A DNA stretch of 64,000 bases, taken from assembly GCF_003574445.1 (NCBI RefSeq), contig NZ_KZ984564.1, forward strand, positions 124,001-188,000, read 5' to 3'. This stretch comes from Streptomyces sp. YIM 130001. GTDB lineage: Bacteria; Actinomycetota; Actinomycetes; Streptomycetales; Streptomycetaceae. Under the pieces are notes generated by a model. That model did not search any database. It was not told the origin of the DNA and saw only the letters and a list, made by a program, of their open reading frames with translations. A program made the position numbers and the translations under genes. How positions within the stretch are numbered: the stretch's first letter is position 1; each line of letters begins with the position of its first letter. Below are positions 1 through 64,000 of the stretch, piece by piece.

Positions 1-144
1 GCCGAGAGGCGTGCCGGCGGGGAGCGTTCGGTGATGGATCAGGTGGTGGGCAGCGGGATGTTCAAGTCGCTTGCCCGGTCGCTCGGCACGCAGATCGGGC
101 GGGAGATCTCGCGGTCGGTGTTCGGGACGCGGCGGCGGCGTTGA
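1..144 (+). CDS. C-terminal end of HerA-like (DUF853) ATPase, partial
   Basis: The reading frame enters from the left edge and stops with TGA at 142-144, so only the last 47 residues are visible. The tail reads MFKSLARSLGTQIGREISRS followed by VFGTRRRR, which is the conserved C-terminal block I associate with DUF853 / HerA-like helicase ATPases of actinobacteria. These are predicted cytoplasmic ATP-driven DNA translocases. None of the Walker motifs lies in the window, so the assignment rests on the tail alone. The gene converges on the M28 peptidase, with a shared hairpin between them. Confidence 0.7.
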   Translation, partial: AERRAGGERSVMDQVVGSGMFKSLARSLGTQIGREISRSVFGTRRRR

Positions 145-168
145 GCGGGCAGTGGGCTTGGTGGCTTT

Positions 169-195
169 GAACTCCCGCCCACCCGGCGGGAGTTC
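169..195. terminator. Bidirectional terminator hairpin
   Basis: A perfect 11-bp inverted repeat, GAACTCCCGCC / GGCGGGAGTTC, has a 5-nt loop. It sits between two convergent genes (stops at 144 and 208) and can serve both strands. No T-tract follows, as is usual in Streptomyces. Confidence 0.75.
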
Positions 196-207
196 GAAGC
201 GCTCCTG

Positions 208-1812
208 TCAGCTGCGGGCCCGGTCGTGGGCGGCGTGGAGGCCGCCGCTGCCCGAGTTGCCCTCGGTGGCGGTCCTGGGCACGGGGCGGCTCAGGGAGCG
301 CTGGTCGTGGGCGTAGGTGCCCACCGCGTCGGCGATGACGTCGATGTTCACGCCGAACGACACCATGTCGATGTTGTCCAGGTCGTCGCAGGCGGAGTGG
401 TAGCACGCGTCGTACGCGACGCCCGCCTCACCGCCGTAACGCGCAGCCTGGTCCTCGGACTTGATGCCCTCGGCGCCGGTGAAGGTGCCGCCGGCCGGGA
501 TGCCGGCCGCGATGAACGGGCCGTAGTCCGAGCGGCCGTCGAAGTCGGTTCCCTCGTGCGGATCGCCGCGGCGGTCGAGGAACTCGGTGATGTCGCGCTC
601 CAGTTGGGCCGAACCCTCCGGTCCCGGGCCCTCGCCCTCGTTGTCGGAGTCGTCGCCGTCGTAGACGAACTGGGCGGCGTTCGGTGAGGCGATCATGTCG
701 AAGTTGAGGTACAGGGCGATGTTCTCGCGCTGTGCGTCGGTGAGCTTCTCGACGTACTTCTCCGAGCCGACGAGGCCGTTCTCCTCGGCGGACCAGAGCG
801 CGAAACGGACCTTGTTGCGGAGCTGTTCGTGGGGGTGGCCCCGGGTCTCCTGGGCGAGTTCCACGGCGACTTCGAGGAGGCCGGCGGTGCCGGAGGCGTT
901 GTCGTTGATGCCCGCGCCCTCGGTGACGGAGTCGAGGTGGGCGCCGAGCATGACGGTGTTGTCGGTCTTGCCGCCCGGTGTCTCGGCGATGACGTTGCGG
1001 GTCTCGCGCTCCTCCTGGAGCTCGCGGACCTCGAGGTTCACCACGACCTCGCCCGCCTCGGCCGCCGCGGCGAGCTTCTGGCCCTCCGCCCGGGTGACGC
1101 CGCCGGTCGGGATCTTCGCGTCGTCGGTGCTGCCGATGGTGCCGGAGAGCGCGCCCTCCTCGTTGTTGTAGATGACGGCGCCGACCGCGCCCGCCTCGGC
1201 CGCAGCGTTCTGCTTCTCGGCGAACGAGCAGGCGCCGCGCTGGATCAGGGCGATCCTCCCGTCGTAGTCGCCCGCCGCGTAGTCCTCGGCCTGGCAGCCG
1301 GTGGTCCCGTCGGTCGGTACGTGCGCGAGCGCCGCCTCCAGACCGCCCTCGGGGGTCGACTCGGTGTACGTCATGGACTCGATGGCGACGTCGCGCGCCT
1401 CGGGCGAGACGACGGACAGCTTCTCGGCGAGGGTCTCGGTGTAGGTGAAGCGGAAGGTGTCGTACGCGACGCGGTAGCCGGCCTTGCGGAGCAGTTGGTA
1501 CACGTACGCGGCAGAGGCGTCGTGACCGGGTGAACCGGCCGCGCGGTGACCGCCGCTCTCGTCCGCGATCTGCTGGAAGCGCTCCAGGTGCCGGTACGCG
1601 TCGCGCGCCGACGAGTCCCGGACGAGTTCCCGGCTGAGCTTGCGCGCGTCCTCGGCCGGGTCGCCGTGGCCGCGGTCGGCGGTGGCCGGGCCTGCGGCGG
1701 TGAGCAGCAGGGGCGCGGCGAGTGCGACGGCCGCGAAGGCGGCGGTGGTGCGGCGTGCGCGGGTGGCGCTCGGCTCGCGGGTGGTTCTCGGTGCGCGGGC
1801 TGGCGGCTTCAC
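208..1812 (-). CDS. Secreted M28 family zinc aminopeptidase with PA domain
   Basis: 534 aa. A GTG start at 1812 is preferred because GGGAGG lies 8-9 nt upstream and the protein then begins with an arginine-rich n-region and the hydrophobic stretch AAFAAVALAAPLLLTAAG, a Sec-type signal peptide ending near ATA-D. A PA (protease-associated) domain follows at about residues 150-270. The M28 peptidase core has AHLDS, the ND of INDNASG, the SAEENG pair, FDMI and CYHSACDD near residue 472. These supply the two-zinc ligand set of the Streptomyces griseus aminopeptidase family. The expected role is removal of N-terminal residues from extracellular peptides. It is a single gene, followed by a hairpin at 169-195. 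Confidence 0.9.
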   Translation of the reverse strand: MKPPARAPRTTREPSATRARRTTAAFAAVALAAPLLLTAAGPATADRGHGDPAEDARKLSRELVRDSSARDAYRHLERFQQIADESGGHRAAGSPGHDASAAYVYQLLRKAGYRVAYDTFRFTYTETLAEKLSVVSPEARDVAIESMTYTESTPEGGLEAALAHVPTDGTTGCQAEDYAAGDYDGRIALIQRGACSFAEKQNAAAEAGAVGAVIYNNEEGALSGTIGSTDDAKIPTGGVTRAEGQKLAAAAEAGEVVVNLEVRELQEERETRNVIAETPGGKTDNTVMLGAHLDSVTEGAGINDNASGTAGLLEVAVELAQETRGHPHEQLRNKVRFALWSAEENGLVGSEKYVEKLTDAQRENIALYLNFDMIASPNAAQFVYDGDDSDNEGEGPGPEGSAQLERDITEFLDRRGDPHEGTDFDGRSDYGPFIAAGIPAGGTFTGAEGIKSEDQAARYGGEAGVAYDACYHSACDDLDNIDMVSFGVNIDVIADAVGTYAHDQRSLSRPVPRTATEGNSGSGGLHAAHDRARS

Positions 1813-1940
1813 TTGAGGTCCCTCCCCTGGCGTGGTGGACACGAGACTGGGGGGAACGTAAGCCTCACGGAGGTCCGGCGGAGGACCGCGGGGCGGGGGC
1901 GGGCGCGGGATCCGCCCCGATGGCGGAGGGGCGCGCCGGG

Positions 1941-2540
1941 TCAGGTCTTGGGCTCGGCCTTCGCGGCCTTGGCCGCGGCCTTCGCCTCCTGCTTGTACGC
2001 GCGGACCTTGGCCAGGGTCTCCGGGCCCGTGATGTCGGCCGCCGAGCGGAACGAGTCCTTCTCGCCGTACGCGCCGGCCGCCTCGCGCCAGCCCGTGGGG
2101 CGTACGCCGTACTGCTTGCCGAGCAGGGCGAGGAAGATGCGGGCCTTCTGGTCGCCGTAGCCGGGCAGGGCCTTGAGGCGGGCGAGCAGTTCCTTGCCGG
2201 ACTTCACGTCGCGCCAGACGGCCTCCGGGTCGCCGTCGTACTCGTCGACGAGGTACTGGCAGAGCTGCTGGACGCGGCCGGCCATCGAGCCCGGGTAGCG
2301 GTGGACGGCGGGCTTCTCGGAGAGCAGCGCCGAGAACGCCTCGGGGTCGTACGCGGCGATCTCGTGGGCGTCGAGGTCGTCGTGCCCGAGGCGCTGGGCG
2401 ATGGTGTGCGGGCCGGCGAACGCCCACTCCATGGGGACCTGCTGGTCGAGCAGCATGCCGGTGAGGGCGGCGAGGGGGCTTCGGCCCAGGAGGGTGTCGG
2501 CGTCCGGGTTCTGGGAGATGTGGATGGTTGCCTTCTTCAT
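1941..2540 (-). CDS. HhH-GPD-type base-excision repair protein
   Basis: 199 aa. The ATG at 2540 gives MKKATIHIS as the N-terminus, and a GATCGAGG ribosome site lies just upstream. QQVPMEWAF at 33-41 and LPGYGDQKA at 125-133 match the helix-hairpin-helix signature of HhH-GPD DNA glycosylases of the actinobacterial short type. The predicted role is recognition and excision of damaged bases from DNA in the cytoplasm. It lacks the C-terminal iron-sulfur cysteine loop of EndoIII/MutY. The substrate cannot be told from sequence. It lies 128 bp upstream of the M28 gene on the same strand and is probably a separate unit. Confidence 0.82.
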   Translation of the reverse strand: MKKATIHISQNPDADTLLGRSPLAALTGMLLDQQVPMEWAFAGPHTIAQRLGHDDLDAHEIAAYDPEAFSALLSEKPAVHRYPGSMAGRVQQLCQYLVDEYDGDPEAVWRDVKSGKELLARLKALPGYGDQKARIFLALLGKQYGVRPTGWREAAGAYGEKDSFRSAADITGPETLAKVRAYKQEAKAAAKAAKAEPKT

Positions 2541-2663
2541 GCCTCGATCATGGCGGAATCGTGGCGGGCGCGCCTGGTCGTGGCGGGGGCGCCTTTGGGG
2601 GGTTTGGGCGGGCGTGGCTCCGGCCGGGGCGAGTGCGCGACAGGTCGTGCGGGCGTTCTTTGT

Positions 2664-2743
2664 CCTCAATCGCCGGACGGGCTCTGGAGATGGACGGGCT
2701 CTGGAGATGGGCGGGCTGTGGAGGCGGGCGGGCTCTGGAGGCC
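2664..2743. repeat. Four 17-bp tandem repeats next to a dispersed Streptomyces motif
   Basis: Four tandem 17-mers run from 2676 to 2743. Copies 1 and 2 are identical (GACGGGCTCTGGAGATG); copies 3 and 4 diverge. The first copy overlaps CTCAATCGCCGGACGGGCT (from 2665), a short sequence I recall as recurring in Streptomyces intergenic DNA. The surrounding gap (2541-2844) holds no credible gene. The repeats lie upstream of the MFS gene and may be noncoding expansion only. Confidence 0.6.
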
Positions 2744-2844
2744 GGTTCCTTGAGGGCGCGTGCCGGCAGAGGGGAGAAGTGGCCCAAGAGGCAGTGCGGG
2801 TATTGGCCCAGAATTCAGGGCCAGTGGCGGGCTAGCGTCGAGGG

Positions 2845-4095
2845 ATGGCGCAGTGGACGAGAGCGGTGCTGCCGCCGGTCGGGGTGCAACGGGGCCTGGC
2901 CTGGGCGCAATTGAGCAATTCGGTGGGGGACGGGGCGTATTACGTCACGTCGGCTCTGTACTTCACGCATGTGGTCGGGCTCGCGCCCGCGCGGATCGGG
3001 CTCGGGCTGACCGTGGCGTGGGGGATCGGGTCGGTCGTGGGGGTGCCGCTCGGGCGTCTGGCCGATCGGCGTGGACCGCGCGGGGTGGCGGTGCTGCTGG
3101 CGCTCGCGACCTGTGTCGCGGTGGCGTCGTTCCTGGTCGTACGGGACTTCGTGCCGTTCCTGGTCGCCGCCTGTCTGTACGCGAGTGCTCAGTCGGGGCT
3201 CGCCGCGGCCCGACAGGCGCTGCTGGCAGGACTTGTGCCCGAGCGGGAGCGGACGGCGGCGCTCGCGCATCTCCAGTCGACGCTGAACGCCGGGCTGGCG
3301 ATCGGTGCCGCGCTCGGCGGGCTCGCGCTGCATGCCGGGACCGAGGCGGCTTACCTGGCGGTGTTCGCCCTGGATGCGCTGAGTTTCGCCGGATGCGCGC
3401 TGGTGCTGCGCCGGCTGCCCGAGGTCGTGCCGGTGGGGGAAGAGCCGCGGGGCGCCGGGCGTGCCGTGCTGCGGGACCGGCCGTACGCGGTGGTGACGTT
3501 GATCAACACCGTGCTGCTGCTGCGGATGCCGCTGCTCAGCGTCGGCCTGCCGCTCTGGATCACGGAACGCACCAGCGCACCTGAGTGGCTGGTGTCGGCG
3601 CTGTTCATCCTCAACACCGGCGCGGTGATGCTGTTCCAGGTGCGTACGGCCCAGGTCGTCAGCGGGCTGCCGAGTGCCGGCCGTGCGCTGCGACGGTCCG
3701 GCGTGATCATGCTGGTGACCTGCGGGATCTTCGCGTTCTCCGGGGCCGGTGGGCCGTGGGCGGCGGGCGCGTTCCTGGTGGCCGGGTCCGTCACGCTCGT
3801 GGTCGGCGAGATGCTGCACTCGGCGGGGTCGTGGCAGATCGGCTTCGACCTGGCGCCGGCCGGCCGCATCGGGGAGTACCAGGGGTTCTTCGGTACGGGC
3901 GTCACCGTAGCCCGCACCGCCGGACCGCTCCTGCTGACCACTTTGCTGGTCGGACTCGGCACCGCGGGCTGGCTTCTGCTCGGCGGCCTCTTCCTGTCGG
4001 CCGCGTGTGCGATGGGACCGGCGGCGCGGTGGGCCGCGGGACGGCGCACAGTGCCTGCCTATACGCCGAGTACGGCCTTCGCGGTGAGGAAGTAG
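2845..4095 (+). CDS. MFS transporter
   Basis: 416 aa with about twelve hydrophobic segments and no signal peptide. The N-terminal half has GLGLTVAWGIGSVVGVPLGRLADRRGPR, where GRLADRRGPR is the MFS loop 2-3 signature, so it is an inner-membrane secondary carrier. The layout (QLSNSVGDGAYYVTSALYF at the N-terminus) resembles drug/metabolite efflux MFS proteins of the actinobacterial type. The substrate is unknown. The ATG at 2845 follows a weak purine stretch (GTCGAGGG). Its 3' end overlaps the convergent mgtE gene by 37 bp, so both transcripts are complementary there. Confidence 0.85.
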   Translation: MAQWTRAVLPPVGVQRGLAWAQLSNSVGDGAYYVTSALYFTHVVGLAPARIGLGLTVAWGIGSVVGVPLGRLADRRGPRGVAVLLALATCVAVASFLVVRDFVPFLVAACLYASAQSGLAAARQALLAGLVPERERTAALAHLQSTLNAGLAIGAALGGLALHAGTEAAYLAVFALDALSFAGCALVLRRLPEVVPVGEEPRGAGRAVLRDRPYAVVTLINTVLLLRMPLLSVGLPLWITERTSAPEWLVSALFILNTGAVMLFQVRTAQVVSGLPSAGRALRRSGVIMLVTCGIFAFSGAGGPWAAGAFLVAGSVTLVVGEMLHSAGSWQIGFDLAPAGRIGEYQGFFGTGVTVARTAGPLLLTTLLVGLGTAGWLLLGGLFLSAACAMGPAARWAAGRRTVPAYTPSTAFAVRK

Positions 4096-5498
4096 ATGAT
4101 CAGGCCCGTGGCGTCGACCAGGGTGGTGACCATCGGGGCCGAGACCACGGCCGGGTCGATGCGCAGGCGTTTGGCGAGCAGCGGCATCGTGCCGCCGATG
4201 GTGGCCGCCCAGGCGCAGATCAGTACGAGGGTGATGGCGACGACCAACGCCACCAGCACGTCCGCGAACAGCGTGCCCACCACCAGACCGAGCAGCGCGA
4301 GCAGCGAACCGAGCACCAGGCCGACCCGCGACTCGCGCCAGATCACCTTGAACAGGTCCGAGCCGCGCACCTCGCCGACCGCGAGTGCGCGCACGCAGGC
4401 GGTGGCGGCCTGGGCGCCCGCGTTGCCGCCCGCGCCGATCAGCATGGGGATGAACATGGCCAGCACGGCTCGCTGCTCGAGGGTGGCCTCGAACAGCTGC
4501 GTCACCGAGACCGTCATGGTCGCGGCGACCAGGAGCAGGCTCAGCCACAGCGCGCGGTAGCGGGCCAGCCGCCAGACGCCGGTCGCCATGTAGTGCCCGG
4601 ACCAGGGGCTCGCTCCCGACTGGCGGGCCATGTCCTCGGTGTCGGCCGCCTCGATGACCTCGACCGCGTCGTCGATGGTGAGCAGGCCGACGAGGCGCCG
4701 CTCGCTGTCGACGACCGGCAGGTTCAGGTCGTTGGTCTCCCGCATCAGGCGGGAGGCCTGCTCCGCGGGGTCGCCCGCGTACGCGAAGGCCGGTTCGGTG
4801 ACGACGAGGTCGCAGACCATCGCCTCAGGGGCGCTGAGCACCAGCTCACGCAGTTCCACGATGCCGGTCAGGCGGCGGCCGTGGTCGACCACGGGGAGCG
4901 TGTACACCGTCTCGGCCTGCGGCCCTTTGCTGCGTACGGTCTCCAGTGCCTGCTGCACCGTCAGATCCTGTCCGAGTGCGACGACTTCGGGCGTCATGTA
5001 GCGGCCGACGGAACCCTCTGGGTAGCCGAGCAGCGCGGACGTCATACGGCGTTCGTGGACGCTGAGCCCGGCCAGGACCCGCCCCGCGACCTTCGCCGGT
5101 GCCTCGCGGAGCATCCGGGCGCGGTCGTCCGGCGCCATCGACTCGACGAGCTCGCGGAACGAGTGGTCGCGCAGCCCCTCCAGGATCTGCTGCTGGTCGA
5201 CCGGCTCCAGCTCCTCGAACACGGTGAGCGCGCGGTCCTTGTCGAGCAGCCGGAAGGCGACACCGGCGTCGACGGCGTCCATCCGGGCGAGCTCGTCCGC
5301 GATCAGGTGCGGCGGGTTGGTCTCCAGCCATTCGAGCGCGGCGTGCAGCTGCTGGTTCTCGACCAAGTCCTTGAGGGACTGCGGCTGTTCGGTCTGCATG
5401 TCGGTGGCCCCCGGCGGTCGTACGTCGTCGTGGCGGCTGACCTCGGGGTCAGGCAGTTCCAGGGTCTTCGGGCTCTCCTGGTGGCGGGTCTGCGGCAT
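4059..5498 (-). CDS. mgtE: Magnesium channel/transporter MgtE
   Basis: 479 aa. The ATG at 5498 is chosen because GAGGA lies 6-7 nt upstream. Domain order is an N-terminal helical MgtE_N domain (about 40-150), two CBS repeats (about 160-290, with GYPEGSVGRYMTPE and LLTIDDAVEVIEAAD), and a C-terminal block of five membrane helices from about 315. Conserved pore residues lie in IPMLIGAGGNAGAQA. MgtE is a dimeric plasma-membrane Mg channel closed by Mg binding to its cytosolic domains. The gene is preceded by an unusually long leader that contains a short peptide ORF, and its 3' end overlaps the MFS gene. Confidence 0.93.
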   Translation of the reverse strand: MPQTRHQESPKTLELPDPEVSRHDDVRPPGATDMQTEQPQSLKDLVENQQLHAALEWLETNPPHLIADELARMDAVDAGVAFRLLDKDRALTVFEELEPVDQQQILEGLRDHSFRELVESMAPDDRARMLREAPAKVAGRVLAGLSVHERRMTSALLGYPEGSVGRYMTPEVVALGQDLTVQQALETVRSKGPQAETVYTLPVVDHGRRLTGIVELRELVLSAPEAMVCDLVVTEPAFAYAGDPAEQASRLMRETNDLNLPVVDSERRLVGLLTIDDAVEVIEAADTEDMARQSGASPWSGHYMATGVWRLARYRALWLSLLLVAATMTVSVTQLFEATLEQRAVLAMFIPMLIGAGGNAGAQAATACVRALAVGEVRGSDLFKVIWRESRVGLVLGSLLALLGLVVGTLFADVLVALVVAITLVLICAWAATIGGTMPLLAKRLRIDPAVVSAPMVTTLVDATGLIIYFLTAKAVLGV

Positions 5499-5939
5499 GA
5501 GTTGTCCTCGGTGCGGCCGCGGGGTGGCGCGGCTCGGTGAACGGGCTGTCGGGGACACGTCGCGGACATCGCCCGCCGTTGCCGTTCCGGTTCCGCTCCC
5601 GGCCCGGCTGGGCGCTCGGGTCGGGAGGGGGCAATTCGGCTGTCACGGGCGGGAGTTGCTCCGGTCGGACCTGGTCGCACGCGGGCCCCTGCCGGGGAAG
5701 GCCGGGCGAGGGCGATCCCGGTGAAGGGGCAGGGCGTCCCTGTTCGGGGGATTCCGGTCAGGGTGTCCGGGTCAGGAGCGGAGGGCTCGGGCCGCGTGCC
5801 GCCGCGGGAGGGCTGCGGTGCCGCGAGGTGCTCGTCGACTGGGAGGCTCGCCACGCATCGCGACCACCTCCGTCCCTCGCATCGCCGTCTCGGTCGCTCG
5901 CGCCGCCCGGTTGCCGGGCGCGCGCCGTCTGTGAGGGTA
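5499..5939 (-). promoter_or_regulatory. Long 5' leader of mgtE with possible -10 element
   Basis: About 430 nt separate mgtE from a TACCCT sequence (TAnnnT type, 5934-5939 on the minus strand). The leader contains a strong GC-rich hairpin near 5900-5920 and a 28-codon peptide ORF with a good ribosome site. The GGAGG of that site can pair with CCTCC inside the peptide ORF. I could not fit the M-box (ykoK) core to it. Leader status is inference; the promoter -35 is weak. Confidence 0.45.
5772..5858 (-). CDS. Candidate Mg-responsive leader peptide of mgtE
   Basis: 28 codons, reading MRGEPPSRRAPRG then TAALPRRHAARALRS. GGAGG is placed exactly 8 nt before the ATG, better than for many genes here. 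The peptide has four prolines and eight arginines, with an EPP motif at residues 4-6. The known leader peptide MgtL of enterobacterial mgtA is also short and Pro/Arg-rich with an acidic-proline start, and ribosomes stall or destabilise on it when Mg is low. The stop lies 273 nt before mgtE on the same strand. Random GC-rich DNA also yields Pro/Arg ORFs, so function is inference. Confidence 0.45.
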   Translation of the reverse strand: MRGEPPSRRAPRGTAALPRRHAARALRS

Positions 5940-5975
5940 CCGCGCTCCGGTGAACGCGCCCACCGGACACCCGAA

Positions 5976-6008
5976 GGCCCGCCCCAGCCGTGTGGCGTGG
6001 GGCGGGCC
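5976..6008 (-). terminator. Terminator after DUF4287 gene
   Basis: A perfect 11-bp inverted repeat, GGCCCGCCCCA / TGGGGCGGGCC, with an 11-nt loop. It begins 10 bp past the DUF4287 stop and separates that gene from the mgtE leader. Confidence 0.75.
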
Positions 6009-6017
6009 GGCGCCGGA

Positions 6018-6239
6018 CTACTTGGTGCGGGACTCCGCAAGGGTGTGGGCGACGACTGCGTTGGCGTGTCCGTGGCCGAGTCCGTGCTCCGCCCTGAGCC
6101 AGGCGACGAGCCCCATGTGCTTGGTCAGCGGGGAGGTGCGGATCTGCTCCTGCCAGTCGGCGACCGGGCGGCCGTACTTCTTCTCGATGGCCGGGAAGTA
6201 GCTCGCGGGTCCCCTGGGTGTGGCGGTGGCTTCGGTCAT
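6018..6239 (-). CDS. DUF4287 domain small protein
   Basis: 73 aa. The ATG at 6239 follows GAGGGGAG. The sequence contains YFPAIEKKYGRPVADWQEQI and HMGLVAWLRAEHGLGHGHANAV, the conserved pattern of DUF4287 proteins. It is soluble, has no signal peptide and its biochemical role is unknown. It is a single gene, followed by the hairpin at 5976-6008. An array of 9-bp repeats lies immediately upstream (6323-6399), between this gene and the ABC ATPase terminator, so the array could lie in its promoter region. Confidence 0.75.
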   Translation of the reverse strand: MTEATATPRGPASYFPAIEKKYGRPVADWQEQIRTSPLTKHMGLVAWLRAEHGLGHGHANAVVAHTLAESRTK

Positions 6240-6322
6240 GGCGGCGGTGGGCTCCCCTCGGCCGTGTCCGGCCGCGTCGTGGTCCGTTGTACTCAAGACC
6301 TTTGATCGGGCCCGTAGTTGTG

Positions 6323-6399
6323 GGTGCTGTCGGTGCTGTCGGTGCTGTCGGTGCTGTCGGTGCTGTCGGTGCTGTCGGTGCTGTCGGTGCTGTCGGTGC
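6323..6399. repeat. Minisatellite: eight perfect 9-bp repeats
   Basis: GGTGCTGTC is repeated eight times without a mismatch from 6323 to 6394, followed by a partial GGTGC. The array is noncoding by position and lies 84 bp upstream of the DUF4287 start. Perfect identity implies recent expansion by slippage. A reading frame through it would give repeating tripeptides, which I do not regard as a gene. Confidence 0.95.
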
Positions 6400-6428
6400 G
6401 GTGGTGTGATCCACGTCACTGCGTGTGG

Positions 6429-6475
6429 GGGTGGGCGCATCCTGTCCACAGGCTGTGGACAGGATGCGCCCACCC
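6429..6475. terminator. 47-bp palindrome with two DnaA-box-like sequences
   Basis: Perfect 23-bp arms (6429-6451 and 6453-6475) around one base. It begins 25 bp past the stop of the ABC ATPase gene (6501), so it can act as its terminator. Each arm contains CTGTCCACA, which fits the Streptomyces DnaA-box pattern (TTGTCCACA preferred), giving two boxes in opposite orientation. Whether DnaA binds here is inference. Confidence 0.7.
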
Positions 6476-6500
6476 GGATACGACACCTCGCCGTACGGCC

Positions 6501-7322
6501 TCAGCCCGGCCCGGGCACGCGCCGGGTCCGTACGCTCCAGCGGCCGGACTCGAGGGTGAGGTCGACCGGGTGGTCGAAGCACTTGCTGACGGAGTCGGCG
6601 GTCAGGGTCTCGTGGATCGGGCCCGCCGACAGGCAGCGGCCGTCCTTGAGCAGCATGACGTGCGTCGTTCCCGGTGGCAGCTCCTCCAGATGGTGGGTGA
6701 CCAGTACCGACGCCAGGCCGGGAGTGGTCGACTGCAGGAGGTCGATACGGTCGACGAGCTGTTCACGCCCTGCCAGGTCGAGGCCGGTCGCGGGCTCGTC
6801 GAGCAGGAGCAGCCGGGGCTCCGGCATCAGTGCCCGGGCGATCAGCACCCGTCCCCGCTCCCCCTGCGACAGGGTCGGCCAGCGCGCCGTACTCCGTTCA
6901 CGAAGACCCAGGAGCCCGGCCAAGTACTCGGCGCGCGACCGCTGTTCGTCCGTCGGGGTCCAACGGGGCACCCTTTCCAGGGTGTTGGTGGCCCCGGTGA
7001 GGATCACGTCCGGGACCCGGAGCGGGGTGCGCAGGTCGTGCCGCGGGTCGACATGGCCGACGTACGCACGCAGTTGACGCAGGTCGACCCGTCCGAGCGG
7101 GTGGCCGAGCACCTCCACGGTGCCGGACGTGGGGTGGGTGCGCGCGCCGAGCAGGCTCAACAGCGTGCTTTTTCCTGCCCCGTTGGCGCCGAGCAGGGCC
7201 CAGTGCTCGCCGGCCCGTACGGTCAGCGACACCTCGGTCAGGATCGGGCGTCCGTCCCGGACCAGGCCGGCGCCGCGCACGTCGAGGAGCGGCTGCTCGG
7301 TGGTCGCCCTCGGGTCGCCCAT
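6501..7322 (-). CDS. ABC transporter ATP-binding protein
   Basis: 273 aa. The ATG at 7322 shares its A with the TGA of leuA (TGATG), which implies translational coupling. Walker A is GANGAGKST (near residue 45), the signature is LSQGERGR, Walker B is LLLLDEPATGLD, and the switch histidine is in THHLEE. The protein is a single nucleotide-binding domain of the YlmA/ModF-like group. No permease lies nearby, so it may energise a membrane partner encoded elsewhere or have a non-transport role. Co-transcription with leuA is odd in function. A strong palindrome follows. Confidence 0.85.
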   Translation of the reverse strand: MGDPRATTEQPLLDVRGAGLVRDGRPILTEVSLTVRAGEHWALLGANGAGKSTLLSLLGARTHPTSGTVEVLGHPLGRVDLRQLRAYVGHVDPRHDLRTPLRVPDVILTGATNTLERVPRWTPTDEQRSRAEYLAGLLGLRERSTARWPTLSQGERGRVLIARALMPEPRLLLLDEPATGLDLAGREQLVDRIDLLQSTTPGLASVLVTHHLEELPPGTTHVMLLKDGRCLSAGPIHETLTADSVSKCFDHPVDLTLESGRWSVRTRRVPGPG

Positions 7323-9175
7323 CAGGTGTTCCTCGCCCGGTGCACGGCGGCGATCACGGCCCGTACGGAAGCGGTGAGGACCGAGGTGTCCAGGCCCGCG
7401 CCCCAAGCGGTCGCGTCGCCCACGCGGCAGCGGACGTAGGCGGCGGCGGGGCTGTCCGGGCCACTGCCGGTGGCGTGCTCGGCGTAGTCGAGGATGTCGG
7501 CCTCGACGCCGGCGCCGCGCAGGGCGTCGATGAGTGCGGACAGCGGGCCGTTCCCCTTGCCGCGCAGCACCTGCCGCTCGCCGTCCCTTTCCAGGGAGTA
7601 CGTCAACTCGTGGGTTCCCGGAGCGATTTCGCGCGTACTCCAGGAGGCGGGCGCGAGCGGACCGTGCTCACCCGGGGCGATGAACGTGCTGCGGAAGAGG
7701 TCCATCAGTTCGTCGACGCCGAGTTCGCGGCCGGTGTCGTCCGTGACGCGCTGCACCGTCCGGGAGAAGTCGGCGCGCATGGCCTGCGGCAGGTCGAGAC
7801 CGTGCCGGGTGTGCAGGAGGTGCGCCATTCCGCCCTTGCCCGACTGCGAGTTGACCCGGATGACCTCCTCGTACGTCCGCCCGATGTCGCCCGGGTCGAC
7901 CGGCAGGTACGGGACCGACCACGGGGCCTCGGCCGCGGGGACGCCGCTCTCGGCGGCCTGTTCGGCGTGCCGGGCCAGGCCCTTGGCGATGGCGTCCTGG
8001 TGGGTGCCGGAGAAGGCGGTGTGCACGAGGGTGCCGCCGTAGGGGTGGCGGGGGTGCACCGGCAGGCGGTTGCAGTGCTCGACGGTGTCGCGGACCGTGT
8101 CGATGTCGGAGAAGTCGATCATCGGGTTCACGCCCTGGGCGTACAGGTTCATGGCCAGGGTGACCAGGTCGACGTTGCCGGTCCGCTCGCCGTTGCCGAA
8201 CAGGCAGCCCTCCACGCGCTGCGCGCCCGCGAGGACGGCGAGTTCGGCGCAGGCGACGCCGGTGCCGCGGTCGTTGTGCGGGTGCACGGAGAGGATCACC
8301 GAATCGCGGCGGGCCAGATGGCGGTGCATGTACTCGATCTGGTCGGCGTAGACGTTCGGCGAGGCGATCTCCACCGTCGCGGGCAGGTTGTGGACCACCG
8401 GGCGGTCCGGGCTCGCCTCCCACAGCTCGGTGAGGCTGTCGCAGACCTCGAGGATGAAGTCGGGCTCGGTGAGGTTGAAGACCTCGGGTGAGAACTCGAA
8501 CCTCATGTCGTCGCCCGGCCGCTCCTCCGCCCGGCGCAGCAGATGCGTCGCGGCGTCCAGGATCATCGTGTGCACCTCGGCGCGGGACCGGCCGAGGACC
8601 ACGTCGCGCCAGGTGGGCGCGGTCGCGGTGTAGAGATGGACCAGCGTGCGCGGCAGTCCGCGCAGCGATTCGACGGTGCGGTCGATCAGGTCGCGGCGGG
8701 CCGGGGTGAACACCGAGATCGTGACGTCGTCCGGCACCGCGCCGCTCTGGGCGAGATGAGTGACGAAGTCGAAGTCGGTGCTGCTCGCGGACGGGTAGCC
8801 GACCTCGATCTCCTTGAAGCCCATGGCTACCAGGAGGTCGAACATGCGGCGCTTGCGCGGGGTGTCCATCGGCTCGGCCAGCGCCTGGTTGCCGTCCCGC
8901 AGGTCGACGGGGACCCACAGGGGCGCCTGCTCCAGGCGGCGGGACGGCCAGGCGCGGTCGGTCGACGGCAGGTCGACCCGTTCGTGCGCGGGCCGGTAGC
9001 GGTGGTGCGGCATGGCGCTCGGGCGCTGCGGATTCCAGGCCGCGGCCTGTGGGGGTACCGGGGCGGAGGGGGTGCGCAGGGTGGGGAAGGCGGTGGGCGC
9101 CGTGGTGGTCGGGGAAGCGCTCGCGGTGTGCTCGGCGCCTTCGGGGCCGGGCGCGGCGGATGCGGTGGTCGCCAT
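7322..9175 (-). CDS. leuA: 2-isopropylmalate synthase (LeuA)
   Basis: 617 aa. Catalyses acetyl-CoA plus 2-ketoisovalerate to 2-isopropylmalate, the first committed step of leucine synthesis. LRDGNQAL near residues 92-99 and HPHNDRG near 300 are the metal and substrate motifs of the DRE-TIM fold. The C-terminal 130 residues form the allosteric leucine-binding domain. The ATG at 9175 has GAAGGA 9 nt upstream. It adds about 54 low-complexity residues before [16 protein letters not shown], where many family members begin (ATG at 9013). The sequence departs from the usual Streptomyces LeuA N-terminus as I recall it ([16 protein letters not shown]), so it may be a second copy. Upstream lie a Leu-rich leader peptide, a hairpin and an operator. 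Confidence 0.93.
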
Positions 9176-9225
9176 GGGCTGAGGTCCTTCGGTTCGGTCG
9201 TCGGGCGACCGGCGCAGCAAGACAC

Positions 9226-9264
9226 CCGCTGCGGGGGGGCCGGTCGGATCAGGCCCCGCAGCGG
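9226..9264 (-). terminator. Attenuator hairpin of leuA
   Basis: CCGCTGCGGGG-CC pairs with GG-CCCCGCAGCGG around a 10-nt loop, with three unpaired C/G bases. The stem starts inside the last codons of the leader peptide and ends 50 nt before the leuA ATG. A ribosome stalled at the four leucine codons would leave it free or blocked depending on competing pairings, which I have not folded. No clear T-tract follows. Confidence 0.6.
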
Positions 9265-9296
9265 CGACCGAGGAGAAGGAGCTCGTGGTGCGGCAT
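9249..9296 (-). CDS. Leucine-rich leader peptide of leuA
   Basis: 15 codons: [15 protein letters not shown], with four consecutive leucine codons (CTC CTT CTC CTC). It ends 73 nt before leuA on the same strand and its stop lies in the attenuator stem. A run of leucine codons before a leucine-synthesis gene is the classic ribosome-mediated attenuation arrangement. There is no Shine-Dalgarno. A TACGGT -10 sits so that transcription would start at the A of the ATG, so the message would be leaderless, which is common in actinobacteria. Confidence 0.8.
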
Positions 9297-9303
9297 GCTG
9301 GGT

Positions 9304-9333
9304 ACCGTAGACACACCTCAGCTCCTCAGACAA
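9304..9333 (-). promoter_or_regulatory. Promoter of leuA leader (leaderless)
   Basis: On the minus strand, TTGTCT (9333-9328) and TACGGT (9309-9304) are separated by 18 nt, and 7 nt separate the -10 from the ATG of the leader peptide. The geometry fits a housekeeping sigma-factor promoter producing a leaderless mRNA. The -35 falls in the loop of the operator palindrome. Confidence 0.6.
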
Positions 9334-9364
9334 GCTGAGGTGTACGAAATCAGCTGAGGCACAC
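9313..9364. promoter_or_regulatory. Candidate GntR/FadR operator between leuA and its regulator
   Basis: An 11-bp inverted repeat (ACACCTCAGCT at 9313-9323, AGCTGAGGTGT at 9333-9343) covers the leuA promoter. A third half-site, AGCTGAGGCAC, follows near 9352-9362. It lies directly upstream of the divergent FadR-type regulator gene. Such palindromes in shared control regions are typical binding sites of GntR-family dimers. Binding is inferred. Confidence 0.65.
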
Positions 9365-9388
9365 CGAAATTCGGGAAAGGACCACTCG

Positions 9389-10099
9389 ATGGCGACAGGG
9401 ACACCGCCCGCACCGATCGGCGCGCTACGGCCGTCACCGCTGGTCGAGCAGGCCACCGAGCGGCTGCGCGAGGCGATCGCGACGGGCGAATGGCCGGTGG
9501 GCAGCAAGCTCCCGGGCGAGACCACCCTGGCCAAGTCGCTCGGCGTCGGCCGCTCCACCGTCCGCGAGGCGCTGCGCTCGCTCGCCGGTGCCGGCCTGGT
9601 GCAGGCCCGCCAGGGCGCGGGCGTCTTCGTCACGGCGACCCGGCCGCGCGAGGACTGGTCCACCCAATTGCGCCGGGCGGCGGTGGCCGACGTCTACGAG
9701 GTGCGGATGCTCATCGAGGTCGGGGCGGCCGAGGTGGCCGCGGCGCGCCGCACCGAGGACGACGTGAACGCGATGCGTGCGGCCCTCGAGGGGCGCAGGG
9801 CCGCAGGGGAGGGGACGAACGCGGAGTTCGTCGAGGCCGACATCGCGCTGCACGCGTCGGTGGTCGCGGCCGCCCACAACCCCGTACTCACCGGCTTGTT
9901 CGAGGAGTTCGTGCCCGTACTGCAGCACGGGCTGACCGAACTGCTCGATCTGCTCGAGCTGCGCGCGGCCGACCCCGCGCACGGGGACGCGACCCATGCC
10001 GCCCTGGTCGCGGCCGTCGTACGGGGGGACGCGGATGCGGCGGGAAGGACGTTGCGGGAGGAGCTGAAGGGGACGCTGGACCGGCTGCAGGCGTTGTGA
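9389..10099 (+). CDS. FadR-type GntR family transcriptional regulator
   Basis: 236 aa. The ATG at 9389 has AAAGGA 7 nt upstream. The N-terminal winged helix (about 20-85) has LPGETTLAKSLGVGRSTVREALRSLAGAGLVQ. The C-terminal all-helical FCD effector domain has EVRMLIEVGAAEVAAARR, DIALHASVVAAAHN and HAALVAAV, including the Asp/His pattern of the metal-binding FCD subgroup. It is transcribed away from leuA across a shared operator, so it likely controls leuA and itself. The ligand is unknown; a branched-chain precursor is a guess. Confidence 0.88.
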   Translation: MATGTPPAPIGALRPSPLVEQATERLREAIATGEWPVGSKLPGETTLAKSLGVGRSTVREALRSLAGAGLVQARQGAGVFVTATRPREDWSTQLRRAAVADVYEVRMLIEVGAAEVAAARRTEDDVNAMRAALEGRRAAGEGTNAEFVEADIALHASVVAAAHNPVLTGLFEEFVPVLQHGLTELLDLLELRAADPAHGDATHAALVAAVVRGDADAAGRTLREELKGTLDRLQAL

Positions 10100-10386
10100 C
10101 GGCGTTCACCGCGGCCGATTGCGCCGGCAGGGGCCGACGTCGGTACGAGGACCGGCCGTAGTCCGAGGTGAGCGCGCCGAGCGCCGGCGCTACGCTGGAT
10201 CGCAGCGCGGCCGCGGGCCCGGGCGTCCCCCACGGGTACGAGCCGGAAGCCACGGACCGTCGCGCGGCGGTGGGGCCCGCCGTACCCGAACCGCGGAACT
10301 CTCCGCCAACGGTCCCTGCTTGTGGCGAAACCCGCCCAGCCCGTCCCGCGAGGCCGGCGCCTGGGCGACGCACGAGTAGGAGACGC

Positions 10387-10983
10387 ATGCCCGAGCCAGT
10401 GCCAGAAGACGCCTTCGACGCCGGCGGTGATCCCGATGCCGGCCGTGATCCCGATGCCGGCGGTGACCCCGGTGCCGGCCGTGACCCCGGCGCCGGCGGT
10501 GACCCCAATGCCGGCGGTGACCCCCGTACCGCCCGTGACCCCGACACCGCCCGTGGCGACCACCACCTCCCGTCGAAGCCGCCCTCCCAGCACCCCGTAG
10601 TCGCCGTCGTGGCGCTCGGCGGCGCGCTGGGAGCCGCGGCCCGCTACGGCGCCCAGCTCCTGTGGCCGACCCCGGCGGGCGGATTCCCCTGGACCACCTT
10701 CTGCGTGAACGCCGTCGGCTGCGCCGCGATGGGCGTCCTCATGGTGCTGCTCACCGAGGCGTGGACGGCACACCGCCTGGTCCGGCCGTTCCTCGGGACC
10801 GGAGTGCTCGGCGGGTTCACGACGTTCTCCACCTACGCCGTGGACGTCGAGCGCCTGGTGGACGCGCGAGCGGCGGCCCGCGGCCTCCTCTACCTCCTGG
10901 CCACACCGGCGATCGCCCTCGTCGCCGTCGCCCTCGCCACGTGGCTGACCCGTCGAGCCCTCGGAAGGGAGCGCGCAGCGTGA
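10387..10983 (+). CDS. crcB: Fluoride channel FluC/CrcB, subunit 1
   Basis: 198 aa. The ATG at 10387 follows GTAGGAGACGC. The first about 65 residues are a low-complexity DP-rich extension encoded by 18-bp tandem repeats. Four membrane helices follow, with [24 protein letters not shown] and [11 protein letters not shown], the FluC/CrcB signatures that line the fluoride pore. FluC channels export F- by diffusion through a dual-topology dimer. The second crcB overlaps by GTGA, so the two probably form a heterodimer. I looked for a fluoride riboswitch upstream and did not find one. Confidence 0.9.
10423..10548 (+). repeat. Seven 18-bp tandem repeats in crcB1 N-terminus
   Basis: Seven consecutive 18-mers of the form GGCGGTGACCCCGATGCC vary at a few positions and keep the frame, encoding an alternating Gly-Gly-Asp-Pro / Gly-Arg-Asp-Pro tract. 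They fall in the non-membrane extension of the first FluC subunit. Confidence 0.9.
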
Positions 10984-11354
10984 ACTGGCTCCTGGTGATC
11001 ATCGGCGGCGCGGTCGGCGCCCCGCTGCGCTACCTCACCGACCGGGCCGTGCAGCGACGGCACGACACCGCCTTCCCGTGGGGCACCTTCGTGGTGAACC
11101 TGGCCGGCTGCCTCGTGCTCGGCCTCCTCACCGGCGCCGCCCTGGCCGGCGCCACTTCCTCCCGGTGGCAACTCCTGCTCGGCACCGGCCTGTGCGGCGC
11201 CCTCACCACGTACTCGACGTTCTCGTACGAGACGCTCCGCCTCCTCGAGACGAACGCTCGCCGCTACGCCGTGGCCAATGTGGCCGCGAGTGTCCTGGCC
11301 GGCACGGCCGCCGCCTTCGCGGGAGTGGCGGCGGCCCGCGCGATGTGGATGTAG
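10980..11354 (+). CDS. crcB: Fluoride channel FluC/CrcB, subunit 2
   Basis: 124 aa, the usual length for the family. The GTG at 10980 overlaps the TGA of the first crcB. Four hydrophobic helices carry [23 protein letters not shown] and [12 protein letters not shown]. The Thr-Thr-x-Ser-Thr-Phe stretch holds the phenylalanine that lines the fluoride path in characterised FluC proteins. As in other Gram-positive bacteria with two tandem genes, the product likely pairs with subunit 1 in inverted orientation. The gene ends 22 bp before the convergent methyltransferase stop. Confidence 0.93.
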
Positions 11355-11376
11355 GGGCGGCGGCCCCTACGGCCGG

Positions 11377-12468
11377 TCAGCCGCCGAGCTTGATCACCTT
11401 GCGGCCCGGGCCCCAGCGCTCGACGGCCTGGCGGTCGGCGAAGGCCATGGCCCGCAGCATGTTGCCGCCGTCGCTCGCCTCGACGCTGCTGCGCAGACGC
11501 CGGCGCATCGAGTCGGGCAGGCGTGTGGTGCCCGACTCCACCGTGTCCCCGTAGAACGGCGCGAACGTCACGCCGGCGAAGCCCGCCTTCCGCAGCAGCA
11601 GCGGCAGGGTCTGAGAGGAGTAGAACATCAGGTGGTTCCGGGTGAAGCCGTTCCAGTCCGAGCCGTACGCCTTCAGGTGCAGGGAGGCGGCGTTGACCGT
11701 CAGGATGTTCAGCACTCCGCCGGGCGCGAGCAGTTCACGGAACTTCTTGAAGTCGTCGACCGGGCGCGGCAGATGGGCGAGCACCGACCAGAGCGTGATC
11801 ACGTCGAACCCGCCCTCTGCCACCTCCGGAACGTCCTCGGGCGCACCGTGGTACGCGGTCGCCGACGTCAGGCGCTCGTTGGCCAGCTGGACCGAGTCGG
11901 GGGACAGGTCGACCCCGCAGGCGTCGAAGCCGCGCTGCTCGGCCAGATCGAGGAACAGGCCGGAGCCGCAGCCGAAGTCGAGCAGTCTGCGCTTGTCGCC
12001 GTCGGTGAGGATCGGGTCGAAGGCGTCCATGGAGAGCCGGTAGCGGCGCTGCCGCCGCCGCGAGTAGCCGCCCGACAGGAACGAGCTGTAGTTCTTCGCG
12101 TAGAGGTCGCCGAGCCGTTCCGGCCGGATGTTGGGGTTGCGGTAGAGGAAACCGCAGGTCGGGCAGCGCACCACGCGGTACGACCACTTGGTGCGGCCGT
12201 TGGCGTTGACGGCCTTGGGGTTGAACAGCGGCTGCTGGCGGGTCTCCCCGCACAGATGACAGGTGATGAACTCCTCGATGGTGCCGGCGGGCACGTGCTT
12301 GCGGTACTCCTCGAGGGAGACCACCGGTGCCCTGCGGACCCGCAGCTGCCACTGCAGCTCGCGGGCCTGCCGCTCGCCCGGCCGGACGTACACCCGCTGT
12401 GCCCACGGGACGCTGTCGTAGCGCGATCCGTAGAGGGCCCGGGCAACAGCTCGTTTTGCAGTCGTCAT
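11377..12468 (-). CDS. SAM-dependent methyltransferase with N-terminal zinc ribbon
   Basis: 363 aa. The ATG at 12468 follows AGAGG by 7 nt. A zinc ribbon at about 70-110 (CHLCGE ... CPTCGF) precedes a class I Rossmann methyltransferase with LLDFGCGSGLFLDLAE near 160 and GVDLSPDSVQLANERL. A conserved FDVITLWSVLAHLPRPVDDFKKF block follows. This arrangement resembles sugar C-methyltransferase-like and Methyltransf_23 proteins. The substrate is unknown. No sugar or antibiotic genes are adjacent. A 13-bp inverted repeat lies about 40 nt upstream. Confidence 0.82.
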   Translation of the reverse strand: MTTAKRAVARALYGSRYDSVPWAQRVYVRPGERQARELQWQLRVRRAPVVSLEEYRKHVPAGTIEEFITCHLCGETRQQPLFNPKAVNANGRTKWSYRVVRCPTCGFLYRNPNIRPERLGDLYAKNYSSFLSGGYSRRRQRRYRLSMDAFDPILTDGDKRRLLDFGCGSGLFLDLAEQRGFDACGVDLSPDSVQLANERLTSATAYHGAPEDVPEVAEGGFDVITLWSVLAHLPRPVDDFKKFRELLAPGGVLNILTVNAASLHLKAYGSDWNGFTRNHLMFYSSQTLPLLLRKAGFAGVTFAPFYGDTVESGTTRLPDSMRRRLRSSVEASDGGNMLRAMAFADRQAVERWGPGRKVIKLGG

Positions 12469-12505
12469 TTACGAACCTCTGCGTGGCTCCGCGGCCCGCG
12501 TACCG

Positions 12506-12539
12506 CTGTGTGCCGGGCAGATGGCAGCCCGGCACACAG
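12506..12539. promoter_or_regulatory. 13-bp inverted repeat upstream of methyltransferase
   Basis: CTGTGTGCCGGGC (12506-12518) and GCCCGGCACACAG (12527-12539) form a perfect stem with an 8-nt loop, 38 bp before the methyltransferase start. It may be an operator or a 5'-UTR hairpin. The rest of the 12,469-12,877 gap shows no gene. Confidence 0.5.
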
Positions 12540-12784
12540 TGGTACGGAGTCCGCGGAGACGTACCTAGTGGGACGAAAGTGCGGATCTGACGCGCGTGTT
12601 CGCCCACCGTTCCATTTCGGCCACAGCGACACAAGGGATCGGATGGGACCGAGTGGGGCGGTCTCGGAGCGTCTTGTGTGCGTCTTTCGACGGACAAGGC
12701 GTCCAGTCATGTACTCCCGCACCAGCCGTACCAGCCGCATCGTCCATGCGGTACTGCCCATTCCGCCCCCTCTGCTCCATGCGT

Positions 12785-12838
12785 CTCATCCATCTCACCC
12801 ACCTCATCCATCCCATCCATCCCACCCACCTCATCCGT
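12785..12838. repeat. CATCC/CACCC simple repeat
   Basis: The tract is built of CATCC, CACCC and CTCAT words in an irregular 5- and 10-bp pattern. It is strongly pyrimidine-biased on the plus strand. It lies between the FtsX stop (12878) and the methyltransferase and has no coding signal. Confidence 0.6.
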
Positions 12839-12877
12839 CACTGCCCGGCGCCGGCCCGGCTCTCCGCTCCGCGGCAC

Positions 12878-15406
12878 TCACTCCTTGGCGGTGGCCGCCG
12901 TGACCGCCCGGACCCGCAGCGCCGCCCGGCCCGGCAGAGCGGTCGCGGTGAGTGCGAGGAGTGCGGCCGCGCCCACCACCGCGGCGTACACCAGCGGGAC
13001 GACGGACGGCGTCGCCCGGCCCGTCATGCCGATGCCGAACGAGGTCAGGACGGCCAGGGCGATGGCGGTACCGAGCGTGGTGGCGAGCAGGAGCACCGCC
13101 AGGGCCTCGGTCCGCAGCATGCGCAGCACCTGGCGGCGGGTGGCGCCGGCGAGGCGCAGCAGCGCGAACTCCCGGACGCGCTCCGAGACCGACATGGCGA
13201 GCGTGTTGACCACCGCGATGGCCGTGAAGGCCAGTACGAGGCCCATGGCGAGGAAGTTCACCTCGGCGTCGGCCTGCCGGCGCTCCGCCCGGAGTGCGTC
13301 CGCGGACGCCGGTGAGATCACCTCGAGTTCCGGGAACTCACGCAGAGTGTTCGACAGTTGACTGTGTGTGCGGTCCGTACTGACGAGGACGGTGGAGGCG
13401 AGGGGGTTGTCGATGTGCCGGGCGAGCAGGTCGTGCGCGAGGGTGAGGTCTCCGGAGCCGAGCCCTTCGGCGTAGACGGCGGCGACGGTGAGGGTGGCGG
13501 GCGTGCCGTCCCCGAGGGTGAGCCTCAGTCGGCTGCCGGGTTTCAAGTCCTGTTGCTCGGCGGCCAGTTCGCTGACGGCGACGGTGCGTTCGGTGAGTCG
13601 GCCGAGTGAGCCGGCGGTGATGTCCGGGCGCCAGGTGCGGGTGAGCCCGGCCGGTGTGACGCCCTGGGCCGCGTACTTGTCGAGGCCTACCCGGACGTCC
13701 GTACGGACCACTTCGGTGACGGCCGTATCGCCGGTACGCAGGTGTCGGGCCGCCTGGGACGGGACTCCGGCTCCCCGGGAGGCGACCACCCAGTCGGCGG
13801 TCACGTCCTCGCGGACCTGGGCGCGGGCCGCGTCGGCGAGCGTGGGCTGGACGAACAGCACGGTGGACGCCATACCGACGAGCAGCGTGAGAGGGGTGAC
13901 GACGGAGGCCATCCGGGCGGCGTTGCCGCGGAGATTGGCGGCGGCGAGCCTCCCGCCGGGTCCGGCCAGCCTCAGCGGGCCGGTGAGCAGCAGCGCTGCC
14001 GCCTTGACCAGTACGGGACCGAGCAGGGAGACGGAGGTGGCCAGGACGACGACGGCGAGGAACGTCACCGGAGTGGACGCCGCCTCGGTGCGCAGGAAGC
14101 CGAGCAGGACGACGAGGGCGACACCGCCCACCAGCAGCACAAGCCCGGCGACGAGCCGGCCGCGCGCAGGCCGTGCCCGCTCGTCCGCGGCCTCGGACAG
14201 CGCCTCGGCGGGCCGGATCCGGGTGATCCGGCGTGAGGCGATCCGCGCGGCACCCCAGGCGCCGAACAGGGTCGCGGCGACGGCGGCGAGCGGCGGCAGA
14301 AACCCGGTGGTGTGCTGCAGCGTGTCCGGCACCGCGCCGAGCTCGACGAACCGGCGGTGCAGCCAACCGCCCAGCGGCAGCCCCGCCAGCGCCCCGGCCG
14401 CCCCCGCCACCGCGGAGACGACCAGCGCCTCCCGGCCGAGGAGCTTGCGGACCTGCCGCGGGGTGGCCGCGATCGCGCGGAGCAGGGCGAGTTCGCGGTG
14501 CCGCTGCTGGATGGAGAGCGCAAAGGTCCCGACCACGACGAGCACCGCCACGAGCAGCGAGGTCCCACCCATCGCGCCGCCCATACTGACCAGCTTCACG
14601 CGCGCCCCGGCGGCATCGAGGAACTCCACAGGCCCGCGTGCGTCTCCGGTGCTGACCTGCGCACCGGTGCCCTGCAGTGCCTCGGTCACGGCGCGCTCCA
14701 GCCGGTCCGGACCGACGCCCGCCGCCGGAATCACGCCGTACGCGGTGACCTGCCCGGCGCGGTCCGCGAGCCTGCGCGCCTCGCCGCCCGAGAAGAAGAG
14801 AGACGTCTGGTGGCGCACCTCGGTGGCGGGCGCGGCGATACCGGAGACCCGGTACGTGCGCGGGGCTGCTGTCGACTGGACGGTGAGGCGGTCACCCGGC
14901 TCGAGCCGGGCACGTCCCGCGAGATGGCGGTCGATGACCACTTCACCGCCGGCCGCGGGGGCGGATCCCGCGGTGATCCGGTACGGCGTCAGAGCCGCCG
15001 ACTCCCACGCATGCCCGTGGGCGGCCCGGCCTCCGGTGCCGCCCGGTACCAACGGCTCGGCCAGGAAGGTCAGTTCGGGTACGACCCGGGAGACACCGGG
15101 CGTTCGGGACAGGGTGCGTCCGATGCCGGCCGGCAGCCAGGCGCGCTCGGCGACCGGTTTGGCCTTGTGCTTGACCTTGGTCCTGCCCTTCTTCTGCTTG
15201 ACCGTCGTTTGGTGGACGTTCTGGTCGGCGGAGACCACGACCGGCGCCGCCGCGTAACGCTCGGTGCGGACGGTGCCGCGCAGTCCCGTATCGAGCAGCG
15301 TGCCGCAGGCGGTGATCAACGCGGCCGCACACATCAGGGCGACGAAGGAGCCGAGGAACCCGGCCTTGCGCGCACGGACGGTCTTCAGGGCGTAGCGCAG
15401 CATCAT
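12878..15406 (-). CDS. FtsX/MacB-type ABC transporter permease
   Basis: 842 aa. The ATG at 15406 overlaps the upstream regulator stop (ATGA). One N-terminal helix (AGFLGSFVALMCAAALITA) is followed by a long periplasmic-type domain (MacB_PCD-like), then three helices of a first FtsX domain (about 270-400, with RHRELALLRAIAATPRQVRKLLGRE), a second extracytoplasmic domain and a second FtsX domain at the C-terminus (REFALLRLAGATRRQVLRMLRTE). Such permeases need an ATPase partner, usually encoded beside them; none is here. Lipoprotein extrusion, peptide export or resistance is possible. The ArsR-type regulator is in the same operon. Confidence 0.88.
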   Translation of the reverse strand: MMLRYALKTVRARKAGFLGSFVALMCAAALITACGTLLDTGLRGTVRTERYAAAPVVVSADQNVHQTTVKQKKGRTKVKHKAKPVAERAWLPAGIGRTLSRTPGVSRVVPELTFLAEPLVPGGTGGRAAHGHAWESAALTPYRITAGSAPAAGGEVVIDRHLAGRARLEPGDRLTVQSTAAPRTYRVSGIAAPATEVRHQTSLFFSGGEARRLADRAGQVTAYGVIPAAGVGPDRLERAVTEALQGTGAQVSTGDARGPVEFLDAAGARVKLVSMGGAMGGTSLLVAVLVVVGTFALSIQQRHRELALLRAIAATPRQVRKLLGREALVVSAVAGAAGALAGLPLGGWLHRRFVELGAVPDTLQHTTGFLPPLAAVAATLFGAWGAARIASRRITRIRPAEALSEAADERARPARGRLVAGLVLLVGGVALVVLLGFLRTEAASTPVTFLAVVVLATSVSLLGPVLVKAAALLLTGPLRLAGPGGRLAAANLRGNAARMASVVTPLTLLVGMASTVLFVQPTLADAARAQVREDVTADWVVASRGAGVPSQAARHLRTGDTAVTEVVRTDVRVGLDKYAAQGVTPAGLTRTWRPDITAGSLGRLTERTVAVSELAAEQQDLKPGSRLRLTLGDGTPATLTVAAVYAEGLGSGDLTLAHDLLARHIDNPLASTVLVSTDRTHSQLSNTLREFPELEVISPASADALRAERRQADAEVNFLAMGLVLAFTAIAVVNTLAMSVSERVREFALLRLAGATRRQVLRMLRTEALAVLLLATTLGTAIALAVLTSFGIGMTGRATPSVVPLVYAAVVGAAALLALTATALPGRAALRVRAVTAATAKE

Positions 15407-16074
15407 GACGGGTCGGCCTCTCTTGTGCTGTCGTCGCCCGTCGGTGCGGGGGCGTCGTCGGACTGTCCGGCCGGTTCGGGCCCGGGGAAGGCGAGGAAGC
15501 GGGTGAGGAGCGTGCGCGCGCCGTCGGGGGTCTCGGACTCGGGCCGCTTGTAGCGGTCGAGGAGAGCGATGTACTCCTCGAAGAACTCCCGGAGTTCGGG
15601 CAGCGTGAGCCGGACACTGCCCCGCGAGTACGGGAACGCGTCGGCCCACGGCCCGTCCCCGGCGTCCCGCTGCAGCTGCTCGAAGAGCTCCAGGTCACGG
15701 GCGTACGCATGGTGGTTCAGCTCGTCCATGACATGCCGCATCTCGGGGCTCTGCCGACTGCGCGGCGGGAAACGGCGGTCGCCCGGTACGACGCGCCACC
15801 AGCGCTCCCGCCGCCCACCAGCCCCCTGGGTCTCCTCCACGAACCCGTATCTGGCCAGCTCACGCAGGTGATAACTGGTCGCGCCGGTGTTCAGCCCGAG
15901 CACCCGGGCGAGTACGGCCGAGGTGGCCGGCCCGTGCAGGGACAGGTACTCGAACACCCGCTGTCGACGCGGATGCGCAAGTGCCTTGAGCGCGGCCAGA
16001 TCGCCCAGTTCGACGGGCGCCGCAGAACCGGTCGGTACTTCGGAGGATGCGTCAGTGCCTGATTCCTGAGCCAT
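15403..16074 (-). CDS. ArsR-type winged-helix regulator of the FtsX permease
   Basis: 223 aa. The ATG at 16074 is used; there is no good ribosome site, and the transcript may be leaderless. The N-terminal winged helix has LAALKALAHPRRQRVFEYL and TGATSYHLRELARYGFVEE, typical of ArsR/HTH_20 proteins. It lacks the CxC metal site. The C-terminal half (YARDLELFEQLQRDAGDGPW onward) is a ligand-like domain of unknown function found in actinobacterial members. Its stop overlaps the FtsX start, so it probably controls that operon through the palindrome at 16091-16110. Confidence 0.82.
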   Translation of the reverse strand: MAQESGTDASSEVPTGSAAPVELGDLAALKALAHPRRQRVFEYLSLHGPATSAVLARVLGLNTGATSYHLRELARYGFVEETQGAGGRRERWWRVVPGDRRFPPRSRQSPEMRHVMDELNHHAYARDLELFEQLQRDAGDGPWADAFPYSRGSVRLTLPELREFFEEYIALLDRYKRPESETPDGARTLLTRFLAFPGPEPAGQSDDAPAPTGDDSTREADPS

Positions 16075-16090
16075 GACCACACAGTCGCCT

Positions 16091-16110
16091 GTGCACAGAT
16101 ACCTGTGCAC
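16091..16110. promoter_or_regulatory. Candidate operator of the ArsR-FtsX operon
   Basis: GTGCACAG-ATAC-CTGTGCAC is a perfect 8-bp inverted repeat centred 26 bp before the regulator start. Position and size suit autoregulation by the ArsR-type protein. Inference only. Confidence 0.6.
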
Positions 16111-16243
16111 TGCGGCAACCCGGCGTCTTCAGCGGGGGCTATCCCCCCTACTGGCCCACGGCTGCCGCGATTCACCTCATGCCGTTCCAGCGCTCCCACG
16201 ACTCGGTCCGGACCACCGCCGCGGAGCGAGCCCGAGCGCAGGG

Positions 16244-16360
16244 ATGCCCGCTGGGGGGGGGCTCGGGTTGTGTGCCGGCTGCGGGCAGCCGATGCGGCGG
16301 TACGGACGGAACGCGGCGATGCACTGCAACGCGTGCCGGACCGAGCTCAACAGCCGGTAG
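16244..16360 (+). CDS. Possible 38-residue zinc-ribbon peptide
   Basis: A short frame reads LGLCAGCGQPMRRYGRN and ends HCNACRTELNSR, with two CxxC pairs that could bind zinc. It starts right before a run of nine G (16252-16260 region). An upstream frame beginning at 16179 would join it if the run had ten G, so this may be a slippage-disrupted or mis-called longer gene. No good ribosome site is visible. Apart from this I see nothing in 16,111-16,396. Confidence 0.25.
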   Translation: MPAGGGLGLCAGCGQPMRRYGRNAAMHCNACRTELNSR

Positions 16361-16396
16361 CCGAGAACTGCCACCAGAACTGCGACCACGCACGCC

Positions 16397-16428
16397 GAAG
16401 GGCCCCGCCGCGAACGACGGGGCCCTTC
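16397..16428 (-). terminator. Original terminator of tRNA-Ser, displaced by the element
   Basis: GAAGGGCCCCG / CGGGGCCCTTC forms a perfect 11-bp stem. It lies just beyond the left att copy, where the 3' end of the tRNA lay before insertion. The element supplies an equivalent hairpin at 23398-23429. Confidence 0.75.
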
Positions 16429-16435
16429 AACGTTA

Positions 16436-16508
16436 GTGCCCGGTGAGGCACTGGCGGAGGATACGAGATTCGAACTCGTGAGGGGTTGCCCCCAACACGC
16501 TTTCCAAG
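16436..16508. repeat. attL, 73-bp direct repeat
   Basis: Identical to 23436-23508. It includes the tRNA-Ser 3' half from the anticodon loop to the CCA end and 16 bp beyond. After base 16508 the sequence diverges into the element (TCTGATCG), whereas the right copy continues into the tRNA 5' half. Confidence 0.93.
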
Positions 16509-16624
16509 TCTGATCGTTGGGGCTGACTGATGATCCAATGCCGTTCATCTGCGTTCATGCCCGAACGCACGTTGTTCGCCTCCCTGGTGTCGGCCTCTCG
16601 TGAACGAGTGCGGACCATGGCGAA

Positions 16625-16645
16625 TGAGACGGAAACTGAGACGGA
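16625..16645. promoter_or_regulatory. Left arm-type repeat pair (GAGACGGA x2)
   Basis: Two GAGACGGA 8-mers separated by AACT, preceded by T. The same 21 bp occurs at 23370-23390 near the other end. In the excised circle the two copies would flank the att core at about 116 and 45 bp. They are candidate arm sites for the integrase or excisionase. Confidence 0.5.
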
Positions 16646-16654
16646 GTCCTTGCG

Positions 16655-17263
16655 TCACTCAGGGATGATGCCCGGGAATCCGATTCCAGCTTCGGGGTCT
16701 TGTATGTTGAGGTCTGCTCGCATGCTGGCTCTCAGGCGCTGCAGCCGTGCTTCAAAGGAGGCAACGAGCGTGCGGTACTCGGGGTGGTCTTGAAGCAGGC
16801 CGTCAGCTATCGGATCCTTCATGTTCCTCAGAGCCTTGTACGTTGCCTCCGACTCCCGGACCACATCTTTCGATGCCGTGATCAGCATCTCCATTCGGCG
16901 TTCGTACGCCTGGCTGTCCACCAGTGCTTGCCGTGCGTGCGCTCGCCGATCTTCGGCTGCGAGTCCGGGGTTGTACGCGGTCTCCCGTAATCCATTCCGC
17001 CAGGCCGCGAGTGCGATCAGGTAGCTCGTGTAGGAAGACTTCTTGGAAACCTCGTGGCGTTCCCGCGACTCTCTGCGCCACCGCAGCCGGTCGGCAACCA
17101 AGGTTGTCGTGGCACCGAGAGCCACGCCTGTAAGTGCAATTAGAGCAGGGAGCCAAGCCAATCCAGCCTCCGGATCTCGTATGAGCTCGTGTAGTGCCTG
17201 CAACGGTAAGCGGAGGTCGGTGGAGCGGGTTTGGGCTGGAGCTGCTTTGGGGTGAGTGATCAT
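16655..17263 (-). CDS. Hypothetical single-pass membrane protein of the element
   Basis: 202 aa. I do not recognise the family. The ATG at 17263 follows AAGGGG at short spacing. One membrane helix (WLPALIALTGVALGATTTLVAD, about 36-58) is followed by a basic patch (RLRWRRESRERHEVSKKS) and a long helical, probably coiled-coil cytoplasmic domain. The gene is the last one before attL and is transcribed towards it. Proteins of this plan occur as cargo of integrative elements; a role in immunity or plasmid spread would be a guess. Confidence 0.6.
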   Translation of the reverse strand: MITHPKAAPAQTRSTDLRLPLQALHELIRDPEAGLAWLPALIALTGVALGATTTLVADRLRWRRESRERHEVSKKSSYTSYLIALAAWRNGLRETAYNPGLAAEDRRAHARQALVDSQAYERRMEMLITASKDVVRESEATYKALRNMKDPIADGLLQDHPEYRTLVASFEARLQRLRASMRADLNIQDPEAGIGFPGIIPE

Positions 17264-17496
17264 GGCCCCTTAAGCTGGCTGCGCGTCGGGCAGTCTTGTG
17301 GACCTGCCCGTTGTAGCTCGACGTCGGGGCCATGATCTTCGAGGCTCACCCCAAAGTGGCTGCCTAAAGCCGTGGAGCCGACCGCCCCAGCCACGCGGGT
17401 ATTTGCTCTTCCCTCTCCCCGAGCACGCTGGCGCGTCGACGGGCGCGGCCTGCCGGTGGCGAAGACATGGAGGCGGGCCGCGCCGCAAGGCGGCGC

Positions 17497-17519
17497 GCCC
17501 CCGCGCCGTGCGCGGGGGC
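17497..17519 (-). terminator. Terminator after the XRE-TPR gene
   Basis: A perfect 10-bp stem, GCCCCCGCGC / GCGCGGGGGC, with a 3-nt loop, 30 bp past the stop at 17549. The rest of the 17,264-17,548 gap shows no gene. Confidence 0.7.
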
Positions 17520-17548
17520 CTTGATGAAGTAGAGAAACCTGTAACGGG

Positions 17549-18781
17549 CTACCGGGTGCGGCTCAGCGCCGTGAGGTGTTCTAGGTAGCCCTGTCCGGTG
17601 GCCTCGCCGCTGAAGTCACGGTTCACGATCGCTGCGAGTTCGCGGCTGACCAACAGGAGCGACGGCAACGATTGCCGATCGCCTTTGAGGGCCCATTCGC
17701 CGAAGTTCACGGCTTGCTCAAGGTCTCCGCGCCGTGCGGCAACAACTCCAAGCGTCACGCGGGCTTCTGCTGCGCGCATCGGTGCCTTCTCGACACCGTC
17801 GAAGTCTGTGCCGACTCGGATCACTTCATTGGCGAGTGTCTCGGCCATGGCGTCTTCGCCAAGCAGTCGGTAGCAATCCATGGCGTAGAAGTCGAACTTT
17901 GCCGGGTCCACCACGAAGTGATGATCCAGATTCTCCGGATACGGCATGCCCTCCAAGAGCTTGCGGCCCCGGTCTAGCGCGACTTCGGTCTTCCGGCGGT
18001 CTCCGAGACGTGCCCACCCTTTGGCCTCGTGTGCAGCGAGTTGCACCGCGACACCATGGTTGGGGGCAACCTCCGTGCCGCTCTGTGAGGCCGCAAGAAT
18101 CCCGTGGTAATCACCGGTGGTGAGCGAGAACCAGGCGCGCATCTCGTGGGCCCATCCTGCTACTTCGCTGTTCCCGGCTTCGTCGGCGAGAGACAGAACT
18201 GCCCGGCGGGTGCTCTCTGCGGCGGCTCGGTCTCCGGAGTCGTACTCGACGCATCCGACGAGCAGAGCGAGCCATGCGGAGATCGTCAGTACTTCGCGGT
18301 GCTGAGTGAGAGTGAGGCGCTGGGATTGAAGGCCTGCTACGCGCTTGAGCCATTCCCGGCCCTCGACAGCGAGTTGCCTGCTCGGCAGATATGGGTACTC
18401 CGAGCACAGGCGATCGGCGGTGATGCGGAGCGCGTCCAAGGTGGCGTTATCGACGTCGGACGCCTGTACGCGGCTCAGGATGTCCAGTGTCTCCATACCG
18501 CTGGCAGCAATGACCTCGGCGTTCCCGTCCCGGCGGCCCTCCACGGGGAAGAGAGCGTGAGTGACTGTGCCGAAGGTGGACGCAATGATCGGCTGGTAGA
18601 ACTCGCTCGGCTTGACCTCGCCGGACTCCCAGCGCTTCCACTGCCGGACCATGCTCGACCCATCGGGCAGGCGTTTTGGGGAATGCGCCCGCAGCGCGGC
18701 CACGGCTTCGGTTTGTGACCACTTCCGGGCTTCACGCTCGGCAGCAATCCGCCGTGCCCATGCCGGCCGTTCGTCGCTCAT
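17549..18781 (-). CDS. XRE-family regulator with TPR-like C-terminal domain
   Basis: 410 aa. The ATG at 18781 has GGGAGGG 7 nt upstream. The N-terminus (about 5-65) is a helix-turn-helix (RRIAAEREARKWSQTEAVAALRAHS, SMVRQWKRWESGEVKPSEFYQPI). The remainder is helical with repeated alanine-rich pairs (GDRAAAESTRRAVLSLADEAG, ARRGDLEQAVNFGEWAL), typical of TPR-containing actinobacterial XRE proteins that sense a peptide or small ligand. It is transcribed away from the GntR gene. Five or six TGACA-type sites lie upstream, likely its operator. Such proteins are common cargo of actinomycete elements. Confidence 0.78.
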   Translation of the reverse strand: MSDERPAWARRIAAEREARKWSQTEAVAALRAHSPKRLPDGSSMVRQWKRWESGEVKPSEFYQPIIASTFGTVTHALFPVEGRRDGNAEVIAASGMETLDILSRVQASDVDNATLDALRITADRLCSEYPYLPSRQLAVEGREWLKRVAGLQSQRLTLTQHREVLTISAWLALLVGCVEYDSGDRAAAESTRRAVLSLADEAGNSEVAGWAHEMRAWFSLTTGDYHGILAASQSGTEVAPNHGVAVQLAAHEAKGWARLGDRRKTEVALDRGRKLLEGMPYPENLDHHFVVDPAKFDFYAMDCYRLLGEDAMAETLANEVIRVGTDFDGVEKAPMRAAEARVTLGVVAARRGDLEQAVNFGEWALKGDRQSLPSLLLVSRELAAIVNRDFSGEATGQGYLEHLTALSRTR

Positions 18782-18835
18782 GTGCTTGCCCTCCCGTCGG
18801 GGATGCCTGCTCCCGAGTCTGGCACCTCAGATGCC

Positions 18836-18900
18836 GGTGACACGGGGGGTGACAGGGGGCTGACACCAAGGCTGTCCCCTGGTGACACCACCTCTGTCAC
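18836..18900. promoter_or_regulatory. Cluster of GGTGACA-type iterons
   Basis: GGTGACA at 18836, 18848 and 18881, CTGACA at 18860, and inverted TGTC/TGTCAC at 18873 and 18895. The cluster lies 55-120 bp before the XRE-TPR start. It may bind that regulator or act in element replication. Function is inferred. Confidence 0.5.
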
Positions 18901-18939
18901 TGGTCGAGCGATCACGCTGCGTTCATCGTGGATCACACG

Positions 18940-19302
18940 TTAGAGGCTGCTCGTGTGATCGGCTCGCTTCTCCAACTCGGCCACACGGGCGGCAAGTTGT
19001 CGAATCTCGGAGTGGATAGCTGTGATCTCGTCCCGACTGGCCCTGTTGGTCGATCCACCTTCATCGTCACCGACCGTCGACGTCTGCACGAAGTATCCGC
19101 GTGTAGGCACGGACTCGATCAGGCCTTCCTCAATGAGGATCTGGAGCGCACTCCCCGCCGTCACGGGTGTGACCCCGAATCGATCCGCCAGGTCCCGCAC
19201 GGACGCGAGCTTTCGCCCCTTGGGAAGCTCGGCGATCTCCGGGCGCAAAGCGTCCGCGATTTGGACCTTCTTGGGGCGGGGGTCGTCATCGGCAATGGTC
19301 AT
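18940..19302 (-). CDS. KorSA-like GntR family repressor of the element
   Basis: 120 aa. The ATG at 19302 gives MTIADDDPRPKKVQIADALR. The winged helix (about 15-85) has GRKLASVRDLADRFGVTPVTAGSALQILIEEGLIESVPTRGYFVQ, a short GntR domain without an effector domain. A C-terminal helix (ITAIHSEIRQLAARVAELEKRAD) probably dimerises. In pSAM2 the GntR repressor KorSA silences pra and thereby the rep-xis-int operon. The same divergent position before the operon suggests the same job here. No good ribosome site precedes the start, so the transcript may be leaderless. Confidence 0.8.
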   Translation of the reverse strand: MTIADDDPRPKKVQIADALRPEIAELPKGRKLASVRDLADRFGVTPVTAGSALQILIEEGLIESVPTRGYFVQTSTVGDDEGGSTNRASRDEITAIHSEIRQLAARVAELEKRADHTSSL

Positions 19303-19324
19303 GGATCGAGCGTAGCGACTAGAG

Positions 19325-19388
19325 CAGATTAGTACAGCCCATGTTGCGTGACCTCTTGCGTCATAGTCTGTATAAGTACATGCTATGT
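19325..19388. promoter_or_regulatory. Divergent control region of the element
   Basis: The spacer before the rep operon is AT-rich for this genome and has TATAAGTACATG near 19370-19382. AGTACA occurs twice (near 19332 and 19375), each time in TTAGTACA / TAAGTACA context. These are candidate sites for the adjacent GntR repressor and hold the operon promoter. Exact -35 and -10 are not certain. Confidence 0.45.
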
Positions 19389-19479
19389 CATGCGGCCGGA
19401 TGGCCGTGAGCCCGGAGGACGGCGCCCTACCGCCAAGCAAGTCGCCGCCCTCCTTCGTCCCACGAAGGGAAGTTCCATC

Positions 19480-19725
19480 ATGCCTGCGACCCGCAGTGAT
19501 CGTCTGTCGGCTCCGCTGTCGCGTACCGAGGATGCGGTGGCCGTGTCCTCGCCGTGCATGGCGTGCGGGGCCGTGGTGTCCGGTTGGGCTTGGATCAACA
19601 CGGCTGGTGTCGGGGTGCTGATGCACCGCACGTTCTGGGGTTCTGAGGCGTGCCCGTCGGCGGCCTCGTTCGACTGGGCGACCGGTGTTGAGTTGTCCGC
19701 TCCGGTTGAGGCGGTGGCGGCATGA
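19480..19725 (+). CDS. Small CxxC protein, first gene of the rep operon
   Basis: 81 aa. The ATG at 19480 has GAAGGGA 9 nt upstream. I do not recognise it. It contains CMACG near residue 26, then a histidine and a further cysteine (HRTFWGSEAC), which could form a zinc-binding knuckle. Its stop overlaps the start of the next gene (ATGA), so it is translated with the operon. The small size and position suggest an element-specific regulatory or accessory protein. Confidence 0.6.
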   Translation: MPATRSDRLSAPLSRTEDAVAVSSPCMACGAVVSGWAWINTAGVGVLMHRTFWGSEACPSAASFDWATGVELSAPVEAVAA

Positions 19726-20474
19726 CGATCACCGGCCTGGACTCGGTCCGCTCGGGTAATGAGCGTCTGCGTGGCGCGATGATCGCCGCGAACGTCACGC
19801 TTGATGCTCTGGCTGAGCGGGTCGGTATCGATCCGAAGAGCGTGGAGCGGTGGATCTCCAAGAACCGCACTCCGCACGCCCGGCATGCTGAGGCTGCCGC
19901 GAAGCTGCTGGGGGCGGATGCCTTTCACCTGTGGCCTGCGATGGGGGAGCGTCGGCGTTCGGTGCCGGTTCCTCAGGATGAGGTCGTTGCCGCCTATGCC
20001 ACGCGGGCCGCGGTCCCCATGGACGTATGGCGCCAGGTTCTCGCCGGTGGCACGGTGTCGCTCGACCTGGTGCTCGTGAACCTGGTCTTCGTCGCCCATG
20101 TGGTCGGGGACTTACCCGAGTTGATCGCCGACAAGGCGGCTGCTGGCGTCCGGGTCCGCATCGTGATCCCCGAGCAGGCAACCGGTCGGGCCGGACAGGT
20201 CGCTGACACGCTCGGGGCCCTGGCGGAGCTGCCGGGCGTGGAGATCGCTACGCACGCGGGCTTGATGTCGGATGTGCTGCGGGCCGATGACGACCTGTTG
20301 GTCTCCACTCCGGTCGACGGCCTGATTCCCTCACTCGCCCCGGTGCTACACCTGCGCCGGTTGGGTCCGGCCCCGCTGACCGGGGGCTACCTGACCAGCC
20401 TCGATCACCTCGTCATGAGCGCCGAACCCTACGGTTCCGCTCCGGTGGCGCGCCTTCGGGCGGTGGGCGCATGA
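19722..20474 (+). CDS. Helix-turn-helix protein with PLD-like C-terminal domain
   Basis: 250 aa. The N-terminus (about 10-75) is a helix-turn-helix (NERLRGAMIAANVTLDALAERVGIDPKSVERWISKNRTPHARHA). The C-terminus (about 105-245) alternates strands and helices (VRVRIVIPEQATGRAG, LLVSTPVDGLIPSLAPVLHLRR) like a phospholipase-D-type fold but without an HKD catalytic motif, so a ligand-sensing role is more likely than catalysis. It overlaps the small upstream gene and rep by four bases on both sides. By place it could fill the Pra activator role of pSAM2, but I do not claim homology. Confidence 0.68.
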   Translation: MTITGLDSVRSGNERLRGAMIAANVTLDALAERVGIDPKSVERWISKNRTPHARHAEAAAKLLGADAFHLWPAMGERRRSVPVPQDEVVAAYATRAAVPMDVWRQVLAGGTVSLDLVLVNLVFVAHVVGDLPELIADKAAAGVRVRIVIPEQATGRAGQVADTLGALAELPGVEIATHAGLMSDVLRADDDLLVSTPVDGLIPSLAPVLHLRRLGPAPLTGGYLTSLDHLVMSAEPYGSAPVARLRAVGA

Positions 20475-21907
20475 CCGGCTTCCCCGTTTCCCCGGACGCG
20501 GTCACCGCTCAGGCATCAGCCATGGGCACCGACCCGATCACCTTCGCCGACCTTCTACGGGTCGCCAATGACCCTGACTTCGACCGCTGGCGCGAACAGA
20601 TCGGCCGTACCGGCGGCTGCTCCGACCCCATCCACCTGACAGGCCAGACCGTCACCCGTGACGCGAAGACGCGTGAGGTCCTGTACGCCTACAGCACCGA
20701 GCAAGAGCCCGGCGGACGGCTTCGCGTCGCATGCGGCAACCGTCGGGCATCGCGCTGCCCCTCCTGCGCCTGGACCTACGCGGGGGACACGTACCACCTG
20801 ATCCGGGCCGGGATCTCGGGTGATGAACGCAAGGACGTGCCCGATACGGTGCGTGATCACCCACGGGTGTTCGCCACGCTGACGGCTCCGTCGTTCGGCC
20901 CGGTCCACAACCGCCCGGATCGAGGCGTGTGCCGCTGCGGGACCTCGCACGTGGAGGACGATCCCGCCCTCGGCACTGCGCTCAACCTGGGCACGTACGA
21001 CTACGCCGCAGCCGTGTTGTGGAACAACCACGCTGGGCAGCTTTGGCAGCGCTTCACGATCTATCTGCGCCGCGAGATCGCCGCCCGCGCCGGTCTGTCC
21101 CAGGGCGCCCTCTCCGAGCACTGCCGCGTGTCCTTCGGGAAGGTCGCGGAGTTCCAGAAGCGCGGTGCCGTCCACTTCCATGCCGTCGTGCGCATCGATG
21201 GCCCCGACGGCCCTGCTTCGATGCCCCCGGCCTGGGCCACCACCCAGCTTCTGGATGAGGTGATCCGCGCCGCTGCCGCTCGATCGACGGTGACGGTCCC
21301 GTCTGCCGGCCGTTTCCCGGAACGCATCCTGGGGTGGGGAACTCAGGTCGACGTCCAGCCCATCGGTGCTTTCGGACACGAGGAACTGACGGAGCAGGCG
21401 GTGGCCTCATACGTCGCGAAGTATGCGACCAAGGCGGCGGAGACAACCGGCACCGTGGACCGCCGTATCGGTGAGCTGGCCGAACTCGACAAGCTCTCCG
21501 GCCTCCCCGCCCACACTCGCCGCCTGATCGAGGCCTGCTGGGCACTCGATGCCGTCTATCCGGATCGGCTGCTCGCGCGCTGGTCACACATGCTCGGCTT
21601 CCGAGGCCACTTCTCTACGAAGTCCCGCCGCTACTCGACCACCCTCGGCGCTTTGCGTCAGGTCCGCGCCGACTACCGCGCCCGCCAGGAACGCCAAGAG
21701 CGCGGCTTCGCCGAAGACCTCGACGACACGGAGGCCTCCACGCTGGTCCTCGCCCACTGGACCTACGCCGGACACGGCCACACCCCCGGCGAATCCTGGC
21801 TCGCCCAGACCATCGCCCGAGACATCCACCTGAACAGAGAAGTTGCCCGCGAAGCACTCACCGATCAACTGGACATCAGCAGCGACAGCGAGGGGGACTG
21901 GCTGTGA
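20471..21907 (+). CDS. Replication initiator (RepSA-like)
   Basis: 478 aa. The start overlaps the upstream stop (ATGA). A cysteine-rich section (CGNRRASRCPSCAWTYAGDTYHLIRAG) near residue 90 and GVCRCGTSH near 155 are typical of actinomycete Rep proteins. The HUH-like motif VHFHAVVRIDG lies near 233 and VASYVAKYATK near 310, where the tyrosine is the candidate nicking residue. Together they indicate rolling-circle initiation at a double-strand origin of the excised circle. In pSAM2 the repSA gene also holds the origin. The rest of the operon is xis and int, coupled by GTGA overlaps. Confidence 0.88.
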   Translation: MTGFPVSPDAVTAQASAMGTDPITFADLLRVANDPDFDRWREQIGRTGGCSDPIHLTGQTVTRDAKTREVLYAYSTEQEPGGRLRVACGNRRASRCPSCAWTYAGDTYHLIRAGISGDERKDVPDTVRDHPRVFATLTAPSFGPVHNRPDRGVCRCGTSHVEDDPALGTALNLGTYDYAAAVLWNNHAGQLWQRFTIYLRREIAARAGLSQGALSEHCRVSFGKVAEFQKRGAVHFHAVVRIDGPDGPASMPPAWATTQLLDEVIRAAAARSTVTVPSAGRFPERILGWGTQVDVQPIGAFGHEELTEQAVASYVAKYATKAAETTGTVDRRIGELAELDKLSGLPAHTRRLIEACWALDAVYPDRLLARWSHMLGFRGHFSTKSRRYSTTLGALRQVRADYRARQERQERGFAEDLDDTEASTLVLAHWTYAGHGHTPGESWLAQTIARDIHLNREVAREALTDQLDISSDSEGDWL

Positions 21908-22128
21908 ACGAAGCACCTGAACTGACGGCGGTGGCCGTGGATCCCACGTTGATCCTGCTGACCGTCGAGGAAGCTGCCCGGCGCCTCGGGATCGGCCGTA
22001 CAACCTGCTTCAGGCTCGTCAGCACGGGCGAACTGGAGTCGGTCACTGTGGGGCGCCTACGCCGTGTTCCCGCAGATGCCTTGTCCACCTACGTGGCGAC
22101 GCTTCGCCGCGCAACTCTGGCTGCGTGA
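21904..22128 (+). CDS. xis: Excisionase (helix-turn-helix)
   Basis: 74 aa. The GTG at 21904 overlaps the rep stop (GTGA). The core LTVEEAARRLGIGRTTCFRLVSTGELESVTVGRLRRVP is a MerR-like excisionase HTH as in pSAM2 Xis. It directs the integrase toward excision by bending DNA at the att arms. It sits between rep and int with four-base overlaps on both sides, so the three are made together. Confidence 0.88.
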   Translation: MNEAPELTAVAVDPTLILLTVEEAARRLGIGRTTCFRLVSTGELESVTVGRLRRVPADALSTYVATLRRATLAA

Positions 22129-23372
22129 AGGTGACCATGGCTGATCAGAAGCGGACTCGGCAGCCCAACGGGGCGTCATCGATCTACTTCGGGAAGGACG
22201 GCAAGTGGCATGGACGCGTGACGGTCGGCGTCCGGGATGACGGCAAACCCGATCGGCGTCACGTCGAACGCAAGACCAAGGCTGAGGTCACCAAGGCCGT
22301 ACGAGAACTTGAGAAGGCACGCGACTCCGGTCGGGTCCGGAAGACCGGCAAGGCGTGGTCGCTCGGGGCCTGGCTTGAGCACTGGGTCGAGAACATCGCC
22401 AAGAAGTACGTCAGTGAGAACAGCTACGACGGCTACGAAGTTGATGTTCGCGTGCATCTCGTGCCCGGACTCGGTGCACACAGACTCGATCGTTTGGAGC
22501 CTGAGCACTTGGAGACCTTCTACGCGAAGATGCAGGCATCCGGAAGCTCTGCCGGTACCACTCACCACGTTCACCGAACGGTCCGGGTGGCTCTGGGCGA
22601 AGCGGTGCGACGTGGCCACATCACGACCAACGTTGCCGAGATCGCCCGCGCTCCTCGGCTCGAAGAAGAGGACATCGAGCCGTACTCCATCGAGGAAGTG
22701 CAGAGCCTTCTTCTGGAGGCATCCAAGCTTCGGAACAGTGCTCGGTGGGTCGTCGCGCTCGCGCTGGGCCTACGGCAGGGCGAAGCTCTCGGGCTTAAGT
22801 GGGAAGACGTGTACCTGGACGCCGGATACGTCCGCACACGGAAGAACCGTCTGCGCCCGAAGTACGAGCACGGTTGTGCTGATCCGTGCGGGCGGAAGGC
22901 GGGTTACTGCCCGGAGCGCCGACAGGTTCGGCGTGAGTTCAAGAGCACCAAGTCCCGGGCAGGTCGCCGGACGATCGGTCTTCCGGAGCCGGTGGTCAAG
23001 CTCCTTCGCAAGCATCACGAGGAGCAGGCTCGGGAGCGTCAGGAAGCTGGGGAACTGTGGGAGGGCAAGGGGTACGTCTTCGCTTCCCCGACCGGCGAAC
23101 CGCTCATCCCGAACACCGACTACCACCGGTGGAAGCAGCTTCTTGCCGATGCTGGTGTCCGTGATGGTCGACTCCACGACGCTCGGCACACGGCCGGCAC
23201 TGTGCTCCTCCTGCTCGGTGTGCCGGATGTGGTGGTCGACGCGATCATGGGATGGGAGCCCGGGGGAGCGGCACGGATGCGCGCTCGGTACATGCACGTC
23301 ACAGGTCCCATGCTGAAGAAGGTGGCCGATCAGGTGGGCGAAGCTCTCTGGGGACCGCCGGACCCGAACTGA
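22125..23372 (+). CDS. int: Tyrosine site-specific integrase
   Basis: 415 aa from the GTG at 22125; an ATG at 22137 is an alternative start. The N-terminal SAM-like core-binding domain (about 60-165) precedes the catalytic domain. Catalytic residues visible are Arg in LALGLRQGEALGL, Lys in FKSTKSRAGRR, HDARH near 351-355 and Tyr389 in RARYMHV. A cysteine-rich insert (CADPCGRKAGYCPERR) may bind zinc. The stop lies in the right arm-type repeat, 64 bp before attR. It recombines attP with the tRNA-Ser 3' half. Confidence 0.95.
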   Translation: MKVTMADQKRTRQPNGASSIYFGKDGKWHGRVTVGVRDDGKPDRRHVERKTKAEVTKAVRELEKARDSGRVRKTGKAWSLGAWLEHWVENIAKKYVSENSYDGYEVDVRVHLVPGLGAHRLDRLEPEHLETFYAKMQASGSSAGTTHHVHRTVRVALGEAVRRGHITTNVAEIARAPRLEEEDIEPYSIEEVQSLLLEASKLRNSARWVVALALGLRQGEALGLKWEDVYLDAGYVRTRKNRLRPKYEHGCADPCGRKAGYCPERRQVRREFKSTKSRAGRRTIGLPEPVVKLLRKHHEEQARERQEAGELWEGKGYVFASPTGEPLIPNTDYHRWKQLLADAGVRDGRLHDARHTAGTVLLLLGVPDVVVDAIMGWEPGGAARMRARYMHVTGPMLKKVADQVGEALWGPPDPN

Positions 23373-23390
23373 GACGGAAACTGAGACGGA
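23370..23390. promoter_or_regulatory. Right arm-type repeat pair (GAGACGGA x2)
   Basis: Identical to 16625-16645 and in the same orientation. It includes the stop codon of int and lies 45 bp before the attR core. Confidence 0.5.
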
Positions 23391-23397
23391 CAACGAC

Positions 23398-23429
23398 GAA
23401 GGCCCCCACCGCGGACGGTAGGGGCCTTC
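23398..23429 (-). terminator. Element-borne terminator for tRNA-Ser
   Basis: GAAGGCCCCCACC / GGTAGGGGCCTTC forms a 13-bp stem with one mismatch, directly beyond the tRNA 3' end. It differs in sequence from the host hairpin at 16397-16428 but sits at the same distance from the 73-bp repeat. Integration therefore restores both the tRNA and its terminator. Confidence 0.75.
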
Positions 23430-23435
23430 GACATC

Positions 23436-23508
23436 GTGCCCGGTGAGGCACTGGCGGAGGATACGAGATTCGAACTCGTGAGGGGTTGCCCCCAACACGC
23501 TTTCCAAG
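23436..23508. repeat. attR, 73-bp direct repeat
   Basis: Identical to 16436-16508. It forms the 3' half of the intact tRNA-Ser gene plus 16 bp downstream of the CCA end. Confidence 0.93.
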
Positions 23509-23539
23509 CGTGCGCCCTAGGCCACTAGGCGAATCCTCC
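23452..23539 (-). tRNA. tRNA-Ser (anticodon GGA)
   Basis: 88 nt with encoded CCA. The acceptor GGAGGAT pairs with ATCCTCC. The anticodon arm is CACGC-TTGGAAA-GCGTG, giving GGA. A long variable arm (TTGGGGGCAACCCC) confirms class II serine, and GTTCGAATC is the T loop. The 3' half is supplied by the integrated element. Confidence 0.96.
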
Positions 23540-23644
23540 GCGGCAAACAATACAAGACGCCGAGGACTGCTTGCGAACGCCTTCCGCCGAGATCGGATCC
23601 GGTCGGGCAGGGGGGTCCGAGCACCCCTGTGTATCGGGTAACCT

Positions 23645-23742
23645 GGGCACAGCCCCTCACGTGGCGCTATCTGACTGAACTCCCCCAGGGCCGGAAGGCA
23701 GCAAGGGTAAGTTGGCTCTGGCGGGTGCGTGGGGGGCGCTTG
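23645..23742 (+). ncRNA. ffs: SRP RNA (4.5S, small bacterial type)
   Basis: The conserved domain IV core, CAGGGCCGGAAGGCAGCAAGGG, lies at 23686-23707. Outer sequences GCCCCTCACG (23652) and CGTGGGGGGC (ending 23737) pair to close a rod-shaped hairpin of about 86 nt. It is the RNA of the signal recognition particle that binds Ffh. The position between tRNA-Ser and dnaX is usual for Streptomyces. Ends are approximate. From 23743 to 23913 a C/T-rich leader precedes dnaX and no gene is seen. Confidence 0.88.
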
Positions 23743-23913
23743 CGTTCCCCTGTCACTTCCCCCCTCCTCCTTCTACTCGCTCTCCCCTTCCTCCCTTCTG
23801 TCCGATCCGTCGGGCCTGGTTCCGCGTGTGTGGGATGGATCACTGCGGGGGGCGAGGGCGCCGGTGTTCGAGCGCGGGTTTCGTTGTCGGTGGGCACCGA
23901 TAACCTCGTAGAC

Positions 23914-26193
23914 GTGTCATCCCTTGCGCTGTACCGCCGTTATCGCCCGGAGTCGTTCGCCGAGGTCATCGGGCAGGAGCATGTGACCGACCCGCTGCAG
24001 CAGGCGCTGCGGAACAACCGGGTCAATCACGCCTACCTGTTCAGTGGCCCGCGCGGCTGCGGCAAGACGACGAGCGCGCGCATCCTGGCCCGCTGTCTGA
24101 ACTGCGAGCAGGGCCCGACGCCCACGCCTTGCGGCGAGTGCCAGTCCTGCCAGGACCTGGCGCGCAGCGGGCCCGGGTCGATCGACGTCATCGAGATCGA
24201 CGCCGCCTCGCACGGAGGCGTGGACGACGCCCGTGACCTGAGGGAGAAGGCGTTCTTCGGACCGGCCTCGAGCCGGTACAAGATCTACATCATCGACGAG
24301 GCCCACATGGTCACGCCGGCGGGGTTCAACGCCCTGCTGAAGGTCGTCGAAGAGCCGCCCGAGCACCTCAAGTTCATCTTCGCGACGACGGAGCCCGAGA
24401 AGGTCATCGGGACGATCCGTTCGCGGACGCACCACTACCCGTTCCGCCTCGTGCCGCCCGGCGTACTCCGGGACTATCTGGGCGAGGTGTGCGGCCGGGA
24501 GAAGGCACCCGTCGCGGACGGCGTGCTTCCGCTGGTGGTGCGGGCCGGCGCCGGTTCCGTACGTGACTCGATGTCGGTGATGGACCAGCTCCTCGCCGGC
24601 GCGGGCGACGAGGGCGTCACGTACGAGATGGCGACGGGGCTGCTCGGATACACGGACAGTTCGCTGCTCGACTCGGTCGTCGAGGCCTTCGCCTCGGGGG
24701 ACGGGGCCGCGGCGTTCGAGATCGTCGACAGGGTCATCGAGGGGGGCAACGACCCGCGGAGGTTCGTCGCCGATCTGCTCGAGCGGCTGCGCGATCTGGT
24801 GATCCTCGCCGCGGTGCCGGACGCCGCCGACAAGGGCCTGATCGACGCCCCGGCCGATGTGGTCGAGCGCATGCAGGCACAGGCCGGAGTCTTCGGCGCC
24901 ACCGAACTCAGCCGCGCCGCCGACCTGGTCAACGAGGGGCTGACCGAGATGCGCGGCGCCACGTCGCCGCGCCTCCAGCTCGAGTTGATCTGCGCCCGCG
25001 TCCTGCTGCCCGCGGCCTACGACGACGAGCGCGCCGTGATGGCCCGCCTGGACCGACTGGAGCGCGGAGCAGGGGGCGTGAGTGCCGGCATCACCGGGGC
25101 CCAGGTCGTCTCCGGCGGCCCGGCGATGGCGTACGCACCCGAGGGCGCCCATGCGCAGGTCCCGCCCGCGGGTCCGCCGCAGTCCGCGCCGTCCGGTCCG
25201 CCGGTGCCGCCCGGCGGTGGCCCGGCCGCCGCACGGGCCGCGGTCCGCGGCCAGGCTCCGGAGCAGGCGGCGCCACAGCCCGCTGCCGCGCCGCCCGCGA
25301 GCCCGGCACCCGAGGCCGCACCGGCACCCGCACCTGCTACGCCGGCACCCGCGCCGGACCCGGTGGCCGAGCAGCCGCAGCCGCCGGTGGAGTCCGCTCC
25401 TCAGCAGGGCGAAGGTGCGGCCGCCGCGCGTCCGGGCGCCTGGCCAGGCGCCCAGCAGGCTGCCCCCGCGGCCGAGCAGCAGGGGGCCCGTCGCCCCGGA
25501 GGCTGGCCGACGGCCGCACCCGCCGGTGGCGGCAGGCCCGCGCCCGCGCAGCCCCAGCAGCCGACCGCGCCCCAGCAGGCGGCGCCTCCCCCGGCCGCTC
25601 CGGCGGCCCCGGCAGCTCCTTCGGGCCCGCCCCAGGGCGGCGGCCTCGACGCCCGCACCCTGTGGCCGAACATCCTGGAGGCGGTCAAGAACCGCCGTCG
25701 CTTCACCTGGATCCTGCTCAGCCAGAACGCCCAGGTGACCGGCTTCGACGGCCAGAACCTGCAGATCGGCTTCATCAACGCGGGCGCGCGCGACAACTTC
25801 ACCGCCAGCGGCAGCGAGGACGTACTGCGCCAGGCGCTCGCGGAGCAGTTCCACGTCAACTGGAAGATCGAGGCGATCGTCGACCCGTCCGGCGGCTCGG
25901 CACCGCCGCCCGCCGCCCCGGGCTCCGGCGGCGGAGCCCCGGCGGCCCCGCGCCCGTCGGCGCCGCCCGCCGCCCCGCAGCCCGAGCGCCCGGCCGGGCC
26001 CGCGCCCGCCGCCCAGCAGGCGCCGCCCGACCCCGCTCCGGCGCCCGCACCGCCGGAGCGTTCCCGGGTCTCGATCGAGGACGACGTCCCGGAGGACGAC
26101 GACCCCGACCTCGACGAATCGGCCCTCTCCGGCCACGACCTGATCGTCCGGGAACTGGGCGCGACCGTCGTGGAGGAGTTCACGAACGAGTAG
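23914..26193 (+). CDS. dnaX: DNA polymerase III subunits gamma/tau
   Basis: 759 aa. The GTG at 23914 gives VSSLALYRRYRPESFAEVIGQEHV, the conserved N-terminus. Walker A is GPRGCGKTT near 45, the zinc cysteines are in CLNCEQGPTPTPCGECQSC, Walker B is IIDEAHM near 125, and the SRC-like sensor loop is in GTIRSRTHHYPF. A Pro/Ala-rich linker of about 190 residues (from 375) leads to a tau-type C-terminal domain with LWPNILEAVKNRRRFTWILL. It is the clamp-loader ATPase of the replisome. I saw no obvious slippery frameshift site. Confidence 0.96.
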   Translation: MSSLALYRRYRPESFAEVIGQEHVTDPLQQALRNNRVNHAYLFSGPRGCGKTTSARILARCLNCEQGPTPTPCGECQSCQDLARSGPGSIDVIEIDAASHGGVDDARDLREKAFFGPASSRYKIYIIDEAHMVTPAGFNALLKVVEEPPEHLKFIFATTEPEKVIGTIRSRTHHYPFRLVPPGVLRDYLGEVCGREKAPVADGVLPLVVRAGAGSVRDSMSVMDQLLAGAGDEGVTYEMATGLLGYTDSSLLDSVVEAFASGDGAAAFEIVDRVIEGGNDPRRFVADLLERLRDLVILAAVPDAADKGLIDAPADVVERMQAQAGVFGATELSRAADLVNEGLTEMRGATSPRLQLELICARVLLPAAYDDERAVMARLDRLERGAGGVSAGITGAQVVSGGPAMAYAPEGAHAQVPPAGPPQSAPSGPPVPPGGGPAAARAAVRGQAPEQAAPQPAAAPPASPAPEAAPAPAPATPAPAPDPVAEQPQPPVESAPQQGEGAAAARPGAWPGAQQAAPAAEQQGARRPGGWPTAAPAGGGRPAPAQPQQPTAPQQAAPPPAAPAAPAAPSGPPQGGGLDARTLWPNILEAVKNRRRFTWILLSQNAQVTGFDGQNLQIGFINAGARDNFTASGSEDVLRQALAEQFHVNWKIEAIVDPSGGSAPPPAAPGSGGGAPAAPRPSAPPAAPQPERPAGPAPAAQQAPPDPAPAPAPPERSRVSIEDDVPEDDDPDLDESALSGHDLIVRELGATVVEEFTNE

Positions 26194-26343
26194 CGCCGGC
26201 GGCCTGTCCGGCGATCGAGGACCGGGCGTACCGGGCACCCGGAACCGCCACGCAGCCGCGGGACGCGGCACACTCGGCGAGCTGGAAGAGGCCTGCCCGA
26301 GCACGGCGAAACCGCGCCCGGCCCGCAAGGTAGGTTGAGGACC

Positions 26344-27597
26344 GTGAAGGTCCTCGTCATCGGCGGCGGCGCCCGCGAACACGCCCTGTGCCGCTCACTG
26401 TCCCTCGATCCCGACGTCACCGCGCTGCACTGCGCCCCCGGCAACGCCGGCATCGCCGAGGTGGCCGAACTGCACCCGGTGGACGCCCTCGACGGTACGG
26501 CCGTCGCCGCGCTCGCCCGGGACCTGGGAGCCGAACTGGTCGTGGTGGGCCCCGAGGCCCCGCTCGTCGCCGGTGTCGCCGACGTCGTACGGGAAGCGGG
26601 CATCCCCTGCTTCGGCCCGTCCGGTCAGGCCGCGCAGCTCGAGGGTTCGAAGGCGTTCGCCAAGGACGTGATGGCGTCTTCCGGTGTGCCCACCGCTCGC
26701 AGCTACGCATGCACCACACCGGAAGAGGTGGACAGGGCGCTGGACGCCTTCGGTCCGCCGTACGTCGTCAAGGACGACGGCCTCGCGGCCGGCAAGGGCG
26801 TCGTGGTCACCGCTGACCTGGAGGCCGCCCGGCAGCACGGATACGCCTGCGACCGCGTGGTGATCGAGGAGTTCCTGGACGGACCCGAGGTCTCCCTCTT
26901 CGCGATCACGGACGGCACCACGGTGCTGCCGCTCACCCCGGCCCAGGACTTCAAGCGCGCCCTCGACGGCGACGAGGGCCCGAACACCGGCGGCATGGGT
27001 GCGTACTCCCCGCTGCCGTGGGCGGACCCGAAGCTGGTCGACGAGGTCCTCGAGACGGTCCTGCAGCCCACGGTGGACGAGCTGCGCCGCCGCGGTACGC
27101 CGTTCTCCGGGCTGCTCTACGCAGGGCTCGCGATCACCGGACGGGGCGTGCGGGTCATCGAGTTCAACGCGCGCTTCGGCGACCCGGAGACCCAGGTGGT
27201 GCTCGCCCGGCTCCGCACCCCGCTGGCCGGTGTCCTGCTGCACGCGGCGAACGGCACGCTCGACGCACAGCCCGCCCTTTCCTGGCGCGACGAGGCCGCG
27301 GTCACCGTCGTGGTGGCCTCGCACAACTACCCCGGAACGCCCCGTACCGGCGACCCGATCGAGGGCCTGGACGAGATCGCCGCCGAGGACGCCCCGCATG
27401 CGTACGTCCTGCACGCCGGTACGAAGCACAGCGGTGACGCGGTCGTCAGCGCGGGCGGTCGCGTCCTGTCCGTGACGGCGACCGGCGCGGACCTCACCGA
27501 GGCGCGGGAGCGGGCGTACGCGGCGGTGGGCCGGATCCGCCTCGACGGGGCGCAGCACCGGACCGACATCGCGGCGCAGGCGGCCGCGGCGAACTGA
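26344..27597 (+). CDS. purD: Phosphoribosylamine-glycine ligase
   Basis: 417 aa. The GTG at 26344 follows TTGAGGACC and gives VKVLVIGGGAREHAL, the conserved GGGAREHAL start of PurD. The ATP-grasp core has FGPSGQAAQLEGSKAFAKD near 95, VVKDDGLAAGKGVVV, GPNTGGMGAYSPLP and EFNARFGDPETQ near 275. It catalyses phosphoribosylamine plus glycine plus ATP to GAR, the second step of purine synthesis. It is followed by a strong terminator, so it is a single-gene unit about 150 bp after dnaX. Confidence 0.96.
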   Translation: MKVLVIGGGAREHALCRSLSLDPDVTALHCAPGNAGIAEVAELHPVDALDGTAVAALARDLGAELVVVGPEAPLVAGVADVVREAGIPCFGPSGQAAQLEGSKAFAKDVMASSGVPTARSYACTTPEEVDRALDAFGPPYVVKDDGLAAGKGVVVTADLEAARQHGYACDRVVIEEFLDGPEVSLFAITDGTTVLPLTPAQDFKRALDGDEGPNTGGMGAYSPLPWADPKLVDEVLETVLQPTVDELRRRGTPFSGLLYAGLAITGRGVRVIEFNARFGDPETQVVLARLRTPLAGVLLHAANGTLDAQPALSWRDEAAVTVVVASHNYPGTPRTGDPIEGLDEIAAEDAPHAYVLHAGTKHSGDAVVSAGGRVLSVTATGADLTEARERAYAAVGRIRLDGAQHRTDIAAQAAAAN

Positions 27598-27624
27598 GTC
27601 GTCCGCCGGGCACCGCCTGTCCGG

Positions 27625-27670
27625 AAAGCCCCCGCCCGGACCCTCGTACGAGGGCCCGGGCGGGGGCTTT
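27625..27670 (+). terminator. Terminator of purD
   Basis: AAAGCCCCCGCCCGG (27625-27639) pairs with CCGGGCGGGGGCTTT (27656-27670), a perfect 15-bp stem ending in TTT. Confidence 0.88.
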
Positions 27671-27795
27671 CGTGCGTCACTCGAGGGGTTCGCGAGTGCC
27701 GGGAGAGGGGTGCGCGAGGGTGCCCACCACAGAAGTCGAACGATGGGGCAGCTTTACCCAAAGCCATTCCATCGAGTGACCGATCGGCCATCCGG

Positions 27796-27824
27796 CTGAC
27801 TGGCTCCAGGGCCCCAACTATGGT
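27796..27824 (+). promoter_or_regulatory. Possible promoter of the M48-like gene
   Basis: CTGACT (27796-27801) and TATGGT (27819-27824) with a 17-nt spacer fit a housekeeping promoter, about 110 bp before the GTG at 27937. The remainder of 27,671-27,936 holds no gene. Confidence 0.4.
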
Positions 27825-27936
27825 GCGCCGCAAGCTTTCCGGCACTTGGCCCACCGGCATTGCGGTGTCCGTGGTGGGTGTCACAGTGGGGGAGTGAACA
27901 GAGCCGTCGCAGGTGCAGAGGGGGTGACGTCCGGCC

Positions 27937-29784
27937 GTGTCCGGAACCGGTATGGGTGCTGAGGTGGGCGCGCAGACAGCGCGGTCCCAGGCTCTCGCGG
28001 TGCTGCGGATCCGCAGCAGGGCCCTTGCGGCGGCGTTGCTGCCCGCGGCCTTCGCGGTGGTGCTGTTCGCCGGGTGGGCCACCGGCCATGCGGAGGGCGG
28101 CGGTTGGGACGTACTGCGCCAGGTCGTGACCGGCGTCGCGGTGCTCTCGCTGATCGTCGCCGCGGCCGTGGCGATCGTGGTCGCGCAGTCCAGGCCGGCG
28201 ATGAGCCCGACCGTGGATGTGGCCGAGCGGGACGCCCCCGATCTCTACCGCCTGGTGCGCGATCTGGCGGACCGCCTCGAGGTGCCCGCACCGTCCGCGA
28301 TAGCCCTGACCCCCGACTGCGACAGCTGGCTCGAGGACCGCACGCATCCGGCGCACAGCCCGCCGGCCCGCGCGGCCTCGTCCGGCGGCGCGACCCCTGC
28401 GCCGCGCGGCGGCGAGGAGCGTTCCGCCGCCCCGGTCCTGGTCATCGGATCGCCCTTCCTGTGGTGGATGCGCGTGGGTGAGCTGCGCGCGGTGCTTGCG
28501 CCGGTCGTGGCGGGCACCGGTCCGTCGGCTCATCCGGACCTGGCGGCCGCCCGCCGGTTCGTGCGGGGGCTCGACGGCGCTGTGGCGGACTCGCGCAAGC
28601 CTGGTCTCGGACTGCTGCGCGGGCTGTTCCTCGCCGGTACGGGACGGATCGCGCGGGCCCTGTTGCGGGCCTGCCGGGACCACGCCGCCGAGATGGAGCG
28701 CGGAGTCGCCGCGGCGGCCTCCGAGCGCGCGCAGAGTGTCGACTACGGACTGCGGATCGTCGCCCAGGAGCAGGTCGGCCTGGCGTACGCGGGCTGGGAC
28801 CGGCTGCTCACCCGGGTCGCGCTGCCCGCCTGGCGGATGGGGCGCTGGCCCTCCCGCCTCGACGCCGGGGTCGTCGCGGCGCTCACCGAGCTCTCCCGGC
28901 GGGACCGCCTGGCCGACGGCTTCGCCGCCCGCCTCGGCGAGCGCCCCGCCTGCGATCTCCTCGAGGAGCCGGGTGCCGCGGACGAGGCGGCCTCACTGCT
29001 CGCCGCCCGGCTCTTCCACGGCGGACCTGCCGAGGCCGGTCCCGACTGGTCGCCGGTCGGCTGGGACGAGTATCCGGAGGAGGTCGTGGACCGCAAGTGG
29101 CGTACGGACGCGGCCCGACTCCACCGCGTCCTCGACGAGTTGGGCGTACGGCTTCCCGCGGACCCCACGGCGAGCGCCTCCGCACCCACCCTGTCCCGGG
29201 TCCTGGAGCACTTGGCCGGTCCGGACGACGGCCGCGAACTGCCCCCGGCCTCCGGCGCCGACGGCGCGGGCACAGCCCTGGGCTCCGACTCCGTCCCCTC
29301 GCCCGCCGAGCCGCCCGACGCCGAGGGCGCCCTCGGCACCGATCTCGACGAGGACGAGGACGAGGACCCCGACGCCGTGTTCGGTTCCGAGCGGAGTGCG
29401 GCGCTCGCGGCGCGGATCAGTACCGAGGTGGCGCGCGAGGAGGCACAGGCCCCGGTGCCCCCGCCCGCCGCCCCCGGCGCCGACGACGAAGAGCTGTGGA
29501 GCGACGGCACGTTGCCCCTGTTCCCGCTCCAAGCACCGCGTACGGGACGCGAGTTGCTGGTCGACCACGTCACGGCGATGGTGTGCTGCGCCGCGATCGA
29601 CACCGCCGGAGCCGCACCCGGGCTCGACTGGCTGGACGGCCCGGTGCTCCTGGCCGGTGGCGAGCGGGCCGGTGACCTCGGTCCGTGCGTGCTGAGCCTG
29701 ATATCCGACGGCGACCCGGGCCCGTTGCGAGACTGGCTTGCCCGGCACGGCGTACGCCCGGAGAAGCCGGTGCGCCTCGTCTGA
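27937..29784 (+). CDS. Membrane protein resembling M48 peptidase without the HExxH site
   Basis: 615 aa. Two membrane helices lie at about 30-50 and 62-84. The next domain follows the layout of M48 (HtpX-like) proteases: a pair of N-terminal helices, VDVAERDAPDLYRLVRDLADRLEVPAPSAIAL, then PVLVIGSPFLWWMRVGELRAVLAPVVAG. In active M48 enzymes the last segment reads ELxAVLAHExxH; here the His-Glu-x-x-His is lost (APVVAG near 183). A second half has an acidic linker and RELLVDHVTAMVCCAAIDTAG. It is conserved between purD and purC in relatives, in my recollection. The function is unknown; a pseudoprotease is my inference. Confidence 0.6.
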   Translation: MSGTGMGAEVGAQTARSQALAVLRIRSRALAAALLPAAFAVVLFAGWATGHAEGGGWDVLRQVVTGVAVLSLIVAAAVAIVVAQSRPAMSPTVDVAERDAPDLYRLVRDLADRLEVPAPSAIALTPDCDSWLEDRTHPAHSPPARAASSGGATPAPRGGEERSAAPVLVIGSPFLWWMRVGELRAVLAPVVAGTGPSAHPDLAAARRFVRGLDGAVADSRKPGLGLLRGLFLAGTGRIARALLRACRDHAAEMERGVAAAASERAQSVDYGLRIVAQEQVGLAYAGWDRLLTRVALPAWRMGRWPSRLDAGVVAALTELSRRDRLADGFAARLGERPACDLLEEPGAADEAASLLAARLFHGGPAEAGPDWSPVGWDEYPEEVVDRKWRTDAARLHRVLDELGVRLPADPTASASAPTLSRVLEHLAGPDDGRELPPASGADGAGTALGSDSVPSPAEPPDAEGALGTDLDEDEDEDPDAVFGSERSAALAARISTEVAREEAQAPVPPPAAPGADDEELWSDGTLPLFPLQAPRTGRELLVDHVTAMVCCAAIDTAGAAPGLDWLDGPVLLAGGERAGDLGPCVLSLISDGDPGPLRDWLARHGVRPEKPVRLV

Positions 29785-30003
29785 ACGGACCCGCGTCGCG
29801 CACCCTCCGTGCCACCCCACCGCACTCACGTCCCACCCGCCCCTGCCAACTTCCGGACTTGTCGGTTCCGTTCACGTCGATTAACGACGAACGGTGACGG
29901 AGTGAGTGCTTTATGTGATGTGCTGGGCTCGGTCGTTGACACGAGCACGTGAAAACCGGCCGTCAACACCAGCCGGGCGCGGGGGCCAGAGGGAGGGGAC
30001 GCC

Positions 30004-31488
30004 GTGGGCGGCGAGCAACAGATTCGGCGGTGGGAGTCGGGCGCCCTCGCCCACGCGGTCACCGACCCCTTCGGTCAGGGCCCGTTGCCGTGGCTGCGCG
30101 GCAGCGAGAACTACTTCGGCGACACCGGCCAGGTCGTCCCCTGGTACATCGACCACGCCCCGGCACCCGGCGCGCGGAACATCCCGAGCCCCCGCACCGG
30201 CGGCCCCCGTACCGCCGACGACGTGCACCAGCAGATCAAGGGCTTCACCTCCACCGGCGCCGCGGCCCCGGGCGAGGCGATCGACTTCCACGTCACCGTC
30301 GATCCGCCCCAGCAGTTCAGCGTCGACATCTACCGCATCGGGCACTACGCGGGCGACGGCGCCGCGAAGATCACCACCAGCCCCCGCCTCTCCGGCATCG
30401 TGCAGCCGGCCCCGCTCGCCGCCGACCGCACCGTCTCCTGCCACCACTGGTGGCTCTCCTGGCGCCTGCAGATCCCGTCGTACTGGAACGTCGGGGCGTA
30501 CGTCGCCGTCCTCACCACCACCGACGGGTACCGCTCGCACATCCCGTTCACCGTCCGCGACGACCAGCCGGCGGACCTGCTCCTGCTGCTCCCGGACGTC
30601 ACCTGGCAGGCGTACAACCTCTACCCGGAGGACGGCCGCACCGGCGCGAGCCTCTACCACGCCTGGGACGAGCAGGGCCGCCTGCTCGGCGAGAGCGACG
30701 CGGCGATCACGGTCTCCTTCGACCGCCCCTACGCGGGCGCGGGCCTGCCCCTGCACGTCGGCCACGCCTACGATTTCATCCGCTGGGCAGAGCGCTACGG
30801 CTACGACCTGGCGTACGCCGACACCCGGGACCTGCACGCGGGCCGCGTCGACCCGACCCGCTACCGGGGACTGGTCTTCCCGGGCCACGACGAATACTGG
30901 TCCGCGCCCATGCGCCGCACCACGGAACGGGCCCGCGAGCACGGCACGTCCCTGGTGTTCCTGTCGGCCAACAGCCTGTACTGGCAGGTCGAGTTGGCCC
31001 CGTCCGCGTCGGGAGTGGCCGACCGGCTGCTGACCTGCCGCAAGCGCCACGGCCCCGGAAAGCCCTCCCTGTGGCGCGAGATCGACCGGCCGGAGCAGCA
31101 GCTGCTCGGCATCCAGTACGCGGGCCGGGTCCCCGAACCCCACCCGCTGGTCGTGCGGAACGCGGACCACTGGCTCTGGGAGGCCACCGGCGCCCACGAG
31201 GGCGACGAGATCGAGGGACTGGTGGCGGGCGAGGCCGACCGGTACTTCCCCCGGACCGCGCTGCCCGAGCACGAGAGCCGCATCCTGCTCGCCCACTCCC
31301 CGTACGAGGACGGCGAGGGCGCCCGGCGCCACCAGGAGACCTCGCTCTACCGGGCGCCGTCGGGCGCCCTGGTCTTCGCCTCGGGGACGTTCGCCTGGTC
31401 GCCGGCGCTCGACCGGCCCGGCCATGTGGACCCCCGGGTCCAGCGGGCCACCGCGAACCTCCTGGACCGCATCTGCAAACGGGACTGA
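30004..31488 (+). CDS. N,N-dimethylformamidase large-subunit-like protein
   Basis: 494 aa. The GTG at 30004 follows GGGAGGGGA. No signal peptide. The first half (about 75-180) has an immunoglobulin-like sandwich (AAAPGEAIDFHVTVDPPQQFSVDIYRIGHYAG). The second half (about 190-490) resembles the class I amidotransferase-like fold of dimethylformamidase beta proteins (DVTWQAYNLYPEDG, SFDRPY, GLVFPGHDEYWSAPMRRTTERAREHGTSLVFLSANSLYWQVEL). The tyrosine and glutamates of the iron site in the true enzyme cannot be confirmed here. It is a single gene next to purC; the substrate is unknown. The 29,785-30,003 spacer has TTGACA at 29936 but no clear -10. Confidence 0.7.
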   Translation: MGGEQQIRRWESGALAHAVTDPFGQGPLPWLRGSENYFGDTGQVVPWYIDHAPAPGARNIPSPRTGGPRTADDVHQQIKGFTSTGAAAPGEAIDFHVTVDPPQQFSVDIYRIGHYAGDGAAKITTSPRLSGIVQPAPLAADRTVSCHHWWLSWRLQIPSYWNVGAYVAVLTTTDGYRSHIPFTVRDDQPADLLLLLPDVTWQAYNLYPEDGRTGASLYHAWDEQGRLLGESDAAITVSFDRPYAGAGLPLHVGHAYDFIRWAERYGYDLAYADTRDLHAGRVDPTRYRGLVFPGHDEYWSAPMRRTTERAREHGTSLVFLSANSLYWQVELAPSASGVADRLLTCRKRHGPGKPSLWREIDRPEQQLLGIQYAGRVPEPHPLVVRNADHWLWEATGAHEGDEIEGLVAGEADRYFPRTALPEHESRILLAHSPYEDGEGARRHQETSLYRAPSGALVFASGTFAWSPALDRPGHVDPRVQRATANLLDRICKRD

Positions 31489-31645
31489 CAGCCCCGCACC
31501 GACCCGGCCGACCAGCGCCCGGACCTCCCGCGCGCTGCACCGCCGCGGGAGTGCGGGAGAATCACAAGTGCCAGTCCGCCCGTCTCCCAGCACCGCCCAC
31601 CGCGGAGCCCCGGGCGTTTCACCTGCACGACCCGCGGAGGAAACC

Positions 31646-32545
31646 GTGTCCGGATTCGTCGAAAAGCCCGAGCCGGTCCAGGTGCCCGGCCTGGTGCACC
31701 TGCACACCGGCAAGGTCCGCGACCTGTACCGGAACGAGGCTGGAGACCTCGTGATGGTCGCCAGTGACCGCATGTCCGCCTACGACTGGGTGCTGCCCAG
31801 CGAGATCCCGGACAAGGGCCGGGTGCTCACCCAGCTGTCGCTCTGGTGGTTCGACCAGCTCGCCGACCTCGTACCGAACCACGTGCTCTCCACCGAACTC
31901 CCGGCCGGCGCCCCCGAAGACTGGGCCGGCCGCACGCTGATCTGCCGCTCCCTGCGGATGTCGCCCGTCGAGTGCGTGGCCCGCGGCTACCTCACCGGCT
32001 CGGGGCTCGCCGAGTACCGCGAGACCCGCACGGTCTGCGGTCTCGCGCTGCCCGAGGGCCTCGAGGACGGATCCGAACTGCCGTCGCCGATCTTCACCCC
32101 GGCCACCAAGGCCGCCGTAGGCGAGCACGACGAGAACGTCAGCTACGAGGAGGTCGCCCGGGAGGTCGGCGCCGAGACGGCCGCCCAGCTGCGCCAGGCG
32201 ACGCTCGCGGTGTACGCGCGAGCCCGGGACGTGGCCCGTGAGCGCGGCATCATCCTGGCGGACACGAAGTTCGAATTCGGCCACGACGGCGAGGAGCTGG
32301 TGATCGCCGATGAGGTGCTCACCCCGGACTCGTCGCGCTTCTGGCCGGCCGACACCTGGCAGCCCGGGCGTGCACAGCCGTCGTTCGACAAGCAGTACGT
32401 CCGCGACTGGCTGACCTCGCCCGAGTCCGGCTGGGACCGCGCGAGCGAGCAGCCCCCGCCCGCACTCCCCGACGCCGTCGTCGCCCGCACCCGCAGCAAG
32501 TACGTCGAGGCGTACGAGCGCCTGACGGGGCTGGCCTGGGCGTAG
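31646..32545 (+). CDS. purC: SAICAR synthetase
   Basis: 299 aa. The GTG at 31646 has GGAGG 6 nt upstream. Motifs are GKVRDLY near 21, ASDRMSAYDWVLPSEIPDKGRVL, ECVARGYLTGSGLAEY, and ADTKFEFG followed by DEVLTPDSSRFWP. It catalyses CAIR plus aspartate plus ATP to SAICAR. It is a single-gene unit with a strong terminator after it. The other late genes purB, purE and purK are not in the window. Confidence 0.96.
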   Translation: MSGFVEKPEPVQVPGLVHLHTGKVRDLYRNEAGDLVMVASDRMSAYDWVLPSEIPDKGRVLTQLSLWWFDQLADLVPNHVLSTELPAGAPEDWAGRTLICRSLRMSPVECVARGYLTGSGLAEYRETRTVCGLALPEGLEDGSELPSPIFTPATKAAVGEHDENVSYEEVAREVGAETAAQLRQATLAVYARARDVARERGIILADTKFEFGHDGEELVIADEVLTPDSSRFWPADTWQPGRAQPSFDKQYVRDWLTSPESGWDRASEQPPPALPDAVVARTRSKYVEAYERLTGLAWA

Positions 32546-32563
32546 CGGCTCACGAGCACAGCG

Positions 32564-32596
32564 AAAGGCCCCGGCACCTGGGGTGCCGGGGCCTTT
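32564..32596. terminator. Terminator shared by purC and tRNA-Gly
   Basis: AAAGGCCCCGGCACC / GGTGCCGGGGCCTTT is a perfect 15-bp stem with T-ends on both strands. It lies 18 bp after purC and 5 bp after the 3' end of the convergent tRNA-Gly. Confidence 0.9.
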
Positions 32597-32600
32597 CCGA

Positions 32601-32676
32601 TGGAGCGAACGACGAGGTTCGAACTCGCGACCTCAACCTTGGCAAGGTTGCGCTCTACCAACTGAGCTACGTTCGC
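32601..32676 (-). tRNA. tRNA-Gly (anticodon GCC)
   Basis: 76 nt with encoded CCA. Acceptor GCGAACG/CGTTCGC, anticodon arm AACCT-TGCCAA-GGTT with GCC, T arm CGAGTTCGAACCTCG. The body is almost the same as the second copy at 36930-37002. Confidence 0.95.
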
Positions 32677-32698
32677 CTGCGCACAAGCGCGACGCCCA

Positions 32699-33358
32699 CT
32701 ATACCCAACCGTGTTCCCGGGCGAGCCGCACCGCTGCGTGCCGGTTCTCGACGCCGAGCTTGGAGACCGCGGAGGAGAGGTAGTTGCGGACCGTGCCCTG
32801 GGACAGAGCGGCCCGCTCGGCGATCTCCGCCACGGGTGCGCCGTCGGCCGCGAGTTCCAGCACCTCGGCCTCGCGCGCGGTCAGCGGGGAGTCACCTGAC
32901 GCGATCGCGTCGGCGGCCAACTCCGGGTCCACGTAACGGTTTCCGGCGCGTACGGTGCGGATGATCTCGGCGAGGCGCTGGGCGCTGACCGTCTTCGGCA
33001 CGAAGCCCCGTACGCCTGCCGCGAGGGCGCGTTTGAGGTGGCCGGGGCGGCCGTGGCTGGTCACGATCAGTGTCCGGCAGTCGGGCAGTTCGGCGCGGAT
33101 CGTTGTGGCCACACTCACACCGTCGGCGCCCGGCATCTGCAGGTCGAGCACGGCGACGTCCGGCCGGTGCGTACGGGCCATGGCGATCGCCTCGGGGCCG
33201 CTGCCCGCTTCCGCGACGACGACCAGGTCGTCCTCCAGCGCGAGCAGTGCGGCCAGCGCGCCGCGGATCAGGTGCTCGTCGTCCGCGAGCAGGAGCCGTA
33301 CGGCTGACTGTGCGGCCGGCTGATCGGTGGACTGCTCGCTGTGCTGCTCGGCCGTCAC
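32699..33358 (-). CDS. LuxR-type two-component response regulator
   Basis: 219 aa. The GTG at 33358 overlaps the kinase stop (GTGA). Receiver domain: acidic pair in LLLADDEHL, phospho-Asp in VAVLDLQMPG near 70, Thr/Ser in LIVTSHG and Lys in FVPKTV. A NarL/FixJ HTH follows at about 150-215 (LTAREAEVLELAADGAPVAEIAERAALSQGTVRNYLSSAVSKLG). It is the last gene of the ATPase-permease-kinase-regulator operon and likely controls it. The likely target is the TGACA-type palindrome upstream of the ATPase gene. Confidence 0.93.
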   Translation of the reverse strand: MTAEQHSEQSTDQPAAQSAVRLLLADDEHLIRGALAALLALEDDLVVVAEAGSGPEAIAMARTHRPDVAVLDLQMPGADGVSVATTIRAELPDCRTLIVTSHGRPGHLKRALAAGVRGFVPKTVSAQRLAEIIRTVRAGNRYVDPELAADAIASGDSPLTAREAEVLELAADGAPVAEIAERAALSQGTVRNYLSSAVSKLGVENRHAAVRLAREHGWV

Positions 33359-34884
33359 TCGAGCCTCCCTTCGGACCGGAGCGTTCCGGTGGGTTGTGCG
33401 GTGGGGGCCGCGGGGGCGGCCCGATGGTCGTCAGCGGTGCTGCGGCTGCGGCCTCCTCCTTCCGCGGCGGGTACGTCTTCCGCGCGTTCCGCATCGGCAG
33501 CGTCGTCGCTCGGGCGGGCCGCGCTGTCCGGGACCTGCGCCTCGTTCTCGGGGCCGGTGGCCGCCGATGCCGGTCCCGGTGCCCGCTGCCCAGACGAGTC
33601 CGGTTCTCCCGTCCGCCCGGACGACCGACTCCGCTCCGCCACCGGAACCCGGGCCGTCACACGGAAGTAGCCGCCCCGGGTCAGGCCCGCCTCGAGGGTT
33701 CCGGAGACGCCGGCGAGGCGTTCGCGGAGGCCGGCCAGGCCGGAGCCGCCGGCCGGAGCCAGGGCATCCGCGTCCGCGTCCGTCTTCTGATGGCCCGCGG
33801 CACCGTCGTTCTCCACGGTCAGGACCGCGTCACCGCCGTCCCGGCGCAGCAGCACCGAGCAGTGGGCCGGGTCGCCGTGCCCCAGCACATTGGTGGTGGC
33901 CTCGCGCACCACCCAACCGAGCACCGACTGGGTGGAGTCGGGCAGGGTGTCCGCCGTGGCCGTACCGACGAGCACGCACTGGATGCCTGCGGCCGTCAGG
34001 ACGCCGTGCGCGCCCGCCAGTTCGGCGCCCAGATCCGCCTCCCGGTAACCGCGCACCACGTCGCGCATGTCGCGCTGGGTCTCCCGGGCGATGCGCTGCA
34101 CCTCCGCCATCTCCTCGATGGCCTCCGGCTTCCCCCGCGACGCGAGCCGCGCGGCCAGTTCGCTCTTCAGCGCGATGACCGCGAGGTTGCGCCCCATCAC
34201 GTCGTGCAGATCGCGTCCGAAGCGCAGCCGCTCCTCGGCGACGGCGAGTCTGGCCTGGGCCTCCTTGCCCTGCTCGGCCTGGGCCATCGCCCCGACGCTC
34301 CAGGCTCCGCTGCGCACCGAGGCCAGGGCGAGCAGCGGCCCGGCGTAGGAGCTGCAGATCACGGCGAACAGGCTGAGGCCCTGCAGCCCGGCGACGGCGT
34401 AGGCCACGCCGATGACCGCTGTGAGCGCCAGATGCCGCAGCAGGAAGGTCCGTACCGGCGCCACCAGGGAGTACGTCATGGCGAACGGAAGGGTGGCGAA
34501 GAGGGCGAGGAACGCCGGGAACGGCTGCTCCGGCCCGCCCAGTGCTTGAGTGACGACCAGCAGGAGCAGGACGATGCCCATCAGCGTGGCCAGGATCTGC
34601 AGCGTCCGCGGGGAGAGCCGTCCCCGGCCCAGGTAGTGGTCGAGCGCGGGGGCCAGCGCCCGGTCGCAGATGACGGCCATGGTCAGGCAGAGCACCGCCA
34701 CCACCGAGCCGAGCATCACCGTCCGCAGATCGTCGCCGATCAGCTGGAGCAGGGGCAGCAGCGCCCAGCTCATGAGGAAGAACCAGGGCAGCATGCGCAG
34801 CGCCATCCGGTACTGGAACTCGACCCGCTCCAGCGGACTGCGATCGCCCCACACCCGCGCCTGCCAGCGCTTCATGCGCCCCAT
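33355..34884 (-). CDS. DesK-type sensor histidine kinase
   Basis: 509 aa. The ATG at 34884 has GGAGG 9 nt upstream. About five to six membrane helices (about 25-185) form the sensor, with no large outer domain, so it likely reads membrane state or a membrane-active compound. HisKA_3 has ERLRFGRDLHDVMGRNLAVIALKSEL, with His in DLHD. The ATPase end has REATTNVLGHGD, VENDGA and GGSGLAGLRERL. After about residue 405 a tail of about 100 low-complexity residues (ASAATGPENEAQVPDSAARP...) has no known counterpart. It partners with the downstream regulator. Confidence 0.92.
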   Translation of the reverse strand: MGRMKRWQARVWGDRSPLERVEFQYRMALRMLPWFFLMSWALLPLLQLIGDDLRTVMLGSVVAVLCLTMAVICDRALAPALDHYLGRGRLSPRTLQILATLMGIVLLLLVVTQALGGPEQPFPAFLALFATLPFAMTYSLVAPVRTFLLRHLALTAVIGVAYAVAGLQGLSLFAVICSSYAGPLLALASVRSGAWSVGAMAQAEQGKEAQARLAVAEERLRFGRDLHDVMGRNLAVIALKSELAARLASRGKPEAIEEMAEVQRIARETQRDMRDVVRGYREADLGAELAGAHGVLTAAGIQCVLVGTATADTLPDSTQSVLGWVVREATTNVLGHGDPAHCSVLLRRDGGDAVLTVENDGAAGHQKTDADADALAPAGGSGLAGLRERLAGVSGTLEAGLTRGGYFRVTARVPVAERSRSSGRTGEPDSSGQRAPGPASAATGPENEAQVPDSAARPSDDAADAERAEDVPAAEGGGRSRSTADDHRAAPAAPTAQPTGTLRSEGRLE

Positions 34885-34967
34885 GCCCGTTCGCCTCCGT
34901 ATCGTCCGTGCGTCCCGGCCGCCCTCAGGCCCTGTCGGTCCTGGTGCGGCCGCCGGACACCCCCGGC

Positions 34968-35780
34968 TCAGCGCCTGGGCTCCCACCGGAACAACCGTCG
35001 CACAGCGATCCCGGCGACGACGATCCACGCGACGGCGAGGCCGATCTGGGCCAGCGTCTCGGTGCCGGAGAGCTCTCCGGTCAGGCCGCTGCGTACGAGG
35101 GCGATCACCGGGGAGAACGGCAGCATCTCGCAGATCGAGGCGACCTTGTCGGGCAGCACCTCGAGCGGGACGGCCATGCCGGACCCGAGCATCGAGATGA
35201 AGACCAGCGGAAGCGTGGTGACCTGCGATCCCTCGGCCGTACGGCTCAGGGCCGCGGTCACGCCCGCGGCGACCACGGCGAGGACGAGCCCGAGCAGCAG
35301 ACCGATCACGATCAGGTGGGCCGCCGCCGGGACCTTGGCGTCGATCACCGTCAGACAGGCCACGGACACGAGTACGGACTGGGCGAGGCCGATGAGCAGC
35401 GACGGCAGTGCGGCCCCGGCGAGGATCTCGCCGTCCTGCAGTTCGCCGGTGCGCAGCCGCTTGAAGACCAGCTCCTCGCGGCGTACGACGAAGATGTTGA
35501 CCAGGGCGCTGTACACGGCGAAGAGCAGCGAGAAGCCGATGGCCGCGGGCAGGATGATCTCGCTCATGGACAGCGAGGTGGAGTCCTGGAGGGTGTCCTT
35601 GGCGGAGGCGTAGACGCTGAACGGCAGGATCAGCGGAATGGCCATCGCCGTGAACAGAACACCCTTGTTGCGGCCCAGCAGGGTGAGTTCGGCGCGGGCG
35701 AGCGAGGTGAGCCGGCCGGCCGGCGTGCTGGCGGGGCCGGCCGCGGCGGTGGTCGCGCTGTCGGTGGTCAGGGTGCTCAT
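34968..35780 (-). CDS. ABC-2 type export permease
   Basis: 270 aa. The ATG at 35780 overlaps the ATPase stop (ATGA). Six membrane helices are visible, beginning with LGRNKGVLFTAMAIPLILPFSVYA. The cytoplasmic loop NIFVVRREELVFKRLRTGELQDGEILAGAALPS is the ABC-2 coupling segment. With the ATPase it makes a DrrAB/LnrLMN-like exporter. Operons of this plan with DesK/LuxR pairs export lipids, lantibiotics or amphiphilic drugs and are induced by them. Confidence 0.9.
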   Translation of the reverse strand: MSTLTTDSATTAAAGPASTPAGRLTSLARAELTLLGRNKGVLFTAMAIPLILPFSVYASAKDTLQDSTSLSMSEIILPAAIGFSLLFAVYSALVNIFVVRREELVFKRLRTGELQDGEILAGAALPSLLIGLAQSVLVSVACLTVIDAKVPAAAHLIVIGLLLGLVLAVVAAGVTAALSRTAEGSQVTTLPLVFISMLGSGMAVPLEVLPDKVASICEMLPFSPVIALVRSGLTGELSGTETLAQIGLAVAWIVVAGIAVRRLFRWEPRR

Positions 35781-36769
35781 GCCACTGTCTCCTTCTGGCG
35801 GTCGCCCGCACGGAATCCGGGGTCGTCCTGGCTCCTGGCCTCGCGGGCGATCTGCAGGAACGCCTCTTCGAGGGAGGCGGAGCGGACGTCGAGGGCGCGC
35901 AGTTCGATGTTGCGTTCGGCGGCCCAGGTCAGCAGCCGGGTGGCCGAGAACTGCAGCTCCTTGGTGCGCAACTTGACGGTGCGGCCGGACAGTTCGTGGC
36001 CGATGATGCCGATCGAGTCGAGCGGCGGCAGGTCGCCGACGAAGTAGCCGTCGGGCAGTTCGAAGGAGATCCGGGACGGCTCCGCGGCCGTCACCTCGGC
36101 CGGTGTGCCCGAGGCCGCGATCCGGCCCTCGTGCATGATCGCGAGGCGGTCGGCGAGCGACTCGGCCTCTTCCAGGTAGTGCGTGGTCATCAGGACGGTG
36201 GTGCCGGAGTCGCGCAGCGAGCGGACCAGGTCCCAGGTGTCCTGCCGGCCCTCGGCGTCCATGCCGGTGGTGGGCTCGTCGAGGAAGAGCATCTCGGGCC
36301 GTCCGAGCAGGGCGAGCGCCAGGTCGAGGCGCCGCTTCTCGCCGCCGGAGAGCATCTTCACGCGTACGTCGCCGCGCTTGGCGAGGCCGACCAGTTCGAG
36401 CGACTCCGCCTGCGGGCGGGCGCCGCTGGTGGCGCCGGCCCACATCCGCAGCGTCTCGTTCACGGTCAGCTCGGACGGGAAGCCGCCCTCCTGCAGCATC
36501 ACCCCGACCCTCGGGCGCACCAGGTTCCGCTCGGTGTACGGGTCGTGGCCGAGGATGCGGACCTGGCCGCCGGCCGGCCGGTCGAGGCCTTCGAGCAGTT
36601 CCACGGTCGAGGTCTTGCCGGCGCCGTTGGTGCCGAGCAGGGCGAAGAGTTCGCCCTTGCCGACCTCGAACGAGACGCCGCGTACGGCCTCGAATTCGCC
36701 TCCGTACACCCGTCGTAGATCGGTGACTTCAATCACGGATTCGTCCCCCGCTGGGCTCTGTGTGGTCAT
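35777..36769 (-). CDS. ABC exporter ATP-binding protein (DrrA-like)
   Basis: 330 aa. Walker A GTNGAGKTS near 48, Q loop MLQEGG, signature LSGGEKRR, Walker B LLFLDEPTTGMD-like (MLFLDEPTTGMD), H loop TTHYLEEAE. The C-terminal extension (about 240-320) with IELRALDVRSASLEEAFL is the DUF4162-type regulatory domain of DrrA-like ATPases. It is first in the operon and is translationally coupled to the permease. A palindrome-rich promoter lies upstream. Confidence 0.93.
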   Translation of the reverse strand: MTTQSPAGDESVIEVTDLRRVYGGEFEAVRGVSFEVGKGELFALLGTNGAGKTSTVELLEGLDRPAGGQVRILGHDPYTERNLVRPRVGVMLQEGGFPSELTVNETLRMWAGATSGARPQAESLELVGLAKRGDVRVKMLSGGEKRRLDLALALLGRPEMLFLDEPTTGMDAEGRQDTWDLVRSLRDSGTTVLMTTHYLEEAESLADRLAIMHEGRIAASGTPAEVTAAEPSRISFELPDGYFVGDLPPLDSIGIIGHELSGRTVKLRTKELQFSATRLLTWAAERNIELRALDVRSASLEEAFLQIAREARSQDDPGFRAGDRQKETVA

Positions 36770-36812
36770 GGCTCAAGCCTCCCGGCGGCGACGGGCCGGC
36801 GGCAGTGCGAGG

Positions 36813-36839
36813 TGTCATGGACCTGCGTGACAAATGTCA
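36813..36839. promoter_or_regulatory. Candidate operator of the ABC/two-component operon
   Basis: TGTCA at 36814, then TGACA-AA-TGTCA at 36828-36839. The repeated half-sites 45-70 bp before the ATPase start fit a dimeric LuxR-type regulator, probably the one encoded in the operon. Confidence 0.45.
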
Positions 36840-36889
36840 GAAGCCGGGGAGAGCGGCGCTTGCGCGGACCGGGGTGCGTCCGGACAACG

Positions 36890-36925
36890 AAGAAGCCCCG
36901 GTACGAGATGTACCAGGGCTTCTTT
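36890..36925 (-). terminator. Terminator after tRNA-Gly pair
   Basis: AAGAAGCCC...GGTAC / GTACC...GGGCTTCTT closes a long stem just beyond the 3' end of the tRNA at 36930, ending in T residues on the minus strand. Confidence 0.8.
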
Positions 36926-36929
36926 CCCG

Positions 36930-37002
36930 AGCGGACGACGAGGTTCGAACTCGCGACCTCAACCTTGGCAAGGTTGCGCTCTACCAGCTGAGCTACGTCC
37001 GC
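36930..37002 (-). tRNA. tRNA-Gly (anticodon GCC), second copy
   Basis: 73 nt, CCA not encoded. Acceptor GCGGACG/CGTCCGC; the D, anticodon and T arms match the copy at 32601-32676 except for one D-loop base (GCTGG for GTTGG). Confidence 0.94.
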
Positions 37003-37082
37003 ATGGCATCCGACCGGCTTTCACCGATCGGCGCGTGCATCAGCCTACCTGATCGAATTACTCGACCGGAAGGAGATGCCGG

Positions 37083-37154
37083 AGCGGGTGACAGGAATTG
37101 CACACTGCGCCTCCCCCTTGGAAAGGGGGTGTTCTACTACTGAACTACACCCGC
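37083..37154 (-). tRNA. tRNA-Gly (anticodon TCC)
   Basis: 72 nt, CCA not encoded. Acceptor GCGGGTG/CACCCGC, anticodon arm CCCCC-TTTCCAA-GGGGG giving TCC, T loop GTGCAATTC. It is 80 bp upstream of the GCC copy on the same strand, so the two are likely co-transcribed. Confidence 0.93.
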
Positions 37155-37300
37155 GCGTCCTCCGTGGAGTCCGGCCTTGTGGCCTGGCCCCGCGGCGCGC
37201 TCCAGACTTTAGCCGACCTGCAGGGGTGGAGCGCAAGTCGGATGCGTCGCCGGTCCGTTCCGCGATCGGCGGACCGGATCGGGACGGCGGCGTTCCGCGG

Positions 37301-37645
37301 TCAGTTGGCCGCGTTGAACGCCTCGTAGACCTTCTTGGGGATCCGGCCGCGGGCCGGGACGTCCATCTTGTGCGAACGGGCCCAGGCGCGCACCGCCGCG
37401 GGGTCGGCCGTCACCGTGGTGAAGGTCGCCGTGGGGCGGCCGTTCCTGACGCTCGCCTTCGTGCCGGATTTCGGCTGCTTGCGGCCCGCGTGCAGGTACG
37501 GCGCGAGCGCGCTGCGCAGTTTCTTGGCATTGGCGGGATTGAGGTCGATCTCGTACGACTTGCCGTCCAGGCCGAAGGCAATGGTTTCCGCTGCTTCTCC
37601 GCCGTCGATGTCGTCGGAGAGGGTGACCACGACACGCTGCGCCAC
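37301..37645 (-). CDS. lsr2: Lsr2-family nucleoid-associated protein
   Basis: 114 aa. The GTG at 37645 is chosen because GAAGGGA lies 9 nt upstream and the protein then begins VAQRVVVTLSDDIDG, the usual Lsr2 start. An ATG at 37663 would add six residues. The N-terminal part forms the dimer domain. The C-terminal DNA-binding domain (about 75-114) has VRAWARSHKMDVPARGRIPKKVYEAF, where the Arg-Gly-Arg enters the minor groove of AT-rich DNA. The usual RGR is present as ARGRIP. It silences foreign AT-rich DNA. An AT-rich upstream region suits autoregulation. Confidence 0.93.
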   Translation of the reverse strand: MAQRVVVTLSDDIDGGEAAETIAFGLDGKSYEIDLNPANAKKLRSALAPYLHAGRKQPKSGTKASVRNGRPTATFTTVTADPAAVRAWARSHKMDVPARGRIPKKVYEAFNAAN

Positions 37646-37704
37646 GAAAATCGGTCCCTTCATGCGGAATCACCGCGCTGACATGCGGTGACGCCGACTG
37701 GCCG

Positions 37705-37800
37705 GTTGTTTTAGGGGGCATTGCCAGGACTATTGAGCTATTGCTTGTCGAATCCTTTGTACAGGGCCCGGCAATGCATTGTGAAGCCCGACTAAATCCG
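37705..37800. promoter_or_regulatory. AT-rich lsr2 upstream region
   Basis: Runs such as TTGTTTTAGG, CTATTGAGCTATTGCTTG and GACTAAATCC are unusually AT-rich here. CAATGCATTG at 37772-37781 is a perfect palindrome, and GGCATTGCC at 37718 repeats half of it. A likely Lsr2 autoregulatory site plus promoter; no exact promoter assigned. Confidence 0.45.
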
Positions 37801-38038
37801 TCCGCGTGTCCGGATGCAATGTCAGTCCTGTCTTTTTCCCAGAATTTTCCCTGGGTGGCCCGTCCGGTATGCGGGAACGTGATGACGGTCACGTGATCGC
37901 CGCAAGTCCCGGCCGATGTCCACACTTCCGTGCGGCGTTCCTCCGGTGTTCCCGCCGGCCTTCCGGTTCTCTTCCGGCAGCCCTTCCGGCGACTGTTCCG
38001 ACGGCCCTTCCGGCTCCACTTCTGTCCGTACTCAGGGC

Positions 38039-38086
38039 GGTCCTTACGGCAGTCCTTACAGCGGTCCTTACAGCGGTCGTTATGTG
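38039..38086. repeat. Four 12-bp tandem repeats upstream of purS
   Basis: GGTCCTTACGGC, AGTCCTTACAGC, GGTCCTTACAGC and GGTCGTTATGTG stand head to tail. TTCCGG words repeat in the preceding 90 bp. Frames through it give repetitive peptides with no good start. I regard 37,800-38,100 as noncoding. Confidence 0.65.
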
Positions 38087-38107
38087 CGGTCCCCTTCCGC
38101 CCGTTGT

Positions 38108-38135
38108 CTACCCGCGTAGAAATTTTCGGCGGGTA
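38108..38135. promoter_or_regulatory. Inverted repeat before purSQL
   Basis: CTACCCGC ... GCGGGTAG with a 12-nt AT-rich centre containing GTAGAAATTTTCG. A shorter nested palindrome, CTAC-CCGC-GTAG, sits at its left end. TAGTCT at 38133-38138 could be the -10. It is 43 bp before purS and may bind a purine regulator. Confidence 0.45.
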
Positions 38136-38177
38136 GTCTGATGAGACCTGCTCACGCACCACACACCGGGAGTGCCA

Positions 38178-38477
38178 GTGGCACGCGTCGTAGTCGACGT
38201 CATGCTCAAGCCCGAGATCCTCGACCCCCAGGGACAGGCGGTGCAGCGTGCACTGCCGCGTCTCGGATTCGAGGGAATCGCGGACGTACGCCAGGGGAAG
38301 CGCTTCGAGCTCGAGGTGGAGGGCGCGGTCGACGACGCCGCACTCGCCCGCATCCACGAGCTGGCCGAAACGTTCCTCGCCAACACCGTGATCGAGGACT
38401 TCGTCGTCAAGGTCGAGAACGCCGAGGGCATCGAGAACCCCGTGACCCCCGACGTCCCCGCGAAGTCCGGGAGTTGA
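38178..38477 (+). CDS. purS: FGAM synthase subunit PurS
   Basis: 99 aa. The GTG at 38178 is preferred over the one at 38172 because GGGAG lies 5 nt upstream and the protein begins [19 protein letters not shown], as in the family. It is a small ferredoxin-like dimer. It bridges PurQ and PurL so that ammonia passes between them. The stop is one base before the purQ start. The three genes form one coupled operon in the order S-Q-L. Confidence 0.95.
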
Positions 38478-38478
38478 C

Positions 38479-39182
38479 GTGACTGCTCGCATCGGAGTCG
38501 TCACCTTTCCCGGCACGCTCGACGACCGGGACACCCAGCGCGCCGTTCGGGTCGCCGGCGCCGAACCCGTGCCGCTGTGGCACCGGGACAAGAACCTGGG
38601 GCAGGTCGACGCGGTTGTGCTGCCCGGCGGATTCTCCTACGGCGACTATCTGCGGGCCGGCGCGATCTCCCGTTTCTCGCCGCTGATGGAGACCGTCATC
38701 GAGCAGGCCAGGGCCGGAATGCCGGTACTCGGTATCTGCAACGGTTTCCAGGTCCTCACCGAGACCCACCTGCTGCCCGGCGCCATGCTGCGGAACACGG
38801 ATCTGCACTTCGTCTGCCGCGACCAGAAGCTCCGCGTGGAGAACGCGGAGACCGCCTGGACCGCGGACTACACGCAGGGCCAGGAGATCTCGATCCCGCT
38901 CAAGAACATCGACGGCCGCTACGTCGCCGACGAGCGCACCCTCGACGCGCTCGAGGCCGAGGGCCGGGTCGCCTTCCGCTACGCCACCGCCGGCGAGAGC
39001 GCCGACGGCTACGGCAACCCCAACGGCTCGCTGCGCGATATCGCCGGCATCACCAACGCGGCGGGCAACGTCGTCGGCCTCATGCCGCACCCCGAGCACG
39101 CGGTCGAGCCGCTCATCGGGACCGGCCGCACCGACGGCCTCGGATTCTTCACCTCGATCCTCAAGAATTTGGTCAACGCCTG

Positions 39183-39183
<1 letters not shown>
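38479..39183 (+). CDS. purQ: FGAM synthase glutaminase subunit PurQ
   Basis: 234 aa. The GTG at 38479 gives [16 protein letters not shown]. Class I glutaminase: nucleophile Cys in GICNGFQVL near 95, His and Glu in MPHPEHAVE near 205. It releases ammonia from glutamine for the PurL reaction (FGAR to FGAM). The TGA shares its last base with the purL ATG (TGATG). Confidence 0.96.
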
Positions 39184-41432
<2,249 letters not shown>

Positions 41433-41450
41433 GCACGGAGTTCGTTCACC

Positions 41451-41491
41451 CGCGGCCCCCGTTCCGGATCCGTCCGGGCGGGGGCCGCGGC
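41451..41491 (+). terminator. Terminator of purSQL
   Basis: CCGCGGCCCCCG (41451-41462) pairs perfectly with CGGGGGCCGCGG (41480-41491), 19 bp after the purL stop. Confidence 0.85.
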
Positions 41492-41651
41492 GTGCCCGGG
41501 GGAGCGGGTGTCGCTCCGCGTGGTCTCCGCCGGCCGGGCTTCCGTAATAGCGTGTTCCGACCTACCGCGCGCCCGACCCGCACCTGACGCGCTCCACGCC
41601 CGACCGGATCCGAGCCGGCTCGACCCGTACCGCGAGAACCCGGGGGAACTC

Positions 41652-42482
41652 ATGCTCGTACGCAAGTCGTTCGCCGTCCTGCAGCGCCTGCTCCTGGTGG
41701 CCTTCGTGGCGCTGATCGTGGTCTACCTGATCAAGGACCTGCAGCCGCCGCTGTGGATCGTCTTCGGCCCGCTGATCGTCTCGTACGCGATCGGGATCAC
41801 GCTCGGACGGATGTCGAGCCGGTACCAGAAGAGCGTGCGGCACGAGACGGTGGAGGTGCAGGCGCCGGTCACCGGACGCTGGTCCGCGATGAACAGCCCG
41901 GCGGACCGCACGCCGAGCCACGGCGTCCACCACTTCGGCCAGACCTACGCCATCGACGTGGTGCCCGAGCCGGAGGGCACGGGCCGTCCGCGCTTCGCCT
42001 GGCTGTGGCCGATCGCGCGGCGCCCGGAGTCGTTCCCGGGTTTCGGCAGCCCGCTCTACGCGGTCGCGGACGCCACCGTGGTCGCCATGTCCGACGGCCG
42101 GCGTGACCATCTGAGCCGGAACTCGGTGATCGGGTTCCTCTACGTGCTCCTGGCCGAGGGGGAGCTGCGCGGACTCCTCGGCCCCGACCGGGTGTTGGGC
42201 AACCACGTGATCCTGGACCTCGGCGATGGCCTGTACGCCGCGTACGCCCACGTCCAGCGAGGGTCGATCCCCGTCCGCGCGGGCGACCGGGTCGCCGCCG
42301 GTCAGCTCCTCGGCCGCTGCGGCAACTCGGGAAACACCACCGAACCGCATCTGCACTTCCAGCTGATGGACGGACCGGACCTCGACACCGCCCGCGGCAG
42401 GCCGTTCCGCTGGCGGAACGTCGGAGTGCCGCGGAACGGCGAGCGGTTCACGGTCGACTCGGCGCCCTCCGCGCAGGAGTGA
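41652..42482 (+). CDS. Membrane-anchored M23 family peptidase
   Basis: 276 aa. The ATG at 41652 has GGGGGA 6 nt upstream. Two N-terminal membrane helices (VLQRLLLVAFVALIVVYLI and LWIVFGPLIVSYAIGITL) are followed by a lysostaphin-type domain. Zinc ligands are His and Asp in HHFGQTYAIDVV (about 96-107) and HxH in EPHLHFQLMD (about 235). A loop between them is longer than usual. The domain faces the outside and likely trims peptidoglycan cross-links. It is a single gene followed 45 bp later by the maleylpyruvate isomerase-like gene. Confidence 0.85.
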   Translation: MLVRKSFAVLQRLLLVAFVALIVVYLIKDLQPPLWIVFGPLIVSYAIGITLGRMSSRYQKSVRHETVEVQAPVTGRWSAMNSPADRTPSHGVHHFGQTYAIDVVPEPEGTGRPRFAWLWPIARRPESFPGFGSPLYAVADATVVAMSDGRRDHLSRNSVIGFLYVLLAEGELRGLLGPDRVLGNHVILDLGDGLYAAYAHVQRGSIPVRAGDRVAAGQLLGRCGNSGNTTEPHLHFQLMDGPDLDTARGRPFRWRNVGVPRNGERFTVDSAPSAQE

Positions 42483-42527
42483 GCGGCAGCGCCGATCTCG
42501 CCCGCCGGCAGAGCTATTCTCGCCCGC

Positions 42528-43322
42528 ATGCCGACAGCCAAGCCCCGCGCCCGTACGTACGACTCCGCCAAGATCAGGGCGGCCGTGACCCGGCAGTTCG
42601 GCCAGGTGCACGGCGCGATCCGCGGGTTGACCGCGGAGCAGCTCGCGGCGCCCACCGGGCTCGGCGACTGGACGGTACGTGAGCTCGCCGTGCATCTGAC
42701 CATGACGGTCGAGAGCGTCAGCCGCTGCCTGGACGAGCCGGAGCCCGCCGGGCGGCCGACCGGGCTGCTCGAGTACCCGCAGCTGACGGCCGGTTTCGCC
42801 GAGGCGGTCGCCGAGCACACGCAGGGGGTCGCGGAGCGGAAGCCGGATCTGGTGGGGCTCTACGACGAGGTGGCCGAGCGGTTCGAACGCCGCCTCGCCG
42901 ACGCCACCGACGGCCGACTGCTCGCCGTGCGGTCCGGCGCGATGAGACTCGCCGACTACCTGGTCACCCGTACCGTCGAACTCGTCGTCCACACCGATGA
43001 CTTGAACCGTGCGACGGGCCTCGGGATCCCGCTGGAGCGCCAGGCGGTCGCCGCCTGCACGCGGCTGCTCGCCGACACCCTCGCCGCCCGGGCACCCGGT
43101 GCGTCCACGGAGGTCCGCATCCCGCCGTACGCCGTCGTGCAGTGCATCGAAGGCCCTCGCCACACCCGCGGCACCCCGCCGAACGTGGTGGAGACCGACC
43201 CGCTGACCTGGATCCGGCTGGCCACCGGACGGACGGACTGGCAGTCGGCCCTGGACGGGGCGAAGGTCGCCGCCAGCGGCGAGCGGGCCGACCTCGCGGC
43301 GCTGCTGCCGCTGATGAGCTGA
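42528..43322 (+). CDS. Maleylpyruvate isomerase / sterol-carrier family protein
   Basis: 264 aa. The N-terminal four-helix DinB-like domain (about 20-165) has GLGDWTVRELAVHLTMTVESVSR, typical of mycothiol-dependent maleylpyruvate isomerase-like proteins, and a late histidine in ELVVHTDDLNRA. The C-terminal domain (about 180-264) resembles a sterol-carrier-like fold. Members use or bind mycothiol; the substrate here is unknown. A cluster of 23-bp repeats follows its stop. Confidence 0.75.
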   Translation: MPTAKPRARTYDSAKIRAAVTRQFGQVHGAIRGLTAEQLAAPTGLGDWTVRELAVHLTMTVESVSRCLDEPEPAGRPTGLLEYPQLTAGFAEAVAEHTQGVAERKPDLVGLYDEVAERFERRLADATDGRLLAVRSGAMRLADYLVTRTVELVVHTDDLNRATGLGIPLERQAVAACTRLLADTLAARAPGASTEVRIPPYAVVQCIEGPRHTRGTPPNVVETDPLTWIRLATGRTDWQSALDGAKVAASGERADLAALLPLMS

Positions 43323-43340
43323 GCCCCGCGCGCGGCACGG

Positions 43341-43445
43341 ACGGAAGCGTGTCCGTCACCAGGACGGAAGCGTGTCGGTCACCAGGACGGAAGCGTGTCG
43401 GTCACCAGGACGGAACCGTGTCCGTCACCAGGACGGAACCGGATC
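43341..43445. repeat. 23-bp tandem repeats, four and a half copies
   Basis: Units starting ACGGAAGCGTGTC and ending GTCACCAGG occur at 43341, 43364, 43387 and 43410, with a partial fifth at 43433. Differences are single bases (GCG/CCG and CCG/CGG). CCGTC-ACCAG-GACGG at unit junctions can form a small hairpin in copies 1 and 4. The array fills the spacer before the META lipoprotein gene. The period is not a multiple of three, so it is not coding repeat. Confidence 0.9.
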
Positions 43446-43469
43446 CCCCACTGCTTCCGTCACAGGCAC

Positions 43470-44417
43470 ATGCATACGCAGCGCAGCACACTCAGCGCCG
43501 TCGCCGTCGCCGTGGCCGCCCTCGGCCTGCTCACCGCCTGCGGGACCGAGAAGGCGGGTTCGGAGGGTTCGAAGGAGGTCGGCGGGGCGCCCGAAGCGTC
43601 CCTCGCCGGCCAGAAGTGGCAGGTCGAGAGCATCACCGTGGACGGCAGGACGACGAAGGCAGCGGTCGGCGCGGCCCACGTCGCGTTCAAGGACGGCAAG
43701 GCCACCGGCAACCTCGGCTGCAACGGCTTCGGTGGTGAGGCCGCCGTCGAGGGCGACTCGGTCAAGGTCGGCAAGCTGATCCGGACCCAGATGGCCTGCG
43801 GCAAGAAGATCACCGGTTTCGAGAACCGGGCGATCGAGGCGCTCTCCGACGGCAGCCTGAAGGCCGCCGTGGACGGCGACCGCCTCACGCTCACCGCGGG
43901 CAACGGCGACCGGATCGCGCTGACTTCCAAGCCTGCCGCCCCGCTTGTCGGCACCAAGTGGAAGGTCGGCTCGGTCGTCGACAAGAAGGCGGCCCGGTCC
44001 CTCCCGAAGGAGGTCGATGCGCATCTGACGTTCGGCAAGGACGGCACCGTACGCGGCAACCTCGGCTGCAACGACGTCACCGCCAAGGCCGACGTCCGGG
44101 ACAACGGAAAGATCGAACTCGGCTCGGCGGGCGCGACCCGCAAGATGTGCCCGGGCGACAAGATGAAGACCGAGCGGTCCCTGCTCGCCCTCTTCGGCAA
44201 GACCGTCGACTACACGCACGAGGGCGACCGCCTGACCCTGACGAATCCCGCCGACGGCAAGGGCGCGGCGGCGAAGGCCGCGACGGACGCGAAGCCGGGC
44301 GCCGGTGAGAAGTCGGGCGCCGGTGAGAAGTCGGGTGCGGGTGAGAAGTCGGGCGCGGGCGAGAAGTCGGAGCCCGGCGCGCAGACCGGATCCGTTTCGA
44401 ACCCGGACGGCGAGTAG
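43470..44417 (+). CDS. Lipoprotein with two META (HslJ-like) domains
   Basis: 315 aa. The ATG at 43470 gives a lipoprotein signal with LLTAC and Cys24. Two META domains follow: about 40-150 (LAGQKWQVESITVDG, GNLGCNGFGGEAAVEG, MACGKK, FENRAIEAL) and about 155-270 (LVGTKWKVGSV, GNLGCNDVTAKADV, KMCPGDK, ERSLLALFGKTVDY). The C-terminal tail has four GAGEKS repeats. META domains occur in outer-envelope stress proteins such as HslJ; the precise role is unknown. No strong ribosome site is visible, and 23-bp repeats lie directly upstream. Confidence 0.82.
   Translation: MHTQRSTLSAVAVAVAALGLLTACGTEKAGSEGSKEVGGAPEASLAGQKWQVESITVDGRTTKAAVGAAHVAFKDGKATGNLGCNGFGGEAAVEGDSVKVGKLIRTQMACGKKITGFENRAIEALSDGSLKAAVDGDRLTLTAGNGDRIALTSKPAAPLVGTKWKVGSVVDKKAARSLPKEVDAHLTFGKDGTVRGNLGCNDVTAKADVRDNGKIELGSAGATRKMCPGDKMKTERSLLALFGKTVDYTHEGDRLTLTNPADGKGAAAKAATDAKPGAGEKSGAGEKSGAGEKSGAGEKSEPGAQTGSVSNPDGE
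44298..44369 (+). repeat. Four 18-bp in-frame repeats (GAGEKS)
   Basis: Four 18-mers beginning GGCGCCGGTGAGAAGTCG encode Gly-Ala-Gly-Glu-Lys-Ser in the lipoprotein tail. The third and fourth differ by silent changes. Confidence 0.9.
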
Positions 44418-44623
44418 ACCGGACGGCCGGGCGGCGCACCGGGCCTGGCCGCGCCTCAAGTCCGCCGGAGAATCAGGAAGTTGAGCCGCCGGAACCGGGC
44501 ATCCCGCCCGGCCGGCAGCCCCCAGGAGGTCCGCACAGCACTGTCGCGCCCCCCTCCCCCGTCCGACCGGCGGCAGAGGCACCCCGTAGGGACGCCCCGC
44601 CGGTTCCCCCCGGCCGGACCGTG

Positions 44624-44653
44624 CGCGGGCCCACCACCCCGATGGGGCCCGCG
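44624..44653. terminator. Inverted repeat between META and protease genes
   Basis: CGCGGGCCC (44624-44632) and GGGCCCGCG (44645-44653) form a perfect 9-bp stem between convergent genes. The rest of 44,418-44,759 shows no gene. Confidence 0.5.
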
Positions 44654-44759
44654 CCGGCCGTTCTCGGAACCGCCCCAGGGATCCCTCACCCCCGGACGGT
44701 CCCGGTACGGACCGCTTCGAGTGGCCCGTACCTACCCGGGCCGCCCGCACGATCCGAAC

Positions 44760-46097
44760 TCAGACCCGCGTCGCCCGCCCGCGACGCGACCGCAGCAGGA
44801 AGACCGCACCGACCGCGAGCAGCAGGCCGCCGCCCACCGCCGACGGCAGCGTCTGGTCGGATTCGGCGCCGGTCGCGGCGAGATCGCCGTCGGCCTTCCC
44901 GGCCGAAGTGTCCTGCCCGGCAGCCGACTCCGCGGCCTTCGTCCGCTCGGTCTGGGGCTCCGCGCCCGAGGCGTCCTCGGACGACCCGCCGCCCTTCGCC
45001 CCGCCCTTCGCCGCGGCCGGCGCCGGGACGCCGTCCAGCGAGACGGCCACCTTCGCCGAGTCCTCGCCCGCGTCGACGACCTTCACCTCGACCTCGGCCG
45101 AGGGATCGGCCAGCGTCTTCCCGGCCGCGAGCGCGTCGGCGTCCGGCGCACCCTCCGACTCGTGGTGGTCGGCGTCGGGCGTGGTGTCGACCAGGGCCGA
45201 CTCGGCGTACTCGGTCCCGGTCACGCGGTAGGCGTGGACACCCTCGATGCCCTGGTCCAGATTCCCGGAACCGGCGCGGAACTCCACCACGAGCCGGTCG
45301 TCCCCGACCGGTATGTCCAGAGCCCGCACCCCGTCGCCCGTCCCGTACAGCGAACGCAGTTCGTACGTACCGGATTTGGCGACCCGCACCGCCTCGTCGC
45401 CGTTCAGCCACTTGCTGTGGATCAGCTCGGGCGCGGTCAGACCGGCCGCCCAACCACCGCCGCCCATCGGTGTCTTGTGGCTGGTGTCCTCGGTCTCCTT
45501 GCAGGCCGAGAGGTCCGTGCCGGGGCAGCGCAGCCGCATGTGGTGGCCGTAGCCGAAGTTGTGCCCGAACTCGTGGACCAGGGCGGTCATGCTCATCTCT
45601 TTGCCGTCGTTCGGCATCCAGGTGGTGCCGCCGCCGACCGAGCCGAGGCCCGCGTAGTCGCAGCCGGCCTTCTCGCTGGGGAAGACGATCGAGAGGTGCT
45701 CGTAGTCGTCCTCGGTGACGCCCTTGCCGGCCAGGGCCTTCTCGGTGAGCTCGGCGATCCGGCCGCTGTCGCAGCCGGACGCCGACATGGGCAGCTCGAT
45801 GCCGCCCAGCACACCGTCGCCCGAGGCCGGCGCGAAGGTCGTAGCGTCCCGGGTCACTTCGTTGTAGTACGAGGTCAGGGACTCCGAATCGCCGAAGTAC
45901 GCCTTCTCGAGCATGGCCTCGGTGGCCGCCGGGTCCGCGAAGGAGTCGTCCGTGAAGCCGACCATCACGACCTGGACGCGCCGCTCGTCGGGCGCCTCGG
46001 CGGCCGCCGCCGGTGCGAGCGAACCGGCGGCGAGCGCCGTGCCGCAGGCGAGTGCGCCGAATGCCGAACGGCGCCGGGCGCGCGGGGACACCAGCAT
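44760..46097 (-). CDS. Sortase-anchored (LAXTG) zinc metalloprotease
   Basis: 445 aa. The ATG at 46097 has GGAAGGA 9 nt upstream; an ATG at 46124 is the alternative. A signal peptide (RRRSAFGALACGTALAAGSLAPAAAA) is followed by a catalytic domain with HEFGHNFGYGHH near 174-185, the HExxHxxxxxH zinc site of M11/M6-like proteases. A beta-rich domain follows, then an acidic Ala-rich spacer. The C-terminus is LAATG near 406, a hydrophobic helix and RSRRGR, a cell-wall sorting signal for the LAXTG sortases (class E) of Streptomyces. It should therefore be a wall-attached protease. It faces the sulfatase gene on the same strand with 171 bp between. Confidence 0.85.
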   Translation of the reverse strand: MLVSPRARRRSAFGALACGTALAAGSLAPAAAAEAPDERRVQVVMVGFTDDSFADPAATEAMLEKAYFGDSESLTSYYNEVTRDATTFAPASGDGVLGGIELPMSASGCDSGRIAELTEKALAGKGVTEDDYEHLSIVFPSEKAGCDYAGLGSVGGGTTWMPNDGKEMSMTALVHEFGHNFGYGHHMRLRCPGTDLSACKETEDTSHKTPMGGGGWAAGLTAPELIHSKWLNGDEAVRVAKSGTYELRSLYGTGDGVRALDIPVGDDRLVVEFRAGSGNLDQGIEGVHAYRVTGTEYAESALVDTTPDADHHESEGAPDADALAAGKTLADPSAEVEVKVVDAGEDSAKVAVSLDGVPAPAAAKGGAKGGGSSEDASGAEPQTERTKAAESAAGQDTSAGKADGDLAATGAESDQTLPSAVGGGLLLAVGAVFLLRSRRGRATRV

Positions 46098-46210
46098 GGT
46101 GAGAGATCCTTCCGGACACGTCATGGGGATTCCGGGCGGAGAACTCGCCGGAGTCCGGGCCACGTTAGGTGCCCTCACGCCCCACCAGCCCCCTCACCAC
46201 AGGGCGTTAG

Positions 46211-46232
46211 GGCTGCCTTGAGGCTGCCTTAA
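46211..46232. promoter_or_regulatory. 11-bp direct repeats upstream of the protease
   Basis: On the plus strand, GGCTGCCTTGA and GGCTGCCTTAA stand in tandem 114-135 bp before the protease start. On the coding strand this gives TTAAGGC and TCAAGGC at 11-bp spacing, as used by SARP-type activators, followed by TAACGC as a possible -10. Confidence 0.4.
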
Positions 46233-46268
46233 GGATCACCGGACCCGCCGCCCGACGCCGGCTCCTCA

Positions 46269-47783
46269 TCAGGCGGGATACGGCAGCAGCTCGTCGTTCA
46301 CCGCCTCCCACCTGCCCCGCAGTTCGGCGAGCAGTTCGCGCTCCGCGGTTGCTCGGTCGGCCTGCTCGCGCTGGTCGGTGCCCAGGTCGAAGAGCTGGTC
46401 CGCGCCGCTCTTGCCGCGGTAGTACTTCCAGTCGCCGCGGCGCAGCGCCCGTTCGCCCCTGACCCGCCAGAACAGGTCCCGCTCCGGTACCTTCTCGCCG
46501 CGCAGCAGATATCCGGCCAGGCTCGTACCGTCCAGCGGGTAGGCGGGATGCGGCCGCGCACCCGCGATCTCGAGCAATGTGGCGGTCCAGTCCGGCGTGA
46601 ACACCGGCTCCCCGCTGACCTGCCCGCCGTCGATCCGGGCCGGCCAGCGCAGCAGCGCCGGCACCCGGATACCGCCCTCCTGCAGCGACGCCTTGTTCCC
46701 GCTCAGCGGCCAGTTGTACGAGAAGCGCTCGCCGCCGTTGTCGCTGGCGAAGAACACCAGCGTGTCCCGCTCCTGCCCGCTGGCGCGCAACGCGGCGAGC
46801 ACCCGGCCGACGGACCGGTCCAGGTCCTCGACCATCTCCGTGTACTTGGCGATCGAGCCGCCGTCCGCGTGCCAGAGCGCCCGCGCGTCGCCGGCCTTGA
46901 TCCGGCGCACGATCTCGGCGCTCTGCTCGGTGTCGCCGTCGGCGATCCAGGGCCAGTGCGGGGTGGTGAAGTTCAGGTTCAGGAGCCACGGCTTGTCGCC
47001 CTCGCGGCCCTCGCGCACGTAGTCCTCGGCCCGCTCGGTGAGGATCCGGGTGTAGTAGCGCAGGTCCTTGTATTCGGCGTCGCCCTCACGCACCGAACCG
47101 CGGTAGAGGTCGTACGTCCCGTCGCCGCCGAGCTTGGAGTAGTACTCGAGGGCACCGCCGAAGTTCCCGAAGAACTCGTCCCAGCCGGACTTCGTCGGCG
47201 AGTAGTCCGGCAGGAAACCGCAGTGCCATTTGCCGATCAGGGCGGTCGCGTATCCCGAGTCGCGCAGCAGGGAGGCGAGCGTCGGGTGAGTGGGCTCGAG
47301 ACCCTCGGAGTTGTCGGCGATCGGCTCGGCGAGCCCGCCCCGCGTGCGTCCGGGGTAGCGGCCGGTGTACAGGCTGAAGCGGGTGGGGGAGCAGGTCGCC
47401 GACCCCGAGTACGCGTCGGTGAAGCGCACGCCCTGGCGGCCCAGCCGGTCCAGGTTCGGGGTGCGGATGTGCGTCGACCCGTAGCTGGAGAGGTCGGCCC
47501 AGCCGAGGTCGTCACCGAGGATGAACAGGATGTTCGGCCGCCGTGCGTGGCGGCCGGTGGCGGCGGCGAAGGGCCGTTCCCCTACGGCCTCGGCCGGGGC
47601 CGCCGACGCCGTACCGCCCGACAGGCCGAGGGCGGCGGCGGCCGCACCGGCGCCGACCGCGCCACCGAGGGCCCGCCGGGACAGGGCCGGACCGCCGGCC
47701 GGCGCGACGTCGTCGTGCGTTACGGAAGGGCCCTGTGGAGCGGACGAATCGTGCTGTGCGGACGAGCCGTGCTGCGCGGACAT
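46269..47783 (-). CDS. Tat-exported arylsulfatase
   Basis: 504 aa. The ATG at 47783 has GGAG 5 nt upstream; an ATG at 47798 would add five residues. The signal has LSRRALGGAVGAGAAAAALG, a twin-arginine type. The catalytic domain has NILFILGDDLGWADLSSYG near 85 and the CSPTRFSLYTGRYPGR motif near 130, in which the cysteine becomes formylglycine. KWHCGFLP, LNFTTPHWPW and FFASDNGGERF are metal and substrate ligands. The enzyme needs a formylglycine-generating partner that is not in the window. It likely frees sulfate from extracellular esters. A Cys-rich leader peptide lies upstream, which suggests control by sulfur supply. Confidence 0.92.
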   Translation of the reverse strand: MSAQHGSSAQHDSSAPQGPSVTHDDVAPAGGPALSRRALGGAVGAGAAAAALGLSGGTASAAPAEAVGERPFAAATGRHARRPNILFILGDDLGWADLSSYGSTHIRTPNLDRLGRQGVRFTDAYSGSATCSPTRFSLYTGRYPGRTRGGLAEPIADNSEGLEPTHPTLASLLRDSGYATALIGKWHCGFLPDYSPTKSGWDEFFGNFGGALEYYSKLGGDGTYDLYRGSVREGDAEYKDLRYYTRILTERAEDYVREGREGDKPWLLNLNFTTPHWPWIADGDTEQSAEIVRRIKAGDARALWHADGGSIAKYTEMVEDLDRSVGRVLAALRASGQERDTLVFFASDNGGERFSYNWPLSGNKASLQEGGIRVPALLRWPARIDGGQVSGEPVFTPDWTATLLEIAGARPHPAYPLDGTSLAGYLLRGEKVPERDLFWRVRGERALRRGDWKYYRGKSGADQLFDLGTDQREQADRATAERELLAELRGRWEAVNDELLPYPA

Positions 47784-47925
47784 GACGTCTCCAGACATAC
47801 GCCGTCGCCGTACGGCGTCACCGGTCGTCAGGGCACGTCAGCGCGCCCGAGACGGCGGCGACCGCGCACGGGGAGGCAGGAAGAAAAAGGGGGAAGGGCG
47901 AGGAGGTGCGGAGCGGGAAAGGCGC

Positions 47926-48015
47926 TCAGCGGCAACAGATGGCGCTCGCGACACGGACCAGGTCGACGTGGCGGCGCTCCACGAGAGTGACCGCGTGGTC
48001 ACCGAGGGGCTGCAT
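47926..48015 (-). CDS. Cysteine-type leader peptide upstream of sulfatase
   Basis: 29 codons: MQPLGDHAVTLVERRHVDL then VRVASAICCR. Short Streptomyces leader peptides with RRHVDL and a cysteine near the end recur upstream of sulfur-assimilation and sulfonate genes, in my recollection, and act by cysteine-dependent attenuation. Here two adjacent cysteine codons precede the stop, 142 nt before the sulfatase start. A CCCCCTTTTTC tract lies between. There is no Shine-Dalgarno; TTGACA-17-TCAGGC sits 8 nt before the ATG, so the transcript may be leaderless. Confidence 0.75.
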   Translation of the reverse strand: MQPLGDHAVTLVERRHVDLVRVASAICCR

Positions 48016-48023
48016 GGCCGGGA

Positions 48024-48052
48024 GCCTGACCGAGAACGACCGAACCTGTCAA
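48024..48052 (-). promoter_or_regulatory. Promoter of the sulfatase leader
   Basis: TTGACA (48052-48047) and TCAGGC (48029-48024) are separated by 17 nt on the minus strand, with 8 nt to the leader-peptide ATG. The -35 is a perfect consensus; the -10 is weak. Confidence 0.5.
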
Positions 48053-48265
48053 TGAGGCGTCCGCGCCTCGGACGGATCCGCCCGCCACTGTCCGTACCGC
48101 GGACACCGGGCCCCGTGGAATGTGATCCGTGACGCATCCGGGCCGCTCCGATGCCGTCCGGCGACGGCCTCCGCACGGGCTCCGACGGCCCGCACGAGCG
48201 CGATCCGCGCACGTCGGGAGCGGATCACCGGCCCGGGCCCGGCCTTTCGCGGGCCCCGTCCCCAA

Positions 48266-48295
48266 TTCGGACCAGTGGTCGATCTCGCCTACACT
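48266..48295 (+). promoter_or_regulatory. Promoter of purF (leaderless)
   Basis: TTCGGA (48266-48271), 18-nt spacer, TACACT (48290-48295), then 7 nt to the GTG of purF. The GTG lacks a ribosome site, which agrees with a leaderless message. Confidence 0.55.
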
Positions 48296-48302
48296 CGGTG
48301 GC

Positions 48303-49829
48303 GTGCCTCGTGGTGATGGACGACTCAACCACGACCTGCTCCCCGGTGAGAAAGGCCCCCAGGACGCTTGCGGCGTCTTCGGTGTCTGGGCTCCGGGCGA
48401 AGAGGTCGCCAAGCTCACTTATTTCGGACTGTATGCCCTGCAGCACCGCGGACAGGAGTCCGCGGGCATCGCAGTGAGCAACGGGTCGCAGATCCTGGTC
48501 TTCAAGGACATGGGACTGGTCTCGCAAGTCTTCGACGAAACGTCCCTGGGCTCGCTCCAGGGCCATATCGCAGTGGGCCATGCCCGCTACTCCACCACCG
48601 GAGCCTCGGTGTGGGAGAACGCCCAGCCGACGTTCCGTGCCACCGCGCACGGCTCGATCGCGCTCGGCCACAACGGCAACCTGGTGAACACGGCGCAGCT
48701 CGCCGAGATGGTCGCCGACCTCCCCAAGGAGAACGGCCGCGCGACCCAGGTCGCGGCCACCAATGACACCGACCTGGTCACCGCCCTGCTCGCCGGTCAG
48801 ACCGACGACGACGGCAAGCCGCTGACCATCGAGGAAGCGGCTCCCAAGGTCCTGCCCGAGGTGTCCGGCGCCTTCTCGCTCGTCTTCATGGACGAGCAGA
48901 CCCTGTACGCGGCCCGCGACCCGCAGGGGATCCGTCCGCTGGTGCTCGGCCGTCTCGAGCGCGGCTGGGTGGTCGCCTCGGAGTCCGCCGCGCTGGACAT
49001 CTGCGGAGCGGCCTACGTCCGTGAGGTCGAGCCGGGCGAGCTGATCGCCATCGACGAGAACGGCATGCGGTCGTCCAAGTTCGCTGAAGCAAAGCCCAAG
49101 GGCTGCGTCTTCGAGTACGTCTACCTGGCCCGCCCCGACACCGATATCGCCGGCCGGAACGTCTATCTGTCCCGCGTGGAGATGGGCCGCAAGCTCGCCA
49201 AGGAAGCTCCGGCCGACGCCGACCTGGTGATAGCCACGCCGGAGTCCGGCACCCCAGCCGCCATCGGCTACGCGGAGGCCAGCGGCATCCCGTACGGCTC
49301 GGGCCTGGTGAAGAACGCCTATGTCGGCCGTACCTTCATCCAGCCCTCGCAGACGATCCGCCAGCTCGGCATCCGTCTGAAGCTGAACCCGCTCAAGGAA
49401 GTCATCCGCGGCAAGCGCCTGGTCGTCGTCGACGACTCGATCGTGCGCGGTAACACCCAGCGCGCCCTCGTGCGGATGCTCCGCGAGGCCGGCGCCGCCG
49501 AGATCCACGTGCGGATCTCGTCGCCGCCCATCAAGTGGCCCTGCTTCTTCGGCATCGACTTCGCCACCCGCGCCGAGCTGATCGCCAACGGCATGACGGT
49601 GGAGGAGATCGGCGCCTCGCTCGGCGCCGACTCGCTCTCGTACATCTCGACCGACGGCATGATCGAGGCGACCACCATCGCCAAGCCGAACCTCTGCCGT
49701 GCCTGCTTCGACGGTGAGTACCCGATGGACCTCCCGGATCCCGAACTTCTCGGCAAGCAGCTCCTGGAGACCGAGCTCGCTGCCGGCGCCGCCTCCAGCG
49801 CCGCGACCGACGCGATCCGTCGTCCGTAG
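48303..49829 (+). CDS. purF: Amidophosphoribosyltransferase
   Basis: 508 aa. The GTG at 48303 gives VPRGDGRLNHDLLPGEKGPQ, a 22-residue propeptide before the catalytic Cys23 in ACGVFG. The glutaminase domain has YFGLYALQHRGQESAGI, HARYSTTG and HNGNLVN. The phosphoribosyltransferase domain has the PRPP loop VVVDDSIVRGNT near 375. It makes phosphoribosylamine from PRPP and glutamine, the first step of purine synthesis. Late cysteines (CFFGIDFATR, CRACFDGEYP) fit the Fe-S-type enzyme. A hairpin separates it from purM. Confidence 0.97.
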   Translation: MPRGDGRLNHDLLPGEKGPQDACGVFGVWAPGEEVAKLTYFGLYALQHRGQESAGIAVSNGSQILVFKDMGLVSQVFDETSLGSLQGHIAVGHARYSTTGASVWENAQPTFRATAHGSIALGHNGNLVNTAQLAEMVADLPKENGRATQVAATNDTDLVTALLAGQTDDDGKPLTIEEAAPKVLPEVSGAFSLVFMDEQTLYAARDPQGIRPLVLGRLERGWVVASESAALDICGAAYVREVEPGELIAIDENGMRSSKFAEAKPKGCVFEYVYLARPDTDIAGRNVYLSRVEMGRKLAKEAPADADLVIATPESGTPAAIGYAEASGIPYGSGLVKNAYVGRTFIQPSQTIRQLGIRLKLNPLKEVIRGKRLVVVDDSIVRGNTQRALVRMLREAGAAEIHVRISSPPIKWPCFFGIDFATRAELIANGMTVEEIGASLGADSLSYISTDGMIEATTIAKPNLCRACFDGEYPMDLPDPELLGKQLLETELAAGAASSAATDAIRRP

Positions 49830-49830
49830 C

Positions 49831-49854
49831 TCCCCCGGACCTCCGTCCGGGGGA
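49831..49854 (+). terminator. Hairpin between purF and purM
   Basis: TCCCCCGGAC / GTCCGGGGGA, 10-bp perfect stem with a 4-nt loop, starting one base after the purF stop. Confidence 0.75.
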
Positions 49855-49918
49855 CGCACCCACCCGGAATGAAGTCCGGGCGGCGCCCCCACATACCGAC
49901 CCGAAAGTTCTCTGCCTC

Positions 49919-51013
49919 ATGTCTGTATCCGACGATCGGACCGAGTCCGCGGGCACCGGCGCCAGTTACGCGGCCGCGGGTGTCGACATCGAAGCGGGCG
50001 ACCGCGCCGTAGAGCTGATGAAGGAGTGGGTGAAGAAGACCCAGCGCCCCGAGACCACCGGCCTCGGCGGTCTCGGCGGCTTCGCCGGCCTCTTCGACGC
50101 CTCGGCCCTGAAGCGCTACGAGCGGCCGCTGCTCGCCTCCGCCACGGACGGCGTGGGCACCAAGGTCGACCTCGCCCGCCGCCTCGGCGTGTACGACACG
50201 ATCGGCCGCGACCTGGTCGGCATGGTCGTGGACGACCTGGTGGTGTGCGGCGCGGAACCGCTGTTCATGACCGACTACATCTGCGTGGGCAAGGTCCACC
50301 CGGAGCGCGTCGCGGCCATCGTGAAGGGAATCGCCGAGGGCTGCGTACTCGCGGGCTGCGCCCTGGTCGGCGGCGAGACCGCGGAACACCCGGGCCTGCT
50401 CGGCCAGGACGAGTTCGACGTGGCCGGCGCCGGTACGGGCGTGGTGGAGGCCGACCGGCTGCTCGGCCCGGAGCGGGTCCGTGCGGGCGATGTCGTCGTG
50501 GCGATGGAGTCCTCGGGACTTCACTCGAACGGGTACTCGCTGGTGCGGCACGTCCTGCTCGACCGCGCGGGCATGTCCCTGGAGCAGGAGGTCGCCGACC
50601 TCGGCCGGACGCTCGGCGAGGAGCTCCTCGAGCCGACCCGGATCTATTCCCTCGACTGCCTGGCCCTGACCCGGACCACCGAGGTGCACGCCTTCAGCCA
50701 CATCACCGGCGGCGGACTGGCCAACAACCTGGCCCGAGTGATCCCCGACGGCCTGCACGCAGGCGTCGACCGCTCCACCTGGACCCCGGGCCCGGTCTTC
50801 GACCTGGTCGGCAGGGCGGGCGACGTCGAGCGCGCGGAGCTGGAGAAGACGCTGAACATGGGCGTCGGCATGATGGCCGTGGTCCCCGCCGATTCCGTGG
50901 ACGCGGCCCTCACCACGCTCGCCGACCGCGGCGTGGACGCCTGGGTGGCCGGTTCGATCACGGAGCGCGACGGGCAGCAGCCCGCGGCGGCACTGACCGG
51001 TGACTACGCCTGA
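49919..51013 (+). CDS. purM: AIR synthetase (FGAM cyclo-ligase)
   Basis: 364 aa. The conserved N-terminal ASYAAAGVDIEAGDRAVELMK starts near residue 17; an N-terminal extension of about 15 residues is added by the ATG at 49919. GGLGGFAGLF, ATDGVGTKVDLA, GGETAEHPG, SSGLHSNGYSLVR and HITGGGLANNLARV are the family motifs. It closes FGAM to AIR with ATP, the fifth step. The ribosome site is weak (GAAAG). It is separated from purF by a hairpin, so partial read-through or its own promoter is possible. Confidence 0.96.
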   Translation: MSVSDDRTESAGTGASYAAAGVDIEAGDRAVELMKEWVKKTQRPETTGLGGLGGFAGLFDASALKRYERPLLASATDGVGTKVDLARRLGVYDTIGRDLVGMVVDDLVVCGAEPLFMTDYICVGKVHPERVAAIVKGIAEGCVLAGCALVGGETAEHPGLLGQDEFDVAGAGTGVVEADRLLGPERVRAGDVVVAMESSGLHSNGYSLVRHVLLDRAGMSLEQEVADLGRTLGEELLEPTRIYSLDCLALTRTTEVHAFSHITGGGLANNLARVIPDGLHAGVDRSTWTPGPVFDLVGRAGDVERAELEKTLNMGVGMMAVVPADSVDAALTTLADRGVDAWVAGSITERDGQQPAAALTGDYA

Positions 51014-51059
51014 AGCCGCCGCCGGACGCCGTCCCCACCGCGTGCGGGGGCAGCACAAC

Positions 51060-51091
51060 ACCCGGCCCGGCGCTTACGCCCCGGACCGGGT
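51060..51091 (+). terminator. Terminator of purM
   Basis: ACCCGG / CCGGGT outer stem with an inner GGCG-CTTA-CGCC stem, 46 bp after the purM stop. Confidence 0.6.
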
Positions 51092-51134
51092 GCAGTGACA
51101 CTATGACGCGCTTTTTGACGACGTGTGAACGAGG

Positions 51135-51386
51135 TCAAGCGCCGCGGCGCTGCGACGATGGACCGGACTCGTCGTCCTCGTCCTCGTCGTCCGCGTTGTA
51201 CAGATCCGCGTACTGGGCGTACGGATCGTCCTCGACCTCGTCCTCGAGCGGCTCGCCGTTCGGCGGCTGGCTCGAAGTCGATGCGCCCAGCTCATTGGCC
51301 AGACGCGTAAGGTCAGTACCGCCGCTGCTGTACTTCAGCTGGCGGGCGACCTTCGTCTGCTTGGCCTTTGCCCGGCCGCGCCCCAT
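51135..51386 (-). CDS. DUF3073 family protein
   Basis: 83 aa. The ATG at 51386 has AAGGGGG upstream. The N-terminus MGRGRAKAKQTKVARQLKY and the following TDLTRLANEL are the DUF3073 pattern of actinobacteria. The C-terminus is very acidic (DDEDEDDESG). Basic head and acidic tail suggest nucleic-acid or ribosome contact, but the function is unknown. It converges on purM. Upstream 51,387-51,689 shows no gene. Confidence 0.9.
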   Translation of the reverse strand: MGRGRAKAKQTKVARQLKYSSGGTDLTRLANELGASTSSQPPNGEPLEDEVEDDPYAQYADLYNADDEDEDDESGPSSQRRGA

Positions 51387-51689
51387 GGCTCGACCCCCTT
51401 GGATATGGGGCTCGACGGCCCCAGAGTCTTGACACGCGTTCATGATTCAGGACGGACTCTCCACAGAGAGACCGGTCCGTAGGTCTTCAACGGTACCTTC
51501 TCCGACGGCCATACGGTACGCCGCCCACAGCACACGCCTCGTCCCTCGACCCGCGAGAAGGCTTGTTCGCGCTGGTCAACTGCGATTTTAACCTCTTCTG
51601 CGAGGACGACCCGCCGACGAGGGTGAGGCTTGTCTCTCAGTACGCTCCGTGCACGCCGTGCGATCGGCTCCCGAGCAGGCGAGACGACT

Positions 51690-51722
51690 CCGCACCCGGC
51701 CACGATCGGCGGCCGGGTGCGG
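51690..51722 (-). terminator. Terminator of vdh
   Basis: CCGCACCCGGCC / GGCCGGGTGCGG, perfect 12-bp stem with a 9-nt loop, 19 bp past the vdh stop. Confidence 0.85.
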
Positions 51723-51740
51723 AAGGGGCGTACGGGCGGC

Positions 51741-52832
51741 TCAGCGGCGCCGGGCCTCCGCGATGCGCTGCTCGGCGATCCGGTCGGCCGCCGCGGCCGG
51801 CGGGATGCCGTCACTCTTTGCGCGAGCGAATATGGCAAGAGTGGTGTCGTAGATCTTCGCGGCCTTGGTCTTGCAGCGGTCGAAGTCGAAGCCGTGCAGC
51901 TCGTCGGCGACCTGGATCACGCCGCCGGCGTTCACCACGTAGTCCGGGGCGTAGAGGATCCCGCGGTCGGCGAGGTCCTTCTCCACACCCGGGTGCTCGA
52001 GCTGGTTGTTGGCCGCGCCGCAGACCACCTCGGCGGTGAGCACGGGGACGGTGTCGTCGTTCAGTGCGCCGCCGAGCGCGCAGGGGGCGTACACGTCGAG
52101 GCCCTCGGTGCGGATCAGCTCGGCGGTGTCGGCGACGGCGCGCACTCCCGGGTGCCTGTCGGTGATCCGGCGTACGGACTCGGCGCGGACGTCGGTGACG
52201 ACGACCTCGGCCCCGTCCTCGAGCAGATGCTCCACGAGGTGGTGGCCGACCTTTCCGACGCCGGCGACACCGACGGTGCGGCCGCGCAGCGACGCCTCGC
52301 CCCACAGATGCCGGGCCGAGGCGCGCATGCCCTGGTAGACGCCGAAGGCGGTGAGGACGGAGGAGTCGCCGGCGCCGCCGTTCTCGGGCGAGCGGCCGGT
52401 GGTCCAGCGGCACTCGCGGGCGACCACGTCCATGTCGGAGACATAGGTGCCGACGTCGCAGGCGGTGACGTAGCGGCCACCGAGCGAGGCGACGAACCGG
52501 CCGTAGGCGAGCAGCAGTTCCTCGGTCTTGATCTGCTCGGGGTCACCGATGATCACGGCCTTGCCGCCGCCGTGGTCGAGCCCGGCCATGGCGTTCTTGT
52601 ACGACATCCCGCGCGACAGGTTGAGGGCGTCGGCGACGGCCTCTTCCTCGCTCGCGTACGGATAGAAGCGTGTGCCGCCGAGGGCGGGGCCCAGGGAGGT
52701 CGAGTGGAGGGCGATGACGGCCTTCAGGCCGCTGGCCCGGTCCTGGCAGAGGACGACTTGCTCGTGGCCACCCTGGTCCGAGTGGAACAGGGTGTGCAGT
52801 ACCTGAGCAGGTGCGCCGGTCATTTCGGTCAC
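51741..52832 (-). CDS. vdh: Valine (branched-chain amino acid) dehydrogenase
   Basis: 363 aa. The GTG at 52832 is chosen because GGGAG lies 8 nt upstream and the length matches the Streptomyces enzyme; an ATG at 52847 is in frame. The Glu/Leu/Phe/Val dehydrogenase motifs are [15 protein letters not shown], the catalytic Lys in [13 protein letters not shown], and the NAD fold [11 protein letters not shown] near 185. CALGGALND and AANNQLEHP follow. It oxidises valine to 2-ketoisovalerate with NAD, feeding acyl precursors for polyketides and fatty acids. It diverges from the next gene. Confidence 0.95.
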
Positions 52833-53039
52833 GGTGGTGACTCCCATGTGTGTAGCACCGGATGGATCAGTTCTCGCGGTCCGCCCGCTTGTGGCCGGCG
52901 GGACCGGAGGGCTGTGAGCAAGAGACTAAGCCTCGATCGCCCGCCCGGTGCCCCGCATGAGCCGATCACCTTCTACCACCCCGGCCCCGTGACACGATGC
53001 GAGGTGTTTTCCCGTCGCGCGACGGGGGAGGGAGACGGC

Positions 53040-53891
53040 GTGCCCAAGGTGTCATCGGTGTGTGTGCCGTACGCGAGCTACCTGCGCGTGTACGAGCCTC
53101 TGGCCGCCTTTCCTGAGCCCGAGCGCAGTCACTGGGCGCGGTACGCGGAGCGCGACGACCATCCCTCGTACCAGGACGAACTGCGGCGCTCACTGGGCGA
53201 CTTGCTGCCCACTCCGCCGATCCCGGTACCGGTGCACGAGAGCGCGGACGCATTCGTGGCACGGCCGGACGGCGTGGTCTGCATCTGTCCGTGGCGCACC
53301 CGGCTGCGCGGCTGGCAGGCGCTCGGCGAGGTCGGTGACGAGCTGCCGGCCCCGGTCCTGGACGCCGTACTGCCGCCGGTGGTGCGCCGGCAGGCGGCGG
53401 CCGACTACGAGCGGTGGCGCGAGCGGAATCCGGACGCACGGCCGTGGATTCGTACCTGCACCTGGCAGGTCCCGGTGAACTGGTTCGTGCTGGTGGACGA
53501 CGTCGAGCGCAGGTTCGTACCCGCGGACGAGGTCGAACCGGGCGTGCCCGCGATGCTCCGCTACCGCACGCCGATGGTGGAGGCCCGCCGCCGAGTGGCC
53601 CGCGCGCTCAAGACCCTGCGGGACGCGATCGAGGAGGGGCCGCTGATCGACGGCCTGGTGGATGTGGGCCGCTGGCTCGAGGAGTTCCACCCGCGTTCGC
53701 TGGTGGAGCTGGACTACGGCGGCCTGGTGCACACGCTGTCGGACGAACTGCTCGACGCCGACCACTCGGCGGCGGACATCGCCGAGGGCATCGAGGCGCT
53801 GCGCAACGGCGACGGCGACGGGGCCGGTGCGGCGTACGCGCGGTTCGTGGAGCGCTGGCGTTCGGTGCGTTACCGCCAGTTCGCAAACTGA
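53040..53891 (+). CDS. Conserved hypothetical protein between vdh and bldC
   Basis: 283 aa. The GTG at 53040 has GGAG 5 nt upstream. Soluble, with no signal peptide or membrane segment. Conserved-looking blocks are PYASYLRVYEPLAAFPEPERSHW at the start, CICPWRTRLRGWQALGEVGDELP, and WIRTCTWQVPVNWFVLVDDVER. A helical C-terminus has EFHPRSLVELDYGGLVHTL and ADIAEGIEALRNGDGDGAGAAY. I recognise it only by its position between vdh and bldC in Streptomyces. The function is unknown. Confidence 0.8.
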   Translation: MPKVSSVCVPYASYLRVYEPLAAFPEPERSHWARYAERDDHPSYQDELRRSLGDLLPTPPIPVPVHESADAFVARPDGVVCICPWRTRLRGWQALGEVGDELPAPVLDAVLPPVVRRQAAADYERWRERNPDARPWIRTCTWQVPVNWFVLVDDVERRFVPADEVEPGVPAMLRYRTPMVEARRRVARALKTLRDAIEEGPLIDGLVDVGRWLEEFHPRSLVELDYGGLVHTLSDELLDADHSAADIAEGIEALRNGDGDGAGAAYARFVERWRSVRYRQFAN

Positions 53892-54418
53892 CCAAAACGG
53901 TACATGTGGTCAACTTCACGGCTTTTGCCGCTTCGTGTCAGCGCCTATGGTGGTGGGCCGTGAGGACGTAGGTCCCGATCCGGGCGTTTGCCGCAAGCAC
54001 GCCTCAAGGTGATGGACCGCACTTACAGCGCCCTTGCCCTCTTCCCCTACCCTCGTGCCAAAATAGGACAAGGGGTCCGGGGAGGACTCCTTCCGCCCAA
54101 CTATGGGCGGAGTACTCGGTATTGCACTCTATGGGGGGCCTGATGACTCATGGTCACCCTGTGACTGATCGTCACAGTGGCGTGACTGTCCGCTATGGGA
54201 CGGTCCATCGGCATCCGTCGTTGATGGACGCCTCAGAGGGCAATTCCATCGGTTTGGCCGACGCGGCTGGACGGATGGTGTAGTTGTAGTGCCGAGGACA
54301 AGCCGTTCGTCCTATAACCGACTCGACTCGCGTCCGCCATTTCGGGCAACGCGGGTCAAGGTGCAGAATTTAGAGGAAAGAACCGGACTGGGATTCGGTT
54401 CTCCCGAGGAGGCCGCTC
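53892..54418 (+). promoter_or_regulatory. Upstream control region of bldC
   Basis: 527 bp without a gene. It carries interleaved GTCAC/GTGAC words near 54,150-54,187: GGTCACCCTGTGAC, and CTGTGAC-TGATC-GTCACAG (54159-54177), then GGCGTGAC. bldC is reported as a BldD target in Streptomyces; the TCACCCTGTGA element resembles a BldD box with one mismatch. The long spacer suggests an extended leader. Confidence 0.45.
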
Positions 54419-54625
54419 ATGACCGCTCGTACCCCTGATACCGAGCCGCTGCTGACCCCCGCTGAGGTCGCCACGATGTTCCGCGTCGACCCCAAGACGG
54501 TCACGCGCTGGGCGAAGGCCGGCAAGCTCACGTCCATCCGGACCCTGGGTGGACATCGTCGTTACCGCGAGACCGAGGTCCGCGCACTGCTCGCGGGTAT
54601 TCCGCAGCAGCGCAGCGAGGCCTGA
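54419..54625 (+). CDS. bldC: Developmental regulator BldC
   Basis: 68 aa, start with GAGGAGG 7 nt before the ATG. The sequence LLTPAEVATMFRVDPKTVTRWAKAGKLTSIRTLGGHRRYRETEVRALL is the MerR-like single winged helix of BldC. It binds DNA as an asymmetric head-to-tail oligomer on direct repeats, holding back early sporulation genes and controlling antibiotic production. An intrinsic terminator with a T6 tract follows 128 bp downstream. Confidence 0.97.
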   Translation: MTARTPDTEPLLTPAEVATMFRVDPKTVTRWAKAGKLTSIRTLGGHRRYRETEVRALLAGIPQQRSEA

Positions 54626-54752
54626 ACAGGCACGTAGCAGAGCAAGACCGGGCAATCCGGGTCCCCCAACTCGGTACCTGCCCACCACGGCTCCATACGA
54701 CGGGTGGCCTGCCCCAACAGGCTCCGCGCCCGCATCTCTTGGGTACGTCGTC

Positions 54753-54792
54753 GATCGCGCTGGACTCCGCCGGGTCCAGCGCGATCTTTTTT
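54753..54792 (+). terminator. Intrinsic terminator of bldC
   Basis: GATCGCGCTGGAC / GTCCAGCGCGATC, a perfect 13-bp stem with an 8-nt loop, directly followed by TTTTTT. It is the clearest rho-independent terminator in the window. Confidence 0.95.
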
Positions 54793-55140
54793 GTGCGCCG
54801 GCGGTGCGGGCGGAGTCAGGGTGAGGGCTCCCGGAGTCCGGGTGTGTGCCTCTCGGTGGGCTCCGGTGGGGGGCCCTGTTGGAGTCTGGCGGGCCCTGTG
54901 GGCTACCCGTGGGTCACCTCTCGATGGAGGTGCAATTGCACGTATTAAATTGACTAGTTGTAGGGAGGGCGTAAGTGCGGGGGTTTCTCAGACTTGTTCG
55001 GTGACACCCGTCACACGGCGGGGTGCTTGTTGCCCCTGGCGCCCCTGCGCTAATGGGGATCCGGCCCCGGCGGTGCGGCTGGAGTCCGTTGTTCACTGTC
55101 CAGAGTCGCACTCGTCGGGGGCGCATGGGCGCGGCTTTCG
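54793..55140. other. Gene-free gap with an AT-rich island
   Basis: Between convergent bldC and DUF6274 lies an AT-rich island at 54931-54962, with the palindrome TGCAATTGCA (54931-54940), ATTAAATTGACTAG, and TTGACT as a possible -35. GTGAC-ACCC-GTCAC occurs near 55000-55013. No peptide with a ribosome site is seen. A small RNA is possible but not shown. Confidence 0.35.
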
Positions 55141-55329
55141 TCACGTCCCTGCAGGACTTTCGTCCCGTGCGGGGTCCTCGCCGGCGAGAGCGGGCTGTCC
55201 GGGCTCCATGGCCAGTCTCAGGAGCCGGTGGCAGATGGGGCAGTGCCGGGTCAGATGCCGGTACCCCGTGGCCGCTGCGAGATGGGCACGCAGTAGTGCC
55301 CGGGTCTCATGTCGCGCGGACGCCGTCAT
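55141..55329 (-). CDS. DUF6274 family small protein
   Basis: 62 aa. The ATG at 55329 has GGGAGG 5 nt upstream. MTASARHETRALLRAHLAAATGYRHLTRHCPICHRLLRLAM is the conserved pattern, with His-Cys-x-x-Cys-His (HCPICH) likely binding zinc or haem-like metal. It is found next to bldC in Streptomyces. The function is unknown. Confidence 0.85.
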   Translation of the reverse strand: MTASARHETRALLRAHLAAATGYRHLTRHCPICHRLLRLAMEPGQPALAGEDPARDESPAGT

Positions 55330-55450
55330 GCGCACCTCCCGGCGAATGGGCGGACTCACTCCCTGAGTTCTGAGTACCGGGGGGAGGGGGAGGCGTCAAG
55401 ACGGCCGGGCATGCGGACGGGCCGCCTCCGCCGGGGATGGCGGCCGTGCC

Positions 55451-55468
55451 GCGGTCCTGACGGGATTT
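55451..55468. repeat. 18-bp copy of tRNA-Asp 3' end
   Basis: GCGGTCCTGACGGGATTT at 55451-55468 is identical to 55571-55588, which is the 3' end of the tRNA-Asp. The preceding 20 bp also resemble the tRNA terminator (CCGCCGGGGATGGCGGCC vs CCGCTGGGATGACGGCC). This is a likely remnant of an att site. Confidence 0.65.
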
Positions 55469-55527
55469 CGCGGCTGTCGCACGGGCGCCGCTTCGAGGGG
55501 TGAGGCTTCGAGCGGCGAGGGGTATGA

Positions 55528-55563
55528 GGAAGGGCCGCCATCCGCTGGGATGACGGCCCTTCC
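55528..55563 (-). terminator. Terminator of tRNA-Asp
   Basis: GGAAGGGCCGCCATCC pairs with GGATGACGGCCCTTCC with one mismatch and a 4-nt loop, 9 bp beyond the tRNA 3' end. Confidence 0.85.
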
Positions 55564-55571
55564 AACAACTG

Positions 55572-55646
55572 CGGTCCTGACGGGATTTGAACCCGCGGCC
55601 TCCACCTTGACAGGGTGGCGAGCACTCCAAACTGCTCCACAGGACC
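55572..55646 (-). tRNA. tRNA-Asp (anticodon GTC)
   Basis: 75 nt, CCA not encoded. Acceptor GGTCCTG/CAGGACC, anticodon arm CCACC-CTGTCAA-GGTGG with GTC, T arm CGGGTTCAAATCCCG. The 154 bp to hrpA show nothing further. Confidence 0.95.
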
Positions 55647-55800
55647 TTGTTCGCGGCACCGAATGCTGCGCTGTGCTGCGAGAGGAGACTTTACACGCGG
55701 GCGGGGCGCTGGTCGAACTCGCTCTGCGTACGGGGTTCGTCACTGGGAACCAGGGGGCGGGAGCCGACTCCTGCGGCGGTGCGGCCGCGGTCCCGATGCC

Positions 55801-58800
55801 TTACGGCGCGGCCGCGTCCACGGCCTTCATGATCCGTTTGTCGGAGACCGGGTAGGCCGTACCGAGGGCGTGGGCGAAGTAGCTGACCCGCAGCTCCTCG
55901 AGCATCCAGCGGATGTCGAGGACCTGCTGGGGGACCGGGCGCCCCTGCGGCAGCTGCTCGAGCAGCCAGGCGTACTCGTCCTGCATCTCGTGGACCTTCG
56001 CCATGCGGCTGGTGTCCCGCTGGGCGTTGGACGGCATCTGCTGCAGACGGCGGTCCGCGGCCACCAGGTAGCGCATCAGATCCGGGAGGCGGGCGAGGCC
56101 TGTGCGGGTCACGAAGCCCGGCCCGACGAGGTCCGCCAACTGGTCGCGTACGTCGGTGAGATTCGCGAGCAGGACCGGGCTCTTCGTCGACTTCAGGCGG
56201 CGCTCGCAGGCCTGCCAGGCGGACAGGACCTCCTTGACGCGGTCCACCGCACGGACGGTCACGTCGACGAGGTCGGCGCGGACCTTCTCGTAGAGCTTGC
56301 GGTACGACTCCTCGTCCCAGGCCGGGCCGCCGTGGTCGGCGATCAGTTTGTCGGCGGCCGCGGTGGCGCAGTCCTCGACGAGGGCCTGGACAGAGCCGTG
56401 CGGGTTGGCCGAGAGGGTCAGCTTCGCCGCGTTGGAGAGCTTGGACGAGGCGAACTTGGCGGGGCTGACCGGGATGTTGAGCAGGATCAGCTTCCGCGTG
56501 CCCTGCCACATCGCCTGCCGCTGCTCGGCCTCGGAGTCGAAGAGGCTGACCGAGACGGTGTCGCCCGCGTCGACCAGGGCCGGGAACGCCTTGACCGGCT
56601 GGCCGGCGCGTTTCGTCTCGAAGACCTTGCTGAGGGTGCCGAGCGTCCAGTCGGTCAGGCCGGTGCGTTCGATCGACTCGCCGCCGGAGCGCTCGGCCGT
56701 CGCCGCGGCCGCCTTCGAGATCGCCTGCCGTGCCTTCGGCCGCAGACGCAGGCGCAGTGCCTCGAGGTCCTTGTCCTCGGCCACTTTGCGGCGCCGCTCG
56801 TCGACGATCCGGAAGGTGATCTTCAAGTGGTCGGGTACGCGGGACAGGTCGAAGTCCTCCGCGTCGACCCGCACTCCGACCATCTGCTGCAGCACGCGGG
56901 CAAGCGTCGTCGGCAGCGGCTCCTGCAGCGGAACGGCGCGGTCGAGGAACGCCCGCGCATGGTTCGGGGCCGGCACGTAGTGGCGGCGGATCGGCTTGGG
57001 CAGCGAGCGGATCAGCTCCGTCACCACCTGCTCGCGCAGGCCCGGAATCTGCCAGTCGAAGCCCTCGTCGGTGACCTGGTTGAGGACCTGCAGCGGGATG
57101 TGGACGGTCACGCCGTCCGCATCCGCACCCGGCTCGAACTGGTACGTCACACGGAACTTGAGGCCGCCCTGGCGCCACGTGTCCGGATAGTCGTCCTTGG
57201 TGACGGCCTCGGCCGACTCCCGGATCAGCATCGAGCGCTCGAAGTCGAGCAGCTCCGGCTCCTCGCGCTGCTGCTTCTTCCACCAGGAGTCGAAGTGCGC
57301 GCCGGAGACCACATCGGCCGGCAGCCGCTCGTCGTAGAAGTCGAAGAGCGTCTCGTCGTCGACCAGGATGTCGCGGCGTCTGGCCCGGTGCTCCAGCTCC
57401 TCGACCTCGGTCAGGAGCCGGCGGTTGGCGGCGAAGAACTTGTGGTGGGTGCGCCAGTCGCCCTCCACCAGGGCGTTGCGGATGAAGAGGTCGCGGCTGA
57501 CCTCCGCGTCGATCCGGCCGTAGTTGACCTTGCGCGAGGCCACGATCGGGACGCCGTACAGCGTCACCTTCTCGTACGCCATGACCGCGGCCATGTCCTT
57601 CTCCCAGTGCGGCTCGGAGTAGGTGCGCTTGGTCAGGTGCTCGGCGAGCGGCTCGATCCACTCCGGCTCGATCTTCGCGTTGACCCGCGCCCACAGGCGC
57701 GAGGTCTCCACCAGCTCGGCGGACATGATGAACCGCGGCGGCTTCTTGAAGAGCGCCGAACCCGGGAAGACGGCGAACTTGGCGCCCCGGGCGCCCAGAT
57801 ACTCGTTCCGCCCGCCGGAGCCCTTGCCGTCGCGGGCGGTGTCCTTGCCGCTCTCCTTGCCGGTGGTCTTCACGTCCTTCATGCCGACGTGCGACAGCAG
57901 ACCCGCGAGGAGCGAGACGTGGATCTGCTGGTCCGGCGCTGCGGTGTCGTCGTTGTTCAGCGAGACGCCCATCTGCTTTGCCACGGTGCGCAGTTGGGTG
58001 TAGATGTCCTGCCATTCGCGGATGCGCAGGAAGTTCAGGTACTCCTGCTTGCACATCCGGCGGAACGACGAGGAGCCGCGCTCCTTCTGCTGCTCGCGCA
58101 CGTACCGCCAGAGGTTCAGATACGCCAGGAAGTCGCTGGACTCGTCCTTGAAGCGAGCGTGCTGTTGGTCGGCCTGGGTCTGCTTCTCGGCCGGCCGCTC
58201 ACGCGGGTCCTGGATGGAAAGGGCCGCGGCGATCACCATGACCTCGCGCACACAGCCGTTCTTGTCGGCCTCCACGACCATGCGTGCCAGGCGCGGGTCG
58301 ACGGGGAGCTGGGCGAGCTGGCGGCCCATCGGGGTGAGGCGCTTGCGTACGTCCTTCTCGCTGGGGTCCAACGCCCCTAGTTCCTGCAGGAGTTGGACAC
58401 CGTCGCGGATGTTGCGGTGGTCCGGCGGGTCGATGAAGGGGAACTTCTCGATGTCACCGAGGCCGGCGGCGGTCATCTGCAGGATGACGCTCGCCAGGTT
58501 CGTACGGAGGATCTCCGCGTCCGTGTACTCGGGCCGGGCCTCGAAGTCGTCCTCGCTGTAGAGCCGGATGCAGATGCCGTCCGACGTACGGCCGCAACGG
58601 CCCTTGCGCTGGTTGGCGCTGGCCTGGCTGATCGCCTCGATGGGCAGGCGCTGGACCTTGGTGCGGTGGCTGTAGCGGGAGATGCGGGCGGTGCCCGGAT
58701 CGATCACGTACTTGATGCCGGGGACGGTCAGGGACGTCTCGGCCACGTTCGTCGCGAGGACGATACGGCGGGTCGTCCCTGCGCCGGGGCGCTGGAAGAC

Positions 58801-59793
58801 GCGGTGCTGCTCGGCGTGGGAGAGGCGGGCGTAGAGAGGGAGCACTTCGGTGAACTTGAGGTTCCTCTTGTTGAGCGCGTCCGCCGTGTCGCGGATCTCG
58901 CGCTCGCCGGAGAGGAAGACCAGGATGTCGCCCTTGCCCTCGCCCTGCAGCTCCTCGACGGCCTCCGTGATCGCGGTGATCTGGTCGCGGTCGGCGTCCT
59001 CGGAGTCCTCCTCGAGGAGCGGCCGGTAGCGCACCTCGACCGGATACGTACGGCCGCTGACCTCGACGATCGGGGCGTCGCCGAAGTGCCGGGAGAAGCG
59101 CTCCGGGTCGATCGTCGCCGAGGTGATGACGACCTTCAGATCCGGGCGCTTGGGCAGTAGTTGGGCGAGGTAGCCGAGCAGGAAGTCGATGTTCAGGGAC
59201 CGCTCGTGGGCCTCGTCGATGATGATCGTGTCGTAGGCGCGCAGCTCGCGGTCCGTCTGGATCTCGGCGAGCAGGATGCCGTCCGTCATCAGCTTCACGT
59301 ACGTCTTGCCGCTGACCTGGTCGGTGAAGCGGACCTTCCAGCCGACCGTCTCGCCGAGCGGCGTGCCCAGCTCCTCCGCGACGCGCTCCGCGACCGTGCG
59401 GGCGGCGATACGGCGGGGCTGGGTGTGGCCGATCATGCCGCGTGCGCCGCGGCCGAGTTCCATACAGATCTTGGGAATCTGCGTGGTCTTTCCGGAGCCG
59501 GTCTCGCCCGCGACGATCACCACCTGGTGGTCGCGGATCGCCTCGAGGATCTCGTCCCGCTTCTGGCTGACCGGCAGTTGCTCCGGGTACGTCACCTCGG
59601 GCATGGCAGCGCGCCGCTCGGCCACCCGGGCGGCGGACTTCCCGGCCTCGGCGGCGATCTCCTCGAGCACGGCCTCGCGCGCCTCCGGCTTGCGGATACG
59701 GCGGGAGCCCTCGAGGCGGCGGCCGAGGCGGTGTGCGTCGCGAAGCGAGGCGTCGTCGAGGAGTCGGGCGACGTCGGCATAGGAAGTAGACAT
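55801..59793 (-). CDS. hrpA: ATP-dependent RNA helicase HrpA
   Basis: 1,330 aa, the full length of the family. The ATG at 59793 has a weak ribosome site. Walker A GETGSGKTTQ near 98, TQPRRIAA, DEAH in IIIDEAHERSLN, SAT in ITSATIDPERF, and QRKGRCGRTSDG near 405 give DEAH-box superfamily 2. An HA2 domain, an OB fold and a C-terminal DUF3418 (from about 700) complete the plan. HrpA acts in RNA processing and rescue of collided ribosomes. It is monocistronic and faces away from the thiol-redox cluster. Confidence 0.95.
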   Translation of the reverse strand: MSTSYADVARLLDDASLRDAHRLGRRLEGSRRIRKPEAREAVLEEIAAEAGKSAARVAERRAAMPEVTYPEQLPVSQKRDEILEAIRDHQVVIVAGETGSGKTTQIPKICMELGRGARGMIGHTQPRRIAARTVAERVAEELGTPLGETVGWKVRFTDQVSGKTYVKLMTDGILLAEIQTDRELRAYDTIIIDEAHERSLNIDFLLGYLAQLLPKRPDLKVVITSATIDPERFSRHFGDAPIVEVSGRTYPVEVRYRPLLEEDSEDADRDQITAITEAVEELQGEGKGDILVFLSGEREIRDTADALNKRNLKFTEVLPLYARLSHAEQHRVFQRPGAGTTRRIVLATNVAETSLTVPGIKYVIDPGTARISRYSHRTKVQRLPIEAISQASANQRKGRCGRTSDGICIRLYSEDDFEARPEYTDAEILRTNLASVILQMTAAGLGDIEKFPFIDPPDHRNIRDGVQLLQELGALDPSEKDVRKRLTPMGRQLAQLPVDPRLARMVVEADKNGCVREVMVIAAALSIQDPRERPAEKQTQADQQHARFKDESSDFLAYLNLWRYVREQQKERGSSSFRRMCKQEYLNFLRIREWQDIYTQLRTVAKQMGVSLNNDDTAAPDQQIHVSLLAGLLSHVGMKDVKTTGKESGKDTARDGKGSGGRNEYLGARGAKFAVFPGSALFKKPPRFIMSAELVETSRLWARVNAKIEPEWIEPLAEHLTKRTYSEPHWEKDMAAVMAYEKVTLYGVPIVASRKVNYGRIDAEVSRDLFIRNALVEGDWRTHHKFFAANRRLLTEVEELEHRARRRDILVDDETLFDFYDERLPADVVSGAHFDSWWKKQQREEPELLDFERSMLIRESAEAVTKDDYPDTWRQGGLKFRVTYQFEPGADADGVTVHIPLQVLNQVTDEGFDWQIPGLREQVVTELIRSLPKPIRRHYVPAPNHARAFLDRAVPLQEPLPTTLARVLQQMVGVRVDAEDFDLSRVPDHLKITFRIVDERRRKVAEDKDLEALRLRLRPKARQAISKAAAATAERSGGESIERTGLTDWTLGTLSKVFETKRAGQPVKAFPALVDAGDTVSVSLFDSEAEQRQAMWQGTRKLILLNIPVSPAKFASSKLSNAAKLTLSANPHGSVQALVEDCATAAADKLIADHGGPAWDEESYRKLYEKVRADLVDVTVRAVDRVKEVLSAWQACERRLKSTKSPVLLANLTDVRDQLADLVGPGFVTRTGLARLPDLMRYLVAADRRLQQMPSNAQRDTSRMAKVHEMQDEYAWLLEQLPQGRPVPQQVLDIRWMLEELRVSYFAHALGTAYPVSDKRIMKAVDAAAP

Positions 59794-59954
59794 ACGGGGT
59801 CCAGGATCTCACTGCCGACGAAGGGGTGGCGAACGGTTTTGGCGAGAGCGGGGCCGGTACCCGCCCTGGCGGCCGGGACCGGCCCGGACGGGCGGTCGTG
59901 GACCGGGGGTGGGGTGTGGTCGGTGGCGCGATGCGGTGGTGCAGTATGTGGGGC

Positions 59955-60416
59955 ATGTCCCGAGTCCACGCCACCCGCGCCGACCGAGCGGTGATCACGC
60001 TGCTCGGTGTGCTGTTCGTGGCGTTGGCGGCGGGGCTCTTCTGCGGTCCCGCCGGTGCGGCGGAGGCTCGGTCCGGCGTGCAGGTGTCGGACGAGTGGAG
60101 GCCCGGCGCCGCACCTACGTCGAGGGGCCCGACAGGTCCCGCGCAGCGCGCCGACGCGGCCGCTCAGGTGGCCGGCCCCGCCGTGATCGACGACGGCGTC
60201 GGCTGTGGCAAGAGCAAGCGCCACGACCGCGACGCCCAGCAGAACAACCCCTCGCGCAGCAACCCGGCGGCCGAACTCCTCGCCGCGTTCGCCCACGCCC
60301 ACGCGGCGACCGACCTCTGCGCCCCGGCGGCCCACGCGCCCGCCCCGGCCAAGGACCGTGCCCCACCCCCGCTCGAACCGCCGACTCCGGTCTCCCTCTC
60401 CGTCCTGCGCGTCTAG
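59955..60416 (+). CDS. Small secreted protein, first gene of thiol-redox cluster
   Basis: 153 aa. The ATG at 59955 gives a signal peptide (ITLLGVLFVALAAGLFCGPAGAA). The mature part has two cysteines (GVGCGKSKRHDRD near 97 and TDLCAPAAHAP near 132) and a His/Ala tract (FAHAHAATDLC). I do not recognise the family. It precedes the CPVC membrane protein by 53 bp and could be a metal- or thiol-handling partner of the downstream Dsb-like proteins. Confidence 0.6.
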   Translation: MSRVHATRADRAVITLLGVLFVALAAGLFCGPAGAAEARSGVQVSDEWRPGAAPTSRGPTGPAQRADAAAQVAGPAVIDDGVGCGKSKRHDRDAQQNNPSRSNPAAELLAAFAHAHAATDLCAPAAHAPAPAKDRAPPPLEPPTPVSLSVLRV

Positions 60417-60469
60417 GCCTGCCCGTACCTCGACAGGCCACTCAGACGTACGGACAGGAGAGACCTCCC

Positions 60470-61033
60470 GTGACCGACCACCGAACGCCCCCAGCCCGGG
60501 CGCGCAGCAGCATGCCCGCGCTCGCCCGCGCCGCCCGCCGCGACCTGCGCCTCGCCCTGCGCGCCCCGGCCGCCTGGCCGTCCGCCCGCTGGGGCGCGGC
60601 ACTCGGCGCCGCACTGCTCTGCGCGCTGGTCGTGGGGCTGCCCACGGCGCTGATCCCCAGCCCGGTCTTCGGCCGGAGCGTCCCGCCGGAGTGGTGGAAC
60701 CTGCCGGTCCTCGTCGCCACCTCCGTACTGGCGGGCCTGCTGTTCGCGACCTACGTACGGACCGGTGCCGACCGCGACCGCGCGCCTCGCCGGGAACGTG
60801 CCTCGCGTCTGGGCACCGCGGGCGCCGTCCTCTCCTTCCTCGCGGTCGGCTGCCCCGTGTGCAACAAGCTCGTGCTGCTCGCGCTCGGCACCTCCGGTGC
60901 CCTGACGATCTGGGCACCGCTGCAGCCGGCGCTCGCCGTCGTCTCGCTCGCGCTGCTCGCCGTGGCCGCCGTACGACGGCTGGCCGGCGAGGTCGCCTGC
61001 CCGGCGCCGCCCACGGCCGCGACCGCCGCCTGA
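60470..61033 (+). CDS. Membrane protein with CPVC motif
   Basis: 187 aa. The GTG at 60470 has AGGAGA 8 nt upstream. Four membrane segments are visible: about 40-58, 75-95, 110-135 and 140-160. VGCPVCNKLVLLALGTSGAL lies at the start of the third, placing a CxxC at the membrane edge. The C-terminus has a further cysteine (VACPAPP). The CxxC and the neighbours (DsbA-like and CcdA-like) suggest electron transfer across the membrane. The family has no name I recognise. It is followed by the DsbA-like gene 65 bp later. Confidence 0.65.
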   Translation: MTDHRTPPARARSSMPALARAARRDLRLALRAPAAWPSARWGAALGAALLCALVVGLPTALIPSPVFGRSVPPEWWNLPVLVATSVLAGLLFATYVRTGADRDRAPRRERASRLGTAGAVLSFLAVGCPVCNKLVLLALGTSGALTIWAPLQPALAVVSLALLAVAAVRRLAGEVACPAPPTAATAA

Positions 61034-61098
61034 GCCGTCAGCGACCGGCCTGCCCCCCCCTCAGACTCCCTCCGCCTTTCCAGGAGAACGGAACACCG

Positions 61099-62034
61099 AT
61101 GTCCGCCAACCCTGCCAAGAAGCCTGCCTCCAAGGCCTCGGCGTCCTCGAAGCCCCGCCCCTCCGCGAAGCCCCGCCCCTCCGCCGCCGCGCAACGGGCC
61201 ACGTCCCGCACCAAGGGCGCGGTGTTCGCGGCCGGCACGGTCGTCGCCGCCGTGCTGCTCGGCACGCTCTCGTACACCGCGACCCGCCCCGACAGCTCCC
61301 CGGAGGTGACCTCAGGGGAACCCGCCGCCGACGTCTCCACCGATCCGGCGGGCGGCGTCCACCCCGAGCTGGAGCAGCTCGCCCGCCGTGACGCCGACGA
61401 CAAACTCGCGGTGGGCCGCGCGGACGCCCCCGTGGTCCTCGTCGAGTACGCGGACTTCAAGTGCGGCTTCTGCGGCAAGTTCGCCCGCGACACCGAACCC
61501 GCCCTGATCGAGAAGTACGTGGACGACGGCACCCTGCGCATCGAGTGGCGCAACTTCCCGATCTTCGGCAAGGACTCCCAGACCGCCGCGCGGGCCGCGT
61601 GGGCGGCCGGGCAGCAGGACCGGTTCTGGGAGTTCCACGGGGCCGCGTACGCGAAGGGGGTCAAGGAGAAGGGCTTCTCGAAGGACCGCGTGACCGCCCT
61701 CGCCCGCGAGGCCGGGGTGAAGGACCTCGGGCTCTTCGCGCGCGATCTCGACAGTGCGGCCTCCGAGCGGGCCGTCGCGAAGGACAGCGACGAGGCGTAC
61801 GGCCTCGGAGCCACCTCCACGCCGTCCTTCCTGATCAACGGCCGTCCGCTGGCCGGCGCGCAGCCCGAGGAGGCCTTCACCGCCGCCATCGAGGACGCGA
61901 AGACCCGGGCGAAAGCGAAGGCGAAGGCGAAGACGAAGACGAAGGAGTCCGAGGGTGCCCGGAAGGGCGCCGACGAGCACGACTCCGACGGGAAGACCAC
62001 CCCCGCCCCGTCCACCACCGGCGGCGCCCCGTGA
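61099..62034 (+). CDS. DsbA-like thiol-disulfide oxidoreductase
   Basis: 311 aa. A Lys/Pro/Ser-rich N-terminus, one membrane anchor (GAVFAAGTVVAAVLLGTLSY, about 40-60), and a thioredoxin fold (about 100-260) with CGFC in EYADFKCGFCGKFARDTEP and the cis-Pro in TSTPSFLING. A DSBA insertion of helices (FWEFHGAAYAKGVKEKGFSKDRVTALAREAG) is present. The C-terminal tail is a run of Ala-Lys repeats. It oxidises or shuffles disulfides outside the membrane. Its stop overlaps the next start (GTGA). Confidence 0.88.
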   Translation: MSANPAKKPASKASASSKPRPSAKPRPSAAAQRATSRTKGAVFAAGTVVAAVLLGTLSYTATRPDSSPEVTSGEPAADVSTDPAGGVHPELEQLARRDADDKLAVGRADAPVVLVEYADFKCGFCGKFARDTEPALIEKYVDDGTLRIEWRNFPIFGKDSQTAARAAWAAGQQDRFWEFHGAAYAKGVKEKGFSKDRVTALAREAGVKDLGLFARDLDSAASERAVAKDSDEAYGLGATSTPSFLINGRPLAGAQPEEAFTAAIEDAKTRAKAKAKAKTKTKESEGARKGADEHDSDGKTTPAPSTTGGAP

Positions 62035-62966
62035 CCGACATCGGCTACCTGGCCGCCTTCCTCGGTGGCCTGCTCGCCCTGCTCAGCCCGTGCAGCGCCC
62101 TCCTGCTGCCTGCCTTCTTCGCCTACTCCATCGACAGCTCGTCCCGGCTGCTGGCCCGTACCGGCATCTTCTACCTGGGCCTGGCCACCACCCTCGTGCC
62201 GCTGGGTGCGGCCGGCAGTTACGCGGGCCGGTTCTTCTACGGCAACCGGGATCTGCTCGTCCTCGCCGGCGGCTGGCTGATCGTCGCGCTCGGCGTGCTG
62301 CAGATTCTCGGCGGCGGCTTCGCCTCCCGGCGGATGGCCGAACTCTCCGGCCGTATCCGCCCGACCACCGCCCTGTCGGTGTACGCACTCGGTGCGGTGT
62401 ACGGCCTGGCCGGTTTCTGCGCGGGCCCGATCCTCGGCAGCGTGCTCACCGTCGCCGCGGTCAGCGGCTCGCCCGCCTACGGTGGGGCGCTGCTGGCGGT
62501 CTACGCCCTCGGCATGGCCGTCCCGCTGTTCCTGCTCGCCGCCCTGTGGGAACGCTTCGACCTGGGCCGACGCCGCTGGCTGCGCGGCCGCAGCCTCCAC
62601 GTAGGCCGCCTCGAACTGCACACCACGAGCCTGCTCTCCGGCCTGTTCTTCATCGCCCTCGGCGCGCTCTTCCTGGCGTACGACGGGACGACGGCACTGC
62701 CCGGACTGCTCGACGTGGACGACTCCTTCGCGGTGGAGCAGTGGGCGCGGGAAGTGGGGGACAGGGTGCCGGACGGCGTCCTCGTCGCGCTGATCGTCCT
62801 CGCGGTGGGTGCCGCCTTCGCCTGGCGCCACCTCCGCGGCCGGCCTTCCGACGAGTCCGCGGCCGAACCGGAACAGCCGGCCGAACCGGAACAGCCGGCC
62901 GTACCGGACCGGTCGGACGCCCCGGAACGCGCCTCCACCCCCGAGCCGTCCCGGGCCGAGGACTGA
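62031..62966 (+). CDS. CcdA/DsbD-type transmembrane electron carrier
   Basis: 311 aa. The GTG at 62031 overlaps the DsbA-like stop. Six membrane helices carry the two CcdA cysteines in LLALLSPCSALLLPAFFAYS and GLAGFCAGPILGSVLTVAAVSG. CcdA proteins pass electrons from cytoplasmic thioredoxin to an outside thiol protein. Together with the coupled CGFC protein it forms a matched pair. The C-terminal tail is rich in Glu-Pro (EPEQPAEPEQPAVP). A strong terminator follows. Confidence 0.9.
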   Translation: MTDIGYLAAFLGGLLALLSPCSALLLPAFFAYSIDSSSRLLARTGIFYLGLATTLVPLGAAGSYAGRFFYGNRDLLVLAGGWLIVALGVLQILGGGFASRRMAELSGRIRPTTALSVYALGAVYGLAGFCAGPILGSVLTVAAVSGSPAYGGALLAVYALGMAVPLFLLAALWERFDLGRRRWLRGRSLHVGRLELHTTSLLSGLFFIALGALFLAYDGTTALPGLLDVDDSFAVEQWAREVGDRVPDGVLVALIVLAVGAAFAWRHLRGRPSDESAAEPEQPAEPEQPAVPDRSDAPERASTPEPSRAED

Positions 62967-62969
62967 ACA

Positions 62970-63017
62970 GCGGCGGCCGAGTGCCCACGACCGGCCCGGT
63001 CGGCACTCGGCCGCCGC
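62970..63017 (+). terminator. Terminator of the thiol-redox operon
   Basis: GCGGCGGCCGAGTGCC (62970-62985) pairs perfectly with GGCACTCGGCCGCCGC (63002-63017); the loop itself contains ACCGG/CCGGT. Confidence 0.9.
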
Positions 63018-63094
63018 AGGTCAGTCCTGGCTGGGGCGCACGGCGTCCACGCACCCGGGATGTCCGCACCCGCCCGGTGCTCTAACTTTCAGAT

Positions 63095-64000
63095 ATGTCC
63101 CATACGCCCGAAGAGTCCCCCGCGTCCCGGGCCGCGCACTGGGCCGCGTTCAAGAGGTCGCCGTTCCTGCCCGCGACCGTCCTCGTGCTCATCCTCGCCG
63201 CGGCCGCGGCGCTCTTCGCCGCCGCGTACACGTACGCCATGGCGAATCCCACCCCGCACAACATCCCGACCGCCGTCACCGGCCAGTACGAGCAGCCACG
63301 GGGCAAGGAGTTCCTCACCGGGATGGAGAAGGCACTCGACGCGGAGCTCGACCTGCGCCCGTACGGCTCACGGGCCGAGGCGCGCGAAGCGATCGACGAA
63401 CAGCGGGTCTACGCCGTACTCGACGTCGCCGGCGACGGCCGCCGCGTGCACCTCGAAGTGTCCAGTGCCTCCGGGTTCTCGGTGGCCGAGGTGTTCACCC
63501 AGGCGGCCTCCCCGGTGAGCCGGGCCACCGGCATCCCGGTCACCGTCGAGGACCTTCGCCCGCTGCAGAGCGGCGACCCCCGCGGCCTGACCATCTTCTA
63601 CATCTCGCTCGCCGCGGTGATCATCGGCTTCGTCGGCGCGATCCAGCTCAGCGTGCACGCCCGCGGCCTCAACCCGGCCGAACGCATCGCCTGCACCGCC
63701 GCGTACGCCCTGCTCGGCGGGTTCGCGGTGGCCGCCGTCGTGGACTGGGGGCTCGGCGCCGTGGACCTGCCGTTCGTCGAGTCCTGGCTCATCCTCGCGC
63801 TGACGATGTTCGCCTGCGGGATGGTCTTCACGATGTTCAACACCTTCTTCCACCGCTGGTCGATGATCCCGACCTGGGGCCTGCTCGTCCTCCTCGGCAA
63901 CCCCGCCTCCGGCGGAGCGGTCGCACCCCCGCTGCTGCCCACGGTCATCGGCCGCCTCGGCCAGTGGCTCCCGCCCGGCGCTTCGGTCAACGCCCAGCAC
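63095..64000 (+). CDS. ABC-2-like (YhgE/DUF3533-type) membrane protein, partial
   Basis: The frame is open to the right edge; 302 codons are visible. The ATG at 63095 lacks a ribosome site, and TAACTT 6 nt before it suggests a leaderless message. One N-terminal helix (FLPATVLVLILAAAAALFAAAYTYA), an extracytoplasmic region of about 120 residues, then at least four helices (FYISLAAVIIGFVGAIQLSV, AALLGG-type, SWLILALTMFACGMVFTMF, WGLLVLLGNPASGG). The LLGNPASGG and LPPGASV end is typical of YhgE/Pip-like export proteins. The substrate is unknown. Confidence 0.7.
   Translation, partial: MSHTPEESPASRAAHWAAFKRSPFLPATVLVLILAAAAALFAAAYTYAMANPTPHNIPTAVTGQYEQPRGKEFLTGMEKALDAELDLRPYGSRAEAREAIDEQRVYAVLDVAGDGRRVHLEVSSASGFSVAEVFTQAASPVSRATGIPVTVEDLRPLQSGDPRGLTIFYISLAAVIIGFVGAIQLSVHARGLNPAERIACTAAYALLGGFAVAAVVDWGLGAVDLPFVESWLILALTMFACGMVFTMFNTFFHRWSMIPTWGLLVLLGNPASGGAVAPPLLPTVIGRLGQWLPPGASVNAQH

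Follow-up and report, generated by a model that had tools for sequence, protein, structure and literature searches.

A short upstream reading frame with a conserved Glu-Pro-Pro-Ser core precedes genes of unrelated Mg2+-transport families in Actinomycetes

In Actinomycetes, a short upstream open reading frame (uORF) with an early Glu-Pro-Pro-Ser (EPPS) core stands before genes of the MgtE, CorA and CNNM/CorC types. We consider it rather probable that this uORF is translated and that its product, a leader peptide acting in cis, serves Mg2+ homeostasis in the manner of enterobacterial MgtL. The occurrence of one conserved core before unrelated Mg2+-transport families suggests that actinobacteria possess a ribosome-based Mg2+ sensor of their own. 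The analysis followed up an initial annotation of the window, a stretch of 64,000 nucleotides from Streptomyces sp. YIM 130001, which had proposed an MgtL-like peptide ahead of a Mg2+ channel gene. A uORF at this place was corroborated, as it is conserved, in frame, and found before genes of unrelated families.

Results

The mgtE leader of the window

The uORF lies on the minus strand at 5772..5858 of the window, with its ATG at 5858 and its TGA ending at 5772. It consists of 28 codons (MRGEPPSRRAPRGTAALPRRHAARALRS), among them four for Pro and eight for Arg, and its core and frame are conserved. The Shine-Dalgarno (SD) sequence GGAGG (5867..5871, minus strand) precedes the ATG by exactly 8 nt. 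Codons 4-7, GAG CCT CCC AGT (5838..5849, minus strand), form the Glu-Pro-Pro-Ser core that is conserved across sites. The stop codon is 273 nt away from the start codon (ATG, 5498) of the Mg2+ channel gene. For these features, reading frame, SD spacing, residue counts and intergenic distance, the initial annotation proved accurate. The downstream gene (4059..5498, minus strand; SD GAGGA at 5505..5509, minus strand) encodes an MgtE-type protein of 479 aa with the Pfam domains MgtE_N, two CBS and MgtE (PF03448, PF00571, PF01769). A promoter-like -10 element, TACCCT, which matches by consensus only, is located 81 nt 5' of the uORF ATG (5934..5939, minus strand); it makes the previously claimed leader length of about 430 nt plausible. 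The remainder of the leader (5510..5771, minus strand) is C-rich, with 45% C and 30% G at 5499-5771, and by its composition may be a candidate Rho loading region. A consensus scan for intrinsic terminators gave no hit at 5300-6300.

The upstream neighbour of uORF and mgtE on the minus strand is a gene for a DUF4287 protein. Right after this gene, a perfect 11-bp GC-rich inverted repeat (5976-6008) occurs without a T run behind it. It is perhaps the terminator of the DUF4287 gene, in which case that gene would be separate from the mgtE transcript. Upstream of the DUF4287 gene, a 9-nt unit is repeated nine times in tandem (6319-6399; 98% matches).

Conservation and spread of the core

For a set of 150 Streptomyces genomes, which included the window's own, mgtE orthologs with at least 60% identity were found in 16 genomes. 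Upstream of 12 of these orthologs (L001-L012), a GGAGGTG-like site is followed by a spacer and the sequence ATG-NNN-[AG]G[CT]-GA[AGC]-CCT-CC[CT]-AGT; the core uORF is absent upstream of the other four (L013-L016). The conservation in related genomes that the initial annotation had suggested checking thus exists, and frame-breaking indels in relatives, which it had named as contrary evidence, were looked for and did not turn up. What is kept across relatives is the core [S/G]-E-P-P-S and not the richness in Arg and Pro. Because the tail codons 8-28 are conserved neither in sequence nor in length, the idea that arginines and tail prolines constitute the signal had to be given up.

The core pattern ATGNNNRGYGAVCCTCCYAGT gave 28 matches in 392 Streptomyces genomes, versus none for the reversed pattern. 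The next gene is mgtE after 18 and corA after eight of these matches; one of the 28 (L045) has no SD and was read as a chance match. At another locus (L046), an IS110-family transposase gene (Pfam; 1671-2858, opposite strand) directly follows the uORF, in the place where corA is expected. In the window's own genome, the mgtE site was the sole match of the pattern searches.

In 246 genomes of the class, a covariance model (R1) yielded 20 strong matches (E 2.3e-8 or better), which together with L079 and L081 make up 22 sites at which the uORF occurs together with a gene of the MgtE or CorA type. At E 0.1, weaker matches were obtained in 142 of the 246 genomes; 30 loci were examined, and among them L080 and L082-L088 have neither the uORF core nor a transporter gene and look like chance matches. 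A pattern scan of contigs identified at least 118 stretches. The titles of 80 among the stretches listed name Streptomyces (31), Nocardia (35), Jiangella (2), Nocardiopsis, Klenkia, Terrabacter, Humibacillus and Cellulomonas (one each), five Actinomycete MAGs and two Acidobacteria MAGs. In the Nocardia species, some of which cause human disease, the leader stands before mgtE. When both sources were joined, the pattern was present in 132 of the 148 loci among the matches listed (L059-L206). Note that some sites recur among the loci; the window's own site, for example, is L001, L044 and L073. The 16 loci without the pattern comprise eight chance matches and eight variants with uORF and transporter gene (L063, L064, L070-L072, L076, L078, L079). 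In the phylum sample, no convincing EPPS site was found outside the class: At E 5e-4, matches in five genomes (L306-L310) had no uORF or transporter gene in any case, and neither was present at a second match in G416 (L311).

MgtE and CorA genes downstream of the leader

Among the matches listed, the gene following the 132 core-pattern loci is of the MgtE type in 91 and of the CorA type in 34 cases. Five further loci are too short to tell, and two loci from Acidobacteria MAGs have neither gene; the sites in these MAGs look like chance. Of the 125 MgtE/CorA matches listed, 117 have E values below 1e-100, and seven of the other eight are on short loci. The eighth, a weak match, comes from a Mycolicibacterium MAG (L123). 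Its leader peptide is MTGEPPSTANR, and the protein of 450 aa translated from 2317-3666 is an MgtE_N-CBS protein without the MgtE channel domain.

A scan unbiased by the pattern covered the regions upstream of 70 CorA homologs (the best 30, the next 32 by score and eight lower-ranked ones picked by hand) and of the best 29 MgtE homologs. The EPPS leader was found ahead of 18 of the 70 CorA and three of the 29 MgtE genes, once as EPPG (L231). Most of the regions scanned, 47 of 70 for CorA and 26 of 29 for MgtE, contain neither an EPPS nor a QPPS form. Nine Streptomyces CorA orthologs with identities of 72-75% (L208-L212, L215, L216, L219, L220) have no such leader, and several of these leaderless genes are closely preceded by a promoter element resembling TATNCCT. 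An ORF with a GTG start and the residues EPDPP, 313 nt upstream of corA at L236, was read as chance. Upstream of a further corA gene (L274 in G408), a different uORF with a strong SD, MSPGHSPRLSWAGSATPAA, takes the place of the EPPS leader.

Two families depart from the EPPS form. In family f17, five corA genes have the leader M[S/G]QPPST[R/N/P/G], which is one codon shorter and has Gln for Glu. A pattern search of f17 in 100 genomes gave seven sites, all seven with CAA and all before CorA; five of them are those already seen in the CorA scan. Since Gln replaces Glu in f17, the acidic residue is not always needed. An early acidic residue next to proline, as in MgtL, is thus kept in the EPPS form but not universally. 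In family f19, five MgtE genes (L243, L247, L249, L251, L252) are preceded by a different conserved uORF, M-R-x-R-S-..-D-x-[E/D]-P-x-H-S, which carries an acidic-proline motif (D-x-E/D-P). An M-box (RF00380) was found in three of the five f19 loci (L243, L249, L251) in a scan of 20 loci, and a relationship of the f19 uORF with the M-box uORF of mycobacteria is possible.

MGEPPS leaders before CNNM/CorC-type genes

A pattern that does not contain a start codon, AGGTGN{6,30}RGYGANCCTCCYAGT, was applied to 126 Streptomyces genomes. It gave 71 sites in 69 of these genomes and a single site for the reversed control. Eleven sites are of the known kind, three are of another kind, and 57 are new and lie outside the earlier patterns; their sequence ATG GGC GA[G/C] CCT CC[C/T] AGT encodes MGEPPS or MGDPPS. 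Fourteen of the 57 loci were opened, and in all 14 the TGA of the uORF overlaps the ATG of a gene for a protein of 441-459 aa (ATGA), the SD of this gene being inside the uORF. These uORFs (L338, L339, L341-L343, L345-L348, L350, L352-L354, L356) end with ...DHG[T/A][E/G]V..R. The one protein that was searched, from L343, has CNNM, CBS and CorC_HlyC domains. Its NCBIfam matches, among them CorC and PaeA, are all below the cut-offs, so that transport of Mg2+ or of polyamines is possible. According to an excerpt of PMC12421838, the CorC proteins of Salmonella are induced by excess Mg2+ and give protection from it.

At the three odd sites (G035, G047, G080), the uORF begins with GTG and encodes VLYG[E/D]PPS; uORFs of this form were recorded at L337, at L340 and at a third site in G047. 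The gene following the uORF in G035 (L337) encodes an ABC or binding-protein-dependent transport permease (PF00528) and may be another target of the leader.

Reading frame, stop codons and codon usage

In the searches that did not require a start codon, all upstream sites (26 of 26) and all model sites (22 of 22) turned out to have a start that precedes the Pro codons by 9, 12 or 15 nt. The same holds relative to CCTCC for all 71 rows of the start-codon-free search, with 57, 11 and 3 starts at 9, 12 and 15 nt; these distances were read from the listing, and 20 loci were opened. At L063 and L078, GTG is found in place of ATG. At L076, the ATG is lost and a GTG one codon upstream is present instead. 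Furthermore, a CCC in codon 5 (L064, L070-L072) keeps the Pro residue and loses one base pair of the hairpin described below. At 121 of 125 sites, the true frame reaches a stop no more than 21 codons after PPS, compared with 20 and 12 sites in the other two frames; these 125 sequences are related to each other, were selected by a pattern in which CCT and AGT are fixed, and include two chance rows (L045, L202). Judged from the sequences, frame conservation, stop bias and the ATGA overlap argue for translation of the uORF.

Codon choice within the core was analysed in 246 genomes with a pattern that allowed NAN at codon 4, any third position in the Pro codons and AGY for Ser. It gave 18 sites (reversed control: 3). 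Codon 4 is GAA or GAG in all 18, codon 5 reads CCT at 14 sites and CCC at four, and the Ser codon is AGT in all 18. In 21 long ORFs of the window, CCT accounts for 3.7% of the Pro codons and AGT for 3.8% of the Ser codons. There is hence a constraint at the nucleotide level (CCU/CCC, AGU), and RNA may account for part of the peptide conservation.

RNA structure of the leader

In the window, a hairpin (H1; 5837..5874, minus strand) is predicted to form between GAC-GGAGGU and GCCUCC..GUC, with an inner stem GUCGCG/CGUGGC and the AUG in the loop; the SD of the uORF is the 5' outer arm. The local fold of 43 nt has a free energy of -20 kcal/mol (z -1.8), a value matched by 11 of 200 shuffles. When longer stretches are folded, the SD pairs with other parts of the uORF, namely with CACCUC of codons 10-12 (421 nt) or with CCUCCG of codons 25-27 (121 nt), and a second helix across the uORF stop (H2) is not seen. 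The window leader is not more stable than its shuffles.

Across relatives, the picture is mixed. In a set of 22 different sequences, selected with ATG and CCTCC fixed in the search pattern, 91.2% of the H1 cells pair. Double changes occur in 14 cells compared with 5.1 in shuffles and are all in the inner stem, while the outer stem shows no two-sided changes. The number of H1 pairs with double changes is reached by 53 of 500 shuffles and is thus not clearly above them. With 48 sequences, the inner stem has 26 double-change cells compared with 10.3, with 67.9% of the cells paired, and its pair count is reached by 216 of 500 shuffles. An unconstrained consensus fold contains only four outer pairs, none of them compensatory. 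The proposal that the CCTCC within the uORF can occlude its own SD is upheld as far as pairing capacity goes, and the inner part of H1 covaries, but the SD:CCUCC part itself is too invariant to test.

In 69 leaders (every second of 138 rows, with a few duplicates), the mean z-score of H1 is -3.1, and 74% of the values are below -2. A helix H2 of at least eight pairs, counted without a shuffled control, is predicted in 58 of these 69 leaders, and the variable GC-rich tail is part of it; the mean z-score of the 85-nt region is -1.6. Consensus folds for four groups, likewise without control, comprise 35-45 pairs for H1 and H2 together, of which 7 to 12 show two-sided changes. H1 is unsupported in the three CNNM leaders that were folded (z -0.2, 0.8 and 0.3), although the core is still present there. 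No Rfam match was obtained for the window leader or for 17 other loci with EPPS leaders.

Promoter element and C-rich stretch

Of 120 leaders, 71 contain the element TANC[CT]T at a distance of 30-110 nt ahead of the uORF, compared with one of 120 control stretches taken further upstream. As a -10-like element is often found at this place, the mRNA probably has the uORF as its first reading frame. In leader-bearing genes, C is frequent and G scarce in the 31 nt that end 15 nt ahead of the transporter start. For CorA, the median difference C-G is 0.31 with and 0.08 without leader (26 and 26 genes, p 3e-6), and for MgtE it is 0.19 with and -0.08 without leader (69 and 18 genes, p 3e-10); the starts were chosen by rule, and the p values ignore relatedness. 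As a feature of composition, this bias would fit a Rho loading region without proving it.

A switch of transporter-SD access by ribosome position was considered and dropped, as modelled access, a simple test of RBS sequestration, gave no clear switch. With no ribosome, with an early pause and with termination, mean access was 0.21, 0.23 and 0.21 for CorA (33 leaders) and 0.19, 0.29 and 0.25 for MgtE (89 leaders).

Discussion

Proposed mechanism

By its sequence, the EPPS leader appears to have the parts for an MgtL-like device. We infer the following course, which covers the response to Mg2+, the sign of this response and the output step. The critical place would be the early Glu-Pro-Pro, where slow Pro codons (CCU/CCC) are read while the tunnel contains hardly any nascent chain. 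With enough Mg2+, ribosomes would pass this place and complete the peptide, and the importers MgtE and CorA would stay off. At low Mg2+, ribosomes would destabilise or pause at Glu-Pro-Pro, which would turn the importers on. Their output step would most likely be a (possibly Rho-dependent) termination of transcription in the C-rich stretch behind the uORF; occlusion of the transporter RBS would be less likely. At the CNNM loci, the completed peptide would, with enough Mg2+, feed translation of the CNNM gene by coupling, and at low Mg2+ the CNNM protein would go down. Coupling of the leader to the CNNM genes thus implies an opposite sign for these genes and the importers.

A wider reading can be offered more tentatively, and we regard it as somewhat less probable than its negation: Actinomycetes may have evolved a nascent-peptide Mg2+ sensor independently, with an early Glu/Gln-Pro-Pro-Ser alone as the signal. 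The same module would attenuate MgtE and CorA genes and drive CNNM/CorC-type genes by stop-start overlap, and the Gln form would be a case of destabilisation without an acid.

Alternative explanations

GC-rich leaders hold many short ORFs rich in Arg and Pro, and the uORF could be one of them. This has a negligible probability, as the comparative data, with a core conserved across genera and gene families, already refute it. A different function of a translated uORF deserves more attention. Pro-Pro with its slow CCU/CCC codons could sense polyproline synthesis or the rate of translation in general and report prolyl-tRNA, the state of EF-P or translation capacity, with Mg2+ entering only indirectly. 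The Glu and Gln versions indeed have Pro-Pro-Ser in common, both CCT and AGT are rarely used codons, an ABC permease gene stands behind one of the three odd sites, and slow diproline synthesis at CCC/CCU is reported in an excerpt of PMC8129111. However, nearly all identified downstream genes belong to Mg2+-transport families and not to proline or EF-P genes, and codon 4 encodes Glu in 18 of 18 sites where NAN was allowed. We therefore judge a sensor of this kind to be unlikely.

The element might also act as RNA only, the start hairpin being a switch that responds to Mg2+, temperature or a protein; the peptide sequence would then be irrelevant and Pro-Pro a mere by-product of CCUCC. The preference for CCU/CCC and AGU over common codons even where the choice is free, the covariation of the H1 inner stem and the mean H1 z-score of -3.1 in the 69 leaders favour this explanation. 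It leaves unexplained that start-to-Pro distances are multiples of three in searches asking for no start codon, that some starts are GTG and one is displaced by a codon, that a CCC at codon 5 retains Pro at the cost of a pair, and that stops are biased to the true frame. Moreover, the outer stem is devoid of two-sided changes, the unconstrained consensus retains four outer pairs only, and the core persists in the CNNM leaders with H1 unsupported in the three folded. It is accordingly quite improbable. A direct Mg2+ riboswitch similar to the M-box, with the uORF as a bystander, would have a precedent in the three of five f19 mgtE loci that combine an M-box leader with another uORF, but the window leader and the 17 other EPPS-leader loci match no Rfam family, which makes this very unlikely. 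A leader peptide that is translated and responds to Mg2+ remains the preferred reading.

Significance

To our knowledge, sensing of Mg2+ by a nascent peptide has been described in enterobacteria only. If our reading is true, the use of one short peptide ahead of MgtE, CorA and CNNM/CorC-type genes would be a convergent case in a distant phylum, and importers and CNNM genes would be expected to respond to Mg2+ in opposite directions. Its two versions, with Glu or with Gln, would then constitute a natural experiment on ribosome destabilisation.

Comparison with known systems

No description of an EPPS leader peptide was found in open-licence PMC text. A peptide of the RAPP type was considered and rejected: The window peptide contains no RAPP and precedes mgtE, and RAPP-type peptides (PMC10951233) have an Arg-Ala-Pro-Pro motif and a protein-localisation gene downstream.

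Within Actinomycetes, the M-box uORF leaders of mycobacteria and of family f19 come closest, as they also combine mgtE-type genes with a conserved small uORF. For the mycobacterial M-box leader, an excerpt of PMC12810186 mentions the conserved small uORF and reports Rho in M. tuberculosis; for M. abscessus, PMC4974804 describes a uORF before mgtE, with an M-box, as another peptide. In contrast to these leaders, with their RF00380 aptamer and different peptide, the EPPS leaders have no M-box match.

MgtQ, an 8-aa ORF before mgtB of Salmonella, is likewise tiny and has a strong SD, destabilising acidic codons and an overlap with a stem-loop. However, it is intergenic, and its acidic codons act on an RBS hairpin and free the mgtB RBS (excerpt of PMC8092293), an output that the modelled SD access does not support here. 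CorL of E. coli and Salmonella is a uORF before corA, and PMC11552253 reports that corL/corA is controlled through Rho, similar to MgtL. According to the same paper, its conserved N-terminal region has a single proline; unlike CorL, the peptide core described here serves both corA and mgtE.

The closest parallel in mechanism would be MgtL of E. coli and Salmonella; for E. coli, an excerpt of PMC11282234 states that translation at sufficient Mg2+ exposes a Rho-dependent terminator of mgtA and that ribosomes drop off at EPDP at low Mg2+. In both systems, the leader of a gene for Mg2+ transport contains a short uORF with an SD, and the peptide has early acidic residue(s) with prolines; for both, faltering of ribosomes at low Mg2+ is proposed and a Rho output is possible. 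They differ in the phylum, in the genes (MgtE, CorA and CNNM here, the P-type ATPase MgtA there) and in the motif, which is Glu-Pro-Pro-Ser at codons 4-7 (or 3-6), with a Gln version, instead of EPDP at codons 2-5. The different genes and the different phylum suggest that the two leaders arose by convergence.
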